A stretch of 64,000 nt of DNA. Source: Desulfatibacillum alkenivorans DSM 16219. Lineage in GTDB: Bacteria > Desulfobacterota > Desulfobacteria > Desulfobacterales > Desulfatibacillaceae. Position 1 is the stretch's first letter. Every line of letters begins with the position of its first letter. The translations under genes and the position numbers were made by a program. Of this stretch, positions 1 through 64,000 are shown in pieces. The DNA is taken from positions 186,001-250,000 of the forward strand of contig NZ_FQZU01000004.1 in the NCBI RefSeq assembly GCF_900142135.1. The letters run 5' to 3'. The notes beneath the pieces were generated by a model. That model did not search any database and had not been told where the DNA came from. It saw only the letters and a program-made list of their open reading frames with translations.

Positions 1-452
1 ACCCCGACTCCGGTGGGCTGGCTGTTGGAGGATATGGGATAAATGTCAAAATCCGCGTCGTCAAAGTCCAAGTCAATGGTTTTGGCGTCCAACTCCGTGT
101 CTGTGGTGGAAGAGGGACCGGAGCCGATCCATTCGTGGGATACGTTTCTGTGATACGGACCGGTGCGTCCGGCTGCTGCGTTTTGCGTCCCAAGGGTGGT
201 GGGAAAATTGGTGGAGGCGTCGTCCAGGTCCCCGAAATCCGCCGCTTGGTTGGATATTCTCGTCAGGGTGCGCATGTTGTAAAGAACATCCGTCAGATTG
301 ATGATGGAGTCGCCGTTTACGTCGCCGTTCACAACTCCGGGAGCCCCGGGAATTACGGCTTTGCCGGCGATGCGGCTATCATCCGCGAAAACCGCTTGGG
401 CCAGGAGCAAAAAAAGAACAACAATGCCCATGGAGCGCTTTGTCATAGTCAT
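1..452 (-). CDS. Exported protein with dockerin-like motif (partial, C-terminus beyond window)
   Basis: Open minus-strand frame from an ATG at 452 to the left edge (150 codons, no stop). The start is chosen because GGAGGG lies 5-6 nt upstream; a second ATG is two codons on. The product begins with a signal peptide (MTMTKRSMGIVVLFLLLAQA, then VFA-DD). Residues about 45-65 read GDVNGDSIINLTDVLYNMRT, which fits one EF-hand-like calcium-binding segment of a type I dockerin (DxNxDxxxNxxD). The rest seen is Ser/Thr/Asp rich with no recognised domain. It is likely secreted or surface-attached. The function cannot be stated because most of the protein is missing. Confidence 0.75.
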   Translation of the reverse strand, partial: MTMTKRSMGIVVLFLLLAQAVFADDSRIAGKAVIPGAPGVVNGDVNGDSIINLTDVLYNMRTLTRISNQAADFGDLDDASTNFPTTLGTQNAAAGRTGPYHRNVSHEWIGSGPSSTTDTELDAKTIDLDFDDADFDIYPISSNSQPTGVG

Positions 453-944
453 TAGTCCCTCCCTGCAGGCCTGGGCGTTTGCTCAGGCTATGTTTTGATC
501 CGGTGGTTCAATTATGGCAAGCTGTCCATATCATGTCAAAAAAAACATTAAGGATGGGGTTGGCGTGGAAAAAAAGCGCCGATAAAGCGCGCAATAAAAG
601 CCATGGAAATTGGATAAAAATGTAAAAAACTCAAGATTAATTATTTTAAAAGGTCATTATATTCTAAATATTATATGGCAATTTATAAAATCCGCCCTTT
701 GTTTGATGGCGGGCAGCCCTGCGTTGCGGCGGCTTTTCTCGGGCGGGTTTCGAATCCGCCCGGGAAGGCTGTGCTTTCATGGGCCGCATTCAAAGACGCC
801 GCCTATTTATGCTTATGCGCAAGCATGGTTCCGGTCTCGCAATAATGGGAGAGAGCGTCCGCCAGAAAATCCAGGGAGACGAGCATTTTGTCGTGCAAAT
901 CCTGGTCCGTGAACCGGTCGTTTTTGGGGCAGGAGAGAATTCGG
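453..944. other. Intergenic region, AT-rich, no supported gene
   Basis: This 490-base stretch holds the promoter side of the exported protein at 1-452 and an AT-rich part at about 530-690. A minus-strand open frame without a start codon (803-991) would encode a plausible protein C-terminus containing LVSLDFLADALSHYCETGTM, but it overlaps the AraC remnant and may be chance. No RNA gene is seen. Confidence 0.5.
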
Positions 945-1186
945 CTGCGGGAGGTGCGGTTTAAACACCCCGGGCCTGAGGATTGCGGACCCTATGAGGA
1001 AAGGTTCGCCGCGCCTTGTATCGGGAAATCCTGGATTACGTGCGCAGGGAAACGGCCCTGCAATACTTGCAGAAAGGGGAAATGACCCTGTGCGACATTG
1101 CCTACTTATTGGGATTTTCCGAGCAAAGCGCATTCAACCGGGCCTTTAAACGATGGACCGGCAAAAGCCCCAAATCCTTTCTTTAA
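945..1186 (+). pseudogene. AraC-family regulator remnant (frameshifted, internally deleted)
   Basis: Two pieces of one AraC-type regulator lie in different frames. Bases 945-1016 encode LREVRFKHPGPEDCGPYEER, matching the end of an arabinose-binding-like N-terminal domain (VRFxHPxPxDxxPY). Bases 998-1186 encode 62 residues of the C-terminal HTH, including MTLCDIAYLLGFSEQSAFNR and AFKRWTGKSPKSF, then TAA. The linker and first HTH helix region are shortened and the frame shifts, so no intact protein can be made. The stop codon overlaps the stop of the convergent NTF2-like gene. Confidence 0.75.
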
Positions 1187-1554
1187 TCATGATGATAGGT
1201 CTTGTTGACGATTTTCCATTCGCCGTCCACCTTGGCCAGGCTCAGGTAATCGAAAAATTGCATTTTCATATACACGTCGCGGACCTTGACCGCAGCCGCC
1301 TGGCCGGTAACGTCGATGCTCAGGATTTCCATGTCAAAGGGCTCTCCCTTGGATTCAAGGGACGGCGCGGAAGCGACCATTTTGAAAAAGCCCGAGGCGG
1401 GCATGTGCGAGAACTTGCCGTGGAAATGGCCGAACAAAAAAGCCTCGGCGTGAAAGGCTTTCTCCAGCCTGGCTACGTCTCCGTAATACATGCCGTCAAA
1501 ATAGTTCTGAACGGTTTCCTTGATCATTTCCAGGTCTTGTGCGTTGTCGGTCAT
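1183..1554 (-). CDS. NTF2-like / lumazine-binding-like protein
   Basis: 123-residue protein. The ATG at 1554 is preferred over longer in-frame extensions because GGTGGAG lies just upstream and the extension into hldE is antisense to coding sequence. It looks like a SnoaL/NTF2 cone-fold protein of the Lumazine_bd_2 kind (ETVQNYFDGMYYGDVARLEK near the N-terminus, VKVRDVYMKMQFFDYLSL and GEWKIVNKTYHH at the end). Such proteins bind small ligands or act as simple enzymes; no substrate can be inferred. It lies downstream of hldE on the same strand, after a likely terminator. Confidence 0.8.
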   Translation of the reverse strand: MTDNAQDLEMIKETVQNYFDGMYYGDVARLEKAFHAEAFLFGHFHGKFSHMPASGFFKMVASAPSLESKGEPFDMEILSIDVTGQAAAVKVRDVYMKMQFFDYLSLAKVDGEWKIVNKTYHHD

Positions 1555-1604
1555 TTTTGCCTCCACCTTTTGACAAGAAGTCATTGTTGAAATACATTGA
1601 AAAC

Positions 1605-1660
1605 AGAGGCTCGGCCGAGTGGTTGCCTGTGGGCGCCTGCGAAGGCGTTGCCTCTTTTTT
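1605..1660 (-). terminator. Possible terminator of hldE
   Basis: Just beyond the hldE stop, AGAGGC (1605-1610) pairs with GCCTCT (1650-1655) around an inner CGCCT-TCGC-AGGCG hairpin. Read on the minus strand the tail is TGTTTTC; read on the plus strand it is a run of T. Orientation is therefore not certain. Confidence 0.4.
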
Positions 1661-1661
1661 T

Positions 1662-3131
1662 TTATCCCCTGCCGTTGCGGATATCCTGAATGATGCGGGT
1701 GGACGAAACGTCCGAGGCGTCGGGGATCAGCGCCACCCGGCCGCCCAGCTCCTCCACCAGTTCGTGGCCCAGCACCTGGTCCGGCTTGTAATTTCCGCCT
1801 TTGGTGAGGATGTCGGGCCGAACGGCCCGGATAAGTTCGTTCAATTGGTTCGTGGAAAAGACGGTGACAAAATCCACGCCGGTCATGGCGCTGATGATTT
1901 TCACCCTTTCGCGCTCCCGGATGATGGGGCGGCCCTGCCCTTTGACCATGCGGACGGACTCGTCGTCGTCCACGGCCACAACAAGCACGTCGCCCAGCTT
2001 GCGGGATTGCTCCAGAAGATTGATGTGCCCCTCGTGCAAAAGGTCGAAGCATCCGTTGGTGAGAACGATCTTCTTGCCCTGGCGGCGCAGGTTTTCCAAG
2101 ACGCCTTGAAGCTCCTGCAGGGGCTTGAGCTTGGCCTGGTAGGCGATGGGCTGGTCCTGCAACTGGGCTTTCAACTCCGCCTGATCCACGGTGGCCGTAC
2201 CCACCTTGGCCACCACAATGCCGGCGGCCGCGTTGGCCAGGGCGGCCGCGGTCTTGTACGACGCCCCCGCGGCAAGGCTCAGGCCCAGCACGGAGATGAC
2301 CGTATCCCCGGCGCCGGACACATCAAACACTTGCCTGGCCTGGGCGTGCACCCGGAAGGGCTCCTCGCCCGGAGAGAACAGGGCCATGCCTTCCTTGCCC
2401 AGGGTGATGAGAATTTTTTCCGCGCCGGCGGTTTCCAGGAGTTTGGCCGCCGCCCGTTCCAGGCTGGCCTGGTCCGTGATTTCCACGCCCGAAGCCTGGG
2501 AGGCTTCCCTTTTATTGGGGGTAATGCAGGTTGCGCCCTTGTATTTGGAATAATCCATGCCCTTGGGATCGACGATCAGGGCTTTTCCGGCGGTTTTGCA
2601 GATTTTCGCCAACTCCCTTAAAAGCGGACGGGTGAGCACGCCTTTGCCGTAATCCGAGGCGATCACCAAATCGCATTGGGGAATCTGGGTTTGGGCGAAA
2701 CAAACTATGGCCTGCACCTGTTCTTCCGAAATCTCCTGTTTGGACTCCCTGTCGATGCGCAGCATTTGCTGGTTGGCGCCGATCACACGGGTTTTGCGCG
2801 TGGTTGCACGGCCCTGATCCACCAACAGGCCATCCGTATTGACGCCCAGGGAGGTCAGCTTGCCGTTCAGCAAATCCCCGGCTTTGCCGCCGCCCATAAC
2901 CCCTGCCACGGACACCTTGGCGCCCAAAGCCGTGAGGTTGTTCACCACGTTGCCGGCGCCGCCCAGGGTGGAAGTGGTTTTTTTAACCTCCACCACCTGC
3001 ACCGGGGCTTCCGGAGAAATGCGGCTGACCTCGCCCCACAAATATTCGTCGATCATCATGTCGCCCACCACAAGCACCCGGCAGGACGAGAACAGGGACA
3101 CGTCAAAGCTATGAAAATTTTCGGCTTCCAT
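1662..3131 (-). CDS. hldE: Bifunctional heptose-7-phosphate kinase / heptose-1-phosphate adenylyltransferase
   Basis: 489 residues, full length for HldE (RfaE). Residues 1-320 are a PfkB/ribokinase-type kinase, with GGAGNVVNNLTALGAKVSVA near the N-terminus and the anion-hole motif DVSGAGDTVISVL. Residues about 345-489 are a nucleotidyltransferase with LTNGCFDLLHEGHINLLEQS. It makes ADP-D-glycero-beta-D-manno-heptose for the LPS inner core, in the cytoplasm. The ATG at 3131 has AAGGA upstream. It starts 47 bases after the radical SAM gene on the same strand, so the two may be cotranscribed. Its presence indicates a Gram-negative envelope with heptose. Confidence 0.97.
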   Translation of the reverse strand: MEAENFHSFDVSLFSSCRVLVVGDMMIDEYLWGEVSRISPEAPVQVVEVKKTTSTLGGAGNVVNNLTALGAKVSVAGVMGGGKAGDLLNGKLTSLGVNTDGLLVDQGRATTRKTRVIGANQQMLRIDRESKQEISEEQVQAIVCFAQTQIPQCDLVIASDYGKGVLTRPLLRELAKICKTAGKALIVDPKGMDYSKYKGATCITPNKREASQASGVEITDQASLERAAAKLLETAGAEKILITLGKEGMALFSPGEEPFRVHAQARQVFDVSGAGDTVISVLGLSLAAGASYKTAAALANAAAGIVVAKVGTATVDQAELKAQLQDQPIAYQAKLKPLQELQGVLENLRRQGKKIVLTNGCFDLLHEGHINLLEQSRKLGDVLVVAVDDDESVRMVKGQGRPIIRERERVKIISAMTGVDFVTVFSTNQLNELIRAVRPDILTKGGNYKPDQVLGHELVEELGGRVALIPDASDVSSTRIIQDIRNGRG

Positions 3132-3178
3132 GGATTTTCCTTAGCATGAAGGCGCGGCCTTAGGCAAAGCCTTTGGCG

Positions 3179-4105
3179 TTAAAAGGATGCAAAGGGCTTA
3201 TTTTCGTCCGTAAAGTCGGGCACGGCGTTTTCCGGGGACTCCTCCGGGTCCTGGGTGAGAATCAGCTTAAATCCCAGATCCTCGGCCATGCCCACGGCCT
3301 GATCGTATTCCTCTTGGGTAATGGTCCGGTTGATTTCAGGAAACTCGGAGGCCCGGTGCAGAGGCGAATATTGGGACATGATGGACAGGCCGATCCCGGT
3401 GGAAACCTCCAAAGCCAAAAAGCACAAGGACTCCCACAAGCCGGAAACGCCGCCGGGCAAAACCAGCAGCCTCACCCACACGCCCCGCCTGGCCATGCCC
3501 GTGCCAGGGTCGATGTCCATATCGCCGGTCTGACGATGCATTTCCAGGACGGCCTCCCGGGCCGCTTCCACGTATCCCGGCGCCTGGGAGTATTTTTCGG
3601 CCAGGGCGTTGTTGGAATATTTCAGGTCCGGCAGATACACGTCCACAAGGCCGTCCAGGGACTTAAGCATTTCCATGCTGTCGTAGGCGGAGCTGTTGTA
3701 CAGCACGGGAAGGCTTACGCCCGCTTTTTTGGCGTAAACAAGGGCCTCCCGCACCTGGGGAACCTGATGGGACGGGCTGACCAACCCTAAAAAGCCCGCG
3801 CCTGCGGCTTCCAGCTCCAGGGCCTTTTGGGCGAACTCCTCCGGCGTGCAAACCGAATCCGCAAGCCCTTGCTGGCTGATCTGCCAGTTCTGGCAATACA
3901 CGCAGGCCAGGTTGCAGGAGGTAAAAAAGAAGTTGGCCGTCCCGCCCGGGCCGGAGAACATGGGCTCCTCGCCCTGATGCAGGCCCGCCCAACTGATGTG
4001 CAGCCGATGGTCCAGGCCGCAAAAGCCGGTCTCGCCGCCGGCGCGGTCCACGCCGCAGTTCCGGGGGCACACCCGGCAAGGATTTAACGCATTGTTTCTA
4101 TTCAT
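3179..4105 (-). CDS. PflX-type radical SAM protein (COG1313 family)
   Basis: 308 residues from the ATG at 4105; the open frame continues 79 codons further upstream but that extension is unlike the family. The N-terminus has a Cys pair motif (NPCRVCPRNCGVD) followed by CGLD, then the radical SAM signature CNLACVYC (CxxxCxxC) inside FTSCNLACVYCQNWQISQQG. This is the arrangement of the PflX/COG1313 proteins related to pyruvate formate-lyase activating enzymes. The substrate is unknown. It may share an operon with hldE 47 bases downstream. No glycyl-radical enzyme is nearby. Confidence 0.85.
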   Translation of the reverse strand: MNRNNALNPCRVCPRNCGVDRAGGETGFCGLDHRLHISWAGLHQGEEPMFSGPGGTANFFFTSCNLACVYCQNWQISQQGLADSVCTPEEFAQKALELEAAGAGFLGLVSPSHQVPQVREALVYAKKAGVSLPVLYNSSAYDSMEMLKSLDGLVDVYLPDLKYSNNALAEKYSQAPGYVEAAREAVLEMHRQTGDMDIDPGTGMARRGVWVRLLVLPGGVSGLWESLCFLALEVSTGIGLSIMSQYSPLHRASEFPEINRTITQEEYDQAVGMAEDLGFKLILTQDPEESPENAVPDFTDENKPFASF

Positions 4106-4391
4106 GGGTTTGCTTTTAGCCCTGAAAGTTGATATTGCAAACGTCAGCCTATGGTCTGACCGAAAAGGAGCCCCTCCCCATTTACATCCGGGTATTACGA
4201 AATCAGACGAAAAATTGCAAGTCATAGCAGCGCCGGAGCGGCAATGCCGTGGACCGGCGCCCGGACAATTTTCCAAAAAATGATGCCGCAGGGCGCCCCA
4301 TGCGTTTAATATGCGCCCCAGGCCGGGAAGTATAAGCCTCATCCCGGTTTTTTGCCTGACTTTTTAGTATATATATTGTATTGTTGTAAAC

Positions 4392-7100
4392 ATGATGGTC
4401 AATAACGAAATCAATGATGCAGCCGCCCCCCAGCCGCAGGAAGCAGAGCGGACTTTACCGGGGCCGTGGCCCTGGTACGTTATTTTGCTTCTGGGCTTTG
4501 GGCTGGGCGGCTTTTTTGTCTGGCTAATGGTTTGCTGGGCCTTGTGGGCTCGGAACGAAAAAAAGCGGAGCCTGATCGCCCTGGCCGCCAACCTGCTGGT
4601 TTTTGCAGGCGTTCGATACGCCAGCTTAAACCTTCTGTGCTCCTGGTGGGTCATATCCCTGGGCGCCGTCTTCCTGGATTTGGCGTGGACTGTAGCCGCC
4701 TGGCGCTATCAATACGTTTTTATAGGCCCTGCGCCGCCGCGTTACAAAAACCTGCCGCCGGTAAAATGGCTTGCGCCCGTGCTGATCGGAGGCTTGCTGG
4801 GATTTTGCATTGCGGCGCTTATCAGCATTCCCCAGGCCATAGAAAACCGCATTGCCATGCTTTCTCTGTGGGACTCCCTGAACCGCGAAATCGTGTTGTG
4901 GGATTTTTTCAAGGGCGCTTTTGCGGGCATTGCCGGCGGTGTTTTCGTCGGCGCTTGGTGGGCGGGGAACCCCAAAGGATTTAAAGTCCGGGACATTGTC
5001 TGCTATCTGGGCGGAACCCTGATCGCCTGGATTGGGCTGCTGCTGCTGTTCAAGCTGCAGGGCTATTATTTGACCGGAGGCGGCGAAGCCCTGGACATGG
5101 ACTCCGTTTACAATTCGGTGATTCCTCCCTGGGGCGGCAAGGATAAGCAATTCGTCCTGACCATGGGAAGCTATATCGAGTTCATGGGGTTTATCCTTAT
5201 ACCTTTGCTGTTCGGCGCTCCCGGCAGAATCCGCGATTTCGGCCTCAGAGCCCTGGTCGTCCCCCTGGTTTTTATTTGCTCCTTCCCCTATTGGATGACG
5301 TCAAACTCACAATGGATGGACTATCAGGGGAGAATCATGTACCTGGCGGCCTCGCCGGACCAGGCTGAGCGGGATTACGCCTTTGACAAGCTGAAGACGC
5401 TTCTTGCGCGCTATCCCGATCATGCGCGCTGGCCGTATCTGGCCGAGAAATACGTCGCCTATTTGTACCATCAGGGCGAGTTTGAAAAAGCCGAAGAATA
5501 CAACCGCCGCATTGCCGAGAATTTTGAAGGCCAAAACCGCTGGTACTGGATCGTATCCCAGGCGAAATCCGTTCAGGAAAACTATGACCCGTCCAAACGC
5601 AATCCCGGCGAGTGGCTGAACATACCGGTTGTGGACGACGCCAATTATCTGACCGCCAACTGGATGAGCCTGCTTGCGGCCATCCGGTATTGGGAAGGGG
5701 AGGACGTACCCGAATCCCAGATAAAAACCCGCTTGAGGGCCATGTCAGAGACCGAAGACCTGATCAACCTCCGGCCCTTGCTGTCATTTGTGCATCTGGA
5801 CGACGCAGCCGCCAACCTGGGCTACAAAACCCTGGTTCTGCCCTCGGACCTGCCAACGGCCCAAAGGCTTTTGGACAAGGGCATCCCGGTTTTTATGGAG
5901 GGCTACCAGCTTTTTTACCTCATGTACGGGTTTGATAAAGGCCGGAACCTGGCCCTGACCTATAATTTTTCCTCCATCAGCAACCGGCAGATGAAAAACA
6001 ACCGGGACGAAGCCGGCGAAGTGCTGGGCCTGGAGGATGAAGGCCGGGGCAAAAGCAGGATGCGCCGGGAAAGAATCCGCCGCGAGGCCTATTGGGAAAT
6101 GGCGCCCGAGGTTTGGGAAGCCCCCGTGAACCAAATCATCAGCCCGTTTATGGCCGTGGTGATCCCCGAGCAATACTTGTCCATTGCCGCGGAAGCCGCA
6201 GGCTTGCCAAAAGCGGAGTTGATTGCCCAAAGCAAGGCCCGGATAGCAGCCCTTATAAGCCTCCAGTTCACCAAAGCCGGAGATCCGGTAAACGCCATTG
6301 AATGGGCCATGGCCTCCGCGGAGAAATGGGACTCCCCCATTCCCTTCTACATGGCTTACCTGGCGGCCTCGTTGTGGGCCGACCGGAGCGAAAATCTCAA
6401 GAGCCGGATCAGGCTGGAAAAAGGCTTCGACGAGCTGAAAACCTATATGGCGTATTTTGACAAGCCTGAAATCAAAGCATTTTTGGATAAATCCGCCGCG
6501 CAATTCGAAGCGGACCTGAAAGATCCGGGCTTGCCCAGGATGGTCGGCATGGCCTATTTGTCCTTTTTGCATAAAAGCGATCCCCGGCAGCGCCGGATCA
6601 TTGCGGATCTTTACAAACAATGGACCCAAACGGACCCTTCCCGGTACAGAACCTGGGCTAAATTGGCGGATTTATACGAGTTCGCAAACGACATCCCCAA
6701 TATGGTCGCTGCTCTGGAAGGGATGATAAAGGCCGGCCCGGCCGCCCATTCCGGCCGCCTGAAGGCGGCCTATGGTTATATCCTTCTCGGGCAGCCGGAG
6801 AAGGCCAAGGAAACCCTGGAGCATGTGGAGGCCGGAGGCCTGCGCCATGACGCGGATTATCAATTTGTGCTGGGCGCCATTGCGGAATGGGAGGAAAAGC
6901 CCGAAAAGGCTCTGACCCATTATGCAGCGGCCGTGGACATGAGACGGCATATTCCCGTTTATCATCTTTACTACGGCCGTGCGCTTTTGGCCGAAGGACA
7001 AGATGAGGACGCCAAAAAGGCCCTGGAATGGGCCTGCCGGATCGATCCGGACACCGAGGTGACTGAACAAGCCCGGAAAATGCTGGAAAACATGGACTGA
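4392..7100 (+). CDS. Large membrane protein: TM region, degenerate C39-like fold, TPR helices
   Basis: 902 residues, not assigned to a named family. About eight hydrophobic segments lie in residues 27-302, then TPR-like helices (about 325-395), a segment at about 408-530 that matches the C39-like peptidase region of the next protein, and further TPR-like helices to the end (for example KAKETLEHVEAGGLRHDADY). The peptidase-like segment has no catalytic residues: the Cys position is Leu420 (DANYLTANWMS), the His position is Gln506/Leu507 and the Asp position is Asn525. The next gene begins 4 bases after the stop. No strong ribosome site precedes the ATG (another ATG follows directly). A pseudopeptidase scaffold role is inference. 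Confidence 0.8.
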   Translation: MMVNNEINDAAAPQPQEAERTLPGPWPWYVILLLGFGLGGFFVWLMVCWALWARNEKKRSLIALAANLLVFAGVRYASLNLLCSWWVISLGAVFLDLAWTVAAWRYQYVFIGPAPPRYKNLPPVKWLAPVLIGGLLGFCIAALISIPQAIENRIAMLSLWDSLNREIVLWDFFKGAFAGIAGGVFVGAWWAGNPKGFKVRDIVCYLGGTLIAWIGLLLLFKLQGYYLTGGGEALDMDSVYNSVIPPWGGKDKQFVLTMGSYIEFMGFILIPLLFGAPGRIRDFGLRALVVPLVFICSFPYWMTSNSQWMDYQGRIMYLAASPDQAERDYAFDKLKTLLARYPDHARWPYLAEKYVAYLYHQGEFEKAEEYNRRIAENFEGQNRWYWIVSQAKSVQENYDPSKRNPGEWLNIPVVDDANYLTANWMSLLAAIRYWEGEDVPESQIKTRLRAMSETEDLINLRPLLSFVHLDDAAANLGYKTLVLPSDLPTAQRLLDKGIPVFMEGYQLFYLMYGFDKGRNLALTYNFSSISNRQMKNNRDEAGEVLGLEDEGRGKSRMRRERIRREAYWEMAPEVWEAPVNQIISPFMAVVIPEQYLSIAAEAAGLPKAELIAQSKARIAALISLQFTKAGDPVNAIEWAMASAEKWDSPIPFYMAYLAASLWADRSENLKSRIRLEKGFDELKTYMAYFDKPEIKAFLDKSAAQFEADLKDPGLPRMVGMAYLSFLHKSDPRQRRIIADLYKQWTQTDPSRYRTWAKLADLYEFANDIPNMVAALEGMIKAGPAAHSGRLKAAYGYILLGQPEKAKETLEHVEAGGLRHDADYQFVLGAIAEWEEKPEKALTHYAAAVDMRRHIPVYHLYYGRALLAEGQDEDAKKALEWACRIDPDTEVTEQARKMLENMD

Positions 7101-7104
7101 CCGA

Positions 7105-9681
7105 ATGACTCGGAATATGGAAAAAACATACAAGCCCCTGCGCCCCGGCGCTTTGATACTTCTCACCGTCCTGTGCGGAACAATGGCCGCCGGCCCCCTG
7201 GCCGGGTCCATCCTCACTGATTCGGGCAGGAAGAAATTGGGATGGCTCATAGGAGTTGTCGGCGTTATCCTCGGCGCCGGCCTCCTGGGGGCCATGGTCG
7301 CGTGGAACACCCAATGGGAAAAGATCGCCCTGGCCTTAACCGGCGCCAACCTTATGTTGGGCCTGGGCCTTTGGCGCCTGGCCGCCCAATTTGCGCCCGC
7401 AGTGCAGGAATCCGCGCCTGAGTCAGAGGGGAGCCAAAAGGAAACCGGCGGACTGCGCCAGGTGGCTGTCGGCTTTTTCGCCGGAGCCATGGTTACGGGC
7501 ATTCTGGGAACGGTTTGCTCCATATTTTATCTGCTGATTACGGACGCCCTGTTTTCCACCTGGTTTCCCGTTACCTTTGCGGACGATTACGCCTTATCCC
7601 GGCTGACTTTTTCGGGCTTCTGCCTGACGGCGGCGGGCGCCTTCGCCGGCGCCGTGGGAGGCAGGCTGCGCCCCGGCATTCGGCCCAAAGCCTTTGTGGA
7701 AGGATGCTTCGCCATTATTTTTGTGTACCTGACTCTGGTTTTGGCCGCGGAAGTGACCATGGCCCTGCCCGGATTCCAGGCGGGAGCCGTGACCGGAAGC
7801 GGTTGGAAAGACATCCTCAGTTCCATGGTCCTGGGGGGGCTGCTCATCGGAGTTGTGTGGTCCGGCCTTTGGGCCTTTCACATCATGAACGGGGAAAACG
7901 GCCGGGCGAAACTGCGCCGGGCCTTTGTTGCGGCCGGATGCAATTTCGCGGTGGCTCTGACTCTCGCCGTTACTTTCGGCTATGCGGCCGAAGCCTATTT
8001 GGCGGCCGGCCTCCATTGGGAGCGCAGGGCGGACATTTCCAAGGCATTGTGGTGTTACGAACACGGGTTGCAAAAACTGCCCCAGGACCACATCGCGTCG
8101 TTTCTTCAATATCGCGCGGCCCTGATCTATCATAAGTTGGGCAGGGAGGATCTGGCGGAAAAAGGCTTTGAACGCCTGATCACCAAGTACAATGCAAACA
8201 ACCGGCTGGCCGAAAAATCCGCCAAGTTCCTGGACAGCCTGAGACGGTCCCAAGGCCCGGCCCGGGTTGTGCTGCCCGGCGTGGAAACCCGGACCGAATA
8301 CAAAAGCGCCTATTGCGTGCCCAACTCCCTGGCCCTGACCATGCGATACTGGGGCGCGGACGTGGACGCCAAGGAAATAGGCCGGGAGATCACCGGGCTG
8401 TCGGGCGGGACTTTCGCCGTCAACCAAGCCTGGTTTGCGGTGCAAAAAGGCTTTCGACACGATTTTCTGCCCATGGCTGATCTGTCCGACATCAAGCAAT
8501 GCATTGACGCAGGCTTTCCGGTCATGGTGTATGTGCCCTCCCATGTTTTGGTGATTTTCGGGTATGACGAGGCCCTGGAAACATTCGTCACCTACGACAC
8601 GTCCACGTCGGACCTGTGGTCCGAATACATCCAGCAGGATTTCGTCAAAGCCTGGAAGCGCCGGGCCACCACTGTGGTTCTGGCCTATCCCCCGGAAGAG
8701 GAAAACAAACTTCCCCCGTATATCGCCCAAAGGCTTAATGAGTTTTCGGATAAATACCTGCACTACCAGCTTTGCGCCCTGGACAGCAAAGGAAGCGAGG
8801 TCTCCGTATCCCACCTGATGGCCGCGGCCGGAGACGACGGAGAGTTCTTTTTTCCCGTGACCGCCATGTATTCCGGTTTCCCGGGGCTGCGCCAGGAATT
8901 GACCGAGCGCTTTGACGCAGACACGGTCATCAAGTCCATCCGCCGGTATTTTGGCGAGGATTTTGACGAAGGCGAGCACCTTTACGGCCAGTACCACGAC
9001 GAACACTCCGTGGACAACGATTCGGCCCTGCGTGACAGCATCAACTACCTGATCGGCATCCAGCGGTTTGATATGGTGGAAAACCTGGTCACGCGCATTG
9101 ACGAGGAAGGGCCTTTAAGCGCCAACATCCTGGGCGACGCAGGCATGATCGACCTTGTCTGGGGCGATTACGACAGAGGCCTGGACCGCATCCAAAGGGC
9201 CATAGACCAATACTCGGGCATGGATTGGGCTTTTTACCTGGGCCTGGCCAGGAAAAAGGACGGAAACGAGCGGGAGGCCGTGCGTTTGCTGGTGCAGGCG
9301 GCGGACTTTGCTGGCCGCAGGTCTTCCCGGGGAAGGAGGGACGACATGCCCCTGTACGACGCAAGCCTGGACGTCCGGATCGGATTGGACGAGTACGGCT
9401 TTCCCTCCCTGGCCATGGCCAATCAAATGCTTGTGAATATGGACGAATTGGGGGAAAGCAGGGAGGATCTGCTCACCGTCTGGGAGCGCTGGCATCATTT
9501 TATGCCCTTTGATTCCTCCGTGGCCAACGCCCTGGCCGGGATGTACAAGCAGGACCTGGAGAATATGAAGCCCAAAAAGGACGCTTCCAAAATATTCAAG
9601 ACGCGGAAAAAGCTCAAACTGGCGGAACAGCGGATAAACAATTACTCGCTGCCGGCCTATTATAAAAATCCGGAAGACTAA
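7105..9681 (+). CDS. Large membrane protein with C39-like peptidase domain and TPR helices
   Basis: 858 residues. Hydrophobic segments occupy residues 14-300, TPR-like helices about 305-378, then a C39-like (Peptidase_C39_2) domain at about 385-530: Cys404 in YKSAYCVPNSLALTMRYWG, His480 in VYVPSHVLVIFGYD and Asp498 in TYDTST form a plausible Cys-His-Asp triad. The C-terminal 300 residues are again helical-repeat like. It shares its layout with the preceding 902-residue protein, which lacks the triad, so the pair looks like a duplication with one inactive copy. The likely role is membrane-bound proteolysis or peptide handling; the substrate is unknown. Translational coupling to the upstream gene is likely (4-base gap). 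Confidence 0.8.
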   Translation: MTRNMEKTYKPLRPGALILLTVLCGTMAAGPLAGSILTDSGRKKLGWLIGVVGVILGAGLLGAMVAWNTQWEKIALALTGANLMLGLGLWRLAAQFAPAVQESAPESEGSQKETGGLRQVAVGFFAGAMVTGILGTVCSIFYLLITDALFSTWFPVTFADDYALSRLTFSGFCLTAAGAFAGAVGGRLRPGIRPKAFVEGCFAIIFVYLTLVLAAEVTMALPGFQAGAVTGSGWKDILSSMVLGGLLIGVVWSGLWAFHIMNGENGRAKLRRAFVAAGCNFAVALTLAVTFGYAAEAYLAAGLHWERRADISKALWCYEHGLQKLPQDHIASFLQYRAALIYHKLGREDLAEKGFERLITKYNANNRLAEKSAKFLDSLRRSQGPARVVLPGVETRTEYKSAYCVPNSLALTMRYWGADVDAKEIGREITGLSGGTFAVNQAWFAVQKGFRHDFLPMADLSDIKQCIDAGFPVMVYVPSHVLVIFGYDEALETFVTYDTSTSDLWSEYIQQDFVKAWKRRATTVVLAYPPEEENKLPPYIAQRLNEFSDKYLHYQLCALDSKGSEVSVSHLMAAAGDDGEFFFPVTAMYSGFPGLRQELTERFDADTVIKSIRRYFGEDFDEGEHLYGQYHDEHSVDNDSALRDSINYLIGIQRFDMVENLVTRIDEEGPLSANILGDAGMIDLVWGDYDRGLDRIQRAIDQYSGMDWAFYLGLARKKDGNEREAVRLLVQAADFAGRRSSRGRRDDMPLYDASLDVRIGLDEYGFPSLAMANQMLVNMDELGESREDLLTVWERWHHFMPFDSSVANALAGMYKQDLENMKPKKDASKIFKTRKKLKLAEQRINNYSLPAYYKNPED

Positions 9682-9707
9682 AGCGCATATAAAGAGGGAG
9701 AGGGGAT

Positions 9708-10289
9708 ATGGCAAGACCTGGCTGGGCTACGGCGGTGGGCATTGTCGGCATAATTTTGGCGAGTTTGAGCATCCTGGGGACCGCGCAATTGGCGTTTATC
9801 CCGCTCATGCAAAAAGCAGGGGATGAAATTTTCTCTGAATTTGATGAGGGCTTCTACCAGGAAATAGAACGGTTGCATGAGCAGGAGGGGTTGGACTATT
9901 CGGATAAACAGATGAAGCAGATGGAAGGCATGATGAGGTCTATGAAAAAGATGCCGGATTGGTTTATCTCGTTTGTGACCTTTGCGTACATCCTGGAGGC
10001 CCTCGGCAGCATAGGCGTCATTATTTCCTGCATAAAAATTCTGCGAATGCATGAATCCGGGGTTTCCCTGTTTTTGTGGACGGCGGGATTCAAGGCGGCT
10101 CTTAGCTTGTCCGTCATTATTTCAGCTGTTTTTGCTTCTTCGATTTTTGCCTGGACGATGATTGGGGGCAGCAGCATCAGTTTTGTCGCCCTTTGCGTGT
10201 TAATGGTAATTGCCGTGTTGGGAAACAAAGGGACGTTTCAACAAAAGCCTCCGAAAATTCCCAATGGCCCTCCTTCCATGGCGGCTTAG
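9708..10289 (+). CDS. Small membrane protein, unknown function
   Basis: 193 residues with a strong ribosome site (GGGAGAGGGGAT before ATG). There are about four hydrophobic segments: residues 8-33, 88-108, 122-146 and 150-172. A charged soluble loop (about 40-82, rich in Glu, Met and Lys) lies between the first two, and the C-terminus is Pro rich. No family recognised. It follows the two C39/TPR-like proteins after 26 bases and the GNAT gene follows after 3 bases, so it is probably part of the same transcript. Confidence 0.75.
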   Translation: MARPGWATAVGIVGIILASLSILGTAQLAFIPLMQKAGDEIFSEFDEGFYQEIERLHEQEGLDYSDKQMKQMEGMMRSMKKMPDWFISFVTFAYILEALGSIGVIISCIKILRMHESGVSLFLWTAGFKAALSLSVIISAVFASSIFAWTMIGGSSISFVALCVLMVIAVLGNKGTFQQKPPKIPNGPPSMAA

Positions 10290-10292
10290 GCC

Positions 10293-10766
10293 ATGCTGAC
10301 CCATCGGGATCTCAAAGGCTCGGACCTGGCGGAAATCTGTTGTTTCCCCCAAAGCGCCGAGGAAGTGTTTTATATGTTCCCCGCCGCGTCCCATCCCCTG
10401 ACGGAGCAGCAATTGGCCGAGGCGGCTCAAAAGCGGCAGGGCTCCACAGTGGTTTTACGGGACGGCCGGATTGCAGGATACGCCAATTTTTTCAAATGCG
10501 TAAAAGGCGAAATCTGCGACCTGGGCAATGTGGTGGTCAATCCGGAGTTCAGGCGCAAGGGGGTCGCGTCCTATCTTATTGAGGTCATGTCCCAAAAAGC
10601 CGTGGAAGAGTTTCAGGCCGGGAGGCTGCAGGCCTCGTGCTTCAACCAAAACACCACCGGCTTGATTGTGTACCACGCCTTGGGATTCAAGCCGGTGAGG
10701 CTGGAAATCCGCAAGAATCCCGGCGGCTTTGATGTTATGCTGATTCATTTGGAGAAAGATCTATGA
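10293..10766 (+). CDS. GNAT-family N-acetyltransferase
   Basis: 157 residues. The acetyl-CoA-binding core is visible as VVNPEFRRKGVASYLIEVM (the R/QxxGxG/A type motif, here RRKGVA) near residues 85-103, followed by CFNQNTTGLIVYHALGFKPV, the usual beta-bulge and 'YxxLGF' end of GNAT enzymes. It transfers an acetyl group from acetyl-CoA to an amine; the substrate is unknown. It starts 3 bases after the small membrane protein and overlaps the next gene by 4 bases (ATGA), so translation is probably coupled. Confidence 0.85.
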   Translation: MLTHRDLKGSDLAEICCFPQSAEEVFYMFPAASHPLTEQQLAEAAQKRQGSTVVLRDGRIAGYANFFKCVKGEICDLGNVVVNPEFRRKGVASYLIEVMSQKAVEEFQAGRLQASCFNQNTTGLIVYHALGFKPVRLEIRKNPGGFDVMLIHLEKDL

Positions 10767-11476
10767 CCAGACCGTTTGCAAGGATCGGGGTTGTGGGGGT
10801 GCTGGTGGTGGTCATGAGCACGGCCCTGCTTTTTGTGTTTCCAACCAAGGCGCCGGGCATGCCGGACGGCTTCGCCACCCCCATCATCGCCTTTGAATTT
10901 GCGCAGTGCGCCAGGGACGTCCAAACCCTGTTCGGACCGGCCGGCTCTCCCGAAAGAGAGGCCATGGTCCGGTCCATGGATCTGGGCAATATGCTGGATT
11001 ACGTCTATATGGTCCTGTACTCGGCTTTTATTGCGCTTTTCAGTATGAAAATCGCCAAACGCACGGGCCAAAAGATTTTTTACGTCCCGGCCGGCTTGGC
11101 TGCTCTGGCTTTGCTGGGCGACGCATTGGAAAACCTGAGGCTTTTCGCCATAGCCGGAGGGCTGGAAACCATGGAAATCGAGGCGGACCTGGCGGTCTTG
11201 CATGTGCTGACCTGGATCAAATGGGCTTCCCTGTCCATGGCTTTTTTGTTTTTGGCCCCGTATTTTTTAAAGGGCGGCAAGTTCGCCGCAACCATTGGCG
11301 TGATCTGCGCTTTTTGCCCGGTTTTGGGGCTGATCGCCTTTTTCAAGCCCGGCGCGTTTTGCGAAATGTTCAGCGTATCCGTGGCGCTATTATTCTTGCT
11401 GACTATTATTTACAGCTTGATATATAAGGAAAAACGTAGTTTGAGAGATGTCATGGAGGCGGCCGCCGGGGAGTGA
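10763..11476 (+). CDS. Integral membrane protein, unknown function
   Basis: 237 residues with about six hydrophobic segments (residues 7-27, 78-95, 107-120, 148-170, 178-196 and 204-222). The start overlaps the GNAT stop in an ATGA junction. No family is recognised. Acidic residues fall within or beside membrane segments (LLGDALENLRL), which might matter for function. It closes the run of five same-strand genes that begins at 4392. Confidence 0.75.
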   Translation: MTRPFARIGVVGVLVVVMSTALLFVFPTKAPGMPDGFATPIIAFEFAQCARDVQTLFGPAGSPEREAMVRSMDLGNMLDYVYMVLYSAFIALFSMKIAKRTGQKIFYVPAGLAALALLGDALENLRLFAIAGGLETMEIEADLAVLHVLTWIKWASLSMAFLFLAPYFLKGGKFAATIGVICAFCPVLGLIAFFKPGAFCEMFSVSVALLFLLTIIYSLIYKEKRSLRDVMEAAAGE

Positions 11477-11557
11477 GGGCCCCGCGGGCGCGAATGGTTA
11501 CGACGCCGTCCTGCTGAAAACTCCACCTAACCAAAGTCGCTCCATGCCGAGCCGTAG

Positions 11558-11652
11558 GTTGGGTAGAGCATTGGAAAAGGATGCTGAATAATTAGGAAAA
11601 TACGTCTTGTTCAAACGCAATAAAGGGCTGATATCACGCCGTGAAACCCAAC
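11558..11652. repeat. Degenerate intergenic inverted repeat (GTTGGGT...ACCCAAC)
   Basis: In the 299-base gap before the hydrolase gene, GTAGGTTGGGTAGAGC (from 11554) faces GTGAAACCCAACA (11641-11653). The 7-base arms GTTGGGT and ACCCAAC are 81 bases apart. This pattern resembles short palindromic intergenic repeats that are common in proteobacteria (recalled, not searched). The rest of the gap shows no gene. Confidence 0.4.
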
Positions 11653-11775
11653 AAAACAGGGCGATTGCGACGCACTTCCGAAGACGGAGGCTCAGCGTCC
11701 TTTTTGCAACTGGAAATTAACGTGTCGGATTAGTTCAATATAACGCCTTGAAAAACAAACCATGTGGGGGGATCC

Positions 11776-12702
11776 ATGAAGGAGGAGAAGTATCCTTGGC
11801 AGGGGCAGGTTGTCAATAAATCGCTAAAAACCAGGGACGGGGTGAACATCTGCTACCAGACCCTGGGAACCGACAAGAAAAAACCCGTGGTGTGCATCGC
11901 CCACGGCCTGGGCGCCAGGTTGTACGCCTGGGCGCCTATATTGAACGTCATCCTGCCCAGGTACCGGGTCATAACATGGCATTACCGGGGCCTGTATCAG
12001 TCGGAGACTCAGGAGAGCATCCGCCGTTTTTCCATCCTGGACCACGCGGAAGACCTGAAGTCCATCCTGGACAGGGAGAAGGTAAACAAGGTCCACATTA
12101 TCGGGTGGTCCATGGGAGTCCAGGTGGCCCTGGAATTCGCCCATTTATTCCCCGAACGGCTGGAAAAGCTGGTTCTCATCAACGGAACGTACGGCCACAC
12201 CCTGTCCACCGGCCTTCAGCCCCTTTTTCGCATACCCTACATGGCGGATCTTCTGCACATTGTCATAGAGACCCTGAAAAGCAGAAAAGAGTCGGCCTCG
12301 CTTATCCGCAAGGTGGCGACCAACAAAAAAATTACGGGCGCCGTGGGCTCATTGTACTCCACCTTGCGGGGCAGCCCCTATTTTACGGAGGTGCTCCAGC
12401 AGTACGCCGATGATGTGCTGGGGGATAGCTTTAACAATTATCTCAGGTTGTTCCAGGAATTGGACGCGCACTCAGCCTATCACAACCTGCCCGAGATCGT
12501 GCATCCGGCTCTGGTGGTTTGGGGGGACCTGGACCCGCTGATTCCAGCGTATCTGTCCCGGCGGATTCGGCGCAGGCTGGTCAATGCATATACCTTGAGA
12601 TTCTGGCTCGGAACCCATTTTGTGCATTTGGAATACCCCAAAAGGGCGCCTAATCGCATACTTCGCTTCCTGGATAGCCATATAATTGAACCGGACGTTT
12701 GA
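11776..12702 (+). CDS. Alpha/beta-hydrolase
   Basis: 308 residues from ATG 11776, which has a G-rich site upstream (a GTG at 11764 is possible). Canonical fold markers are present: the oxyanion-loop HGLG (VCIAHGLGARLYAW), the nucleophile elbow GWSMGVQ (Ser about 120), an acidic residue in WGDLDPLIPA and a late histidine in WLGTHFVHLEYPK. The substrate is unknown; the family includes esterases, lipases and C-C hydrolases. It stands alone between two gaps. Confidence 0.85.
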   Translation: MKEEKYPWQGQVVNKSLKTRDGVNICYQTLGTDKKKPVVCIAHGLGARLYAWAPILNVILPRYRVITWHYRGLYQSETQESIRRFSILDHAEDLKSILDREKVNKVHIIGWSMGVQVALEFAHLFPERLEKLVLINGTYGHTLSTGLQPLFRIPYMADLLHIVIETLKSRKESASLIRKVATNKKITGAVGSLYSTLRGSPYFTEVLQQYADDVLGDSFNNYLRLFQELDAHSAYHNLPEIVHPALVVWGDLDPLIPAYLSRRIRRRLVNAYTLRFWLGTHFVHLEYPKRAPNRILRFLDSHIIEPDV

Positions 12703-12834
12703 CCGCGGCCTTTCTTTAGTGTATCGTGCCCGATTGAGTAAATCTGGCGCCGTGGATAAAAAGGTTTAAACGGTGTGTAATACAAAATAACCGGCCCGCG
12801 AATGGGCCGCCTGAAGTCAGGGGAGTGATTAGGG

Positions 12835-13320
12835 ATGAAAAAAAGCCGTTTGCTAATGATTACAGTTGTTCTTCTGCTGGTTTCCGGTTTGGCGGTTCAC
12901 GCGGAATACCGCGTGGAATCGGATGAGGGGGAAATTTGCGCGCCCATTCAGACCATGATTTTGACGCCGCCCGAAGACGTGGAAGCCAAATTTGCCGATG
13001 TTCGTTTTCCTCACGCCGACCATTTCAGCTATTCCTGCATGGAATGCCATCATATGTGGGACGGATACAGCGACATCAACGCCTGCATGGATTGCCATGA
13101 CGCGACGGAATACATCAGCAGGAAAGAGCCCAAAGAAGATTACATCATGTACTATCAGTCCGCGTATCATGCACTTTGCCGCGACTGCCACGCTGAAATC
13201 GGCCGTAAAAATACAGACATCAAAAAGGAAAACAAGGGCAAGTCCGATGAGGACAAGGTCGCTCTGCTTCCCAACGGCCCCAAAAGCTGCAATGGCTGCC
13301 ACAGCGTAAAAGCTGAATAA
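12835..13320 (+). CDS. Periplasmic tetraheme cytochrome c3-like protein
   Basis: 161 residues with a signal peptide (MKKSRLLMITVVLLLVSG, cleavage after AVHA). Four CxxCH haem sites are visible: CMECH, CMDCH, CRDCH and CNGCH. Several extra His (HADHFSYS, HHMW, YHALCR) could be distal ligands. Size and haem number fit the class III cytochrome c3/c7 group used as periplasmic electron carriers in sulfate reducers. The ribosome site GGGGAGTG is a little distant from the ATG. It is monocistronic, so the redox partner (hydrogenase, formate dehydrogenase or membrane complex) is not shown by context. Confidence 0.92.
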   Translation: MKKSRLLMITVVLLLVSGLAVHAEYRVESDEGEICAPIQTMILTPPEDVEAKFADVRFPHADHFSYSCMECHHMWDGYSDINACMDCHDATEYISRKEPKEDYIMYYQSAYHALCRDCHAEIGRKNTDIKKENKGKSDEDKVALLPNGPKSCNGCHSVKAE

Positions 13321-13353
13321 GCAAAACTGATTTTTTCACCGAATAAACCGGCT

Positions 13354-13387
13354 GGCCTGGGGACTCAACCGATCCCCAGGCCTTTAT
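13354..13387 (+). terminator. Hairpin terminator after the cytochrome gene
   Basis: GGCCTGGGGA (13354-13363) pairs with TCCCCAGGCC (13373-13382) over a 9-base loop, followed by TTTAT. It overlaps the 3' end of the convergent SDR gene. The T tail is short. Confidence 0.5.
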
Positions 13388-14195
13388 CCATGATACGGGT
13401 CATCATTCGCATGATCCCATGGTAGACCAGGAAGCATTTGGTCTTGAAAAAATATAAGGCTTTTATGTCCCCGGACGTAATAAGCAGGTACTGATTTTTC
13501 TCTATCGCCCGGACTATCTGGCCGCCCACCTTCTCGGGCGTTAACGCGATCTTGCGGAATTTTTCCTTCAGCTTGTCTATTCCCGAAACCGGCGCTTTAA
13601 TCTGAACGCTTTCCAAAATGCCCGTGTTCACCGCTCCCGGACAAACCACCGTCACCTTGATGCCGTGCTTGTGCAGATCGTATTTTAACACTTCGCTGAT
13701 TCCCACGACTCCGTGTTTGGAAGCGCAATAGGCCAGGTGCCAGGGCAGGCCGAACAAACCGGCGGTGGATGACACATTGACAATGTGCCCGCCCCGGCCT
13801 CTTTTGACCATCTCCGGCATAAAACATTGGATGCCGTTAATCACCCCCCAAAGGTTGACGCCGATGATCCTGCGCCAGTCCTCCATGGTGTAATCCTGGG
13901 GCTGGGCGAACAAGGCCACGCCTGCATTGTTCACCAGAATGTCCATCACCCCGCATTCCTGGTGGATTTGCCGGGCGAAGGCGCTGACGGCCTCGTAATC
14001 GGAAATATCCAGGGCTTTGGCAAGACCCACTCTTCCGCCCCGGCTTTCAATTTCCTTGGCGGTTTGCTTTAAGCCCGTCTCATTGATGTCCGTGATGAAT
14101 AAAACGGCCCCTTTGGCGGCCAAAGCCATGGCCGCGGCCCGGCCTATGCCGCTGGCCGCCCCCGTCACCATTGCCTTCCTGCCTTTGATGATCAT
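13365..14195 (-). CDS. Short-chain dehydrogenase/reductase (SDR)
   Basis: 276 residues. The Rossmann motif is TGAASGIGRAAAMAL (residues 11-25), NNAG is present (NNAGVALFAQ), the catalytic Ser is in NVSSTAGLFG and the Tyr/Lys pair is YCASK. This is a classical SDR using NAD(P)H; the substrate is unknown. The ATG at 14195 has AGGAGG upstream. It is the last of five closely spaced minus-strand genes starting at 16815. The C-terminal 40 residues extend past the core and contain a hydrophobic stretch (ALYFFKTKCFLVYHGIMRM), which could associate with membrane. Confidence 0.92.
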   Translation of the reverse strand: MIIKGRKAMVTGAASGIGRAAAMALAAKGAVLFITDINETGLKQTAKEIESRGGRVGLAKALDISDYEAVSAFARQIHQECGVMDILVNNAGVALFAQPQDYTMEDWRRIIGVNLWGVINGIQCFMPEMVKRGRGGHIVNVSSTAGLFGLPWHLAYCASKHGVVGISEVLKYDLHKHGIKVTVVCPGAVNTGILESVQIKAPVSGIDKLKEKFRKIALTPEKVGGQIVRAIEKNQYLLITSGDIKALYFFKTKCFLVYHGIMRMMTRIMDKGLGIG

Positions 14196-14209
14196 GCTCC
14201 CCCTCCTTA

Positions 14210-14932
14210 TTAATCGTCAACCCCCATCAACTCTTTCAGCCGCAAGGCGTTCCTGGCGGCGGCGTCCGTCATGGTGTTGTCAAAGTATATGTAGGCGTCG
14301 CGGCTCCAGCCGGTAACCAGTTCCGCCCAATGCTCCAGTTCTTCGTCCGTGTACGAGGACTTGTAGATTTCCTGGGATCCGTGCAGCCTGAGATACACAA
14401 AATCCGCCGTGGCCGCCTCCACGCAGGCGTGCTTGCCGGCGGTGTCCGAAACGCACCACGCGATGTTGTGCTCCTCCAAAAGGGCGAAAAGCCCGTCATC
14501 CAGCCAGGAGTCGTGGCGGGTTTCCAGGGTAAAGCGGAACTCCTTGGGCAGAAACTGGAAAAAATCCCTTGCGATTTCCTTTTCATAAGCCAGGGTGGGC
14601 GGAAGCTGCAACAGGATCGGCCCCAATTTTTCGCCTAAGATGGATGCGGATTCCAAAAAGCGGGGGACCGTCTCCTCCGGCGTTTTCAGCCGTTTTACGT
14701 GGGTGATGTACCGGCTGGCCTTGACGGCCCAGGTGAAGCCCTCGGGCGTGGTCTCACGCCATTTTTCGTAGGTGGAACCCTTGAGGGTGCGGTAGAAGGT
14801 CGCATTGACCTCCACCGTATTGAAAAGGGTGCAATAATAGGGCAGCCACTTGGCCTTGGCCAGCTTCTCCGGGTAAAAGGCCCCTTTCCAGGAATCGTAG
14901 GTCCAGCCCGATGTTCCGATTAATAAACCCAT
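14210..14932 (-). CDS. DUF72 family protein (YecE-like)
   Basis: 240 residues. It has the DUF72 hallmarks: IGTSGWTYDSWKGAFYPE at the N-terminus, FNTVEVNATFYR, WAVKASRYITH and the C-terminal YIYFDNTMTDAAARNALRL. The fold is a TIM-barrel-like domain whose biochemical role is not established. It begins 4 bases after the SixA stop and the SDR gene begins 14 bases after its own stop, so it is within an operon. Confidence 0.92.
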   Translation of the reverse strand: MGLLIGTSGWTYDSWKGAFYPEKLAKAKWLPYYCTLFNTVEVNATFYRTLKGSTYEKWRETTPEGFTWAVKASRYITHVKRLKTPEETVPRFLESASILGEKLGPILLQLPPTLAYEKEIARDFFQFLPKEFRFTLETRHDSWLDDGLFALLEEHNIAWCVSDTAGKHACVEAATADFVYLRLHGSQEIYKSSYTDEELEHWAELVTGWSRDAYIYFDNTMTDAAARNALRLKELMGVDD

Positions 14933-14936
14933 CAGG

Positions 14937-15398
14937 CTAACCCACGTTGGGCATGAGCGCCCATTTAATCACCCAGGAGCCTGCATCCGGGTGTTTGTCC
15001 AGGCAGACGACGCCGCCGTTTTGGAAGCGGAACACGGGCCGCTCCGGGTTCCCGGTGATTAAATAGGAAGCCATGCGCTCCATGAAAGGCAGGTGGCCCA
15101 CGATCATCAACCCCGGGGTGTTCTCCAAAACGGGCGCAAAAGCCGCCGCGTCGTCCATGGGCTTAAGGCCGGCGGTCTCCTCCACGCCGCCGGGCGGATT
15201 TAGGGCCTTGGCGAAGATCTCGGCGGTCTGCAAGGCCCGGGTCTTTCCGCTGTGCCGGATTTGCGAAACCCTGACCCCGTAACCGGCGGCCACGCCCGCG
15301 ATGCGCTCCGACTCCTCTATGCCCAAAGGCGCCAGACCCTGGTCCGGGTCCTGGTCCTTGAGCAGGCTTTTTCCATGCTGAACAAGATATACGGCCAT
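14937..15398 (-). CDS. sixA: SixA-type phosphohistidine phosphatase
   Basis: 153 residues of the histidine-phosphatase (phosphoglycerate-mutase-like) superfamily, SixA branch. The N-terminal motif reads VQHGKS where most members have RHG, so the conserved Arg is Gln; the catalytic His remains. The second Arg/His region is SGKTRALQTAEIF and MIVGHLPFMERM supplies the second His. SixA proteins remove phosphate from histidine on phosphorelay or PTS proteins. Start ATG with AAGGAGC upstream. It sits between the isochorismatase-like and DUF72 genes in the same operon. Confidence 0.85.
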   Translation of the reverse strand: MAVYLVQHGKSLLKDQDPDQGLAPLGIEESERIAGVAAGYGVRVSQIRHSGKTRALQTAEIFAKALNPPGGVEETAGLKPMDDAAAFAPVLENTPGLMIVGHLPFMERMASYLITGNPERPVFRFQNGGVVCLDKHPDAGSWVIKWALMPNVG

Positions 15399-15424
15399 TG
15401 GGCGCTCCTTTTAGGCGGTCGTTT

Positions 15425-15958
15425 TTATTTAACCAGCTTGAGGGTTTCCTTAAACTGGGGCGTTCCGGCTCTTTTCAGGATTTCGTAAAACAGCATTTCC
15501 TTGGTGGTGACGGCCGCCCCTTCTTGGCGAAGACGATCGAGCGCCGCCTGCAGATTGAAATCGGTCCGGGAGGAAACCGCGTCCGCAACCACGTGCACGT
15601 CATAACGCCCCAAGGCGTCCAGGGCGGTCTGGCAAACGCAGATGTGGGCTTCCACGCCGGCGATGATGAGCGTGTCGGCGCCGGTTTTTTCCAGGGCCGC
15701 GGAGAATTCCTCACAGTCAAAGCAGGAAAACGAAATTTTGGATGTGGGCTGGAAATCCTTGATGAGCCCGCTGATTTCCTCCAGGGTCGGCCCCAGGTTC
15801 TGCTGCTCCGAGACCAGGACGGGAATCTCCATGATATTGGCGAACCGCACAAGGTCTTGGATAGTCTTGGAAACGGCTTCGTTATCGGCGATGACGGGCA
15901 TAAGGCGCTCCTGGGCGTCGATGATCACCAGAACGCACTTGCTGGATTCTTTTATCAT
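15425..15958 (-). CDS. Isochorismatase-family hydrolase
   Basis: 177 residues from ATG 15958; the open frame runs further upstream but inside the glycosyltransferase gene. The Cys hydrolase triad can be placed: Asp in VLVIIDAQERLM, Lys in TSKISFSCFDCEEF and Cys in GVEAHICVCQTALDAL. The layout is YcaC/nicotinamidase-like; the substrate is unknown. Its start overlaps the stop of the glycosyltransferase gene by 4 bases (ATGA). Confidence 0.88.
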   Translation of the reverse strand: MIKESSKCVLVIIDAQERLMPVIADNEAVSKTIQDLVRFANIMEIPVLVSEQQNLGPTLEEISGLIKDFQPTSKISFSCFDCEEFSAALEKTGADTLIIAGVEAHICVCQTALDALGRYDVHVVADAVSSRTDFNLQAALDRLRQEGAAVTTKEMLFYEILKRAGTPQFKETLKLVK

Positions 15959-16815
15959 GGCGGGTTGTTCTCCTTTTTGGCTTGGTTTTGGGGCGGTTCG
16001 TTTTCGTAACGCAAGGCCAGGGCCCGATAAAACTCCGCCTCCTCCATGCGGTTGCGCTTGGCGCATCCATTGGCGTATATGCGGCATTTTTTAAGCAAAA
16101 CGGCTGCGGCGGCCGCGCGCTGGGACGCCGTCAACGGCTCGTTTTCCAGCAGCTTGACCAAAGAGGCGATGCGGTGCCGGTCCAGGCCCGGCATGGCGGA
16201 AAGCTGATCCTCATGGCCTCCGTGCTTGATGACCAGAGGCTCGTCGATCAGATGCACGGGATGGCGGCAGCCGATTCTAAGCCAGAGGTCGTAGTCCTCG
16301 CAGGCCGGCAGGCTTTCGTCGAACCCGCCCATGGCCTCAAACAGGCTGCGGCGCATCATGACCGCCGAAGGGCTGACTAAACACAAGTCCAGGGAGCGTT
16401 CAAAAACCTGCCCCGAAGGCTTTTCATGCCGGTTTCGGGGATTCACCCGCTTGCCCCTGCGGATCCAGGTTTCGCCGGTCTGGCAGATCAGGACGTCAGG
16501 ATTAGTGTTAAAAAACTCCGCCTGGACCCTCAGTTTGGACGGCAGCCACAGGTCGTCCGAATCCAGAAAGGCGATCAAGGCCCCGGCGCCGGCGTTTACC
16601 CCATGGTTGCGGGCCGCGCTCACGCCTTGCCGCTCTTGGGGCAGCACGCGCACTTCAGGATAATTTTTCAGGATTTCCAGGGTGTCATCCTCGGACCCGT
16701 CATCCACCACAATCAATTCAAAATCCTTGTAATCCTGGGCCAGGACGGACTCCACGGCCTTTTCTATTCGCCCCGCCCGGTTGAATGTAGGGATGATAAC
16801 GCTGATTTCGGCCAT
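15955..16815 (-). CDS. Glycosyltransferase family 2
   Basis: 286 residues starting MAEISVIIPTFNRAGRI at ATG 16815 (a TTG two codons upstream is possible). GT-A fold features are the N-terminal nucleotide-binding segment ELIVVDDGSEDDT and the metal-binding DSDD in ALIAFLDSDDLWLPSKL. It probably transfers a sugar from a nucleotide sugar to a cell-surface glycan. First gene of the five-gene minus-strand operon; its neighbours (SixA, DUF72, SDR, isochorismatase-like) do not specify a pathway. Confidence 0.9.
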   Translation of the reverse strand: MAEISVIIPTFNRAGRIEKAVESVLAQDYKDFELIVVDDGSEDDTLEILKNYPEVRVLPQERQGVSAARNHGVNAGAGALIAFLDSDDLWLPSKLRVQAEFFNTNPDVLICQTGETWIRRGKRVNPRNRHEKPSGQVFERSLDLCLVSPSAVMMRRSLFEAMGGFDESLPACEDYDLWLRIGCRHPVHLIDEPLVIKHGGHEDQLSAMPGLDRHRIASLVKLLENEPLTASQRAAAAAVLLKKCRIYANGCAKRNRMEEAEFYRALALRYENEPPQNQAKKENNPP

Positions 16816-16974
16816 AAGCAATCCAGGTCCTGGTCAATTCATAATCAGGCCATTTGTACGTGATGCCAGGGCGCTTGGCAAGGGGAGGGTGAAAAAGATT
16901 CTTTTCCTTTGACGATTGATACGCTATCATAGAGGTTTAGGGATGGGCAACTCATTTACAAGTGAGGAAATATT

Positions 16975-18255
16975 TTGAAATCACAAACAATTACTTTTTT
17001 CGGACGGCTTACAACGCTGTTCCTGCTTATAGCGGCCTTGGGCGCAATTTCGTTTGCAACCCCATGGTTGGCTCAGGCGCAGGAGCCCATGGACTCCATG
17101 GAGGCGGTGGAAGCCATTGGGGTTTCCAGGATTTATCAGGGAAAGGTAAGCAACGCGCGGGAAGCGGCCACGGAAGACTCCTTTGAAATGGCCGTGACCA
17201 AAGTGGTCTCGGAAATCGTTCCCCCGGACGTGCTGGCTTCCAATTTTGATGCGGTAAACAAGCTGGTTCTGGCTAAAACGGAAAGTTTTGTGCAGGGATT
17301 CCAGGTGCTGGCCGAAGCCCAGGACTCTGCCCATTTGCGCATCATGACCCGGGTGCGTGTGGATCACAACGCCATTCAGGACGCGCTCAGGGCCGGCGGC
17401 GCCTTGGCGGCTCAGGCGGACCTGCCCGTACTGCTTTTTTTGGTCAACGAGAAAGAGTTTGGACAGCAGACGCCCAGGCACTGGTGGGGTAAGGCCGTTT
17501 CTCAAAACCTGACGCCCTACTCGGAGACGGTCATGGCCCGGGGCCTGGCAGAAAAAGGCTTCCCCTCCGTGGACGGACGGGACTCCATCCGGGCCATGGT
17601 GTCCGAGCCTCAATTCGATCCCGAACGCTTTGACCTGACCTCGGCCATGAGGCTGGCGAAAAACGCCCAGGCCCAGGTGGTCATATTCGGAGAGGTTTCC
17701 GCGGAAAACGCCACGGCCATTCCCGGAACCGACATGGCGTCCTACGAGGCTTCGGTGACAATCCAGGCCGTGAACGCAGACACCGGGGAGCGCATTGCCT
17801 CCTCTTCCCAACTGGCCTCCGTGGTTTCGGACAATGATCAGAACGGCAGCCGGGACGCCATCGCCAAGGCCGCCTCCCAGGCGGCTCAGGAATTGGCCAT
17901 AGACCTTGCGGCGGCTTACCAGACCCAGCCCCAGGGGCCGGTCACTCTGGAGATGAAAGTTTCGGGCATTTCTCCGCTGGCTAATTTTGTGGCTTTCAGA
18001 AATGCGCTGAAAAGCAACACCGAAGGCGTAACCCGCGTTCTGCCCAAAGGCATGACAGACCGGGAGGCCCTGCTTATGGTGGAATACAAAGGCATGCCCC
18101 AGAAGTTGGCAAGGGACCTGACCTTAAAGGCCTTTGACCGCTTTAGCGTGCATGTCAGCTACATCGGCGAAAGCCAGATGGACCTGCAGCTCATTCCCAA
18201 AGATCCCGAACCGGCCCCAACGCCGGGAATTATCGAGGAGCTGCCCGGCAACTAA
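16975..18255 (+). CDS. Exported protein with FlgT-like N-terminal region
   Basis: 426 residues. The start is a TTG with GAGGAAA upstream. A signal peptide (residues 1-36, ending WLAQAQ) is followed by VEAIGVSRIYQGKVSNAREA and a following helix, a pattern like the N-terminal domain of FlgT (flagellar assembly) and related exported proteins. The middle part (about 130-320) looks like the nucleotide-free alpha/beta domain that follows in such proteins. The C-terminus is Pro rich (PKDPEPAPTPGIIEEL). No flagellar genes are nearby, so a flagellar role is not supported. Start alternatives are unclear. Confidence 0.65.
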   Translation: MKSQTITFFGRLTTLFLLIAALGAISFATPWLAQAQEPMDSMEAVEAIGVSRIYQGKVSNAREAATEDSFEMAVTKVVSEIVPPDVLASNFDAVNKLVLAKTESFVQGFQVLAEAQDSAHLRIMTRVRVDHNAIQDALRAGGALAAQADLPVLLFLVNEKEFGQQTPRHWWGKAVSQNLTPYSETVMARGLAEKGFPSVDGRDSIRAMVSEPQFDPERFDLTSAMRLAKNAQAQVVIFGEVSAENATAIPGTDMASYEASVTIQAVNADTGERIASSSQLASVVSDNDQNGSRDAIAKAASQAAQELAIDLAAAYQTQPQGPVTLEMKVSGISPLANFVAFRNALKSNTEGVTRVLPKGMTDREALLMVEYKGMPQKLARDLTLKAFDRFSVHVSYIGESQMDLQLIPKDPEPAPTPGIIEELPGN

Positions 18256-18346
18256 GGCGGGAAACCAGGCCGCCGGGCCGGGTTCGCCGCCGTGCCGCCG
18301 GGAGATCTTTTGTTAGGGAAAAATTGGGATTTTTGCGCCATTTAGC

Positions 18347-18375
18347 TTGACAGGAGCTCCGGGCGCGTGTAAGAA
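18347..18375 (+). promoter_or_regulatory. Probable promoter of tRNA-Val
   Basis: TTGACA at 18347-18352, a 17-base spacer and TAAGAA at 18370-18375 lie 14 bases before the mature tRNA 5' end. The -35 is perfect and the -10 is weak. Confidence 0.5.
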
Positions 18376-18388
18376 GCTGTCCATATAA

Positions 18389-18463
18389 AGGCACGTAGCT
18401 CAGGGGGAGAGCGCTACCCTGACACGGTAGAAGTCGTTGGTTCAAATCCAATCGTGCCTACCA
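18389..18463 (+). tRNA. tRNA-Val (anticodon GAC), CCA encoded
   Basis: The full cloverleaf can be drawn by eye: acceptor AGGCACG (18389-18395) with CGTGCCT (18453-18459), D arm GCTC/GAGC, anticodon arm CTACC-CTGACAC-GGTAG with anticodon GAC, T arm GTTGG-TTCAAAT-CCAAT, discriminator A and encoded CCA at 18461-18463. A terminator follows 8 bases later, so it is a single-gene transcript. Confidence 0.96.
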
Positions 18464-18471
18464 GAAAATAC

Positions 18472-18506
18472 AAGGGCCTGATTCGCAAGAATCAGGCCCT
18501 TTTTTT
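18472..18506 (+). terminator. Rho-independent terminator after tRNA-Val
   Basis: AAGGGCCTGATTC (18472-18484), GCAA loop, GAATCAGGCCCTT (18489-18501), with a run of seven T at 18500-18506. The stem is perfect. Confidence 0.92.
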
Positions 18507-18681
18507 CATTCAAAGGGCTTAATGCTGTCATGGGCGAGGCCATGGATTTTTTTTGCAGCCACAAAAGCATGGACGAAAAGCGCATGTTTGTTTAATAATG
18601 GTTTGAATTAGCATTTAGGGTGTGCGACAGTGTATCCGTTCTTCCTTGCTTATAAATTGATTGCAGAAACCTAGGCGGGAT

Positions 18682-19581
18682 ATGTTTAGAATTCTAAAAA
18701 TAACCTCTCTGGCCGTGATCCTGATTGCGGCTTCGACCTCCCTTTTGCCGGCGCAGGGCCCGCCCACCGGGCCGACCGTCAAGCTGGACGCTGCCTATCT
18801 TTCCGAATCCTCGGTGGAGTCGAACCAGGGCTCCTATTCCGTGGCCATGGCGGGCGTGGAAGCCTCTTACAAGTATTTCACCGTCCATGCGGCCCAGGGC
18901 CGCTTCAACTGGGGCAGAGTGGATCTGTTGCCCTTCGGCGACGGCGTGGACGATCCCTGGTCCCAACTCAACAAAATCGGGCTGTCGGCCAGGTATCGCG
19001 GAAAAATGAGCGACAAATGGGGATTCCTGCTGGGGGCCGGAGTCACGTCGACCTTTGAGGAGGACATGGGCCTGCCATCCTATAGCCTCAGCGGCGGGCT
19101 AAGCTACAGCTTTAGCTCCAAGCTCCGGGCGGGGGCCGGCCTGAGCCTGGGCCATAATGACATTGAAACCACGGTGATGCCGTTCATCAGTTTTGGTTAC
19201 GATTACGGAAACAGCAGGAATAACGGGGTGTTTGCATCCATAGGCTGGCCCCGGCTGAGCGCCGGGTACAGGTTCTCTCCGGAATGGGCCGCAAAAGTAA
19301 GCCTGACCCTGGACAGCCGAACCTATCAGTTGGCCACCGGGGGAATCTATAAGCTGAGGGACGACAGCCCGGTTTACCCGGAAGGCTACGTGGGATTGAG
19401 CGGATATTCGCCCGGCCTTTCCCTGGAATACACTCCGGCCCCGAGCATCAAAGTGGCCCTTGGCCTGTCCTGGTGGTTGAATAGCGAGATGGACCTGTAC
19501 AACGCCGGCGGGGATAAGCAGTTCATCTACGACATCGAAGATTCCTTAGGCGGCTCCCTCCAGTTTCAATACCGGTTTTAA
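18682..19581 (+). CDS. Predicted outer-membrane beta-barrel protein
   Basis: 299 residues from ATG 18682 (AGGCGG upstream; a TTG at 18661 is less likely). The signal peptide MFRILKITSLAVILIAASTS ends near LLPAQG. The mature part alternates polar and hydrophobic residues with many Gly, Tyr and Ser and ends in an aromatic residue (SLQFQYRF), as outer-membrane barrels do. Strand-like repeats such as YSLSGGLSYSFSSKLRAGAG are visible. No specific family or substrate is recognised. It follows the tRNA with its own upstream region. Confidence 0.75.
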   Translation: MFRILKITSLAVILIAASTSLLPAQGPPTGPTVKLDAAYLSESSVESNQGSYSVAMAGVEASYKYFTVHAAQGRFNWGRVDLLPFGDGVDDPWSQLNKIGLSARYRGKMSDKWGFLLGAGVTSTFEEDMGLPSYSLSGGLSYSFSSKLRAGAGLSLGHNDIETTVMPFISFGYDYGNSRNNGVFASIGWPRLSAGYRFSPEWAAKVSLTLDSRTYQLATGGIYKLRDDSPVYPEGYVGLSGYSPGLSLEYTPAPSIKVALGLSWWLNSEMDLYNAGGDKQFIYDIEDSLGGSLQFQYRF

Positions 19582-19607
19582 ATTGTAGGATGCGCGCTGC
19601 TTAACGT

Positions 19608-20399
19608 TTAGGCCACTCGTACAAGGACGTACATGTCTCCCCGGCCGACGGGGGATACGCGGCCCTTGCCCCTGAGGCGGAGGCGGGTGTTGTCCCTGAC
19701 TCCGGCGGGGATGGACACCTTGAGGATTTCCCTTGCGCTGGTGTGATGCAAAGCCAGCTCCACCTGCTTGCCTGTGCGGGCTTCCTCTTGGCTGACGGTG
19801 AGGTTGTAGGTGATGTCGTTGGAATCCAGCATGGTCTTCTGGCTGGATTGGATGGCTTTTTTCAATAAATATCTTCCGGCCTTTTGCCCTAACTTGGACA
19901 AGATTCCCGGCTTGGTTTTAACTGCTGTCCTGGCAGCCGCCCCGGTTCCGCCGGATGCGGCGGCGAAAAGCTCCCTCCACACGCCGCTCATGGCGCCCAG
20001 CAAGATGGCGCCTCCAATAATCAAAGGCCCGCCGCGGAAAAACACCTGCTGATAAAACTGGGGGTCCGTCCGCAGCCCGGCGTTCTCGAATTCCCTGAAC
20101 AGGTCCCGAAAAATCTGGCTGGCCTGGGGATTGTTGAACATATCCCGGAAGATTTCCTCCTGGGAGTAGGAAAATCCTCCGCCGGATCCTCCAAAGGCCT
20201 GTGCGGCGTCATATTGCCTGCGCTTGTCCACGTCCATGAGAACTGCATAAGCCTCTGAAACCGTTTTGAATTTTTCTTCAGCCTGGGGATCGTCAGGGTT
20301 CCGGTCCGGATGGCATTCAAAGGCCTTTTTCCGGTATGCTGATTTTATTTCCTGCTCCGTGGCGCTTTTTTCAACGCCCAGGATTTCATAATAGGTCAT
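19608..20399 (-). CDS. J-domain (DnaJ-like) co-chaperone
   Basis: 263 residues. Residues 1-66 are a J domain with the HPD motif ([17 protein letters not shown]) that stimulates Hsp70 ATPase. A Gly/Phe-like stretch ([17 protein letters not shown]) follows. There is no zinc-binding CxxCxGxG region, so it is not a canonical DnaJ. A moderately hydrophobic middle ([18 protein letters not shown]) is present and the last 75 residues resemble a shortened DnaJ C-terminal substrate domain ([20 protein letters not shown]). It diverges from the metallo-hydrolase gene at 20593. Confidence 0.88.
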
Positions 20400-20592
20400 G
20401 GATCAGTCCGCTCCAGTTTCAAGTCCGACCAAGTCCTGCGGCTGGATTCTATGTATCGGAAGGGCGTCAAACTGTCAAAGCCATAATAAGGAGGCGCCCC
20501 GGAATACGCACATTGGCATTGCAAAAGAGCGGGTTACGCGGTATGGTTTCCAGGTATATACGGCATATATTGTAAAGGAAAGGCAGCAAACA

Positions 20593-22209
20593 ATGGTACG
20601 AGTTACATGCTTGGGCGCCGCTGGCGGAGTGACTGGCTCCAACCATTTGGTGGAGACCTCGGACGGCAGAAAAATTTTGGTGGATTGCGGCCTGTTTCAG
20701 GGCGGCAGACAAATGGAAGCCCGCAACTGGGAAAGTTGGGGATTCAACCCCGCGGACATTGATCTGGTGATTGCCACGCATGCGCACATTGACCACATCG
20801 GCCGCATTCCCAAACTGATCAAGGACGGATACAAGGGAAAAATCATTGCATCCCCTCCCACCATCGATCTGGCGGAAATCCTGCTTTTGGACTCGGCGCA
20901 CATTCAGGAAATGAACGCCGAGTGGCAGACCCGCAAGAACAAACGCAGGGGCCGCAAAGACATCCAGCCCCTGTACACCACTCCGGACGCCGAAAGAAGC
21001 CTTTCCCATTTCCAGCCCCAGAATCGGGACGAAATGCTGGAACTGAATATGGGCGTAAGGATCCGCTTGCGGAACGCCGGCCACATTCTGGGCTCGAGCA
21101 TTCTGGAAATGTGGATCGAGGACGGCGGCCAGGAGATGAAAATCGTATTCTCCGGGGATATCGGCCAGCCCGAGCAGCTTATCATCAAAGACCCTTACGA
21201 GGTTTTCGCCGCGGACTTCCTGTTCATGGAAGCCACTTACGGCGACCGGCTGCATAAATCCCACGAGGAAAGCCGCCAGGAGCTTCTGGAGGCTATCAAA
21301 TTCAGCTACGAAAACGGCGAAAAGGTCGTCATCCCGGCTTTCGCCGTGGAGCGCACCCAGGAAATCCTGTATATTTTGGGCGAATTCCACCGCGCCGGCG
21401 TACTGCCTGACATGCCCATCTATCTGGACAGCCCGTTGGCCATCAAGGCCACGGAGATTTTCCGCAAGCACAAAAAGCATTACGACGAAGAGGCCATGGC
21501 TATAGTTCGCAAGGGCTTCGACCCCCTGGACCTGCCCAACCTCAAGTTTACGCCCAGCACGGCGGAATCCATCGCCATCAACGAGAGGCCCGGCCCCGCC
21601 ATTGTCATGGCCGGAAACGGCATGTGCACGGCCGGCAGGATCAAGCATCATCTCAAGCACAATTTGTGGAGGCCGGGCGCCAGCTTGGTCATCGTGGGGT
21701 TCCAGGCTCAGGGCACTACGGGCCGCCGGATTGTGGAAGGCGCCTCCGAGGTCAAGATTTTCCGGGAAACCGTGGCCGTAAAGGCCAAGGTTTACACCAT
21801 CGGCGGTTTCTCCGCCCATGCGGACCAGGAAGACCTGTTGCGGTGGGTGGGCCACTTTGCGGAATCCAAGCCCAAGGTTTTCCCCATCCATGGCGAACCC
21901 GAGGCCTGCAAGGTGTTGGCGGAAAAAATCCAGGAGAAATACGGCCTGGAAACCCATGTGCCCAGATGGCGGGAATCCATCCTCCTCACTCCCAAAGCCG
22001 TGGATTATGTGCTTCCGGAAAAAGAAGAGGACATGGAGCCGGACTACTTCGCAGAGATGAACAACGTCATCGTGAGCATGGAACGAAATATCCGGGAGTT
22101 GCGCAGAACGCTGAACGAGCGACTGGCTAAGAAAAAGGACGGAGACCACGGACTGGAGCGTCTCCAGTTTATTCAAGAGGAACTGGAAAGCATTCTGAAA
22201 AGCGGATAA
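20593..22209 (+). CDS. MBL-fold metallo-hydrolase with beta-CASP domain (RNA-processing type)
   Basis: 538 residues from ATG 20593; the frame stays open upstream but that part does not resemble the family. The zinc motif is HAHIDHIG (HxHxDH), then NAGHILGSSIL, FSGDIGQP and the late His in GGFSAHADQ. The beta-CASP insertion and a C-terminal zinc-dependent RNA-metabolising beta-lactamase (RMMBL) type end follow (VFPIHGEPEACKVLAEKI). Such proteins (CPSF/Ysh1-like) are predicted ribonucleases. The permease gene begins 14 bases after the stop, so it may be cotranscribed with the Mla-type operon. Confidence 0.88.
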   Translation: MVRVTCLGAAGGVTGSNHLVETSDGRKILVDCGLFQGGRQMEARNWESWGFNPADIDLVIATHAHIDHIGRIPKLIKDGYKGKIIASPPTIDLAEILLLDSAHIQEMNAEWQTRKNKRRGRKDIQPLYTTPDAERSLSHFQPQNRDEMLELNMGVRIRLRNAGHILGSSILEMWIEDGGQEMKIVFSGDIGQPEQLIIKDPYEVFAADFLFMEATYGDRLHKSHEESRQELLEAIKFSYENGEKVVIPAFAVERTQEILYILGEFHRAGVLPDMPIYLDSPLAIKATEIFRKHKKHYDEEAMAIVRKGFDPLDLPNLKFTPSTAESIAINERPGPAIVMAGNGMCTAGRIKHHLKHNLWRPGASLVIVGFQAQGTTGRRIVEGASEVKIFRETVAVKAKVYTIGGFSAHADQEDLLRWVGHFAESKPKVFPIHGEPEACKVLAEKIQEKYGLETHVPRWRESILLTPKAVDYVLPEKEEDMEPDYFAEMNNVIVSMERNIRELRRTLNERLAKKKDGDHGLERLQFIQEELESILKSG

Positions 22210-22223
22210 CAGCCATTCTAAGG

Positions 22224-23357
22224 ATGAATACTCTGGCAGCCACGTTCACCATCGAAGACAACGACGGCAAAGGCTCAAGCCTGCGACTGCACGGGCCCTT
22301 GGACCAGGACGCCTATTTTGCACTGGCCGGCCCTTTACGCCAAGCCGTAAAGAAGGGCTGCGCCGGCGAGTTGGTGATTGACCTTAAGGACGTGACCCGC
22401 CTGGACGACTTTGGAGCGCTGCTGCTGGCGCACGTGCATAAAGCCGCCGACGCCGTGAACTGCCCCTGCTCCATTGAGGCGGCCAGGCCCAGTGTGCGGG
22501 AAGTCCTGGACCTGCTGCATTTCCAAAGGCTGATAAACGCGCCTGCTCTGGAAAAGCCCAAACACGAAAATCCCTTTGTCGCCCTGGGCGGAGCAATCAT
22601 TGATAAAGTGCTTGGCGCCAAGGAGTTGATTGACTTCACCGGCGACGTTCTGCTTTGCGCCGCCATTGTGGTCCGCCACCCCTTTTCCATGCGTTGGGAC
22701 GACATGTTGACGTCCATGCGCAAAGTGGGCGTGGACGCTGTGCCCATCGTGGGTCTCATCAATTTCTTGCTGGGTTTTATCATGGCGTTCATGACCTCGG
22801 TGCAGCTCAAGCAGTTCGGGGCCAATATTTATGTGGCGCCCCTGGTGGCCATCGCCATGGTTCGGGAGTTGGGGCCCATCATGACGGCCATTGTAGTCAC
22901 GGGCCGCTCCGGCTCGGCCTTTGCCTCGGAAATCGGCGCCATGAAGATTTCCGAAGAGGTGGACGCGTTGTCCACCATGGGCTTCAATCCCGTGGTTTTT
23001 CTGGTCATGCCCAAAATGGCCGCGGCCATGATCGTCATGCCGATTCTGACCGTCTTCGCCTGCTTGTTCGGCATCCTGGGGGGGCTGCTTGTGGGAGTGG
23101 TCTTCCTGGACCTGACCCTGTCCAATTACCTGAGTGAAACCATCGACAGCCTGAGCATGTACGCGGTCAATTGGTGCTTTTTCAAGGCCGTCGTGTTTGC
23201 GTTTTTAATCACTTGGATTGGCTGCCTCCGCGGCTTTCAGGTCAAAGGCGGCTCCTCGGCCGTGGGCGAGGCCACCACGTCGTCTGTGGTTTCGGGCATA
23301 TTTCTCATTATTCTATGGGATTGCATCTTTGCATTCATCCAGCTGTACTGGAGCTGA
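22224..23357 (+). CDS. mlaE: MlaE-type ABC transporter permease with N-terminal STAS domain
   Basis: 377 residues. The first 110 are a STAS-like domain (DLKDVTRLDDFGALLLAHVH), here fused to the permease, whereas Escherichia coli uses a separate MlaB. Residues 130-377 carry the MlaE/Ttg2B permease with about five membrane segments and the signature stretch VRELGPIMTAIVVTGRSGSA and EIGAMKISEEVDALSTMGF. It forms the inner-membrane part of a phospholipid transporter at the cell envelope. It is followed after 3 bases by the ATPase gene. Confidence 0.93.
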   Translation: MNTLAATFTIEDNDGKGSSLRLHGPLDQDAYFALAGPLRQAVKKGCAGELVIDLKDVTRLDDFGALLLAHVHKAADAVNCPCSIEAARPSVREVLDLLHFQRLINAPALEKPKHENPFVALGGAIIDKVLGAKELIDFTGDVLLCAAIVVRHPFSMRWDDMLTSMRKVGVDAVPIVGLINFLLGFIMAFMTSVQLKQFGANIYVAPLVAIAMVRELGPIMTAIVVTGRSGSAFASEIGAMKISEEVDALSTMGFNPVVFLVMPKMAAAMIVMPILTVFACLFGILGGLLVGVVFLDLTLSNYLSETIDSLSMYAVNWCFFKAVVFAFLITWIGCLRGFQVKGGSSAVGEATTSSVVSGIFLIILWDCIFAFIQLYWS

Positions 23358-23360
23358 TTC

Positions 23361-24125
23361 ATGGATCAGGAGCCCATCATAAGCGTTAGGAACCTCACTG
23401 CCGGGTACGGGGACGTCCGCATCCTGGAGGACGTTTCCCTTGAAGTAAGCCCGGGGGAAATCCTGATGATCGTGGGCGGCAGCGGATGCGGTAAAAGCAC
23501 CCTGCTCAAGCACATGATCGGGCAGTTGCCTCCCATCAACGGCGAAATCCTGGTGGACGGCTGCCGCCTTAACACCTGCAGCACAAGCGAGTACCATGAC
23601 CTGCTCAAACGCATCGGAGTGCTGTATCAGGGCAGCGCGCTTTTAAGCTCCCTCACGGTGGGGCAGAACGTGGCCTTGCCCATCCTGGAGCACACGGATT
23701 TGCCCAAGGACGCCGTGGACAGCCTGGTCAGGATCAAACTGGCTATGGTTTACCTGGACGGAACGGAAAACCTGCTGCCTTCCGAGCTTTCGGGCGGCAT
23801 GAAAAAAAGGGCCGGCTTGGCCAGGGCCATGGCCTTGAACCCCAAGATCCTTTTTTTTGATGAACCTTCGGCCGGTCTGGACCCCATTACCTCGTCCGAG
23901 CTGGACCGTTTGATATTGCAGCTTAACAAGATATTCAAAACCACCATGGTGGTGGTTACCCACGAATTGCGAAGCATTTTTTCGGTCGCCCAAAGGGTGA
24001 TCGTTCTGGACAAGGAAACCCGGGGGATTATCGCCCAGGGGACTCCTATGGACCTTAAAAACAACAACGCCCATCCCCTGGTCAGGGATTTTTTCAACCC
24101 GCCGGGGCAGGATGTCTGCGACTGA
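23361..24125 (+). CDS. mlaF: MlaF-type ABC transporter ATP-binding protein
   Basis: 254 residues. Walker A GGSGCGKST (residues 40-48), Q loop near LYQGSALLSSLTVGQN, ABC signature LSGGMKKRAGLARAMA, Walker B ILFFDEPSAGLDP and switch His in VVTHEL. GGAG lies upstream of the ATG. It powers lipid movement by the MlaE permease upstream and probably the MCE protein downstream. Confidence 0.95.
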   Translation: MDQEPIISVRNLTAGYGDVRILEDVSLEVSPGEILMIVGGSGCGKSTLLKHMIGQLPPINGEILVDGCRLNTCSTSEYHDLLKRIGVLYQGSALLSSLTVGQNVALPILEHTDLPKDAVDSLVRIKLAMVYLDGTENLLPSELSGGMKKRAGLARAMALNPKILFFDEPSAGLDPITSSELDRLILQLNKIFKTTMVVVTHELRSIFSVAQRVIVLDKETRGIIAQGTPMDLKNNNAHPLVRDFFNPPGQDVCD

Positions 24126-24160
24126 CATCCATTGCATTGTGGGCATGGAGACAACCAAGC

Positions 24161-25177
24161 ATGGCTTCCGTACAAACCAAGTTCATGGTCGGGCTATTTC
24201 TCATTGTGGGCGTCGCCTTAACAGTGGTGGTGGTCATATGGGTCGGCATGTCCGGGTATTTGGAAAAAGGCGTAAACTATGTCATGTACTTCGATGAATC
24301 CGTCCAAGGCCTGGATCAGGATTCCACGGTAAAATATCGCGGCGTGCCCATCGGCTCGGTGCAGTCCATCGAAGTGGCCGCAGACGGCAAACTGGTGGAG
24401 GTGGTGGTTAAAATCCGTAAAGGCGATATCCCTGAAGAGCCTGTTTTCGCGCAATTGAAGTCTGTGGGCATTACCGGCATCATGTTCATTGAACTGGATC
24501 TGGATCCGGCCCCTTCCGCTCTAAAACAGGACTTTTCCTTTGAACCGCCTTACCCGGTCATCCCCACCCGGCTGTCGGGAATCAACCAGATTTTCCGCAA
24601 TGTGGAGACCATGTTCAGCCGTTTTGAGCAAATGGACGTGGAAGGCGTCATCGTCCGGCTGCAGCGGGATCTGGACTCCCTGGACAAGGTGATCAAAAAT
24701 ACGGACACGGAGGCCATTTCCTCGTCCATTGTGGAATCCCTGGACCGATTGAACAACATCCTGGACCCGGAACGCTGGGACGCCATTCTCGCTTCCGTGC
24801 AGCAGGTGGGGCCGGAAGTGGAGGAAACCGTAGGAGACGCCCGCGCCATGTTCAACAGGGCTGAATCCGCCCTGGGCAGGCTGGACGGCCTTTTGCTTCA
24901 GAATCAGGAAAACCTGGCCCTCGCCATGGACGCCTTGCGCGAAACCATGGAGGCCGCGGCCAGCATGGTGAAAGAAGGGGAAAACCTGGTGGCCGGAACG
25001 GACGACAAATTCAGCCATTTGCAACAGCACTTGCTGGTTTCGGTGCAGAATCTGGAAAAAGCCACGGAAAACCTGAACAGACTCCTGGACAGCCTGGCTC
25101 AGGACCCCGCGCAAATTCTGCTGGGCCAGCCGCCTGCGCCGCGAAGCGTTGGAAATGGCGGGGGCTCCGTACGATAG
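24161..25177 (+). CDS. mlaD: MCE-domain (MlaD-like) lipid-binding protein
   Basis: 338 residues from ATG 24161 (GGAG 10 bases upstream; an in-frame GTG at 24137 is less likely). One N-terminal membrane anchor (FMVGLFLIVGVALTVVVVIW), then an MCE domain (residues about 35-115: YFDESVQGLDQDSTVKYRGV, PIGSVQSIEV) and a long helical C-terminus with heptad-like leucines (ENLNRLLDSLAQDP). It would form the periplasmic tunnel or ring of the transporter. The lipoprotein gene starts 31 bases after its stop. Confidence 0.92.
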   Translation: MASVQTKFMVGLFLIVGVALTVVVVIWVGMSGYLEKGVNYVMYFDESVQGLDQDSTVKYRGVPIGSVQSIEVAADGKLVEVVVKIRKGDIPEEPVFAQLKSVGITGIMFIELDLDPAPSALKQDFSFEPPYPVIPTRLSGINQIFRNVETMFSRFEQMDVEGVIVRLQRDLDSLDKVIKNTDTEAISSSIVESLDRLNNILDPERWDAILASVQQVGPEVEETVGDARAMFNRAESALGRLDGLLLQNQENLALAMDALRETMEAAASMVKEGENLVAGTDDKFSHLQQHLLVSVQNLEKATENLNRLLDSLAQDPAQILLGQPPAPRSVGNGGGSVR

Positions 25178-25208
25178 AATGTCTTGTCAACCAACAAGGA
25201 GAATCCGC

Positions 25209-25847
25209 GTGAAACCCGGAAGAATCATTCCAATCATATGTACAGCGCTGATGTTAGGGGCGCTGTCGGCTTGCAATATCTCGCGCACCGCCGCAACCCC
25301 CATCACGCATTACACTCTGGAATATGAATCCCCAAAAATGGAAAAGGCCCAAGTCCTGCCTTACGTCATCATGCTCAAACGCTTTTCCGTTTCTCCGGAC
25401 TACAATATGCTGCCCATCATATACCGGGACAAAGCCTTTGTGCGAAACACCTACTCCTATCACAGGTGGAGGGCCAACCCCGGGGACCTGGTGACGTATT
25501 ATCTGGCCAGGGACTTTAAGGCCCAGAGCGCCTTTGCAGCCGTTCTTTCCTATGACTCCAACCTCAGGATGACCCACACTCTGGAAGGCGTGGTGGAGGA
25601 GTTTTACGAAAGGGACGGCGAAGAAAGCTGGGAGGCTGTTTTGGGCTTCAGCGTCACCCTGGTCAAAATGCACGAGCCTGACGTGACCCGTCAGATAGTA
25701 CTTCAAAAACAATACCGCCTGACCCAAAAGGCGGAGGAAAAGAATCCGGAATCCATCGCCAAGGCCATGAGCCAGGCCATGGAAAAAGCGTCCCTCATGG
25801 TAATGGAGGACGTGTACGCGGCTCTGGCGGCCGAAGACCGGAAATAG
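25209..25847 (+). CDS. ABC-transporter auxiliary lipoprotein (PqiC/YmbA-like)
   Basis: 212 residues. GTG 25209 is preferred: AAGGAG lies 8 bases upstream and the product then begins MKPGRIIPIICTALMLGALSAC, a lipoprotein signal with lipobox LSAC. The body resembles the ABC-type transport auxiliary (PqiC, DUF330) family that partners MCE systems (HYTLEYESP; PYVIMLKRFSVSPDYNM). A likely outer-membrane anchor for the transporter. Thioesterase gene follows after 9 bases. Confidence 0.82.
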   Translation: MKPGRIIPIICTALMLGALSACNISRTAATPITHYTLEYESPKMEKAQVLPYVIMLKRFSVSPDYNMLPIIYRDKAFVRNTYSYHRWRANPGDLVTYYLARDFKAQSAFAAVLSYDSNLRMTHTLEGVVEEFYERDGEESWEAVLGFSVTLVKMHEPDVTRQIVLQKQYRLTQKAEEKNPESIAKAMSQAMEKASLMVMEDVYAALAAEDRK

Positions 25848-25856
25848 GCGGATAAG

Positions 25857-26378
25857 ATGGAAGAAACCCAACGCATCCCTCTGCCCAATTTGGAGGGTTA
25901 TAATTGCTTCGCCTGCGGGTCGGCCAACCCCATCGGCCTGCATATGCATTTCTTTCTGGAAGGGGATAAAGTGGTCTCGGATTTGGTCTTGGACCAAAAC
26001 CTGGCCGGCTGGGAAAACCTGGTCCACGGCGGCATCATTTCCACGCTCATGGACGAAATCGTGGGCTGGACCGTCATCACCCTGAAAAGAAAATTCTTCG
26101 TCACCCGCAGTCTGAACATCCGCTATTTGCGCCCCATACCCGTGGGCTCCAAAGTGCGCGTGCAGGGCAAGTTCCGGTCCGAGTCGGAAAACGGACGGGC
26201 GACCATAGACGCCCTGTTGCTGGGGCCTGACGGCCGCAAGTCCGCCACGGGCAAGGCCGAGGTGGCCTTTTTGTCCGAAAAGCGCATCAAGGAAATCCCC
26301 CAAAGCCACCAAAAGGACATGAACTGGCTCTTTGAACAATTGGAGATCGCATTCAACAAAAGCGCCCTGTCGGAGTGA
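25857..26378 (+). CDS. PaaI-type hotdog-fold thioesterase
   Basis: 173 residues. The core shows the PaaI-type hotdog pattern: LVHGGIISTLMDEIVGWTVI (HGG-xxx-LxDE), with the upstream motif NCFACGSANPIGLHM. It probably hydrolyses acyl-CoA or acyl-ACP; the chain length is unknown. Last gene of the lipid-transport operon; a strong terminator follows. Confidence 0.88.
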   Translation: MEETQRIPLPNLEGYNCFACGSANPIGLHMHFFLEGDKVVSDLVLDQNLAGWENLVHGGIISTLMDEIVGWTVITLKRKFFVTRSLNIRYLRPIPVGSKVRVQGKFRSESENGRATIDALLLGPDGRKSATGKAEVAFLSEKRIKEIPQSHQKDMNWLFEQLEIAFNKSALSE

Positions 26379-26451
26379 TATGAAAATGTTCAGGTAGGCA
26401 ATGGTAGTTTGAGATTTTAGCAACTTACGCCCATCACAATCAGTCAGCGCC

Positions 26452-26515
26452 AAAGCCGCCGCTTTCCGTCATCCCCGTGGAGGGAGACGGCGGGATGATT
26501 GCGGCTTTTTTGCAA
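26452..26515 (+). terminator. Terminator after the Mla/thioesterase operon
   Basis: AAAGCCGC (26452-26459, frame of CAAAGCCGCC) pairs with GCGGCTTT (26501-26508), with an inner TCATCCC/GGGATGA pair, followed by TTTTTT. Confidence 0.75.
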
Positions 26516-26605
26516 TCATCATAACGCCTTCCCGGAAACGGGGACCCAGTGTTCTTCTTTAACATTACCAACTGCGCCCGTCGGCTCCCTGAAAGTCTCC
26601 CGCCG

Positions 26606-27838
26606 TCAATCATTGCGACCCCTCAACAACAAATTCCCCAACAACGCCGTCGCCCCCATGACTCCGAAGGCGATCCCCCACGAAAAGGCGCTATGCCCTC
26701 CGCCCGTCAGGTCCAGGGCGAATCCCGAAGCCACGGTCCCCAGGGACGCGGCCGCAAATCCTCCCAGGGACTGCAGCGCCATGGTCGATCCCCGGCGTTC
26801 CGGCTGGGCGGCCGTGATAACCCCGGAGTGTATGGCCGCCGAATCTCCCTGGAAAAACACCGTGTAAAACAGGCACAGCCCGGCCACCGCAAGGTAGGGC
26901 AGATGCACGGCGAACCCCATTGCCAATGCTGTAATGCACGAAACCGCCATGATTCCCCGGACCACCCTCCGCCTGCCGAACCGGTCCGCCAGCTCCCCGC
27001 CGGTGATGCTGGCTATCATGCCGAAAATTCCCGCTACAGCCATGACCGTCGTAGGATCAGGATAACTTTCCAGCTCCTTTTGCAAGGTCAGGGAAAAGGT
27101 TAAAAACGCGACCATCCAGGATCGGGCCGCGAACATCTCCCACATATGGCACATATACGCCAAAATGTAGGAGCGGGCAGGGCGGTTTTTCCAGGCCGGC
27201 CGGAAGTCGAATGTTTCCCAAAAAGAGGCGCCGTCGCCAATTTGCGGCGCAGGCCTGGGGGCCAGCATGAAAAACGATATGATCAAGGCCGCCAAAGACC
27301 CAACGGCGGCTCCCGCAAAGGCCGTTTTCCATCCCAAAACGGAAAAGATTTTTCCCGTGACGTAAAAGGACATGCTCATGCCCAGACCGAAGCTGGCCGT
27401 ATAAAAGGACACAGCCCGCGACTGGGACTGCTCGGGAATCCGGTCAATCAGCGCTTTCAGGCCGGGGACGAAGGTCCCGGCGAGCCCCAGCCCGGCCAGC
27501 GCCCGGAAAAGGAGCGCCAGCCAGAATCCGTTGACCGCCAGGGCGAAGCCCAGGTTGGCCGCGAATCCCAACACACAGCAGGTCAGGTAGATCTTACGGC
27601 CGTCCATGCGATCGGTCAGGCTGGTCAAAAAGGGCACGCCCAGGGTGTAGCCCATGAAATAGACGCCGTTGATCCAGCCGGCCTGGCTGTTGGACAGGCC
27701 CCATAGCTTGAGAAAATGGGGCAGCAGGGCGGGAAAGGCGAAGACCCCCAGCATGGAGCACACCTGGGCCGTGCACATGGCGAAAATCAGCCATGCGCCT
27801 TTTGGCGATGGCGGTCTTGCTGGGTCTTGGGGCTTCAC
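26606..27838 (-). CDS. MFS transporter
   Basis: 410 residues, about 12 membrane segments. The start is GTG at 27838 with AAGGAG 7 bases upstream. Family marks include the loop 2-3 motif GVPFLTSLTDRMDGRKIYL and the second-half GGELADRFGRRRV. The substrate is unknown. It lies alone on the minus strand, convergent with the lipid-transport operon. Confidence 0.88.
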   Translation of the reverse strand: MKPQDPARPPSPKGAWLIFAMCTAQVCSMLGVFAFPALLPHFLKLWGLSNSQAGWINGVYFMGYTLGVPFLTSLTDRMDGRKIYLTCCVLGFAANLGFALAVNGFWLALLFRALAGLGLAGTFVPGLKALIDRIPEQSQSRAVSFYTASFGLGMSMSFYVTGKIFSVLGWKTAFAGAAVGSLAALIISFFMLAPRPAPQIGDGASFWETFDFRPAWKNRPARSYILAYMCHMWEMFAARSWMVAFLTFSLTLQKELESYPDPTTVMAVAGIFGMIASITGGELADRFGRRRVVRGIMAVSCITALAMGFAVHLPYLAVAGLCLFYTVFFQGDSAAIHSGVITAAQPERRGSTMALQSLGGFAAASLGTVASGFALDLTGGGHSAFSWGIAFGVMGATALLGNLLLRGRND

Positions 27839-28125
27839 GCAGGGCTCCTTTCCTGAAAAAGCGTAAAACCCATACTACCATATCAGGAAGGGCGCTGACA
27901 CAAAAAGCAGGCAAGCCGCCGGCCCTTCTCGCAATCACATTTTATGTCGTTGCAATATCCTTGCGCCATGTAGTTGCGAGGTCTCCTCGCCATGCAGCCG
28001 CGCCTCTCCGTAGGCTCCTCATTCCGCTATGTTGGCGCGCCCCCCTGCGGGCGGCATTCGCTGCGGCATGTCCCAATTGGCCCATGGGCTTGGGGGAACA
28101 GCTTCAGGGCTTGCCCTGCGTTTTT
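27839..28125. other. Intergenic region between comEC and MFS genes
   Basis: No gene seen. The far end contains CAGGGCTTGCCCTG (about 28106-28119) followed by a run of seven T, which may act as a weak hairpin, and belongs to a family of 'GGGCAAGCCC' type intergenic motifs also seen at about 51220-51660. Confidence 0.4.
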
Positions 28126-30663
28126 TTATTGTAGAGACAAGTTTATAGACGCCTTGCCCGCCCAATCCTCTCCTTCCGCGGAAAAGGTGCAGGCGCCCTG
28201 GGTTCCCGTATTATACATCTTTGCCCCGACTTTTTCGTATCGCCTTACTACTTCTTCATGGGGAAAGCCGTACCAGTTTCTGTAACCCGTTGTGAACACC
28301 ACGTGCTCAGGCCGGACCGCCTCTACAAAGGCCTGGGTGGAGGACGTCCTGCTGCCGTGGTGGGGCGCAGCCAGAAGGGTGGATTGCAGGATTTCAGGGG
28401 GCCAGCGCTTAAGCAGCAGGTTTTCCCCTTGCTCGCCGATGTCGCCCGTAAATAAAACCGACTTATCGCCCCTGGATAATTTTAACACAAGAGAATTCTC
28501 GTTCAATTGCACGTCGCCGCCCAAGCCCGCTTCAAACCCGGGCGCCGGGTGCAAAACCCGGGCGGTTACGCCCCGAATAACCCGCGGCTTGTGCAGTTCC
28601 TTCAAAGACGGCCTCAAAACATCCTTGCGTTCGCACGCCGCCGTGAGATGCTCATAGGCATGGATGGGGGCTGGCTGGCCGTTGGACCAGAACTCCCTCA
28701 CGCGAAATCTTTCGGCCATGTAACCCAGGCCCCCGGCGTGGTCGTGCTGGGGATGGGTCAGAACAAGGTATTCTATGGTATGGATTTTTTGTTGCCAGAG
28801 ATATGGGGCGACGATCATTCTGCCCGTGTCAAAAGAGGAGGACGCCGAAAGCCCGCCTCCGTCAATTAGCATGCAAGGCCCGCCCGGAAACTCCACCAGG
28901 ACCGCGCTTCCCTGGCCCACGTCCAGAAAGGTGACCTGCAAATCCTCTCTCCCGAATCGCTGATGCATCCAATATCCGGCGTCGGCCAGCCCCCCAATCA
29001 GACACACCGCCAGTAAAGCCGCGCTCCATTTTTTCTTCACGTTTATCAGGGCGAACAAGGCCGCGTAATACAGGGCCATTTCCAGGGCGTTGGGCTTGAT
29101 GGGCATGACCGAGGCGAAAGGGACGGAGGCCAGCCATTGGGACAATGATAAAACAAATTGGAGAAGATGACCCGCCGCAGCGATCATAAAGCCCGACAGC
29201 CAGGGGAGGATGGGGTGGATCAATCCCGCCATCAGAGCCAAGGGCAATACCGCGAACCCGATCAAAGGGACCACGATCAGGTTGGCCAACGGCCCAACCA
29301 GGGAAATCCGGTCGAAATAATGGAGTACAATGGGCGCCGCGCCCAAATGGGCAACAATGGGAATTAACAAATAGATCAAACCCCGGCGCTGCAATTTTTC
29401 GCCCAGGGTGATGGGGATGGTCCTGAACGGAATCTTTTTCAGGCCGTATAAAATGCAGAACACCGCCGTAAACGACAACTGAAAGCCCACGTCGAACAAG
29501 GCCGGCGGGTTCCAAAGCAATATGAGGACCGCCGCCGCGCCCAGGGTGTTCAGCGAATCGTAATCCCGGTTAAATACATAGGCCATAAGAAAAACGCCCA
29601 CCATGATGACAGCCCGCTGGGTGGAGGGCGCCATGCCGGTGAGCATTCCGTAGAACAGCACGGGCGCCATGGTCAGAATCGCGCTGATTTGGAAGAGCCG
29701 GCCCGAAAGCAGCAGCCTTTCAGAACGCGACAAAATCCACTTGAAAAGAAACAGCGCAAACACCGCCACCATGCCGATGTGCAGGCCCGAAATAGCCAGC
29801 ACATGGGCGATGCCTGCGTCCGCAAACAGATCTCGCGCGTCCTGGTCCACGGCTTTTTTGTCGCCCAACAGCAAAGCCCGGAGCAGAGGGCGGCTTGACT
29901 CGGGCGCGGACTCTTCTATCAGCCTTCCCAGGCTTTTTTCGGTTCGCGTGAAAAAACCGCCCGGCGCCTCCAGGATTTCCAGCTTGTCTTTGCCTCGCAC
30001 GTAGGCTGACCCGAAGATATTTTTAAACCGCATGTAGCGGACGTAATCGAACCCTCCGGGGTTGCTGAAATTCCTGAAAGACCGGATGTCCGACCTGAAA
30101 TGCACTTTGGCGCCTTTGATCAGTTCCGGAACCGGAGGCCGCACCGTCGTCCTGATTCTGCCTTTTAGAGGGCCGCTGGAGTTGACGTCACTCACTCGAA
30201 GCACGAACCGGGTTCTGTCCCTAAACTGGTCAGGCCGCTCAACAATGGTTCCGGTAATCGCCGCCGGCCCGGCGTCTGCATATGTACTTATATGCCCGTC
30301 CGGGTTTGGGGGGCCTGTCCAGGGCAAGAGAGAAATCCAGCCTATGCAAAAAATAATAGGAAGGCAGGCCGCGGCGGGGGCGGCCTTGGCTTTTATCAGC
30401 AGGGCCAATGCAAGGATTGACAGGAAGATTGCCGGGGCTATGCCCCAGGCAGGGAGGAAAAAGCCGCAGGCGACGCCCACTCCCTGGGCCAGGGCCAGCC
30501 CGGACATGGGCCTGGACAAGGCCGGGCCGGGTTTTATTGCGCAAAGATGTTGGCGCGCCGCGCTTCGGGTTTTGGAAAGCCCTCGCCCAATGCGGAAAAG
30601 GAGGCTATTTGACCCGTCGGACGGCGGCTCCCAATTGGGAGAACTTCTGCTCGATGGATTCAT
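28126..30663 (-). CDS. comEC: ComEC/Rec2-type DNA uptake channel protein
   Basis: 845 residues. Domains are a DUF4131-like N-terminal part with early membrane segments, a Competence domain with many membrane segments (for example [20 protein letters not shown]), and a C-terminal metallo-beta-lactamase-like domain ([31 protein letters not shown], HxHxDH-like; [15 protein letters not shown]). ComEC moves single-stranded DNA across the inner membrane during natural transformation. The ATG at 30663 overlaps murA by 59 bases, so a later start (ATG 30507) is quite possible. Other competence genes are not in the window. Confidence 0.88.
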
Positions 30664-31855
30664 ATCCCCGGTCTATGTGGTAGACCCGGTGAATTTCCGT
30701 GCTTCCCTGGGCGATCAAACCGGCAAGTATCAGGGACGCACTGGCCCGCAGGTCGGTGGCCATCACCGGCGCTGCAGACAGATGTTTCACTCCCCGGATC
30801 ACTGCACTGTTCTGCGAAATGGAGATGTTGGCGCCCATTCGCACAAGTTCGCTCACGTGGATGAATCTGTTTTCAAAAATGGTTTCCGCAATAACCGAAA
30901 GGCCCTTGGCCGTAGTCATAAGCACCATGAACTGGGCCTGCATATCCGTGGGAAAGCCGGGATGGGGCAGGGTTTTTACGTCCACGCTGCAAATAGGGCG
31001 CTTTCCCTGAACCCGGATTCCGTTGTGCTCCTCGGTCACCGTAGCGCCTGCCAGCCTGAGTTTGCTGATTAAGGCCTGCAAGTGGGCGGGGACGGCGTCC
31101 TTAACCAGGACGTTCCCCTCGGTGAGAGCCGCGGCGACCATGAATGTGCCCGCTTCGATCCGGTCGGGAATGATGCTGAATTCCACGGGATTCAAGGCTT
31201 CCACGCCCGTAATGGTGAGGACCGGCGATCCCGCGCCTTCCACCTTGCCGCCCATGCGGTTTAAGAGATCGGCCAGGGCCACGATTTCCGGCTCTCTGGC
31301 GACATTTCTGAGGATGGTCACGCCTTCGGCCAGGCAGGCGGCCATCATGAGGTTTTCCGTGCCAGTGACCGTGGGGGTGTCCAGGTAGATGTCCGCGCCG
31401 CGCAATTTTTCGGCCTGCACCTCCACGTATCCGTGGGAAAGCTCTACGGTGGCGCCTAGCATTTCCAGGCCGCGCAAATGCTGGTCGATGGGTCTGGCGC
31501 CAATGGCGCAGCCCCCGGGCAGGCTGACCCGGGCTTTTTTCAGCCTGGCGGTCAAGGGGCCCAAAACCAGCACCGAGGCGCGCATTCTGCGCACCAGGTC
31601 GTAAGGCGCTTCGGTCTCACACAGGCCGGAGGCGTCTACTTTAATGGTATGGCCGTCCTTTTCCACCTTGGCGCCCAAATGCTCCAGCAAGAGGCCTATG
31701 GTGTTGATGTCCTGAAGTTCGGGTACATTATAAAAGGTGTTCCAGCCGTCCACCAAAAGCGAGGCCGCCAGGATGGGCAACGCCGCGTTTTTCGCGCCTG
31801 AAACCTGAACCTCGCCGGACAGGGTTCTTCCGCCTTCTACGATTATTCTATCCAT
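30605..31855 (-). CDS. murA: UDP-N-acetylglucosamine 1-carboxyvinyltransferase
   Basis: 416 residues, full length. MurA adds enolpyruvate to UDP-GlcNAc, the first committed step of peptidoglycan synthesis. Visible: [17 protein letters not shown] near the N-terminus, and the catalytic Cys loop [15 protein letters not shown]. Residues such as [11 protein letters not shown] are as expected. comEC overlaps or follows directly on the same strand. Confidence 0.97.
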
Positions 31856-32189
31856 AATTTATAAAAATGCTTTCACGCTAAAATTTTTTAGACAAAATCC
31901 CGATATAAAGGGGAGTTGCTACTGCCCCCCCGCCCGGATCATAGAGGAATAAGGCTCGGCGGCGGGACGAAAAGTTGGCAAACGAGGATTACCATAAGAC
32001 TGGCGGGGGTAATTGTCAAATGAAACGGTTGACAATCAAGCATTTGCCCGGTATACGCCCATAATGAGAAAATTCGTTTCCTCCTGCCGCGGGCTATTCG
32101 TGCGCCTGCTGACGCGAGGGGGAAATTTTTTTGCCCCGTTATGAGGACCGCCTCAGGCGGGTCAGTGTGTATTCGGATCAGGAGGAATC
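31856..32189. other. Divergent intergenic region between murA and metV
   Basis: 334 bases with no gene. It should hold the promoters of both divergent transcripts. I see an imperfect inverted repeat GACCGCC-TCA-GGCGGGTC (32146-32163, no T tail) 26 bases before metV and a ribosome site CAGGAGGAATC before its ATG. No recognised riboswitch. Confidence 0.5.
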
Positions 32190-32873
32190 ATGATAGTTGC
32201 GGAAAGAAAACCATTTGATGAAATCAGCGATCTGCTGGCCGGCTACGACAAGGTTCTTACCGTTGGTTGTAAGACTTGCGTCGCCGTGTGCCTTGCAGGG
32301 GGCGAGAAAGAAGCCGCTCTCCTGAACAAGGAACTGATGCTGGCTCGCAAGGTTGCTGGCAAGCCCGTAGAAACATGCGCCGCACTGGTCGAAAGACAGT
32401 GCGACATGGAATTTTTGGCCGAACTGGACGACATCGTCGATCAGTATGACGCTATTGTATCTATGGCTTGTGGAGCCGGGGTGCAGTTCATGGCGGAACG
32501 CTACCCGACAAAACCTGTCCTCCCCGGGGTGAACACCACCTTTATCGGGGTCAACAGAGACGTGGGATGGTACGAAGAAAAATGCCGTTCCTGCGGTAAC
32601 TGTCTGCTGGGCGTCACCGGGGGCATCTGTCCCATCACCATGTGCGCAAAATCCCTTATGAACGGTCCCTGCGGCGGCACCAACCAGACCAGCTGCGAGA
32701 TCAATAAGGATCAACCCTGCGCATGGTATGCCATTTATCAGAGGCTGGCCGGCCAGGACCGGTTGGACAATATCCTGAAAATGACGGAGATAATGGATTG
32801 GCGCAATAACGTGCCGCGCACCATTGTCCAGCCCGGTTACGAACAACGCAAAGCCGCTTTCAGCGACAAATAG
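32190..32873 (+). CDS. metV: MetV-like methylene-THF reductase partner, zinc/Fe-S type
   Basis: 227 residues of the MTHFR C-terminal (MetV) family. It is Cys rich: GCKTCVAVCLAG near the N-terminus, then a distal block CRSCGNCLLGVTGGICPITM, CAKSLMNGPCGG and SCEINKDQPC, which binds an Fe-S cluster or zinc in known MetV proteins. In Moorella, MetV associates with MetF and HdrABC/MvhD; this is family knowledge. Here the same neighbours follow in order on the same strand, 69 bases before metF. Confidence 0.92.
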   Translation: MIVAERKPFDEISDLLAGYDKVLTVGCKTCVAVCLAGGEKEAALLNKELMLARKVAGKPVETCAALVERQCDMEFLAELDDIVDQYDAIVSMACGAGVQFMAERYPTKPVLPGVNTTFIGVNRDVGWYEEKCRSCGNCLLGVTGGICPITMCAKSLMNGPCGGTNQTSCEINKDQPCAWYAIYQRLAGQDRLDNILKMTEIMDWRNNVPRTIVQPGYEQRKAAFSDK

Positions 32874-32942
32874 CCCGCCCTTGGCCTGTAAAGGCCGGGG
32901 CTTTCATTTGCTTTGCGGCAAGAAAGCGAGAAGGAAAAGCAT

Positions 32943-33875
32943 ATGGCTGAATTCAAGTCAAACAGCAAACTGGAAAGAATTTTAAGAGCGGGACACTTCG
33001 CCTTCACAGGAGAGCTTGGGCCCCCGCGTGGTTCCAGCGTTGAGCATGTGCGGGAAAAGGCCAAACCCCTCAAGGGCAACGTGGACCTGGTAAATATCAC
33101 CGACAACCAAACCGCTATGGTGCGTATGTCCAGCTGGGCCGCCTCCATCATCGCCAAGGAAGAAGGCCTGGAGCCCAATTATCAGATGGTGTGCCGCGAT
33201 AGGAACCGCCTCGCCATGCAGGGCGACATCCTGGGCGCTTACGCCATGGGCATCAATAACATTCTTTGCCTTTCCGGCGACCACATGCAGTTCGGCGACC
33301 ATCCCGGCGCCAAGGGCGTGTTCGACGTAGACTCCACCCAGCTCATCCACATGGTTAAAAAAATGCGCGATGAGGGAACTTTCCAGGGCGGAGCGGAAAT
33401 CGAAGAGCCCCCCAAAATGTTCATCGGCGGCGCCGCCAACCCCTTTGCAGAACCTTTTGAATGGCGCGTCCACAGGCTGGCGAAAAAAGTAGCCGCAGGC
33501 GTGGACTTCATCCAGACCCAGTGCATCTTCAACATGGAAAAATTCCGTAAGTGGGTCGCCCAGGCCAATGATATGGGGCTGACCGAAAAGGTCTACATCC
33601 TGGCCGGCGTCACCCCCATGAAGAGCGTGGGTATGGCGAAATACATGAAAAACCGTGTGCCCGGCATGGACGTTCCCGACGAGATCATCAAACGGCTCCA
33701 GGGCGCGGAAAAAGGCAAAGTGGCTGAAGAGGGCATCAAGATCGCCTGCGAGCAGATTGAAGAATTCAAGGAAATGAAGGGCATCGCCGGCGTCCACCTC
33801 ATGGCCATCGAGTGGGAGCACAAGGTTCCTGAAATCGCCGAACGGGCCAAAGTGTTGCCGCGGCCTGTGGTATAA
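32943..33875 (+). CDS. metF: Methylenetetrahydrofolate reductase
   Basis: 310 residues from ATG 32943 (AAGGA upstream; an upstream TTG at 32913 is unlikely). It is a MetF-type TIM barrel binding FAD, reducing 5,10-methylene- to 5-methyl-tetrahydrofolate. Visible marks are FAFTGELGPPRGSS, VNITDNQTAMVRMSSW and the region around QTQCIFNMEKF. In sulfate reducers this is part of the methyl (eastern) branch of the Wood-Ljungdahl pathway. Gap to hdrA is 88 bases. There is no NADH-binding domain, in line with reduction through the Hdr-type partners. Confidence 0.95.
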   Translation: MAEFKSNSKLERILRAGHFAFTGELGPPRGSSVEHVREKAKPLKGNVDLVNITDNQTAMVRMSSWAASIIAKEEGLEPNYQMVCRDRNRLAMQGDILGAYAMGINNILCLSGDHMQFGDHPGAKGVFDVDSTQLIHMVKKMRDEGTFQGGAEIEEPPKMFIGGAANPFAEPFEWRVHRLAKKVAAGVDFIQTQCIFNMEKFRKWVAQANDMGLTEKVYILAGVTPMKSVGMAKYMKNRVPGMDVPDEIIKRLQGAEKGKVAEEGIKIACEQIEEFKEMKGIAGVHLMAIEWEHKVPEIAERAKVLPRPVV

Positions 33876-33963
33876 ATGGCAAGTGTGCTTGTTTCATGAC
33901 GCGCAAGACCTGCCCCGGGCGGAAAGCCCAACTTAGGGCAGGGAGTATCGAAGGAGAAAGCAA

Positions 33964-35181
33964 TTGACTGACAAACCGAAAAAAGCTCTTGTCATTGGCG
34001 GCGGCATAGCAGGTCTGACAGCGGCCTGGGAACTCGCCCAGAGCCAGGTTGACGTGGAGCTTGTGGAAAAAAGTCCCTTTTTGGGCGGGCACAGCATCAG
34101 CTACTGCTGCAAGGCGACCGATGAATGTGTAAAGTGCGGCGCTTGCTCTGTGGACAAAATGCTGGCTCAGGTGGTTAGTGAACCCCGGATTAATGTGACC
34201 CTGGGCGCCGCCGTGGCCAAAGTGGATAAAGGCGGAAAATTCACCGCTTCCCTGGACGTGGCCCCTGCTTACATTGATGCGGAAAAATGCGATAACTGCG
34301 GAGAATGCTTTCAGGAATTCCGCAATACCGGCGCGGTGGTTCGCGGATACTCCAAGAACAACACCCCGCTGTACGCCATTTGCGCCGATGCCGCCAAGGA
34401 CGTGGACGCCGCCAAACTGGCGGGCGTTTGCCCCAAAGGCGCCATCAACCTGGACGCCAAGGCGACCAAAAAGAAAATCAACGCCGACACCGTGGTCGTA
34501 GCCACCGGGTTCACCCCCTTTGACGCGACCAAAAAACCCACCTACGGCTACGGCGTGCGCGATAACGTGATCACGGGCATGGAACTGGAAGCCCTGATTC
34601 GCCAAAAAGGCCAGGTGGTGCGCCCCACGGACCTCAATCCCCCTGCCAAGACCGCTTTCATCCAGTGCGTCGGCAGCCGGGACGCCCGCCTTGGCAACCT
34701 GTGGTGCAGCCAGGTGTGCTGCGCTTACGGCCTGCGTATGGCCCGTAAGATCAAGTACGCCAACCCCGAAGCGGAAGTGAAAGTCTTTTACATGGACATC
34801 CAGAGCATCGGAAAGAACTTCCCCGCTTTCTACACCCAGTGCAAGGAAGAACTCGGTTTTGTGCGGAACATCCCCGTGGACGTGTACCCGGAGGAAGAAG
34901 GCCGCATGCGCCTTTCCTACGCCGATGAAGACACCGGCGAACGCAAGGACGAAATCTTTGACCTGCTGGTTCTCTCCATCGGCATCACCCCCGGGGAAGA
35001 CAACGCACAGGTCGCGGAACTGTTCTCCCTGGACCAGGATCAGGACGGCTTCCTGGTTGAAAAGGGCGAAGGCGTATTCCTGGCGGGAACGGCCGCAGGA
35101 CCTAAAAACATTCCAGCTTCCATGGCCCAGGCGGGATTTGCGGCCTCCGAAGCGCTTAAATACATAGGGGTGACCAAATGA
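33964..35181 (+). CDS. hdrA: HdrA/QmoA-like FAD-dependent Fe-S oxidoreductase
   Basis: 405 residues, start TTG with AAGGAGAAAGCAA upstream. It begins with the FAD-binding motif VIGGGIAGLTAAWELAQ (residues 11-27). Fe-S motifs: CCKATDECVKCGACSVDKML (about residues 44-63) and CDNCGECFQEFRN (about 105-117). This size is closer to QmoA/short HdrA than to methanogen HdrA. It probably takes electrons from, or bifurcates to, MetF. Its stop overlaps the next start by 4 bases (ATGA), so translation is coupled. Confidence 0.9.
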   Translation: MTDKPKKALVIGGGIAGLTAAWELAQSQVDVELVEKSPFLGGHSISYCCKATDECVKCGACSVDKMLAQVVSEPRINVTLGAAVAKVDKGGKFTASLDVAPAYIDAEKCDNCGECFQEFRNTGAVVRGYSKNNTPLYAICADAAKDVDAAKLAGVCPKGAINLDAKATKKKINADTVVVATGFTPFDATKKPTYGYGVRDNVITGMELEALIRQKGQVVRPTDLNPPAKTAFIQCVGSRDARLGNLWCSQVCCAYGLRMARKIKYANPEAEVKVFYMDIQSIGKNFPAFYTQCKEELGFVRNIPVDVYPEEEGRMRLSYADEDTGERKDEIFDLLVLSIGITPGEDNAQVAELFSLDQDQDGFLVEKGEGVFLAGTAAGPKNIPASMAQAGFAASEALKYIGVTK

Positions 35182-36776
35182 ATGCAGACAAGAAAATCAT
35201 CCAGATCGCTACCGACGTGTTGGTCATCGGCGGCGGGACGGCTGGCGTAGCCGCGGCGCTGGAAGTTGCCGGACAAGGCTACAAAGTTGTTCTGACGAGC
35301 AAGGAAGACAAGGTCGCCCAAGAAGCCAAAGACGGCGCAGTCGCCGATCTGACGGCTAAAGCCGAAGCCAACGCCAATATCGAAATCATGACGAACACCG
35401 TGGCCGCCGACGTCAAGGGGGTTCCCGGGAAATTTGAGGTCACCCTCAAGACCGGCGACGCAGCCGTGGAAAAAACCTTCGGCGCCATCGTGGTGGCCAC
35501 CGGCCTCACCACGACAGTGCTGAATGACGCTTACGGCCTGGAAATGGGCCCCAAGGTCGTGTCCCAGTCCGAACTGGAAGCCATGCTGGCCGAAGGCAAG
35601 CTGGAAGCCGGCAAGACTGTGGCCTTTTTGGTCGGTTTCGGCCAGGAAGGCAACCCCCTGGTCATGCAGAGGGTGCTTGACAGCCTCACCGCCCTGACCA
35701 AGGTCGCCGACACCGACGCTTACGTGTTCGTGGGCGACATCAAGCTGGCCGCCGACGGCCTGGACGCCCTGTACGCACAGGCCCGCCAGGAAGGCGTCAT
35801 TTACTTCAAAACCAAGGAAACCCCTCAGGTGACGGTTGGCGATGCCATGACCATTTCCATTCTGGATCCGGTCCTCAGGCAGCGGGTGGAAGTGCAGCCT
35901 GACCTGGTGGTTGTCGAAGAAGCCATCCTGGCCGATGAAGACAACGCCGCACTGGCCGTCCCGCTGGAAATCGAAGCTGACAATAACGGCTTCCTGCAAC
36001 CTGACAACGTCCATTACTTCCCGGTCAAGTCCACCCGTTTGGGCATCTACCTGGCTGGCGCATCCCGCGACCTTCTCTCTTTTGAGCAGGGTCTTGAAGA
36101 TGCAGGCAACGTGGCCCTGGAAGTGAAAAAGTTCCTGGGCGACGGCAATTTGGAAGTGCCTTCCAACACCGCCTTCGTAGATGTGGATAAGTGCACCGTG
36201 TGCCTCACCTGCTACCGTTGCTGCCCCCATGGCGCCATCTACTGGGATTCCCGGGCCATCATCGCCGAATCCGCTTGTCAGGGCTGCGGCATCTGCGCCA
36301 GCGAATGCCCCAACGACGCCATCCAACTGGGCGACTACGCCGACGACGCCATGGCTCAGGCTGTCAAAGACGGCCAGGGCTCCGCGGGCAAGAGCCCCTG
36401 GATCGTGGCCTTCTGCTGCAAGAACAGCGGACTGGAAGCCATGAAAATGGCCAAGGCTTTCGGCTACAGGGTCCCCGCCGGACTCCAGGCCATCGAAGTG
36501 CCTTGCGCCGGCAAGATCGACATGGACTATGTGATGGACGCTTTTGTGCAGGGCGCTGACGGAGTCATGCTGCTCACCTGCCACAACGGCAACTGCAAGT
36601 CCGACAAGGGCGCTCTGTACGCTTCCTGGAGAGCTGAAGAAATCAAGAAGATGCTGGCCGCCGTAGGCATGCCGGAAGACCGCCTGGTGTGCGCATCTCT
36701 TGCCAATAATATGGGTAGAACGTTCTCGGAAATTTCTGTGGAATTGGAAAGATCCATTAAAAAGGCCGGTTCCTGA
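35178..36776 (+). CDS. QmoB/HdrA-like flavoprotein fused to MvhD domain
   Basis: 532 residues. An FAD domain (VLVIGGGTAGVAAALEVAGQ, residues 14-33) is followed by two 4Fe-4S sites CTVCLTCYRCCP (339-350) and CQGCGICASECP (367-378) and by an MvhD-like domain at about 408-530 with Cys pairs CC at 413-414, C443 and CHNGNC at 468-473. MvhD carries a 2Fe-2S cluster and links Hdr complexes to hydrogenase or formate dehydrogenase. The fusion probably passes electrons between HdrA and another donor. It follows HdrA with a 4-base overlap; the selenoprotein gene begins 72 bases later. Confidence 0.9.
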   Translation: MNADKKIIQIATDVLVIGGGTAGVAAALEVAGQGYKVVLTSKEDKVAQEAKDGAVADLTAKAEANANIEIMTNTVAADVKGVPGKFEVTLKTGDAAVEKTFGAIVVATGLTTTVLNDAYGLEMGPKVVSQSELEAMLAEGKLEAGKTVAFLVGFGQEGNPLVMQRVLDSLTALTKVADTDAYVFVGDIKLAADGLDALYAQARQEGVIYFKTKETPQVTVGDAMTISILDPVLRQRVEVQPDLVVVEEAILADEDNAALAVPLEIEADNNGFLQPDNVHYFPVKSTRLGIYLAGASRDLLSFEQGLEDAGNVALEVKKFLGDGNLEVPSNTAFVDVDKCTVCLTCYRCCPHGAIYWDSRAIIAESACQGCGICASECPNDAIQLGDYADDAMAQAVKDGQGSAGKSPWIVAFCCKNSGLEAMKMAKAFGYRVPAGLQAIEVPCAGKIDMDYVMDAFVQGADGVMLLTCHNGNCKSDKGALYASWRAEEIKKMLAAVGMPEDRLVCASLANNMGRTFSEISVELERSIKKAGS

Positions 36777-36848
36777 AACTGAGGGCTTGCCAAACGCGGG
36801 GCGCGCCCGTGCGCGCCCCGCGCCCAAATTTACGGGAGGAAAAAACGT

Positions 36849-38168
36849 ATGGCAGAAGAAGTTATCAAATTAACAAAAAAAGGGGGGAGCACCCTTAAAG
36901 ACAAGGTCATGGAGATTCTGCCTGAAGGCGGAAATCTGAATCTCTGCCTGACCTGCGGCGCCTGCTCCTCCGGATGCCCGGCCACCGGGCTCCACGACAT
37001 GGACCCCAGGAAATTCCTGCGCATGGCAGCCCTCGGGATGGACGAGGAGATCAAGAACTCTCCTTGGATCTGGTGCTGCTCCATGTGTCAACGGTGCATC
37101 TACGTGTGCCCCATGAAAATCGACATTCCTCAGTTGGTTTTCAACGCACGCAAAACCGTACCCAGGGAAGAACGCCCCAAGGGCATCCTGGCCTCCTGCG
37201 ACATGGCCCTGCGCAGCGATACATGCAGCGCCATGGGAACCAACGAGGAAGACTTCCAGTTTGTGGTGGAAGACGTCCTGGAAGAATACCGGGAAGCTCA
37301 ACCTGAATTCAAGGACATGCAGGCCCCCATCAACAAGGAAGGCGCCTACTTTTTCCTGAATCAGAACTCCCGCGAACCCGTGACCGAGCCCGATGAAATG
37401 GTGCCCCTGTGGAAGATCCTCCACCTGGTCGGCGCTGACTGGACTTATGGAACCAAGGGCTGGGCCGCTGAGAATTACTGCATGTTCCTGGCGGACGACG
37501 ACGCCTGGAAGCATATTGTCGAGGTGAAAGCCAAGGCAGTGGATGATCTGGGCTGTAAGGTCTGGCTCAATACCGAATGAGGCCACGAACTTTTCGCAGT
37601 CCGGGCCGGACTGAAAAAATACGGTGTCGAGCACAAGTTTGAAATCAAGAGCATCATCCAATACTACGCACAGTGGATTCGCGAAGGCAAACTCAAGGTG
37701 AACTCCGACTGGAACAAGGATCTGAAAATCAAGTTTACGGTTCAGGATCCCTGCCAGTTGGTGCGTAAATCCTTCGGCGATCCCGTGGCGGAAGACCTGC
37801 GCTTTGTGGTCAAGTCCGTTGTCGGCGAAGAAAACTTCGTGGACATGACCCCCAACCGCTCCAATAACTTCTGCTGCGGCGGCGGCGGCGGCTTCCTGCA
37901 AAGCGGTTACGCCGAAGAACGCCGGGAATACGGCCGGCTTAAGCTGAACCAGATCCTGGCCACCGGCGCCCAATACGCCATCACGCCTTGCCATAACTGC
38001 CACGCCCAGGTTCATGACTTGGCCGAGCATTATGAAGCGCCTTACCACACGGTCCATTTATGGACCCTGATTTGTCTTTCCCTCGGCGTTCTCGGTCCCC
38101 AGGAACGGGAATACCTGGGAGACGATCTGAAAGAAGTCAATGTGGCTGATTTCACGTCCATGTACTAG
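36849..38168 (+). CDS. Selenocysteine-containing HdrC/HdrB fusion protein (in-frame TGA = Sec244)
   Basis: I read this as one 439-residue protein, with TGA at 37578-37580 decoded as selenocysteine. The N-terminus has two 4Fe-4S motifs (CLTCGACSSGC at residues 33-43, CCSMCQRCIYVC at 76-87), typical of HdrC. The C-terminal part is an HdrB-type CCG domain: NTE-U-GHELF (244), DPCQ (302), CCGGGGG (342-343) and CHNC (381-384). The TGA falls exactly at a Cys of the CCG pattern, the frame continues for 195 codons without break, and the second part lacks a ribosome site at its only GTG (37698). A hairpin suitable as SECIS follows. Good RBS GGGAGGAAAAAACGT before ATG. The active thiol could be more reactive as Sec. 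Confidence 0.88.
37581..37620 (+). promoter_or_regulatory. Candidate bacterial SECIS element
   Basis: Perfect hairpin CAGTCCG (37597-37603), loop GGC (37604-37606), CGGACTG (37607-37613). A second pairing TTTT/AAAA outside it leaves a small internal loop. The apical loop starts 24 nt after the UGA and its first two bases are G, which fits the bacterial SECIS rules known to me. Confidence 0.75.
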
Positions 38169-38176
38169 GTAGATCC

Positions 38177-38209
38177 AAGGGAGCCCCGTCCATTGGGGCT
38201 CCCTTTTTT
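38177..38209 (+). terminator. Rho-independent terminator of the metV-hdr operon
   Basis: AAGGGAGCCCC (38177-38187) pairs with GGGGCTCCCTT (38195-38205) over a 7-base loop, followed by six T (38204-38209). Confidence 0.9.
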
Positions 38210-38357
38210 CCGCTGCGCCTGCTGTTTTTTGTTTTTGCTCCATTTTACAATAAGACCGGGATTGACTGCCCCAGCGGGGCGGTGATATCCAATGGCATTC
38301 GTGTTTGTTTTCTGATGTTCACTTAATCGGCCGTATACGACCTGGAGGGGATGCTCT

Positions 38358-38540
38358 ATGGCGACTCGGAAAATGAAACAAATGGCGCTAAAACAAGCCA
38401 TTCAAATTGCAAGGGATTACGCCAGGGGCGGCAGCGAGAAATCCTCGCCCGACATTGTTCTGGATCAATCCTACAAACGCCTGTTACAAATTATGGAAGA
38501 TATTGGAGAGACCCCCTGCGACGAGGTTCCTCCGGAATAA
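38358..38540 (+). CDS. Small hypothetical protein
   Basis: 60 residues, mostly helical and charged (MATRKMKQMALKQAIQIARD at the N-terminus). GGAGGGG lies upstream, and it starts 148 bases after the preceding operon's terminator and ends 33 bases before the LUD-domain gene, so they are likely cotranscribed. No family is recognised. Confidence 0.65.
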   Translation: MATRKMKQMALKQAIQIARDYARGGSEKSSPDIVLDQSYKRLLQIMEDIGETPCDEVPPE

Positions 38541-38573
38541 CGTTATTATCTGCAAGACCAGGGAGGCTGGACG

Positions 38574-39218
38574 ATGGCTGAAGATTATCGGAAATGGCTG
38601 TGGGAAAAAACCGGGGAAAAATGCGTCAATAATCTTAAAAAGCACGCCTTTGACGCCCACCTTTGCAAGACGTCCCAGGAAGCCAAAGAATTAATCCTAA
38701 AAATGATTTCCCAATACGAAACGTTCGGCTTCGGCGGCTCCTCCACCACCCGGGACATGGGCCTGATCGAAGCCCTGAAAGAACAGGGGAAAACCATCCT
38801 AGACCATAACGATCCGTCGCTTCCCTTTGAAGAAAGCCTGGAATTCCGCCGCCAGCAAAGCCTGTGCGATTGCTTTTTATGCTCGGCCAACGGCATTTCC
38901 GTGACCGGTGAAATCGTCAACGTGGACGGCTGCGGCAACCGGACCAACGCCATGTCCTTCGGCCCCAAAAAGGTCGTAATCGTGGCCGGCGCCAATAAAA
39001 TCTGCAAGGACCTCCATGCAGCCCTGGACAGGGTCCACACCGTGGCCGCGCCCATGCGCGCCAAAAGCCTGAACATGGAAACTCCCTGCGCAGAAACCGG
39101 AATTTGCGTGGACTGCAACTCTCCGTCCCGCGTCTGCCGGATCACCACCATCCTGCACCGCAAACCCATGCTTACGGACATCAGCGTGGTCATTGTGGCG
39201 GAGGAGTTGGGATATTAA
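38574..39218 (+). CDS. LUD-domain protein (LutC/YkgG-like)
   Basis: 214 residues. The core shows the LUD pattern (FGFGGSSTTRDMGLIEALKE; SANGISVTGEIVNVDGCGNR; FGPKKVVIVAGANKI). A Cys-containing tail (ETGICVDCNSPSRVCRI) could bind a metal. LUD proteins occur in lactate oxidation (LutABC) and related pathways; LutA and LutB are not next to it here. GGGAGGC ribosome site precedes the ATG. A terminator follows directly. Confidence 0.85.
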   Translation: MAEDYRKWLWEKTGEKCVNNLKKHAFDAHLCKTSQEAKELILKMISQYETFGFGGSSTTRDMGLIEALKEQGKTILDHNDPSLPFEESLEFRRQQSLCDCFLCSANGISVTGEIVNVDGCGNRTNAMSFGPKKVVIVAGANKICKDLHAALDRVHTVAAPMRAKSLNMETPCAETGICVDCNSPSRVCRITTILHRKPMLTDISVVIVAEELGY

Positions 39219-39219
39219 T

Positions 39220-39247
39220 CAGGTTACTTAAACCTGGCTTTTTTTTT
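39220..39247 (+). terminator. Terminator after the LUD-domain gene
   Basis: CAGGTT (39220-39225) pairs with AACCTG (39231-39236), followed by CTTTTTTTTT. It overlaps the 3' end of the convergent gene. Confidence 0.7.
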
Positions 39248-40523
39248 CAGCCAGCATTTCCAAAAAAGCGTCTATGCGGACTTGAAACTGGGCGGTTGAA
39301 AAATTGCGGGCGTCCATGTGGTCGGCGTCGAATATCACGGAGGGGATGCCCAACTCTTCTTCCAAGGCCTTCTTGATATCCATTTGCCCCAGACTGATGG
39401 GAACGCAGGATTTGTTGCGGTGAAAAACAACGCCGTCAATGGCGTATTCCCGGCAGGCCTTCAAAACCATCTCTTTCCGCTTTTCAATGGAAACGCACGA
39501 AACCAGGGGGTAAGACATCAGGCTTTTCATGGCCAGCGCCTTGATCGGGTCCGCCGGATCAAGCCGGATGGACCATGCGGCCGAATAAGTTTCCGCCACC
39601 ACCACGGCGTTGGCTTTTTCAAAATAATTGAACAGGCCCATGTTGTACCAGAGGGGGATGTTGTCCCAGAAAAGCCGGAGCTTCTCCTCTTCAATGACGC
39701 CTGTTCCCGACTCGGCGCGCTCTTTGATTTCGTCTCTGGCTTTGATTAGAAAATCAATGGCCTGCCGGGTTCCCTGGCGGGTGACCATCACGAACATGAT
39801 GCCGATTTCAGCGGCGGAAAAAGGCGCGGGGATGGTTCGCCGAAAACTCATGATTTCGTCCCACAGGGCGCAAGCCTGATCGGACAGGACTACCACTTCC
39901 CGTAAGCGGTCCTGGTCCAGCTTCCGGCCCGTGGCTTTCTCCAGAAAATCAATCAGCCGCTGCATTTCCTGAATTGCATAGTCAACGTGGTGAGGGGCGA
40001 TTTCCTCCAAGGCGACCTGAGGCAGGTCCGCCTTAAACACCTTGGCTTCGGGGAATCGCCGCTCCAGGGCGTGAAAGATCTTCATGACCGGCACGCACCC
40101 CCCGCCGGGGGAAATGAGCAGGTCCGGGGCGGGCAGACCTCCAAGCGGAATGGCAGGATCGGTCATGGGGCCGTTCACGTATCCGACAATATTCCTCAAG
40201 TAGCCGCAAAGGTCTCTGGAGTAGCCCATGCCTTCGCTGACTTCAAAATTTTTGGGAGTCAGGCCAAAGGCGGCGCAAACCGGAGACCAGTTTTCGGGAA
40301 AGACCGGTTGAAGATCCATGGCGTAAAACAGTTCTATGGCGCCGTTCATAGGCGGCATCCACCCGACGGGCTTGCCCTGCTCTTTAGCGGCTGCGCATTC
40401 CAGATAATATTCGCCCACCGCCTTGTTCAGCTCTTTTGCCGCCGCCAGCCTTTTGGTCGATTTTTTCGATTTTTCCATGCTTCGTTCCATACGTTGCGGT
40501 TTTGCAAATCTTTCCAAAGCCAC
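39228..40523 (-). CDS. 2-hydroxyacyl-CoA dehydratase family protein (BcrC/HgdA type)
   Basis: 431 residues if the GTG at 40523 is used; ATGs at 40490 or 40478 are possible. It has the HgdB/HgdA family fold with C-terminal HRNKSCVPISLGQMDIKKAL and the usual FDADHMDARNFS near the end. The family uses a 4Fe-4S cluster and an ATP-driven activator to remove water from 2-hydroxyacyl-CoA (or to reduce benzoyl-CoA). No activator gene is visible in the window. It begins 32 bases after its partner gene. Confidence 0.85.
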   Translation of the reverse strand: MALERFAKPQRMERSMEKSKKSTKRLAAAKELNKAVGEYYLECAAAKEQGKPVGWMPPMNGAIELFYAMDLQPVFPENWSPVCAAFGLTPKNFEVSEGMGYSRDLCGYLRNIVGYVNGPMTDPAIPLGGLPAPDLLISPGGGCVPVMKIFHALERRFPEAKVFKADLPQVALEEIAPHHVDYAIQEMQRLIDFLEKATGRKLDQDRLREVVVLSDQACALWDEIMSFRRTIPAPFSAAEIGIMFVMVTRQGTRQAIDFLIKARDEIKERAESGTGVIEEEKLRLFWDNIPLWYNMGLFNYFEKANAVVVAETYSAAWSIRLDPADPIKALAMKSLMSYPLVSCVSIEKRKEMVLKACREYAIDGVVFHRNKSCVPISLGQMDIKKALEEELGIPSVIFDADHMDARNFSTAQFQVRIDAFLEMLAEKKSQV

Positions 40524-40554
40524 TTGCCGGGGAAGGGCTCAGCAAGAGGCCGTC

Positions 40555-41682
40555 TCAGCCGGACATCCCATCGATCATTTCGACAAAGCCCTCCAGCCTC
40601 GTCTGCAATTGCCCCCCCATGCGCCAGCTTTCATCCATCTCCACAACCAAAACCGGAATCCCGGCCGCCTTCAAAAGGCGGGTCAGCTCGGGAATGTCCG
40701 CCAGATGAGGCGTGCAAAATTTTTGTATGAGAAAAACCAGCCCCCGGGCGCCTGTTTGCTCTATCCGGTCCATCAGCAAGGGAAACCGGTCTTCGGCCCT
40801 GCAACGGGAGGGGCAGGGGAATCTGTTCACATACCGGTCGATAAGCCTTTCCATGGGGCCGGAGCCGCTTCCGTCCACCGGCAATAGGTTCCGGTAACCC
40901 GAGCACAGGTCGTCGGCAACGATTCTAGCCCCGGCCTTCTCCATGGCGTCAAAAACCCCGAATGACTCCACCAGGCTGCCGGAAATCAAAACCGGAATTC
41001 CGCCCTGGTTTTCCGGGGAATCAAAAGGCTTCCGGCTTTCGAGTGCTTCCAGCATCTCGAGAAAGAGGTCGGGAGGCGTGACATAACCCGCCTGGGCGAC
41101 AATGTGGCGCTCTTGGGCGTTAAGGACGGGCGCACCGCCTTTTTCAGATTGGAACAGGCTAAGCAGATTCCGCCGGATTACCGCGTACATATCCAGGGAA
41201 GATTGCAGCCTTTCCAGGCTGAACTCGCCTCCGGCCTGTTCCGCTTTATGAATGAACGCCTGGAATTCCTTTTGGAGATAGTCTCTTGGCGCCGGGGCGT
41301 CCGTATAAGGCAGGGGAAAGGTGTGGTAAAGCTCTCCCGGAATGTTCTCCTTCCAGATATTGGCCATGCCGCAAGACACGTCGCAGGTATAACCCTGGAC
41401 TGCTCCCTTCAGGTATTTGAATCCTCCGTTCAAGGCTTTTTCCAGGGCGCATTTCATAAACGGGCAAATAAAATCCGGGACCAGGGAATAGGCCTGTTCC
41501 ACAACGCCGGGCTCCCCCATGATACGGATCGGAACGAATCCGCAGGCATGGATCAACTCCACAGGCGTATACGTACAAAAATAGCCGATATGCTTTTCCC
41601 CGGCCTCCGCTTGGTCGAACAGCCTTTGGGAGCTTTGGGTTAAGCAATCGGCGAAGGGCTGTAAATAATCCGGCTGGCTCAT
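40555..41682 (-). CDS. 2-hydroxyacyl-CoA dehydratase family protein, second subunit
   Basis: 375 residues from ATG 41682 (AAGGGGGG upstream). It carries family markers: GYFCTYTPVELIHACGFVPI near the N-terminus, FICPFMKCALEKA, VADDLCSGYRNLL and the FLIQKFCTPHLADIPEL region. The two subunits would form a heterodimer sharing Fe-S clusters. Its substrate cannot be read from sequence. It precedes the partner gene (stop-to-start 31 bases) and follows the SpoIIE-type gene by 10 bases, so the three may be one operon. Confidence 0.85.
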   Translation of the reverse strand: MSQPDYLQPFADCLTQSSQRLFDQAEAGEKHIGYFCTYTPVELIHACGFVPIRIMGEPGVVEQAYSLVPDFICPFMKCALEKALNGGFKYLKGAVQGYTCDVSCGMANIWKENIPGELYHTFPLPYTDAPAPRDYLQKEFQAFIHKAEQAGGEFSLERLQSSLDMYAVIRRNLLSLFQSEKGGAPVLNAQERHIVAQAGYVTPPDLFLEMLEALESRKPFDSPENQGGIPVLISGSLVESFGVFDAMEKAGARIVADDLCSGYRNLLPVDGSGSGPMERLIDRYVNRFPCPSRCRAEDRFPLLMDRIEQTGARGLVFLIQKFCTPHLADIPELTRLLKAAGIPVLVVEMDESWRMGGQLQTRLEGFVEMIDGMSG

Positions 41683-41692
41683 GATTCCCCCC

Positions 41693-43069
41693 TTAGAACA
41701 TGACCTCAAGAATAGTAAAGTCGTCGTCCAGATGCTCCGAATTCGCCAGGTTCCGGGCGTGGCTGTGCAGCAAGTCCAGGCGGGACTTCTCGGACGGTTT
41801 GGCTCTTGTCATGTAGTCGGCGAATTCCTGGTACCGCCAAACGCTTCCGTCCATTTTTCGCACCTCGTACACGCCGTCGGAAAAAATGTACAAAATTCCG
41901 CCTTCGGGAATGGTGCATGCGGCTTTCTTGTATTCCACATCCCGCATCCCCCCAATGACGAAGTTGGGCGTGCGGAGTTGGGAGACGTACGGCGCGCTGT
42001 TTCCGTTTTCTCCGAACAGCAGGGCCGGCGGATGCCCGCCGCTGGCATAGATCATTTGGCGCGTACTTTTGGAATACACCCCGTACCATATGGTGAAAAA
42101 CATGCGGCCGTGGTCTTCGCCCGAAAAAGCCTGGTTCAAAGATTCCAGCACACTAGCCGGATCGGAGAAATCCGTCCGCGGCAATGATTGGGCGCGCAAG
42201 GCATTCATGATGGATACGGAGAGCAGCGCAGCCCCCACCCCGTGCCCGCTGACGTCGATGAGGTACAATACAAAACGGTCTTCGTCCAGCCAATGATGGC
42301 CAAAGGCGTCTCCCCCCAAAGCCGTGGACGGGATGAACCTCCAGTCCGTCCGGATGGGGCCTTCCATTATGGGCTCAGGCAGGATTTCCCGTACGTACCT
42401 GGCCGCCTCCTGCAGTTCGGCGTTCAGGTGGGAAAAGGCCTGATTGCGTTCCTCCAGGGTTTTTTCTATCTCGAGGTTTTTTTTCGAAAGCTGATTGTTG
42501 GCCTCGGTCAATCCCTGCTCCGCCCGGGTGGCGGCCTGAACGTAATAATGAATGAGCATAGACAGGGCGACGAGCGTGGTCAGGCTGGAAGAGAGAAAAA
42601 AGGCTTGGTATATGGTTTTGGAAAGAACGTAATCGCAGGCGGGCTCCTGGCAGTATAAATAGAGAGCCGTGAACACGGCGCATAAAAGCACAATGACGCA
42701 CACCCGGATTTTTCCGCGCCATCGGGCGTTGAAAAAAGTCAGGCCGGCCAGGTATATCAAAAAATACTGAAAGCCCACGCCCCAACCAAGCACGTACACC
42801 CCGGCGACCTGATGCATAAGCAGTTCGGAAAAAGCCAGAAAAAAAGCAGCCTCATGCCTGGCGCGCAGATTGAGAATAAAGGCAATGCAAAAGACAGGCA
42901 AACTGTATGCGAAGTTAAACCAAGCCATTTCCTTGACGCAAAGCAGCCAGAACACAATCCCAAGGATCAGGTGGCTGATTCCGCCGAAGATATAAGCGAA
43001 TCGCGTAATGACAAAAAACTTGGCGTTCTCGGGAGCGATATTTTCAGGAACGTTATATCCCACGTGCAC
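41693..43069 (-). CDS. Membrane SpoIIE-type (PP2C-like) phosphatase
   Basis: 458 residues, GTG start (43069 or 43063). About six membrane segments occupy residues 25-185, then a short coiled coil (NNQLSKKNLEIEKTLEERNQ) and a SpoIIE-type phosphatase domain (residues about 215-458). Metal-binding Asp motifs: GGDAFGHHW, YLIDVSGHGVGAALLS and IFSDGVYEV, with the ending DDDFTILEV. Such proteins dephosphorylate an anti-anti-sigma factor or a STAS partner; none is adjacent. No sensor PAS/GAF is seen, so the membrane part is probably the input. Confidence 0.85.
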   Translation of the reverse strand: MHVGYNVPENIAPENAKFFVITRFAYIFGGISHLILGIVFWLLCVKEMAWFNFAYSLPVFCIAFILNLRARHEAAFFLAFSELLMHQVAGVYVLGWGVGFQYFLIYLAGLTFFNARWRGKIRVCVIVLLCAVFTALYLYCQEPACDYVLSKTIYQAFFLSSSLTTLVALSMLIHYYVQAATRAEQGLTEANNQLSKKNLEIEKTLEERNQAFSHLNAELQEAARYVREILPEPIMEGPIRTDWRFIPSTALGGDAFGHHWLDEDRFVLYLIDVSGHGVGAALLSVSIMNALRAQSLPRTDFSDPASVLESLNQAFSGEDHGRMFFTIWYGVYSKSTRQMIYASGGHPPALLFGENGNSAPYVSQLRTPNFVIGGMRDVEYKKAACTIPEGGILYIFSDGVYEVRKMDGSVWRYQEFADYMTRAKPSEKSRLDLLHSHARNLANSEHLDDDFTILEVMF

Positions 43070-43196
43070 CTCTTGGCTTTCTGCAATTCCGGCATTCCTT
43101 GGCAGACTATCCTAAATCCGGCATGAGAACAATATCTAAAGACCGGGCGTCCGATGCACTTTGCCAATTGGATATTTTTGCGTTATATTGCAGGGC

Positions 43197-43559
43197 ATGA
43201 AAAGGCCGACGCACAAAGAGTTGTCCAAAAAACTTCGCGAAGCCCAGTCCTGCGCAGAAGAAGACCGCATCATGCTCATGAACCCGGCCAGCCTGGCTGC
43301 TGACGCGTTAAACATGGGGTATATGATGGACGACCTGTCAAAGGTGCTTCACGACGTGCTGGACGAAATCCGGCCGGAAAACTATGTGGGCATGTCGCCC
43401 CCCCAAAGATCCTATGAACAGGAAATCAACGGGGCCGACCTGTTTCCGTTTCGCTGGAAATCTCTGATCGTCAAGTGTCTGGCCTATCTTAAATTCGCCA
43501 TATCCAGCCAGACCTTGTGGCTGATATCATTCCATCCCAACAGAAAGGCGCCGTTTTGA
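43197..43559 (+). CDS. Hypothetical protein, probable toxin partner of the MqsA-like gene
   Basis: 120 residues from ATG 43197. Begins MKRPTHKELSKKLREAQSCA and ends with KFAISSQTLWLISFHPNRKA, a short beta-rich end like small RNase-type toxins. I recall similar proteins placed before MqsA-type antitoxins, but no family name can be given. Its stop overlaps the TTG start of the next gene (TTGA), showing coupling. Confidence 0.6.
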   Translation: MKRPTHKELSKKLREAQSCAEEDRIMLMNPASLAADALNMGYMMDDLSKVLHDVLDEIRPENYVGMSPPQRSYEQEINGADLFPFRWKSLIVKCLAYLKFAISSQTLWLISFHPNRKAPF

Positions 43560-43942
43560 AAAATTCCGACCCCATATGCCCCGGCTGCGGCGCTTCCATG
43601 CCCTTGTGCACCAAAGAGGCGACCATCCAGTTTCGGGGCAGGGAAATCACGGTGGAAGTCGCCTGCCATGTGTGCCCGGATTGCGGGCTGGAAGCCGGAA
43701 CCCCCGAGCAGGCCTGCACCATCCAGGCGGCCATTGCCGAAGCCTACCGGTTTCAGGAAGGCATGATGACGGGCCGGGAAATTACGGAGACCCGCTGGTC
43801 CAAAGGCCTGAGCCAGGAGGAGTTGGCGGAGAAAACCGGATTCCCCCTGCGCGAGATCCAATGCTGGGAAGCGGGCGCCATTCAGTCCAAAGAGCAGGAC
43901 GATCTCCTGCGGCAAATCTTAACCGATGAATCTCCCGCCTAA
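43556..43942 (+). CDS. MqsA/YgiT-type antitoxin-like protein (zinc finger + HTH)
   Basis: 128 residues from TTG 43556 (AAAGG upstream; a GTG at 43517 is less likely). The N-terminal zinc finger is CPGCG...CHVCPDCG; the C-terminal HTH reads GLSQEELAEKTGFPLREIQ. This layout is that of MqsA-type antitoxins, which bind the toxin with the zinc finger and the promoter with the HTH. With the upstream 120-residue protein it makes a likely type II toxin-antitoxin pair. Confidence 0.78.
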   Translation: MKNSDPICPGCGASMPLCTKEATIQFRGREITVEVACHVCPDCGLEAGTPEQACTIQAAIAEAYRFQEGMMTGREITETRWSKGLSQEELAEKTGFPLREIQCWEAGAIQSKEQDDLLRQILTDESPA

Positions 43943-45756
43943 TCCGCGGGCATGGCCGGCGCTCCGGTTTCCGGGTTCCAACCCTGTTCAGCATAATATT
44001 CCCGAATCATCACCCCCACTTCCCCGGGCGTAATAGGCTTTCCGGTCAGGTAGTTGCAAAAAGGCGGCTCTTCAAACCATTTGGCCGGCGGCTCTTCATC
44101 CTTCCTCCCAAAGCCTTCTCGCATGTTGATGATTTTCAGCAAGGCCCAGGCGGCGTCGGCCCTGTCGCCGAGGTCGCTTCCCTGAGCGGGAATGCCCGTA
44201 ACCGCCTGGTACAAGTCCGAACACAAATCATAGTTGTAAAAACGGTTGATCTGAGCCCGGGCGCATACGCCCAGCGAGCCCAGGATGGTAAACCACCGGT
44301 GCGAGTATTTGAGCAAACGGCCTATGTTCAGGTCCGTGGGGGCGCCCTCTCTCCATCCGGGCAAAATGCGGTCCAGGGCGTCGTCCGGGACGCCCATGCG
44401 CTTGAGGTGCTTGGGAAAAACCTCCAGGGGGCGTTGGGCGAAATAGGTGGGCGAGCCCCCCGACCCCACATGAGGCCCCCGCGGGTCCAGGATCTGCCCC
44501 AACTCCATGGTGCCGAAAAGGTTCCAGGGCAGGGGCGCCTTGGGTCCGGCGTAAGGCATCATGCCTTTGACCTTGTACGGCAAGTAAGGGGCCGCCTCCG
44601 GTCCGCAGCGCTCCAGGATTGCGTCCAGGCCTCGGGCTATCAAATCCCCCAAGCCTTGGCGATAAGCCGTCTTTTCCGCCCAGATTTTCATGGACTCAAA
44701 CTTGGTCAGGTCAATGGGCGGGGTCGCCTCATCCGAGGATATGATTCCCGCGACGGCCAAATCTCCGGCAAAGCCGACGGCGGCGAAAAACTCGAACATG
44801 TCCATGGCAAAGCCGTCCAGCATGGTCATGAGGGTGACGGCTTCTTTGTGATCCTTCATGCCGAAGATGGTGGGAACGTATAGGTTCATGGCCGAACTGC
44901 TGGTTGCAATCAGGCCGGAGACGCGGATAATGTCTTTATCGCCGATGGGGCAGGATACGCATGCCATGCGGCGGACTTTCGCCTCGGAGTATTCCTCCTT
45001 GGAAATGATAGGCAGGGATTTCATCAGCCCCAGATCCTGCCATTCCTTGAGATAGGGATAGTTTCGTATATTTTCAAAAAGGTCTTTGGTGAGTTTTTTA
45101 TAGGCCTTTCTGTCCGCTACGGTAATGCCGTTCATCCCTCGGGCTATGACCGCCTTCAGGTTTTTGGCGCCCATGACCGCGCCGAAGCCTCCCCGTCCCA
45201 TGGTGGACAGGCGATCCACAAAAGCCATGGCGTAAGCCGCCTGGTTCTCCCCGGCCTGTCCGATCCCAAGCACTCCGGCGGGCCGGCCGTGCTTTTCCCA
45301 CAGGGCGCGGCAGGCGTCTTCCACCCCCATTCCCCATAAAGACCCGGCGTCGCGAATGACCGGCGCGTCCCCTGTAATGTCAAGATACACGGGCCGGTCC
45401 GATTTGCCGGTGATCACCAGAAAGTCAAAGCCTGCGTATTTCATGAACGCGCCGAAGTTAACGCCCCCGGCCCCGCACCAGCCCACCGAACGGCTTTGGG
45501 GAAGCCTTGTCATGCCGTACACCCGGGAGGAGGCGGGAACACTGGTTCCCACCAGAGGTCCGGCGCCAATGATGACGGGGTTTTCCGGCGCGAGCGGCTC
45601 GGTGCCTGGAGTGATATTCTCGTAAGCCAGCCGAATGCAGCCGCCCAGTCCGCCTATATACTGCTCGCACAAATCCCGGGATAAAGGCCGGGATTCCAGT
45701 TCGCCGGCGCTTAAATCCACGTAAAGCACATTGCCTGCAAAACCGTTCCAATCCAT
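43939..45756 (-). CDS. Aldehyde:ferredoxin oxidoreductase (tungsten AOR family)
   Basis: 605 residues from ATG 45756 (AGGAGGGG upstream; frame open further). N-terminal GNVLYVDLSAGELESRPLSRD and the pterin region (GGVNFGAFMKYAGFDFLVIT, MGRGGFGAVMGAKNLKAVIA) are as in AOR. The Fe-S motif near residue 290 reads ACVSCPIGDKD: the first two Cys are present, but the usual third Cys (CxxCxxxC) is Asp. The last Cys is in GSLGVCARAQ. It would oxidise aldehydes to acids with ferredoxin. Its own ferredoxin is encoded 14 bases upstream on the same strand. Confidence 0.9.
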   Translation of the reverse strand: MDWNGFAGNVLYVDLSAGELESRPLSRDLCEQYIGGLGGCIRLAYENITPGTEPLAPENPVIIGAGPLVGTSVPASSRVYGMTRLPQSRSVGWCGAGGVNFGAFMKYAGFDFLVITGKSDRPVYLDITGDAPVIRDAGSLWGMGVEDACRALWEKHGRPAGVLGIGQAGENQAAYAMAFVDRLSTMGRGGFGAVMGAKNLKAVIARGMNGITVADRKAYKKLTKDLFENIRNYPYLKEWQDLGLMKSLPIISKEEYSEAKVRRMACVSCPIGDKDIIRVSGLIATSSSAMNLYVPTIFGMKDHKEAVTLMTMLDGFAMDMFEFFAAVGFAGDLAVAGIISSDEATPPIDLTKFESMKIWAEKTAYRQGLGDLIARGLDAILERCGPEAAPYLPYKVKGMMPYAGPKAPLPWNLFGTMELGQILDPRGPHVGSGGSPTYFAQRPLEVFPKHLKRMGVPDDALDRILPGWREGAPTDLNIGRLLKYSHRWFTILGSLGVCARAQINRFYNYDLCSDLYQAVTGIPAQGSDLGDRADAAWALLKIINMREGFGRKDEEPPAKWFEEPPFCNYLTGKPITPGEVGVMIREYYAEQGWNPETGAPAMPAD

Positions 45757-45770
45757 GACGCCCCTCCTGA

Positions 45771-46004
45771 TCAAGACTCTCTGGGCGTCTTGGACAACGC
45801 CCCGTAAAAGCACTGGTCCACGCACACGCCGCATTCCGTGCATTCCTCCGTAAAGGAAATCTCAGCCTCTTCGCCTTTGACAATCACCCGGATTCGCGCC
45901 AGCAACGGATTGAAAGCCCGGTGGTATAACTCGGAACAGGCCAGGCCGCATTTCATGCACCCGGTGCAGGAAGCAGCATCAATGGAAATGAGGAATTTGC
46001 CCAT
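45771..46004 (-). CDS. 2x[4Fe-4S] ferredoxin-like protein
   Basis: 77 residues. Two Cys clusters: CTGCMKCGLAC (residues 13-23) and CTECGVCVDQC (55-65), the pattern of an HybA/DMSO-reductase-type electron-transfer subunit. It starts ahead of the AOR gene, so it is its likely electron acceptor. Confidence 0.9.
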   Translation of the reverse strand: MGKFLISIDAASCTGCMKCGLACSELYHRAFNPLLARIRVIVKGEEAEISFTEECTECGVCVDQCFYGALSKTPRES

Positions 46005-46265
46005 AAAGCCCCCTTGTGGATGGATAGGTAGGATGGATGAGTCTTCCGGTTGGATACGATTCAGGATATCACCCGGGCCGGAAAGCCGTCAAGCAACCCC
46101 AAACCCGGCGGTTTTTCCTTGACAATGATAAAGAAGGAGAGACGGCATCCATAAAAATGTTGAAATCTCCCTTCAATATTACTATCCTGCTTTTTCTTCG
46201 GGTGGAAAAGCAAAATCCTCATAATCTCAATTTTGTCAGCTCTTTTTTTTCGGGGGGGAATCTGT

Positions 46266-47708
46266 ATGGACAAACTGCTTACTTTATCCGGGACAAAAAT
46301 TGCGGCCATGATCCGCGAGGGAAAAATAACGTCCCGAAAAGCCGTGGAAACGCATATTGAACACGCCAAGAAAATCAATCCATGGATCAACGCCATTGTG
46401 GCGGACCGCTACGGCCAGGCCCTGGACGAGGCGGATGCAGCCGACGCATTTTTAAAGGAAAACGGGCCGGAAAAATGCCCGCCCTTTCATGGAGTTCCCT
46501 GTTCCATCAAGGAATGCTTTTCGCTAACCGGTATGCCCCATACCTCCGGGCTTGTGGCCCGCAAAGGCATTATCGAGAAAGAGGACGCCACGGCCGCGGC
46601 CAGGATGCGCCAGGCCGGGCTCATCCCCATGGGCGTTACCAACATTTCCGAGCTGTGCATGTGGATGGAGTCCCACAACAACGTGTACGGAACCACCAAC
46701 AATTGCTACGACCTGGGCCGCATCGTGGGCGGCAGTTCAGGCGGGGAAGGCTGCATCGTGTCTTCGGGCGCTTCGCCTTTAGGCCTGGGATCGGATGTGG
46801 GCGGATCCATCCGCATGCCTGCGTTTTTCAACGGGGTCTTCGGGCACAAGCCCACGGGCGGCGCGGTTCCCAACACAGGCCAGATTCCCCTGGCCCATGG
46901 CAGGGTGGCCTTTTACTGCACCACCGGGCCTCTTTGCCGCAAGGCTGAAGACCTTATGCCTCTGCTGAAAATCATGGCCGGTCCGGACGGCGAAGATCCT
47001 GCATGCACGGCCATGGATTTAGGCGATCCCGCCTCCGTGGATTTTTCCAAACTCAAAATCCTGAGCGTGCCGGAAAACGGCGCCGTGCGGGTGCATCATG
47101 AACTGGTGGCCGCCCAGAAAAAAGCCGCGGACGCCCTTGAAAAATTGGGCGCTTCGGTCAAGCATCGCACGGTGAACAAGCTCAAATGGTCTTTCGCCAT
47201 CTGGTCCAGTATGCTGAATCATCATCAGACCCAAGAATTCGGCGAACAGTTGGGACAGGGCAAGCGCATTCCCGTTTTCTGGGAGCTGTTCAAATGGGCT
47301 TTGAGGGCGTCGGACCATACTTTGCCCGCCCTGGCGCTGGCTTTAGGGGAGCGAATTCCCATGCCTGCGGAAAGATTTATCAAGATGGGCCGGGAATTGA
47401 GACAGGAATTGATCGAGTTGATCGGCCCGGACGGCGTTATGCTCTATCCCTCTTACAGCAAACCCGCCCCGCGCCACCTGGAGCCGCTGATGCTGCTGGA
47501 CAATTTCGTGTATACGGCCATCATCAACGTGATGGGATTTCCGTCCACGCAGGTTCCGTTGGGGTTGAGCAAAAAAGGCCTGCCCGTGGGCGTGCAGGTT
47601 GTGGGAACGCCGGGAAACGACCACAAAACCATTGCGGTCGCCATGGAACTGGAAAAAAGCCTGGGCGGCTGGGTCGTTCCCAAGCTGGCGGAAAAAGTGA
47701 ATCCTTAA
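46266..47708 (+). CDS. Amidase signature family hydrolase
   Basis: 480 residues from ATG 46266 (GGGGGGAATCTGT upstream). The Ser-Ser-Lys triad can be placed: Lys in HGVPCSIKECFSLTGMPHTS, the Ser-Gly-rich loop VGGSSGGEG and Ser in GLGSDVGGSIRMPAFFNG. Family members cleave amides (fatty acid amide hydrolase-like or GatA-like). It is not GatA, since there is no gatB/C neighbour and length and C-terminus differ. The substrate is unknown. Confidence 0.9.
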   Translation: MDKLLTLSGTKIAAMIREGKITSRKAVETHIEHAKKINPWINAIVADRYGQALDEADAADAFLKENGPEKCPPFHGVPCSIKECFSLTGMPHTSGLVARKGIIEKEDATAAARMRQAGLIPMGVTNISELCMWMESHNNVYGTTNNCYDLGRIVGGSSGGEGCIVSSGASPLGLGSDVGGSIRMPAFFNGVFGHKPTGGAVPNTGQIPLAHGRVAFYCTTGPLCRKAEDLMPLLKIMAGPDGEDPACTAMDLGDPASVDFSKLKILSVPENGAVRVHHELVAAQKKAADALEKLGASVKHRTVNKLKWSFAIWSSMLNHHQTQEFGEQLGQGKRIPVFWELFKWALRASDHTLPALALALGERIPMPAERFIKMGRELRQELIELIGPDGVMLYPSYSKPAPRHLEPLMLLDNFVYTAIINVMGFPSTQVPLGLSKKGLPVGVQVVGTPGNDHKTIAVAMELEKSLGGWVVPKLAEKVNP

Positions 47709-47714
47709 GCCAGG

Positions 47715-48704
47715 CTATTGATTTTTGCCGTCCTGTCCGATGGTTTTTTTGAATACCTCAAAAGCGTTGTGAACGCCCTGCATCTCCTCGGAGACGGGAT
47801 CCTGCGGCATGAGATGAGGCGCCGGCTCGTAAGCCCGCCTCATGCGCGAAACGTCAAAGGACTCGGGCGGGAAGGACGGGTTCATGGCGTAATTCACCAT
47901 GGTTCGCTGGCTGACGATTTGCCCGTTGGACACAAAGGTGATGCGTCCGGGATACCTGTGGCGGATTTTCTTGCCGTCCTGCACCAGCAGCCCCTGCCAG
48001 TCGCTGTATTGCACTTCCAGGCTGTCCTGATTTCCGCCGGACGCCGCGCGGGTGACGATAAACCGAATGGGCAGAAAGGTGTTCTTCTCCACCCAAAGCT
48101 GGGGGACGGTTTCGTCCGGGAATTGGGCGCCGATGACAAACGCGGCCTTGCCCTGCCAGTATCCCAGGGAGCACACGTCCGTTCTCACTCCGGCCAGGCT
48201 CAGCCTTTCCTGAAGCAGCAGGGCGTTCCGGTACAGCAAGGGCTCCTTGAACAGGTCGTACTGATCTTCAAATTCGGAGATCAGATGATTGTTTTCCACT
48301 TTGGCCGCCCCGGCCGGAGACACCGCTAAAATCCCCAGGCCAGTGGGATACTTGATTTCCTCCCGGAATTTGTCCGGAAACTGGTACGAAACCGAGCCTT
48401 CCAAGGTCAAAGGCGCCAGAGGGGCCGGTTCTGCAGATTCTTCTCCAACAGCTTCGCCTTCCCGGCTCTCCATGCCTGACGAAGCCGCATCATTTTCAGG
48501 TTGAACGGCCTGCTCCGGTTGAATTTCCGGCGGCGGATACACGACGACCTGTTCGGCCACGGAAAGCCCTTTGGCCGGGCCCTGGGCTTTGACCATGAGT
48601 TCCAAAACCTGTTCGGCGGGCAGGACGTAAGCCTGGGCGGAGAAGGCGGTCAGGGAGAAAAAGGCCAGGGTGCAAATCAACGTGCGTCCGGAAAAAATCT
48701 TCAT
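47715..48704 (-). CDS. Exported protein, possibly LolA-like fold
   Basis: 329 residues. The signal peptide (MKIFSGRTLICTLAFFSLTA, cleavage at AQA-Y) is followed by a low-complexity Glu/Gln/Pro/Ala stretch (65-105) and a beta-rich domain (SVSYQFPDKFREEIKYPTGL; RFIVTRAASGGNQDSLEVQY). This is loosely like LolA/MucB-type outer-membrane lipoprotein carriers. I do not recognise the exact family. It lies upstream of eno on no shared strand order: eno is read from the same strand but has its own terminator between. Confidence 0.6.
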   Translation of the reverse strand: MKIFSGRTLICTLAFFSLTAFSAQAYVLPAEQVLELMVKAQGPAKGLSVAEQVVVYPPPEIQPEQAVQPENDAASSGMESREGEAVGEESAEPAPLAPLTLEGSVSYQFPDKFREEIKYPTGLGILAVSPAGAAKVENNHLISEFEDQYDLFKEPLLYRNALLLQERLSLAGVRTDVCSLGYWQGKAAFVIGAQFPDETVPQLWVEKNTFLPIRFIVTRAASGGNQDSLEVQYSDWQGLLVQDGKKIRHRYPGRITFVSNGQIVSQRTMVNYAMNPSFPPESFDVSRMRRAYEPAPHLMPQDPVSEEMQGVHNAFEVFKKTIGQDGKNQ

Positions 48705-48733
48705 GCAGTCCTCAATATTACGGCTTCTTGCGG

Positions 48734-48766
48734 GAAAACAACGGGGGAGGCGGTCCGCCTCCCCCG
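48734..48766 (-). terminator. Rho-independent terminator of eno
   Basis: Near-perfect palindrome CGGGGGAGGC...GCCTCCCCCG (48742-48766) just beyond the eno stop; on the minus strand it is followed by TTGTTTTCC. Confidence 0.8.
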
Positions 48767-48776
48767 CAGGTAACGA

Positions 48777-50075
<1,299 letters not shown>

Positions 50076-50227
50076 TCATGAGGTTTTTTAGGGCGCGTCA
50101 AGCCAGCGCCGAGGTTAAATCTTCTTTGGCTGTTAAACGGTCAATTATTGACAAAAATTTTAATTGGATGCTACCTAATCCTTGGATAAGATGTCAAGAA
50201 TCGCCTGACCGGATAGAGGAAAAAAAC

Positions 50228-50641
50228 ATGGACCGCAACTCGCCCTATTACAAAGCGCATCTGGTAGTAGCCGCTGCACGCATCGCTGACCATAAGTTCG
50301 GAGTTCCTCCCACGGTTTCCCAGATCAGCGAAGTCACGGGGTACTCCGCCGAGGAAGTCCAGAATATATGCAATAATCTTGGTAGGATGGGAGTGCTGAA
50401 AAATGTGCTCGCCGGCGACGTGGAGCGGATTTACATCAAGGACCCCGCTCCGTTGGAAGATTTGCCAAAGGCTGCCCAGGGCAATGACATGGAAGCCGAA
50501 GTGGAAAAATTCGCCAAAAAGCAGGCCGAGCGCATGGCCAATATTTCAGTCCAGGCTAAAGACGAGAAGCAGCGAAAAAAGGATCTTTTCGCAGCACTGG
50601 AAAAAGAGCTCAAAGGCAAGGTGGGAGAATCCAAGTCTTGA
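50228..50641 (+). CDS. Winged-helix-like small protein
   Basis: 137 residues from ATG 50228 (AGAGGAAAA upstream). The N-terminal 75 residues look like a winged-helix domain (KFGVPPTVSQISEVTGYSAE, then NNLGRMGVLKNV). The C-terminal half is a long charged helix (EVEKFAKKQAERMANISVQA) ending Lys rich. It may bind DNA or be a structural protein. The PNPOx-like gene follows 29 bases later. Confidence 0.75.
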   Translation: MDRNSPYYKAHLVVAAARIADHKFGVPPTVSQISEVTGYSAEEVQNICNNLGRMGVLKNVLAGDVERIYIKDPAPLEDLPKAAQGNDMEAEVEKFAKKQAERMANISVQAKDEKQRKKDLFAALEKELKGKVGESKS

Positions 50642-50670
50642 GCAAACGGAATAAGAGTTAATCGCCCATC

Positions 50671-51102
50671 ATGGAAAAAATATTCGATCTACTCGCCAGG
50701 GAGACTATGTGCGTCCTGGCCACCGACGCCGGCGGCAAGCCCCATTGCTCCCTCATGGCCTATATGCTGGACCGCCAGGGAAACGCCCTGATTATGGTTA
50801 CGGGCAAGAATTCCGCCAAGCATAAAAACATGCAGGCCAATCCCAAGGTCAGCGTGATGGTGGACACCCGGGCCAGTTTTGACAAGGATCAAGACGAAAA
50901 CATCCAGGCCCTGACCATCGCCGGAACCTACGGCCCCCAGGATCCCAGGGACCTCATGGAATTGACGCGGGCCTTTTTGATTATCCATCCCCGCCTCAAG
51001 CCCCTTTTGGATCAGGAGGATACGGAATTCTTCCGGGTGCACATCAATTCCATCCTGCTTCTTGACGGCCCCGTGGAGTCCACCTTCATCGAGTTGGATT
51101 AA
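50671..51102 (+). CDS. Pyridoxamine 5'-phosphate oxidase-like flavin-binding protein
   Basis: 143 residues of the PNPOx-like split-barrel family: METMCVLATDAGGKPHCSLM-like start, VTGKNSAKHKNMQANPKVSV and a C-terminal barrel strand. It probably binds FMN or F420-like cofactors; the substrate is unknown. Probably in an operon with the winged-helix protein. Confidence 0.82.
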   Translation: MEKIFDLLARETMCVLATDAGGKPHCSLMAYMLDRQGNALIMVTGKNSAKHKNMQANPKVSVMVDTRASFDKDQDENIQALTIAGTYGPQDPRDLMELTRAFLIIHPRLKPLLDQEDTEFFRVHINSILLLDGPVESTFIELD

Positions 51103-51162
51103 GGCCTGACCCACAAAAAAAGCGGCCGTTCGTCCAGGTCCGTCGATCAGGGCGCAATAATC

Positions 51163-51193
51163 TGCATTGTAGCTGCGCCCCCCTGTGGGCGCC
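51163..51193 (+). repeat. 31-base direct repeat, copy 1
   Basis: Core TGTAGCTGCGCCCCCCTGTG inside TGCATTG...GGCGCC; identical to 51588-51618, 425 bases downstream. Confidence 0.85.
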
Positions 51194-51516
51194 GATGGGC
51201 CGTGCGGAGCATTTCCAAAGTAGGGCAAGCCCTATAGCTACACGCCAAATTTAACCCCATTGGCTTCATAAGCAATGTAGGGCGCAGGGCTTGCCCCGCT
51301 GGGAAGGCGCCCCATGTATTTGGGGTGGCCCAGGCAATGCTGTTTATTGCCTGGGTTCGCAGAACACAAGGCGCGGCCGGAAAAGATAGTAGGAATCTGG
51401 GATGCCCGGCGGGCGTATGGGGTTGGTTGAATTCCCGCTTTTTATTTGGTTTTGGGTAGAGCGTTCGGCCGCAGTAAAATTTTAATTTTCTCATAGAACT
51501 TTAGTCGCCCCTTTTG

Positions 51517-51560
51517 CGCTAACGCGCCCTGGCAAGGCGCTGCCTTTGCCTGGGCCACCC
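51517..51560 (-). repeat. Degenerate repeat related to those flanking tetR-icmF
   Basis: CGCGCCCTGGCAAG and TTTGCCTGGGCCACCC are shared with the reverse complement of 60630-60671, with small indels. Confidence 0.65.
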
Positions 51561-51587
51561 GTGCCAGACAGCCGAGGCGTGACAATT

Positions 51588-51618
51588 TGCATTGTAGCTG
51601 CGCCCCCCTGTGGGCGCC
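51588..51618 (+). repeat. 31-base direct repeat, copy 2
   Basis: Identical to 51163-51193. A shortened relative (CCACAGGGGGGCG, inverted) lies at about 56394-56406. Confidence 0.85.
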
Positions 51619-51825
51619 TATGGAGGCGCCCACAGGCGCGTCTAAAGTAGGGAAAGCCCTACCCCTACAAATCGAATTCAACCTTTCCCTATTTCCTGCA
51701 CAATTTCGTTCCAATTGGATTAATCCGCCTTATCCCCTAAATATTCCCTTGATTTAATTCCCATGTTTTGCCAATTATGATCGTTTACCGGGTTTTGCCC
51801 GGAAATCGCTTTATCGGAGCTTAAA

Positions 51826-53085
51826 ATGATCAAATTAATTCGCGGATTCAGGGACATACTCCCCGGCCAGGTGGAATTGTGGCAGGATATTGAATCCAAG
51901 GCCCGCGTCCTTTTGGAAAATTTCGGGTTCAGGGAAATCCGCTTGCCCATTATGGAAAGCACGGAGCTGTTCGCCCGGGGCATCGGCGCGGATACGGACA
52001 TCGTGGAAAAGGAAATGTACACCTTTCCCGACTCCAAGGGCCGGGGCCAGACCCTGCGGCCCGAGGCCACGGCTTCTGTGGTGCGTTCGTACATCGAGCA
52101 CGGCTACGCCGGGTCCGACCCGGTCCAGAAGTTTTACACCATCGGCCCCATGTTCCGCCACGAACGTCCGCAAAAAGGCAGGTACAGGCAGTTTTATCAG
52201 ATCAACGCGGAAATGTTCGGCGTGGCCTCGCCTTTGGCGGACGTCCAGATCATGTACCTGCTGCACCTGTTCTTTACGGGCCTGGACGTGCCGGACGTGG
52301 TCACCCACGTGAACTCCCTGGGATGCCCCGAATGCCGGCCCAAGTTCCGCGAGGCCCTCATCTCTTTCGTGTCCGACAAGATGGACCGCCTGTGCTCCGA
52401 TTGCCAGCGCAGGGCTGAGGCAAACCCGCTGCGGGTTATTGACTGCAAGGTTCCCGGTTGCAAGGAAGCGGTGCAGGGCGCGCCTTCCATCCAGGATCAT
52501 TTGTGCCCGGACTGCAAGGAGCATTTCCAGGCGGTCATCGAGGGCCTGGACGATCTGAACGTGCCTTACGAAATCGACCCCCGGCTGGTGCGCGGGCTGG
52601 ATTATTACACCCGCACCACCTTTGAGGTGCAAACCACCCTCTTGGGCGCGCAAAACGCTGTGGCAGGCGGCGGCCGGTACGACGGCCTGGTGAAAGTTTT
52701 GGGCGGCAAGGAAACCCCGGCAATCGGCTTCGCCGTGGGATTCGACCGTTTGGCTGCCTTGCTGGGCGCCGAGGAAAAGGATTTCACCGTTCCGCCCGCC
52801 TTGTTCATCGCTGCTTTGGGGGAGGACGCCCGCAAAATAGCCTTTGGATGGCTGTGTGACTTCAACGCCAGGGGCCTGCGCGCGGAAATGGATTACGAAG
52901 GCAAAAGCCTGAAAAGCCAGATGAAGCAGGCCAACCGCTTTAATGCGGGGCGCGTTTTGATATTGGGCGAAAACGAACTGCAAAACGGCATGGCTGTGTT
53001 GCGGAACATGAATACCAAAGAGCAGGAGGAGGTTGCCTTGGACGGCCTGACGGACCGGGTCGCCGCCTTGATAAATCAGGGATAA
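51826..53085 (+). CDS. hisS: Histidyl-tRNA synthetase
   Basis: 419 residues, full-length class II synthetase. Motif 2 is in MFRHERPQKGRYRQFYQINAE-like sequence, the His-A loop LVRGLDYYTRTTFEV and motif 3 AIGFAVGFDRLAAL. A zinc-like Cys-rich insertion (CPECRPKF, CSDCQ, CKVPGCKE, CPDCKEHF) occurs in the middle (about residues 167-230). It charges tRNA-His. It is followed by aspS after 62 bases, a common gene pair. Confidence 0.98.
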   Translation: MIKLIRGFRDILPGQVELWQDIESKARVLLENFGFREIRLPIMESTELFARGIGADTDIVEKEMYTFPDSKGRGQTLRPEATASVVRSYIEHGYAGSDPVQKFYTIGPMFRHERPQKGRYRQFYQINAEMFGVASPLADVQIMYLLHLFFTGLDVPDVVTHVNSLGCPECRPKFREALISFVSDKMDRLCSDCQRRAEANPLRVIDCKVPGCKEAVQGAPSIQDHLCPDCKEHFQAVIEGLDDLNVPYEIDPRLVRGLDYYTRTTFEVQTTLLGAQNAVAGGGRYDGLVKVLGGKETPAIGFAVGFDRLAALLGAEEKDFTVPPALFIAALGEDARKIAFGWLCDFNARGLRAEMDYEGKSLKSQMKQANRFNAGRVLILGENELQNGMAVLRNMNTKEQEEVALDGLTDRVAALINQG

Positions 53086-53147
53086 ACGGCATTGGAAAGC
53101 AACTAAAAACCTGTTCATTTTAAATAGTTTATAAAAAAGGGCAAACA

Positions 53148-54941
53148 ATGGCAGACTTACTGGGAAGCATGAGACGGACTCACAACTGCGGAGTCCTTCG
53201 TAAAGAGGATACAGGCAAGACCGTAACGCTTATGGGCTGGGCCCAGCGTTGGCGCGATCACGGCGGCGTTATTTTTATCGATCTGCGCGACCGGTATGGA
53301 GTCACCCAGGTGGTGTTCAACCCCGAGCATAACGCGGACGTGCACAAGTTGGCCGATACCATCCGCAGCGAATGGGTCATCGCCGTGCAGGGCGAAGTTC
53401 TGGAACGCCCGGACGGCATGGTCAACCCCAAGATGGAAACCGGCGAGATTGAAGTCATGGTTTCCGAACTGAAGATCCTCAACAAGTCCAAGACCCCTCC
53501 GTTCATGGTCGAGGACAACGTGGAAGTCTCGGAAAACCTGCGCCTGGAATACAGGTACCTGGACCTGCGCAGGCCCCGGATCGCCAAGAACATCATGCTC
53601 CGCCATCAGGTGGGGGCGTGCGTCCGCGCGTTCCTGAACGAAAACGAGTTCCTGGACATCGAAACCCCGGTTCTGACCAAAAGCACGCCCGAAGGCGCCC
53701 GTGATTATCTGGTGCCCAGCCGCGTGAACACCGGCCTGTTTTATGCGCTGCCCCAAAGCCCTCAGCTTTTCAAGCAGCTTTTGATGGTGGCCGGCTACGA
53801 CCGGTATTACCAGATCGTCCGCTGCTTCCGCGACGAGGACCTCCGCGCCGACCGGCAGCCCGAGTTCACCCAGATCGACCTTGAAATGTCCTTTGTGGGC
53901 GAGGAAGACGTCATGGGCATGGCCGAACAGATGATCGCCAAGGTGTTCAAGGAGGTCATGGGCAAGGAAGTCAAAACGCCCTTCGACCGCCTGACCTACA
54001 AGGACGCCATGGACCGCTACGGCCTGGACAAGCCGGACCTGCGCTTCGGCCTGGAGTTGAAAGAGGTTTCCTCCATTGTGGAAGGCTCCGACTTCAAGGT
54101 TTTCGCCTCAGTGGTGAAAAAAGGCGGCATGGTCAAGGCCATGAACGCTAAAGGTTGCGCCCATTTTTCCCGAAAAGTCATAGATGATCTGACCGCCTTT
54201 GTGGCCGTGTACGGCGCCAAAGGCCTGGCCTGGATCAAGGTGAAGGAGGACGGCTCGTGGCAGTCGCCCATCGCCAAGTTCTTCACGGACGACGAAAAGG
54301 CCGCCATGGCAGATGCCCTGGACATGGCGCCCGGCGACCTTATCTTCTTTGTGGCGGATAATATCAAGGTCACCAACGACGCTTTGGGACACCTGAGAAA
54401 CCGGGTGGCCAAGGAGCTTGGCCTGATCGACGAAAACGAATTCCGCTTTGTGTGGGTGACAGAGTTCCCCCTGGTGGAATACGACGAGACGGAAAAAAGG
54501 TATGTGGCCCTGCACCACCCTTTCACCGCGCCCATGGAGGAAGACCTGGACCTGTTGGAATCCGATCCCGGCGCAGTACGCTCCCGGGCTTACGATATGG
54601 TCCTGAACGGAACCGAGCTTGGCGGCGGCAGCATCCGTATCCATCAGCCGGAAATGCAGGAAAAGGTGTTTAACATGTTGGGCCTGGGCCAGGAGGAAGC
54701 CGAGGAGAAATTCGGATTCCTGCTGAAAGCCCTGGCTTTCGGCGCGCCTCCCCACGGAGGACTGGCCTTTGGGTTCGACCGCTTGATCATGCTTTTGAGC
54801 GGCGAAAACTCCATCAGGGACATCATTCCCTTTCCCAAGACCCAAAAGGCCGCATGCCTGCTTACGGACGCCCCCTCCGAGGTGGCTTTCGAGCAGTTGG
54901 CCGAACTGGCGCTCAGAATTAAAAAGGATCCTGCAAGCTGA
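53148..54941 (+). CDS. aspS: Aspartyl-tRNA synthetase
   Basis: 597 residues, bacterial-type class II enzyme. An N-terminal OB fold ([20 protein letters not shown]) binds the anticodon; motif 2 [20 protein letters not shown]; a GAD insertion in the middle ([20 protein letters not shown]); motif 3 [19 protein letters not shown]. The ATG follows a weak GGG-rich site. Cytoplasmic; paired with hisS. Confidence 0.98.
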
Positions 54942-55036
54942 GGCGTCCGCAACAGGCAGTGAAGCGTCTCTTGTAAAAACGACCAAGCCGTCTGGAATTC
55001 GCCCGCTCAGAATAAAAAGCGGGAAACGAGGTTGTC

Positions 55037-56053
55037 ATTACGAAGGATAAGCCCATTACTCAGCTAAACACGGACAGATTCTCCCGCACCATCAGCTACC
55101 TGCGGGTGTCCGTGACCGACCGCTGCAATCTGCGTTGCTTTTATTGCGTGCCCGAGGAAGGCCTGCCCTTTCTCGGGCATAAAGACGTCCTGTCCTACGA
55201 AGAAATCACCGCCATCGTCCAGGCCGGAGTGCGCCACGGCATTCAAAAAGTCCGCATCACTGGCGGCGAGCCCCTGGTGCGCAAGGGCATCGAAGATCTG
55301 GTGGCATCCATTTCCGCGCTGCCGGAAATCAAGGATCTCGCCATGACAACCAACGGCGTGCGTCTGGCCTCCATGGCCCATGATCTGAAAAAGGCGGGCC
55401 TGCACCGGGTGAACGTCAGCCTGGACAGCATGAAGCCCGAGGTGTTTGAAAAAATCACCGGCAGGAATCATTGCCAGGAGGTCAAGGAGGGCATCGAAGC
55501 CGCCCTGGACGCAGGGTTGGATCCTGTGAAGATCAACGTGGTGGCCGTGGCGGGCGTGAACGACTCGGAATTTGCGGATTTCGCCAAGTTGACTATAAAC
55601 AAGCCCGTGTCCGTCCGGTTTATCGAATACATGCCCATTGGCAAGAACATGCATTGGGCCGAGGATCGGTCCATATCATCTGATGAAATTCGTGAGATCA
55701 TAGAAAAGCAGCTCGGACCCATGGCGCCCGTCACGGAGCACGGCCCCCTGGACGGCCCGGCAAGAAGGTTTTCTTTATCCGGAGCGCAAGGGGAGATCGG
55801 GTTCATCAACGCTATTTCCGGCCATTTTTGCTCCACATGCAACCGCCTGCGTTTGACGGCCGACGGCAAAGTGCGGCCCTGCCTGTTTTCCGACAAGGAA
55901 ATCGATGTCCGCTCGGTCCTGAGAAACGGCGGCGGCCCCTCCGACCTGGACGCCGTATTCACTCAGGCCATCGCTCAAAAGCCCCGGGGCCTGGACTCCG
56001 CCAAAAGCGAAAAGCCCGGCTGCGACCGCAGCATGTCCTCCATCGGAGGATAA
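55037..56053 (+). CDS. moaA: GTP 3',8-cyclase (molybdenum cofactor), apparent ATT start
   Basis: 338 residues if translation begins at ATT 55037. The conserved N-terminus (LNTDRFSRTISYLRVSVTDR, then CNLRCFYC) extends 21 codons before the first standard start (GTG 55106), and the frame has no ATG, GTG or TTG between an in-frame stop (55013) and that point; GAGG lies 5 bases before the ATT. Radical SAM cluster CNLRCFYC; C-terminal cluster CSTCNRLRLTADGKVRPC and the conserved end GG (SSIGG). MoaA with MoaC makes cyclic pyranopterin, used here for the Mo/W pterin (for example the AOR at 43939). Confidence 0.93.
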   Translation: MTKDKPITQLNTDRFSRTISYLRVSVTDRCNLRCFYCVPEEGLPFLGHKDVLSYEEITAIVQAGVRHGIQKVRITGGEPLVRKGIEDLVASISALPEIKDLAMTTNGVRLASMAHDLKKAGLHRVNVSLDSMKPEVFEKITGRNHCQEVKEGIEAALDAGLDPVKINVVAVAGVNDSEFADFAKLTINKPVSVRFIEYMPIGKNMHWAEDRSISSDEIREIIEKQLGPMAPVTEHGPLDGPARRFSLSGAQGEIGFINAISGHFCSTCNRLRLTADGKVRPCLFSDKEIDVRSVLRNGGGPSDLDAVFTQAIAQKPRGLDSAKSEKPGCDRSMSSIGG

Positions 56054-56063
56054 GTTGGCCTTT

Positions 56064-56112
56064 TTCTCGTTTCCATGGCCCCCGTGGGAATGTATGCAGA
56101 ACTATCTGAAAT
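56064..56112 (+). repeat. Degenerate intergenic repeat, copy A (CGTGGGAAT..ACTATCTGAAA)
   Basis: CGTTTCCATGGCCCCCGTGG and then GAATGTATGCAGAACTATCTGAAA match 60870-60918 closely. The TTCCCA...TGGGAA arms make a short palindrome. Confidence 0.75.
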
Positions 56113-56147
56113 TAATTTTATTTTATACATTGAAAGCGCTCATCGAA

Positions 56148-56182
56148 ATGGACGGCCGCGGCAGGGCAGTACACTGCCGGGG
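56148..56182 (+). repeat. Degenerate intergenic repeat, copy B
   Basis: GGACGGCCGCGGCAGGGCAG then TACACTGCCGGGG matches 60630-60671 (GGATGGCCCAGGCAAAGCAG and on) at most positions. Confidence 0.6.
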
Positions 56183-56489
56183 TCGCAACGCGACAGGGAA
56201 TTAAGCCTCACAGATTATAGAATTCAAAGTTTTATTTCACACAGGCGGCCCATCCAAAACCAAAATCCGGATTTCAAGCCATTCTGTACGCCCGCCAAGC
56301 ATTCGCAATTTCCGCAATCTCCTTGGCCGCGCCTTTGTTCTTCAAACCCAGGCAGCAAACTGCGCTGCCTTGGCCGCCCCAAAACAGCGTCCACAGGGGG
56401 GCGTCTGCATTGTTTACTTCAACCGGAATTGATGACTTGGGCGGGCAGAGGCAGGCCCCTGGCGGCATTGCCTCTTTTCGCGCCTGCTT

Positions 56490-56568
56490 GGAATTTCCTG
56501 GAATTTCCTTGACAAAAACCGGGGCGGCTTGGTAAAGGAAAGGCGTTTGACTGAGCGCTCGTTCAGTC
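56490..56568 (+). promoter_or_regulatory. tetR-icmF promoter and operator
   Basis: A tandem GGAATTTCCT (56490-56509) precedes TTGACA at 56509-56514; a weak -10 (TAAAGG, about 56533-56538) follows. An operator-like palindrome GACTGAGCGCTCGTTCAGTC (56549-56568; arms GACTGAGCG and CGTTCAGTC, 8 of 9 pairs) overlaps the likely start site. This is the size and form of a TetR operator, so autorepression is likely. Confidence 0.7.
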
Positions 56569-56610
56569 GGTGGGCAGTAACCAATTACTGAGTGCATAAC
56601 CAAGGAAAAG

Positions 56611-57288
56611 ATGCTGGATAAAACCAACAACAATTCCCTCATACCCACCCAGGTCAAGGACCAGGACCTGGTGGCCAAACGCAGGCGGCAGATTGTGGAC
56701 GCCGCTGTAACCCTGTTCATGGAAAAGGGCTTTCACAAGACCACCACCCGGGAGATCGCCCGGGCCGTGGGCTTTTCCATCGGCTCTTTGTACGAGTACG
56801 TCAAATCCAAGGAGGACATACTTTTTCTGGTTTGCGACGCCATTCACGCGGACATGGAGGAAGGGGTGACCCACGCCCTGGAAAAGGCCACGGGCGCCAA
56901 GGACGTGCTGCCCGCCATGATCCGGGGGTATTTTTTGGTTTGCAACCGGCTTGACCGGCACATTTTATTGATATACCAGGAGGCCAAATCCCTGCCCAAG
57001 CATTGGCGCAAGAAGGTTTTGGAAAACGAGGTGCGCATAACCAGCCTGTTTGTGTTGGCGCTCCGGCAATTGATGAAAGAAGGGGTTTTGCCTCCCATGG
57101 ATCAGCCGGCGCTGGACATCATGGCGCATAACATAACGGTGTGGGGCCATATGTGGGCGTACCGAGGGTGGTATTTGTCCCGGCAATACACCATTGAAGA
57201 ATATATAGAACAGCAGACCGCTTTTATCCTGGACAGTTGCGCGTCCAACGGCGGCCGCGCACAAGGAGAAGATCATGAAGCAAGATAA
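56611..57288 (+). CDS. TetR-family transcriptional regulator
   Basis: 225 residues. The N-terminal HTH (residues about 22-68) reads [40 protein letters not shown]; the C-terminal domain is ligand-binding. The ATG has AAGGAAAAG upstream. It overlaps the mutase start by 14 bases, so it most likely regulates the mutase, responding to an acyl-CoA or related compound (inference). Confidence 0.93.
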
Positions 57289-60200
57289 AGTGTATGAGCC
57301 CACCCAACCGATTCGTGTGGTCACTGCCACTTCCCTTTTTGACGGGCATGACGCGTCCATCAACATAATCCGCCGCATGCTCCAGGCCACGGGCGTGGAG
57401 GTCATCCATTTGGGTCACGACCGGTCCGTGGATCAGATCGTAAGCGCGGCCATCGAGGAAGACGCCCAGGGCATCGCCATTTCCAGTTATCAGGGGGGCC
57501 ACATGGAGTTCTTCAAGTATCTTGTGGATCTCTTGAAAGAGCGGAACTCCCCGGGGATCAAGGTTTTCGGCGGCGGGGGCGGGGTTATCGTGCCCGAGGA
57601 AATCAAGGAGCTGGAAGCCTACGGCGTGGCCAAGATCTATTCTCCCGAGGACGGCGCAAAGATGGGCCTCCAGGGCATGATCAACCACATGGTGGAGTCT
57701 TTGGATTTCGCCACGGTCACCGATCCCAAGCTGGACTTCAAAAAGATTTCCCCTGCGAATAAATCCCTGATCGCCAAATGCATCACCATGGTGGAGCAGA
57801 AGAAAAAATGGGATGACAAGGATCTCAAACCCTTATGGACCGCGGTCAAGAAGGAATCCAAGGCCGTGGCCGTGGGCCTGACAGGCACCGGCGGCGCGGG
57901 CAAATCCTCCCTGACCGATGAGCTCATTCTCAGGCTTTTGCGGGATTTCCCGGATCTTAACATCGCCGTGGTCAGCACCGATCCCTCCCGCCGCAAGACC
58001 GGCGGCGCGCTCTTGGGCGACCGCATTCGCATGAACGCCATTGACAATCCCAGGGTGTACATGCGCTCTTTGGCCACCCGGGAGTCCCACACCGAGCTTT
58101 CCAATGCGGTGGAGGACATCATCCGCTTTCTCAAAGGCGCGGGGTACGACCTGGTCATCGCGGAAACTGCGGGCATAGGCCAGGGCGACACCGCCATTGT
58201 GGATCTGGTGGACATTTCCATCTTCGCCATGACCGGCGAGTTCGGCGCCGCCTCCCAGTTGGAAAAAATCGACATGCTGGATTTCGCCGATCTGGTGGTG
58301 GTCAATAAATACGAAAAGCGCGGCGGCGAGGACGCGGTCAAGCTGGTAAGCAAGCAGGTTCAGAGAAACCGCAACGCCTGGGACGTGTCGGCCGAAAAAA
58401 TGCCGGTGTTCGGAACCTCGGCCTCCAAGTTCAACGACGACGGCGTGACCGCCCTGTATCTGGCGCTTTTGGATCGCGTTAACGAAAAAGCCGGGCTGGA
58501 TCTCCAATCCTCCCTGCCCAGGCCCGAAGGCCATGTGTCCACCTCCAAGACGGTCATCATTCCGCCGGAGCGGGATCGCTACCTCACGGAAATCGCCGAC
58601 TCCATCCGTGATTACCACGCCCAGACCGAGGCCCAGGCCAGGGCCTTGCGTGAAGCCTGGCAGTTGCAAAAAGCCGCCGAGGTCATGAAGAAGAAGGACG
58701 CCAACGTGGCCCAAAAGCTGACTGAAGAGGCTGAGGAAGCCTTTGCAGCCCTGGACGAGGAAACCCTGGCCCTTACCAAAGGGTGGCCCGCCATCAAGGA
58801 AAAATACTCCGGCGACGAGTTCGTTTATGAGGTGCGCAACAAGGAATACCGCGTGCCTTTAAAGACCGAATCCCTGTGCCGCAGCATGATTCCCAAGGTG
58901 GCCCTGCCCAAGTACGAAGACCCCGGCGAAACCTACCGCTGGCTCCGCAGGGAAAACCTGGCGGGATTCTTCCCGTTCACCGCGGGGGTGTTCCCCTTCA
59001 AACGGGCCGATGAAGACCCCACCCGCATGTTCGCGGGCGAAGGCGATCCTTTCCGCACGAACCGCCGGTTCCGTCTGCTTTCCGAAAGCTATCCGGCCAA
59101 ACGCCTTTCCACGGCTTTTGACTCGGTGACGCTCTACGGCAAGGACCCGGACCGCAGGCCCGACATCTACGGAAAAATCGGCAACTCGGGCGTGAGCGTG
59201 TGCACCATCGAGGACGTCAAGGTGCTGTACGGCGGGTTCGACCTTTGCGCGCCCAACACCTCTGTTTCCATGACCATCAACGGTCCGGCGCCCATCATGC
59301 TGGCCATGTTTTTGAATACGGCCATCCAGCAGCAGGTGGAAAAGTTCGAACAGCAGAACGTGCGCAAGCCGTCCAAGGACGAATACGAAAAGATCCGGGC
59401 CGCCGCGCTCTCCACGGTGCGCGGCACGGTTCAGGCCGATATCCTCAAGGAGGATCAGGGCCAGAACACCTGCATCTTTTCCACGGAATTCGCCCTCAAG
59501 ATCATGGGCGACATCCAGCAGTATTTCATCGACAACAACGTGCGGAATTTCTATTCCGTGTCCATTTCCGGCTATCACATCGCCGAAGCCGGGGCCAACC
59601 CCATCACCCAGCTGGCCCTGACCCTGGCCAACGGCTTCACTTACGTGGAATACTACTTGTCCCGGGGCATGGATATCGACGCCTTCGCCCCCAACTTTTC
59701 GTTTTTCTTCTCCAACGGCATGGACCCGGAATTCACGGTCATAGGCCGGGTGGCCCGCAGAATCTGGGCCGTGGCCATGCGGGAGAAATACGGCGCCTCC
59801 AAGCGCTCTCAGATGCTCAAGTACCATATCCAGACCTCAGGCCGCTCCCTGCACAGCCAGGACATCCAGTTCAACGATATCCGCACCACGCTCCAGGCTT
59901 TGTGCGCGGTCTACGACAACTGCAACAGCCTCCACACCAACGCTTACGACGAGGCCATCACCACGCCCACCGAGGAATCCGTGCGGCGCGCCCTGGCCAT
60001 CCAGTTGATCATCAACAGGGAGTGGGGCCTGGCCAAGAACGAAAACGTAAACCAAGGCAGCTTTATCGTGGACGAACTGACCGATCTGGTGGAAGAGGCC
60101 GTGCTGGCGGAATTCGACCGCATCACCCGCCGCGGCGGCGTGCTCGGCGCCATGGAAATGGGCTACCAGAGAACCAAGATTCAGGACGAGTCCGTGTACT

Positions 60201-60526
60201 ACGAAACCCTCAAGCACTCCGGCGAACTGCCCCTGGTCGGCGTGAATATGTTCATCGATCCCAACGCGGGCAAGGACGGCGAGTTCCAGGAACTGGAACT
60301 GGCCCGCTCCACGGAAGAGGAAAAGGAATCCCAGTTGAAACGCTTGGCCGAGTTCCACGCCGAGCACCAGAGGGAATGCGAGCCAGCCCTGAAAAAGCTC
60401 CAGGAAACAGTATTGAAAGGCGAAAACATCTTCGCCCAGATGATGGAAACGGTTCAGCATTGCAGCTTGGGCCAGATTTCCCAGGCCCTGTACGACGTAG
60501 GCGGCAAATACCGCAGAAACATGTAA
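57275..60526 (+). CDS. icmF: Fused isobutyryl-CoA mutase-like B12 enzyme (IcmF)
   Basis: 1083 residues with the IcmF order: B12-binding domain (1-145; [11 protein letters not shown] and [12 protein letters not shown]), a MeaB-like G-protein chaperone (about 195-430; P-loop [12 protein letters not shown] at 201-212, [24 protein letters not shown]) and the mutase domain (about 540-1083; [20 protein letters not shown]). It rearranges the carbon skeleton of acyl-CoAs using adenosylcobalamin. In alkane- or fatty-acid-degrading sulfate reducers such a mutase could handle branched acyl-CoA intermediates, but the substrate cannot be read from sequence. Start ATG with AAGGAG. Confidence 0.95.
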
Positions 60527-60574
60527 TCTCCTTTTTAGGTTGTAATCGGGTTTTCCACCCCGTCACTAAAAAAT

Positions 60575-60605
60575 CCCTCCCCTGCCAGGGGGAGGGTTTT
60601 TTTTT
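60575..60605 (+). terminator. Rho-independent terminator of tetR-icmF
   Basis: CCCTCCCC (60575-60582) pairs with GGGGAGGG (60589-60596), then nine T. Confidence 0.9.
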
Positions 60606-60629
60606 CTACGGGTTCATGACTGGGATGCT

Positions 60630-60671
60630 GGATGGCCCAGGCAAAGCAGTATCTTGCCAGGGCGCGAAGCG
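60630..60671 (+). repeat. Degenerate intergenic repeat, copy B'
   Basis: Related to 56148-56182 and inverted relative to 51517-51560; see those entries. Confidence 0.6.
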
Positions 60672-60869
60672 CACGTAGTAAAACCTTGTCGCCAATAGAA
60701 TCCGTTCATTGCGAATACACGGAAGCCTTGGCATAACTAAGCAAACAAAGGAATTCAAGCGGCTCATTTCGCCCGCCGGCCATTCCCAACATCCAAAATC
60801 CTTCCGGGCCGCGCCTTTTGGCCTCCGGCCTGGGCCGCCCGAAAACATGTAGGCCAACCCGTCTCGTTG

Positions 60870-60918
60870 GCGCTCGTTCCCATGCTTCGCGTGGGAATAC
60901 ATACAGGACTATCTGAAA
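60870..60918 (+). repeat. Degenerate intergenic repeat, copy A'
   Basis: GCTCGTTCCCATGCTTCGCG then TGGGAATACATACAGGACTA and TCTGAAA; palindromic core TTCCCA/TGGGAA. Related to 56064-56112. Similar TTCCCACGC...GCGTGGGAA repeats are known in many proteobacteria (recalled). Confidence 0.75.
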
Positions 60919-60973
60919 CCATACACCTTTATGTCATGGATGGGTCTGCTTGAAACCGTGGTTAATCCACACA

Positions 60974-61013
60974 ATAAAAACGGCCGATCCCGTTTAGAAC
61001 AGGACCGGCCGTT
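60974..61013 (-). terminator. Rho-independent terminator of tkt
   Basis: On the minus strand AACGGCCGGTCC pairs with GGATCGGCCGTT (one mismatch), followed by TTTTTATT; it lies just beyond the tkt stop. Confidence 0.85.
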
Positions 61014-61035
61014 AGAATTTTTCAAAAATCTTGAA

Positions 61036-63036
61036 TTACAGTTCCAAGGCGTTTTTCACCACGTTTTCCACGTTCATGCCCAGTTTGTTCAGAACCTCTC
61101 CACCGGGGGCGGAGGCGCCGAACCGGTCGATGCCGATGATCTTTCCATCGGCTCCCACGTAGCGCTCCCAACCCAAGGTGGTTCCGGCCTCGATGGCCAG
61201 ACGCTTGGCGACCTTGGGAGGCAGAACCCGGTTGCGATACTCTTCGGTGGTTTTTTCAAATAATTCCCAGCTGGGCATGGACACCACGCGGGCTTCCACG
61301 CCCTTTTCAGCCAATTGCTCCCTGGCCTGGAGAGCCAGGCTAACTTCGGAGCCGCTGGCGATGAGGATGCAGTCGGGATCTTTGCCCTTGGCGTCGGCCA
61401 CTACGTATGCGCCGTAAGCCAGGCCCTGAGCGCCGGAGTATCGGTTGCGGTCGATAACGGGCAGCTTCTGGCGCGAAAGGATAAGGGCCGTGGGCCCGGA
61501 ATTGTTGGTGATAGCCTGCTTCCAGGCCTCGGCGGTTTCCGTGGCGTCGGAAGGCCGGATCACCGTCAGGTTGGGGATGGCCCGCAGGGAAAGCAGGTGC
61601 TCCACCGGTTGATGGGTGGGGCCGTCTTCGCCCACGGCCACGCTGTCGTGGGTGAATACATAAATGGTCGGCGCGCCCATGAGGGCCGCCACGCGGATGG
61701 CTGGCCGCACGTAATCGGCGAAGACCAAAAAGGTGCCTCCGTAGGGGCGGATTCCCTTATGCAAAGCCATGCCCGACATGATGGCGCCCATGGCGTGTTC
61801 GCGCACGCCGAACCGGATGTTGCGGTTCTGGTAGTTCATGACCTGAAACTCGCCGGACCCGTTGATGAAAGTCTTGTTGGACGGCGCCAGGTCGGCGGAG
61901 CCGCCGATCAGGGTGGGCAGCTTGGGCGCGATGGCGTTCAGCACCGCGCCGGAGGCGGCCCGGGTGGCGATGACGTTGTCTTCAGGAGTAAAGGCCGGAA
62001 TGTCCGCGTCCCATCCGTCGGGCAGGTCGCCGTTCATGATGGGGGTGAACTGTTCGGCAATCTCAGGATGAGCCTTGGCGAAAGCGGCCATGGCGCCGTT
62101 CCATTCGGCCTCTGCCTTGGCGCCCTTGTCCACGCATTGCCTGAAAACGTCCAGGGCTTCCTGGGGCACGAAAAAAGGCTCGGTTTCGGGCCAGCCCAGG
62201 TTCTTTTTGGTAAGGAGAATCTCCTCTTCTCCCAGAGGCGCGCCGTGGGCGTCGGAGGAATCCTGCTTATGGGGAGACCCAAAGGCTATGTGGCTGCGAA
62301 TGGCGATGAGGCTGGGACGATCCTTGTCTTCCTGAGCCTCTTCAATGGCCTTGGCGATGGCGTCCAGGTCGTTGCCGTCCTCCACCGTGATCACCTGCCA
62401 TTTGTAGGCGGCGAACCGGGCTCTCACGTCTTCCGTAAAAGCAATGTCCGTGGATCCTTCGATGGAAATTTTGTTGTCGTCATACAGGCAGATGAGCTTG
62501 GAAAGGCCCAGGTGGCCGGCCAAAGAGGCGGCTTCGTGGGTGATGCCTTCCATCATGCAGCCGTCGCCGCAGTAGCAATAGGTATGGTGCGAAACCACGG
62601 GATGGCCCGGGCGGTTGAAATAGCTGGCCAAAAAGCGCTCGGCCATGGCCATGCCCACGGCGTTGGCAAGGCCCTGACCCAAGGGGCCGGTGGTGGTTTC
62701 CACGCCGGGCGTGTGGCCGTATTCGGGATGGCCCGGGGTTCTGCTTCCCCATTGCCTGAAATTCTTGATGTCGTCCAGGGACAAGTCGTAGCCGGTGAGG
62801 TGCAACAGGCTGTATATCAGCATGGAAGCATGCCCGGCGGAAAGCACGAAACGGTCCCTGTCATGCCATTCCGGATTGCTTGGATTGTGTTTGAGATACC
62901 GGGTGAAAAGTACATAGGCTGCGGGCGCCATTCCCATGGGGGCGCCGGGATGCCCGGAGTTAGCCTTTTGAATCGCGTCCATGGAAAGGGTGCGGATAGT
63001 GTTGACGCACAGCGCGTCTGTGGTTGCCTGGGTCAT
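61036..63036 (-). CDS. tkt: Transketolase
   Basis: 666 residues, full length. TPP-dependent transfer of two-carbon units in the pentose phosphate pathway. Visible: [40 protein letters not shown], the TPP motif [13 protein letters not shown], and the C-terminal [23 protein letters not shown] with AGGAGG upstream. Terminator follows. Confidence 0.97.
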
Positions 63037-63367
63037 GTATAGCCTCCTGAGACTTTTTTAGGTATACCAAAGTTGAGCCAAGGGCCTAGAATGGTGCGGA
63101 ACCTCTACCACAAGCCGGGGGGGCTTGCAAGAGCTAAGCCCAAGTTTGGGGTTAACTCTATAATTAATGGAAATTAAACACAATTTTTTGGAGAGCCCGG
63201 GCGGTTTTTTTTGGCTTCATACTGACCCCGGGTCGGTAAAATGAAAAATATGCATAATCCTGTTTGAAAAAATTTGTGGGATAAGGTATCACTTACCGCT
63301 AGAAGAAATTGGCCTTGAGGCCGATGTTTAACGCTGATCAAGAAACATTTTTTTCAGGGAGGGTAGC
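63037..63367. other. Divergent intergenic region between tkt and the TPR protein
   Basis: 331 bases; no gene is seen. It should contain both promoters. The stretch 63160-63300 is AT rich and no clear consensus boxes are evident. Confidence 0.5.
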
Positions 63368-64000
63368 ATGTTCAGGTTAATCACGGTGGTTTTTACGGTA
63401 TTGGTATTGGCGGTTTCCTGCACCACGGTTATGGCGGAGGAAACCAATCCGGAAGTCCGGGCCCTTTTGGACCAAGGGTGGGAGCACGTCAAACTCATGC
63501 ATATTGACCTGGGCAACCTGGACAAAGCGGAAGCGCTTTTCGCCAAAGCCCTGGAGCTCAAGCCCGACAGCGCCGAAGCTAACTGGCGCATGGCGGAAGT
63601 CCTGTTTAAGATCGCCGACAACAAGCCCATGGAGGAAGACCAGACCACGGCCACCTTTGTGAAGGGCCTCGACTACGCGGGAAAATCCCTGGAATTGGAG
63701 CCCGACAATGCAGGCGGCTTGTTCTGGAGCGGATGCATTAACGGTCAGATGGCCCGGCGGGTGGGCGTTTTAAAGGCGCTCGGCAAGGTCAAAGCAGCCA
63801 AAAAAGATCTGCATACGCTGGTGGAGAAATATCCCGACCATCGCTACGCGACCATCTCTTACGCCATCCTGGGCGCCATTTACTCCTCCACCCCCTGGCC
63901 CATGAAAGACATGGACAAGGCTCTGGAGTACGGTCAGACCGCGGTTAAACGCGACCCCAAGCTGAGCTTTGCAAGCGTGGAATTGGCCATGGTTTACATC
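63368..64000 (+). CDS. Exported TPR-repeat protein (partial, C-terminus beyond window)
   Basis: 211 codons to the window edge, ATG with GGGAGGG 6 bases upstream. A signal peptide (MFRLITVVFTVLVLAVSCTT, cleavage after VMA or a lipobox-like VSC) is followed by TPR-like helices: NLDKAEALFAKALELKPDSA, KGLDYAGKSLELEPDNAGGL and DKALEYGQTAVKRDPKL. It is probably a periplasmic or membrane-anchored scaffold. Confidence 0.8.
   Translation, partial: MFRLITVVFTVLVLAVSCTTVMAEETNPEVRALLDQGWEHVKLMHIDLGNLDKAEALFAKALELKPDSAEANWRMAEVLFKIADNKPMEEDQTTATFVKGLDYAGKSLELEPDNAGGLFWSGCINGQMARRVGVLKALGKVKAAKKDLHTLVEKYPDHRYATISYAILGAIYSSTPWPMKDMDKALEYGQTAVKRDPKLSFASVELAMVYI

Follow-up and report, generated by a model that had tools for sequence, protein, structure and literature searches.

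Comparative evidence for selenocysteine in an HdrCB-type iron-sulfur protein encoded beside metV and metF in Desulfatibacillum alkenivorans

In Desulfatibacillum alkenivorans DSM 16219, a gene cluster with metV- and metF-like genes ends in a reading frame for an HdrC/HdrB-type protein (hdrCB) that contains a TGA codon, and the locus raises the question whether this codon closes a gene or is read as selenocysteine (Sec) within a longer one, and what such a residue would do at that place. Positions are those of the window, i.e. the whole stretch of 64,000 nucleotides that was analysed. The frame opens with the ATG at 36849, downstream of a GGGAGG read from the sequence, and runs to the TAG at 38166–38168; its sole in-frame TGA is codon 244, after which 195 codons remain open, and the surrounding motif is LNTE-U-GHE, with E-U-G-H as residues 243–246. 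A re-reading of the sequence bore out this frame as an earlier sequence-only reading had described it, from 36849 through the TGA to the stop ending at 38168. The features are collected in Table 1. The terminator-shaped stem lies 3′ of the TAG and not of the TGA; the promoter and terminator scan, in which it is unlisted, returned 4 promoter-like sites against 2.8 expected and 11 terminator-like sites against 10.8 expected. An Rfam search of the window gave one tRNA and nothing else. A generic scan of the window returned five more TGAs with at least 60 open codons on each side and a stem of at least 6; judged by eye, they resemble shadow frames of ORFs of annotated size, but with them in the same window the arrangement in hdrCB is not striking by itself.

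Table 1. Features of the metV-metF-hdr region and of the hdrCB gene (window positions)
Feature	Positions	Strand	Basis or detail
metV-like gene, 227 aa	32190–32873	+	PF12225 'Methylene-tetrahydrofolate reductase C terminal', E 2.5e-35
metF, methylenetetrahydrofolate reductase, 320 aa	32913–33875	+	PF02219, E 6.4e-40
HdrA-like flavoprotein 1 (HdrA1), 405 aa	33964–35181	+	spans only HdrA residues about 144–561
HdrA-like protein 2 (HdrA2), 532 aa	35178–36776	+	two 4Fe-4S motifs, C-terminal MvhD/FlpD domain
hdrCB fusion selenoprotein gene, 439 aa with U244	36849–38168	+	frame, domains, codons of relatives, alignment
HdrC-type part, two 4Fe-4S motifs	36945–37109	+	C33 C36 C39 C43 and C77 C80 C83 C87, invariant in 82/82 rows
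TGA as selenocysteine, residue 244, motif E-U-G-H	37578–37580	+	codons of relatives, alignment
SECIS stem-loop, 7 bp, loop GGC	37597–37613	+	shuffles and covariation; G37604 is the first loop base
Second, intact CCG domain	37752–38000	+	C302, C342 C343, C381 C384; five cysteines of the kind that binds a noncubane cluster
Terminator-shaped stem of 9 bp with a 7-base loop, then six T	38179–38203	+	read from the sequence, unlisted by the scan

The codon at residue 244 was followed through relatives collected in two ways. When 84,980 species genomes were scanned with six search patterns, none of which covers residue 244, 426 relatives were obtained; in the best 80 of these 426, hence those nearest the query, the codon is TGA in 80 of 80. 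A search of the phylum (395 genomes, with matches in 110) provided a further 60 stretches, namely 59 relatives and the surroundings of the genome's own paralogue, which were picked by hand with and without TGA rows, so that the ratio of Sec to Cys among them is no estimate of frequency. From 171 of the 184 loci, among which duplicates were counted (e.g. L104/L163, L124/L125 and L002/L184), 173 matches were obtained, with TGA in 150, TGC in 21 and TGT in 2, and this restriction to Cys or Sec holds down to 32–33% identity. The homologue alignment that the sequence-only reading had proposed as a check therefore turned out in its favour in every one of the matches, including the genome's own hdrCB paralogue (L002), which has Cys at this position. 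The 13 loci dropped for want of a long match (L003–L008 and L089–L095) include L007, which is the same gene as L188, a protein with Ser at position 244. In the printed rows, all in-frame TGAs fall exactly at residue 244, and the other stops printed, TAA or TAG, lie close to the ends. Two phylum matches, L172 (G333:C44) and L152 (G187:C21), were counted with 3 and 2 TGAs, respectively, the aligned part of each showing one, at residue 244; the extra ones may be further Sec codons or ragged ends.

In a tree of 82 proteins selected by us from the collected loci (62 Sec, 20 Cys; residue 244 excluded), Cys copies are interspersed with Sec copies and the majority of clades are mainly Sec; at least 10 changes between the Sec and Cys labels are needed, as against 18 with shuffled labels, and 9 of them are forced by well-supported branches. 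Codon change between the window gene and a relative (L009) amounts to 69 synonymous and 15 non-synonymous changes before the TGA (n = 243 codons) and to 47 and 24 after it (n = 195), a comparison indicating that past the TGA, as upstream of it, change is mostly synonymous.

The hairpin that the sequence-only reading had proposed as a SECIS element begins with the 17th base downstream of the TGA and forms seven pairs, from C37597 to G37613. In the window by itself it is weak evidence, as an equally long stem arises in 9.5% of 200 synonymous shuffles (z −1.9), and the comparative data are what settles the Sec reading. When an outer pair is added to the seven, making eight, 85.1% of cells are paired across 121 distinct TGA regions, compared with a mean of 76.1% and a maximum of 77.9% in 500 column shuffles, with 14–49% for versions slid by 1–3 columns and with 50.6% in 21 Cys homologues. 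Two-sided, compensatory changes occur in 82 cells of the same regions, G opens the loop in all 121, and the mean z against synonymous shuffles is −1.98 for the 121 TGA regions vs. +0.59 for 19 TGC regions. Judged by this pairing, covariation and invariant loop G in the TGA regions, and by the lower pairing in the Cys homologues, the hairpin is a SECIS. Of the Cys genes, L173 still has a strong stem (z −2.3) in which the loop G is absent and which looks like a fossil SECIS, and L134 has a weak SECIS-like remnant after its Cys codon (z −0.2); both are possible fossils of a change from Sec to Cys.

The genome also encodes the decoding machinery, whose absence would have counted against the sequence-only reading, all four components sought scoring above cut-off: selA (604.9 bits, cut-off 268), selB (384.7 bits, cut-off 242), selD (363.6 bits, cut-off 125) and tRNA-Sec (76.1 bits, cut-off 47; anticodon TCA by ARAGORN). 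Sub-cut-off matches to selB, selD and tRNA-Sec were discounted, since at the loose threshold the controls were positive in all 14 genomes. The selD gene (L092, C17:74351–75274) has one in-frame TGA of its own, and the selenophosphate synthetase of this genome is probably itself a selenoprotein.

Given these data, the alternative in which the TGA is a true stop, a sequencing error or the mark of a pseudogene, leaving two genes or a broken one, has scarcely any probability and was rejected on comparative grounds: translation table 11 ends the ORF there, GTG 37698 could start a second ORF and a hairpin of this kind is not rare, but the TGA recurs at the same residue throughout the best 80 of 426 relatives and persists down to 33% identity, change past it is mainly synonymous, the sel genes are present and the hairpin covaries. 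An in-frame TGA, a downstream SECIS with G at the start of its loop, homologues with Cys or Sec and the sel genes occur together here, as in bacterial selenoproteins, and we consider it confirmed by sequence comparison that hdrCB is one gene with its TGA read as selenocysteine, and not a split pair. With SelB, Sec-tRNA and a SECIS just behind the codon, the TGA would be read through to give a 439-residue HdrC/HdrB-type iron-sulfur protein.

In line with the earlier call of an HdrC/HdrB-type fusion, 4Fe-4S and CCG domains lie together in this protein, Pfam recognizing two 4Fe-4S motifs and one CCG domain (PF02754 (CCG), E 7.9e-11; PF13534 and PF13183, E 2e-08; all above cut-off). In the HdrB part of 82 aligned rows only C/U244, C302, C342, C343, C381 and C384 are invariant; E243, G245 and H246 are conserved in at least 90% of these relatives. 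The sequence-only reading had set the TGA at the Cys of a CCG-type motif, and this stands in part: the motif NTE-U-GHE is as described, but the intact CCG motif (C302/C342/C343/C381/C384) lies downstream of Sec244. A Sec within an intact CCG motif is ruled out, Sec244 being the lone survivor of a degenerate first CCG domain, and the product does not have the two complete CCG cysteine motifs of an HdrB with two noncubane clusters.

A predicted model of the product (pLDDT 90.9, pTM 0.90, no clusters modelled) matches EtfD (PDB 9ojn; Z 25.8, rmsd 2.7 over 369 residues) and the HdrB chains 8rvy_B (Z 21.1) and 5odc_B (Z 20.2), so the predicted fold is that of two CCG domains, as in EtfD and HdrB (5odc_B). 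In a profile alignment to EtfD, residue 244 corresponds to Cys581, H246 to His583 and E247 to Cys584, and C302/C342/C343/C381/C384 correspond to Cys637/672/673/709/712. According to the EtfD paper, Cys503, 538, 581 and 584 ligate a linear [3Fe-4S] cluster, and Cys637, 672, 673, 709 and 712 together with His583 ligate a noncubane [4Fe-4S] cluster. The ligands of the first cluster are by this alignment lost in the hdrCB product, residue 244 excepted, and those of the second are all kept; whereas EtfD and HdrB hold two clusters in their CCG domains, the hdrCB product has invariant ligands for only one. From the same alignment, Sec244 would lie near the remaining noncubane-type cluster site, two residues ahead of its presumed His ligand. 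Among CCG proteins of the same genome, DsrK (728 bits, cut-off 400) has Cys at position 244 in the motif ECGH, and the more remote L188 has Ser there and keeps the His; L008 and L194 were left out of this comparison, as was L193, which aligns poorly around residue 244. A thiol or selenol at this site is thus a trait of the DsrK-like group rather than of the fold itself.

What Sec244 does beside such a site can be read in two ways. If it is redox-active, it would act as a selenol next to the single noncubane-type cluster and make contact with a partner, probably a disulfide or another thiol carrier; DsrC as that partner is a guess by analogy, from likeness to DsrK only. Alternatively, Sec244 could be a structural ligand, with selenium in place of sulfur binding a cluster and tuning its potential while electrons merely pass through. 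Its alignment with the EtfD ligand Cys581 speaks for this reading, but in the 82 rows none of EtfD's other ligands of that cluster (Cys503, Cys538, Cys584) is matched by an invariant Cys, so that the linear cluster should not form, and we regard a purely structural part as rather unlikely; in a variant of it, Sec244 may be an extra ligand of the other, noncubane cluster.

As to known families, a 2026 review lists a predicted selenoprotein family 'Fe-S oxidoreductase-like protein, PTHR43551, UGH' (PMC13188914), and with its Sec in a UGH motif and its 4Fe-4S and CCG domains the hdrCB product, by sequence, is a member. It shares with the GlpC/COG0247/PTHR43551 selenoproteins the U-G-H motif, the nature of a CCG-domain Fe-S oxidoreductase, the bacterial SECIS and deltaproteobacterial operons with hdrA. 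According to three papers, GlpC selenoproteins sit beside hdrA and frh genes in deltaproteobacteria (PMC13188914, PMC9312934, PMC1794560); the operons given there run glpC-hdrA-frhD-frhG-frhA (hydrogenase), whereas the neighbours of the window gene are metV and metF. HdrD4 of Desulfobacterium autotrophicum HRM2, reported as an HdrCB-type selenoprotein (PMC2702500), likewise joins HdrC and HdrB domains in one soluble protein. Over its full length the hdrCB product resembles the NCBIfam models of DsrK (NF045796, E 4.4e-32), TmcB (NF045724, 8e-48) and HmcF (NF045711, 3.8e-51), its scores of 111, 163 and 174 bits lying far below the respective cut-offs of 400, 735 and 750; the DsrK of this genome has Cys in the same motif, and the hdrCB product differs from all three in having Sec in place of Cys and no adjoining genes for membrane partners.

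The sequence-only reading had supposed that a Sec at this position of a MetF-linked Hdr subunit might be new. The position itself is already listed in the review (PMC13188914), but in the open-licence literature we found no text that places an HdrCB-type selenoprotein in a metF operon; a paper on the partners of methane-oxidising archaea mentions metF-HdrABC clusters in sulfate reducers, its main text being silent on selenocysteine. The UGH family and an HdrCB-type selenoprotein are thus known, and the MetF-linked subgroup is the part for which that literature yielded no description.

In the window, hdrCB is the last of five genes on the plus strand, separated by 39, 88, −4 and 72 bases from metV to hdrCB; the order, shared strand and short gaps fit the claim that the gene lies inside a metF operon. 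The length of MetF is counted from the first TTG, and the real start may be more internal. Directly 3′ of the cluster lies a gene for a LUD-domain protein (38574–39218), and the window further contains, on the minus strand, genes for a 2-hydroxyglutaryl-CoA dehydratase D-component (39228–40523) and an aldehyde ferredoxin oxidoreductase (43939–45843). Among relatives, metF or metV is found near hdrCB in 40 of the 80 nearest loci (best 80 of 426), in three arrangements, which together with metV and metF upstream in the window substantiates the proposed linkage. Of the nearest loci, 37 are flanked by 5 kb or more upstream and 4 kb or more downstream; 21 of them have metF or metV and 16 have neither, and no Hdr or Met domain was recognized at E 1e-10 in ten ORFs from five of these 16. 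A Sec form exclusive to MetF operons is thereby ruled out; MetF is a frequent, non-obligate neighbour. The order seen in the window, with an HdrA2 of at least 40% identity directly upstream, occurs in 17 loci, all with TGA, a count that includes the window gene itself (L001) and L096, an apparent duplicate of L009. The genome's own Cys paralogue adjoins MvhD-like and HdrA-like frames, with no MetF within 7 kb; near it, a frame resembling a BadF/HgdC-type dehydratase activator was noted by eye (L184, C3, reverse strand, frame at 13389). An aldehyde ferredoxin oxidoreductase/iron-containing alcohol dehydrogenase fusion is encoded near a solitary hdrCB selenoprotein gene (L061:8501–11350).

The gene content invites comparison with the Hdr-type methylenetetrahydrofolate reductase of Moorella and Sporomusa, in which MetV, MetF, HdrA, HdrB, HdrC and MvhD parts are likewise clustered, the MetVF of Sporomusa ovata binding HdrA, HdrB and MvhD in pull-downs (PMC9430772). 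By analogy, the complex encoded in the window could be an electron-bifurcating enzyme of the Moorella type with the CCG site on its high-potential branch. The same kinds of subunit are encoded, the hdr genes and the MvhD domain being accompanied by metF and metV, and of E356 and K409, the HdrA residues used in the same study as the mark of a bifurcating flavin (PMC9430772), HdrA1 keeps the equivalent of E356 in the alignment to 5odc_A. Against this, K409 is replaced by Arg in HdrA1 and by Leu in HdrA2, HdrA1 is without the N-terminal HdrA part and has lost most cysteines in its inserted ferredoxin part (printed alignment), and HdrB, joined to HdrC in one chain, has a single full CCG motif left. 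Compared with the Moorella/Sporomusa enzyme as there described (PMC9430772), the window system thus has HdrC and HdrB fused, a single full CCG motif, Sec, an MvhD fused to a second HdrA-like protein and an incomplete bifurcation signature. From these sequence features bifurcation of this type appears unlikely for the complex, and its operation here is doubtful.

Since the signature in HdrA1 and HdrA2 is incomplete, we prefer a plain electron-transfer chain between methyl-/methylene-tetrahydrofolate (THF) and the CCG site. Electrons would be exchanged with these folates at the MetF flavin and would travel by way of MetV, the MvhD domain, the HdrA-like flavins and the pair of 4Fe-4S clusters in HdrC to the CCG site, or in the opposite sense, the direction being one that we infer, and HdrCB is likely the electron outlet or inlet of the MetVF-Hdr assembly. 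Cumulatively, we consider it quite probable that the read-through HdrCB with Sec244 serves as the subunit through which electrons leave or enter an assembly of MetV, MetF, HdrA and HdrA/MvhD, with Sec244 as a redox-active selenol. Counting against this role, the Sec form also occurs away from MetF, and the Ser of L188 means that not every protein of this fold carries a thiol there. In HdrB a disulfide is acted on jointly by a pair of noncubane clusters; tentatively, and as one joint proposal, Sec244 may have taken over the job of the lost cluster, a selenolate and one noncubane [4Fe-4S] cluster then replacing the HdrB pair in a new active site that would form a selenenyl-sulfide with its substrate and work in one-electron steps. 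Such chemistry would be somewhat like that of ferredoxin:thioredoxin reductase.

To our knowledge, sulfate reducers that oxidise their substrates completely still lack an established electron partner for methylene-THF reductase. If the site of selenolate and single cluster is real, oxidation of methyl-THF would be tied directly to a thiol/disulfide pool, e.g. DsrC, in sulfate reducers. The alternation of Sec and Cys at the site means that natural Sec/Cys pairs exist, one of them inside the D. alkenivorans genome. As this protein scores below the cut-off of every NCBIfam model, genes of the hdrCB group are likely often split or shortened in annotation that takes the TGA as a stop. A conserved selenol that ends a MetF-linked Hdr chain offers a named residue for testing.
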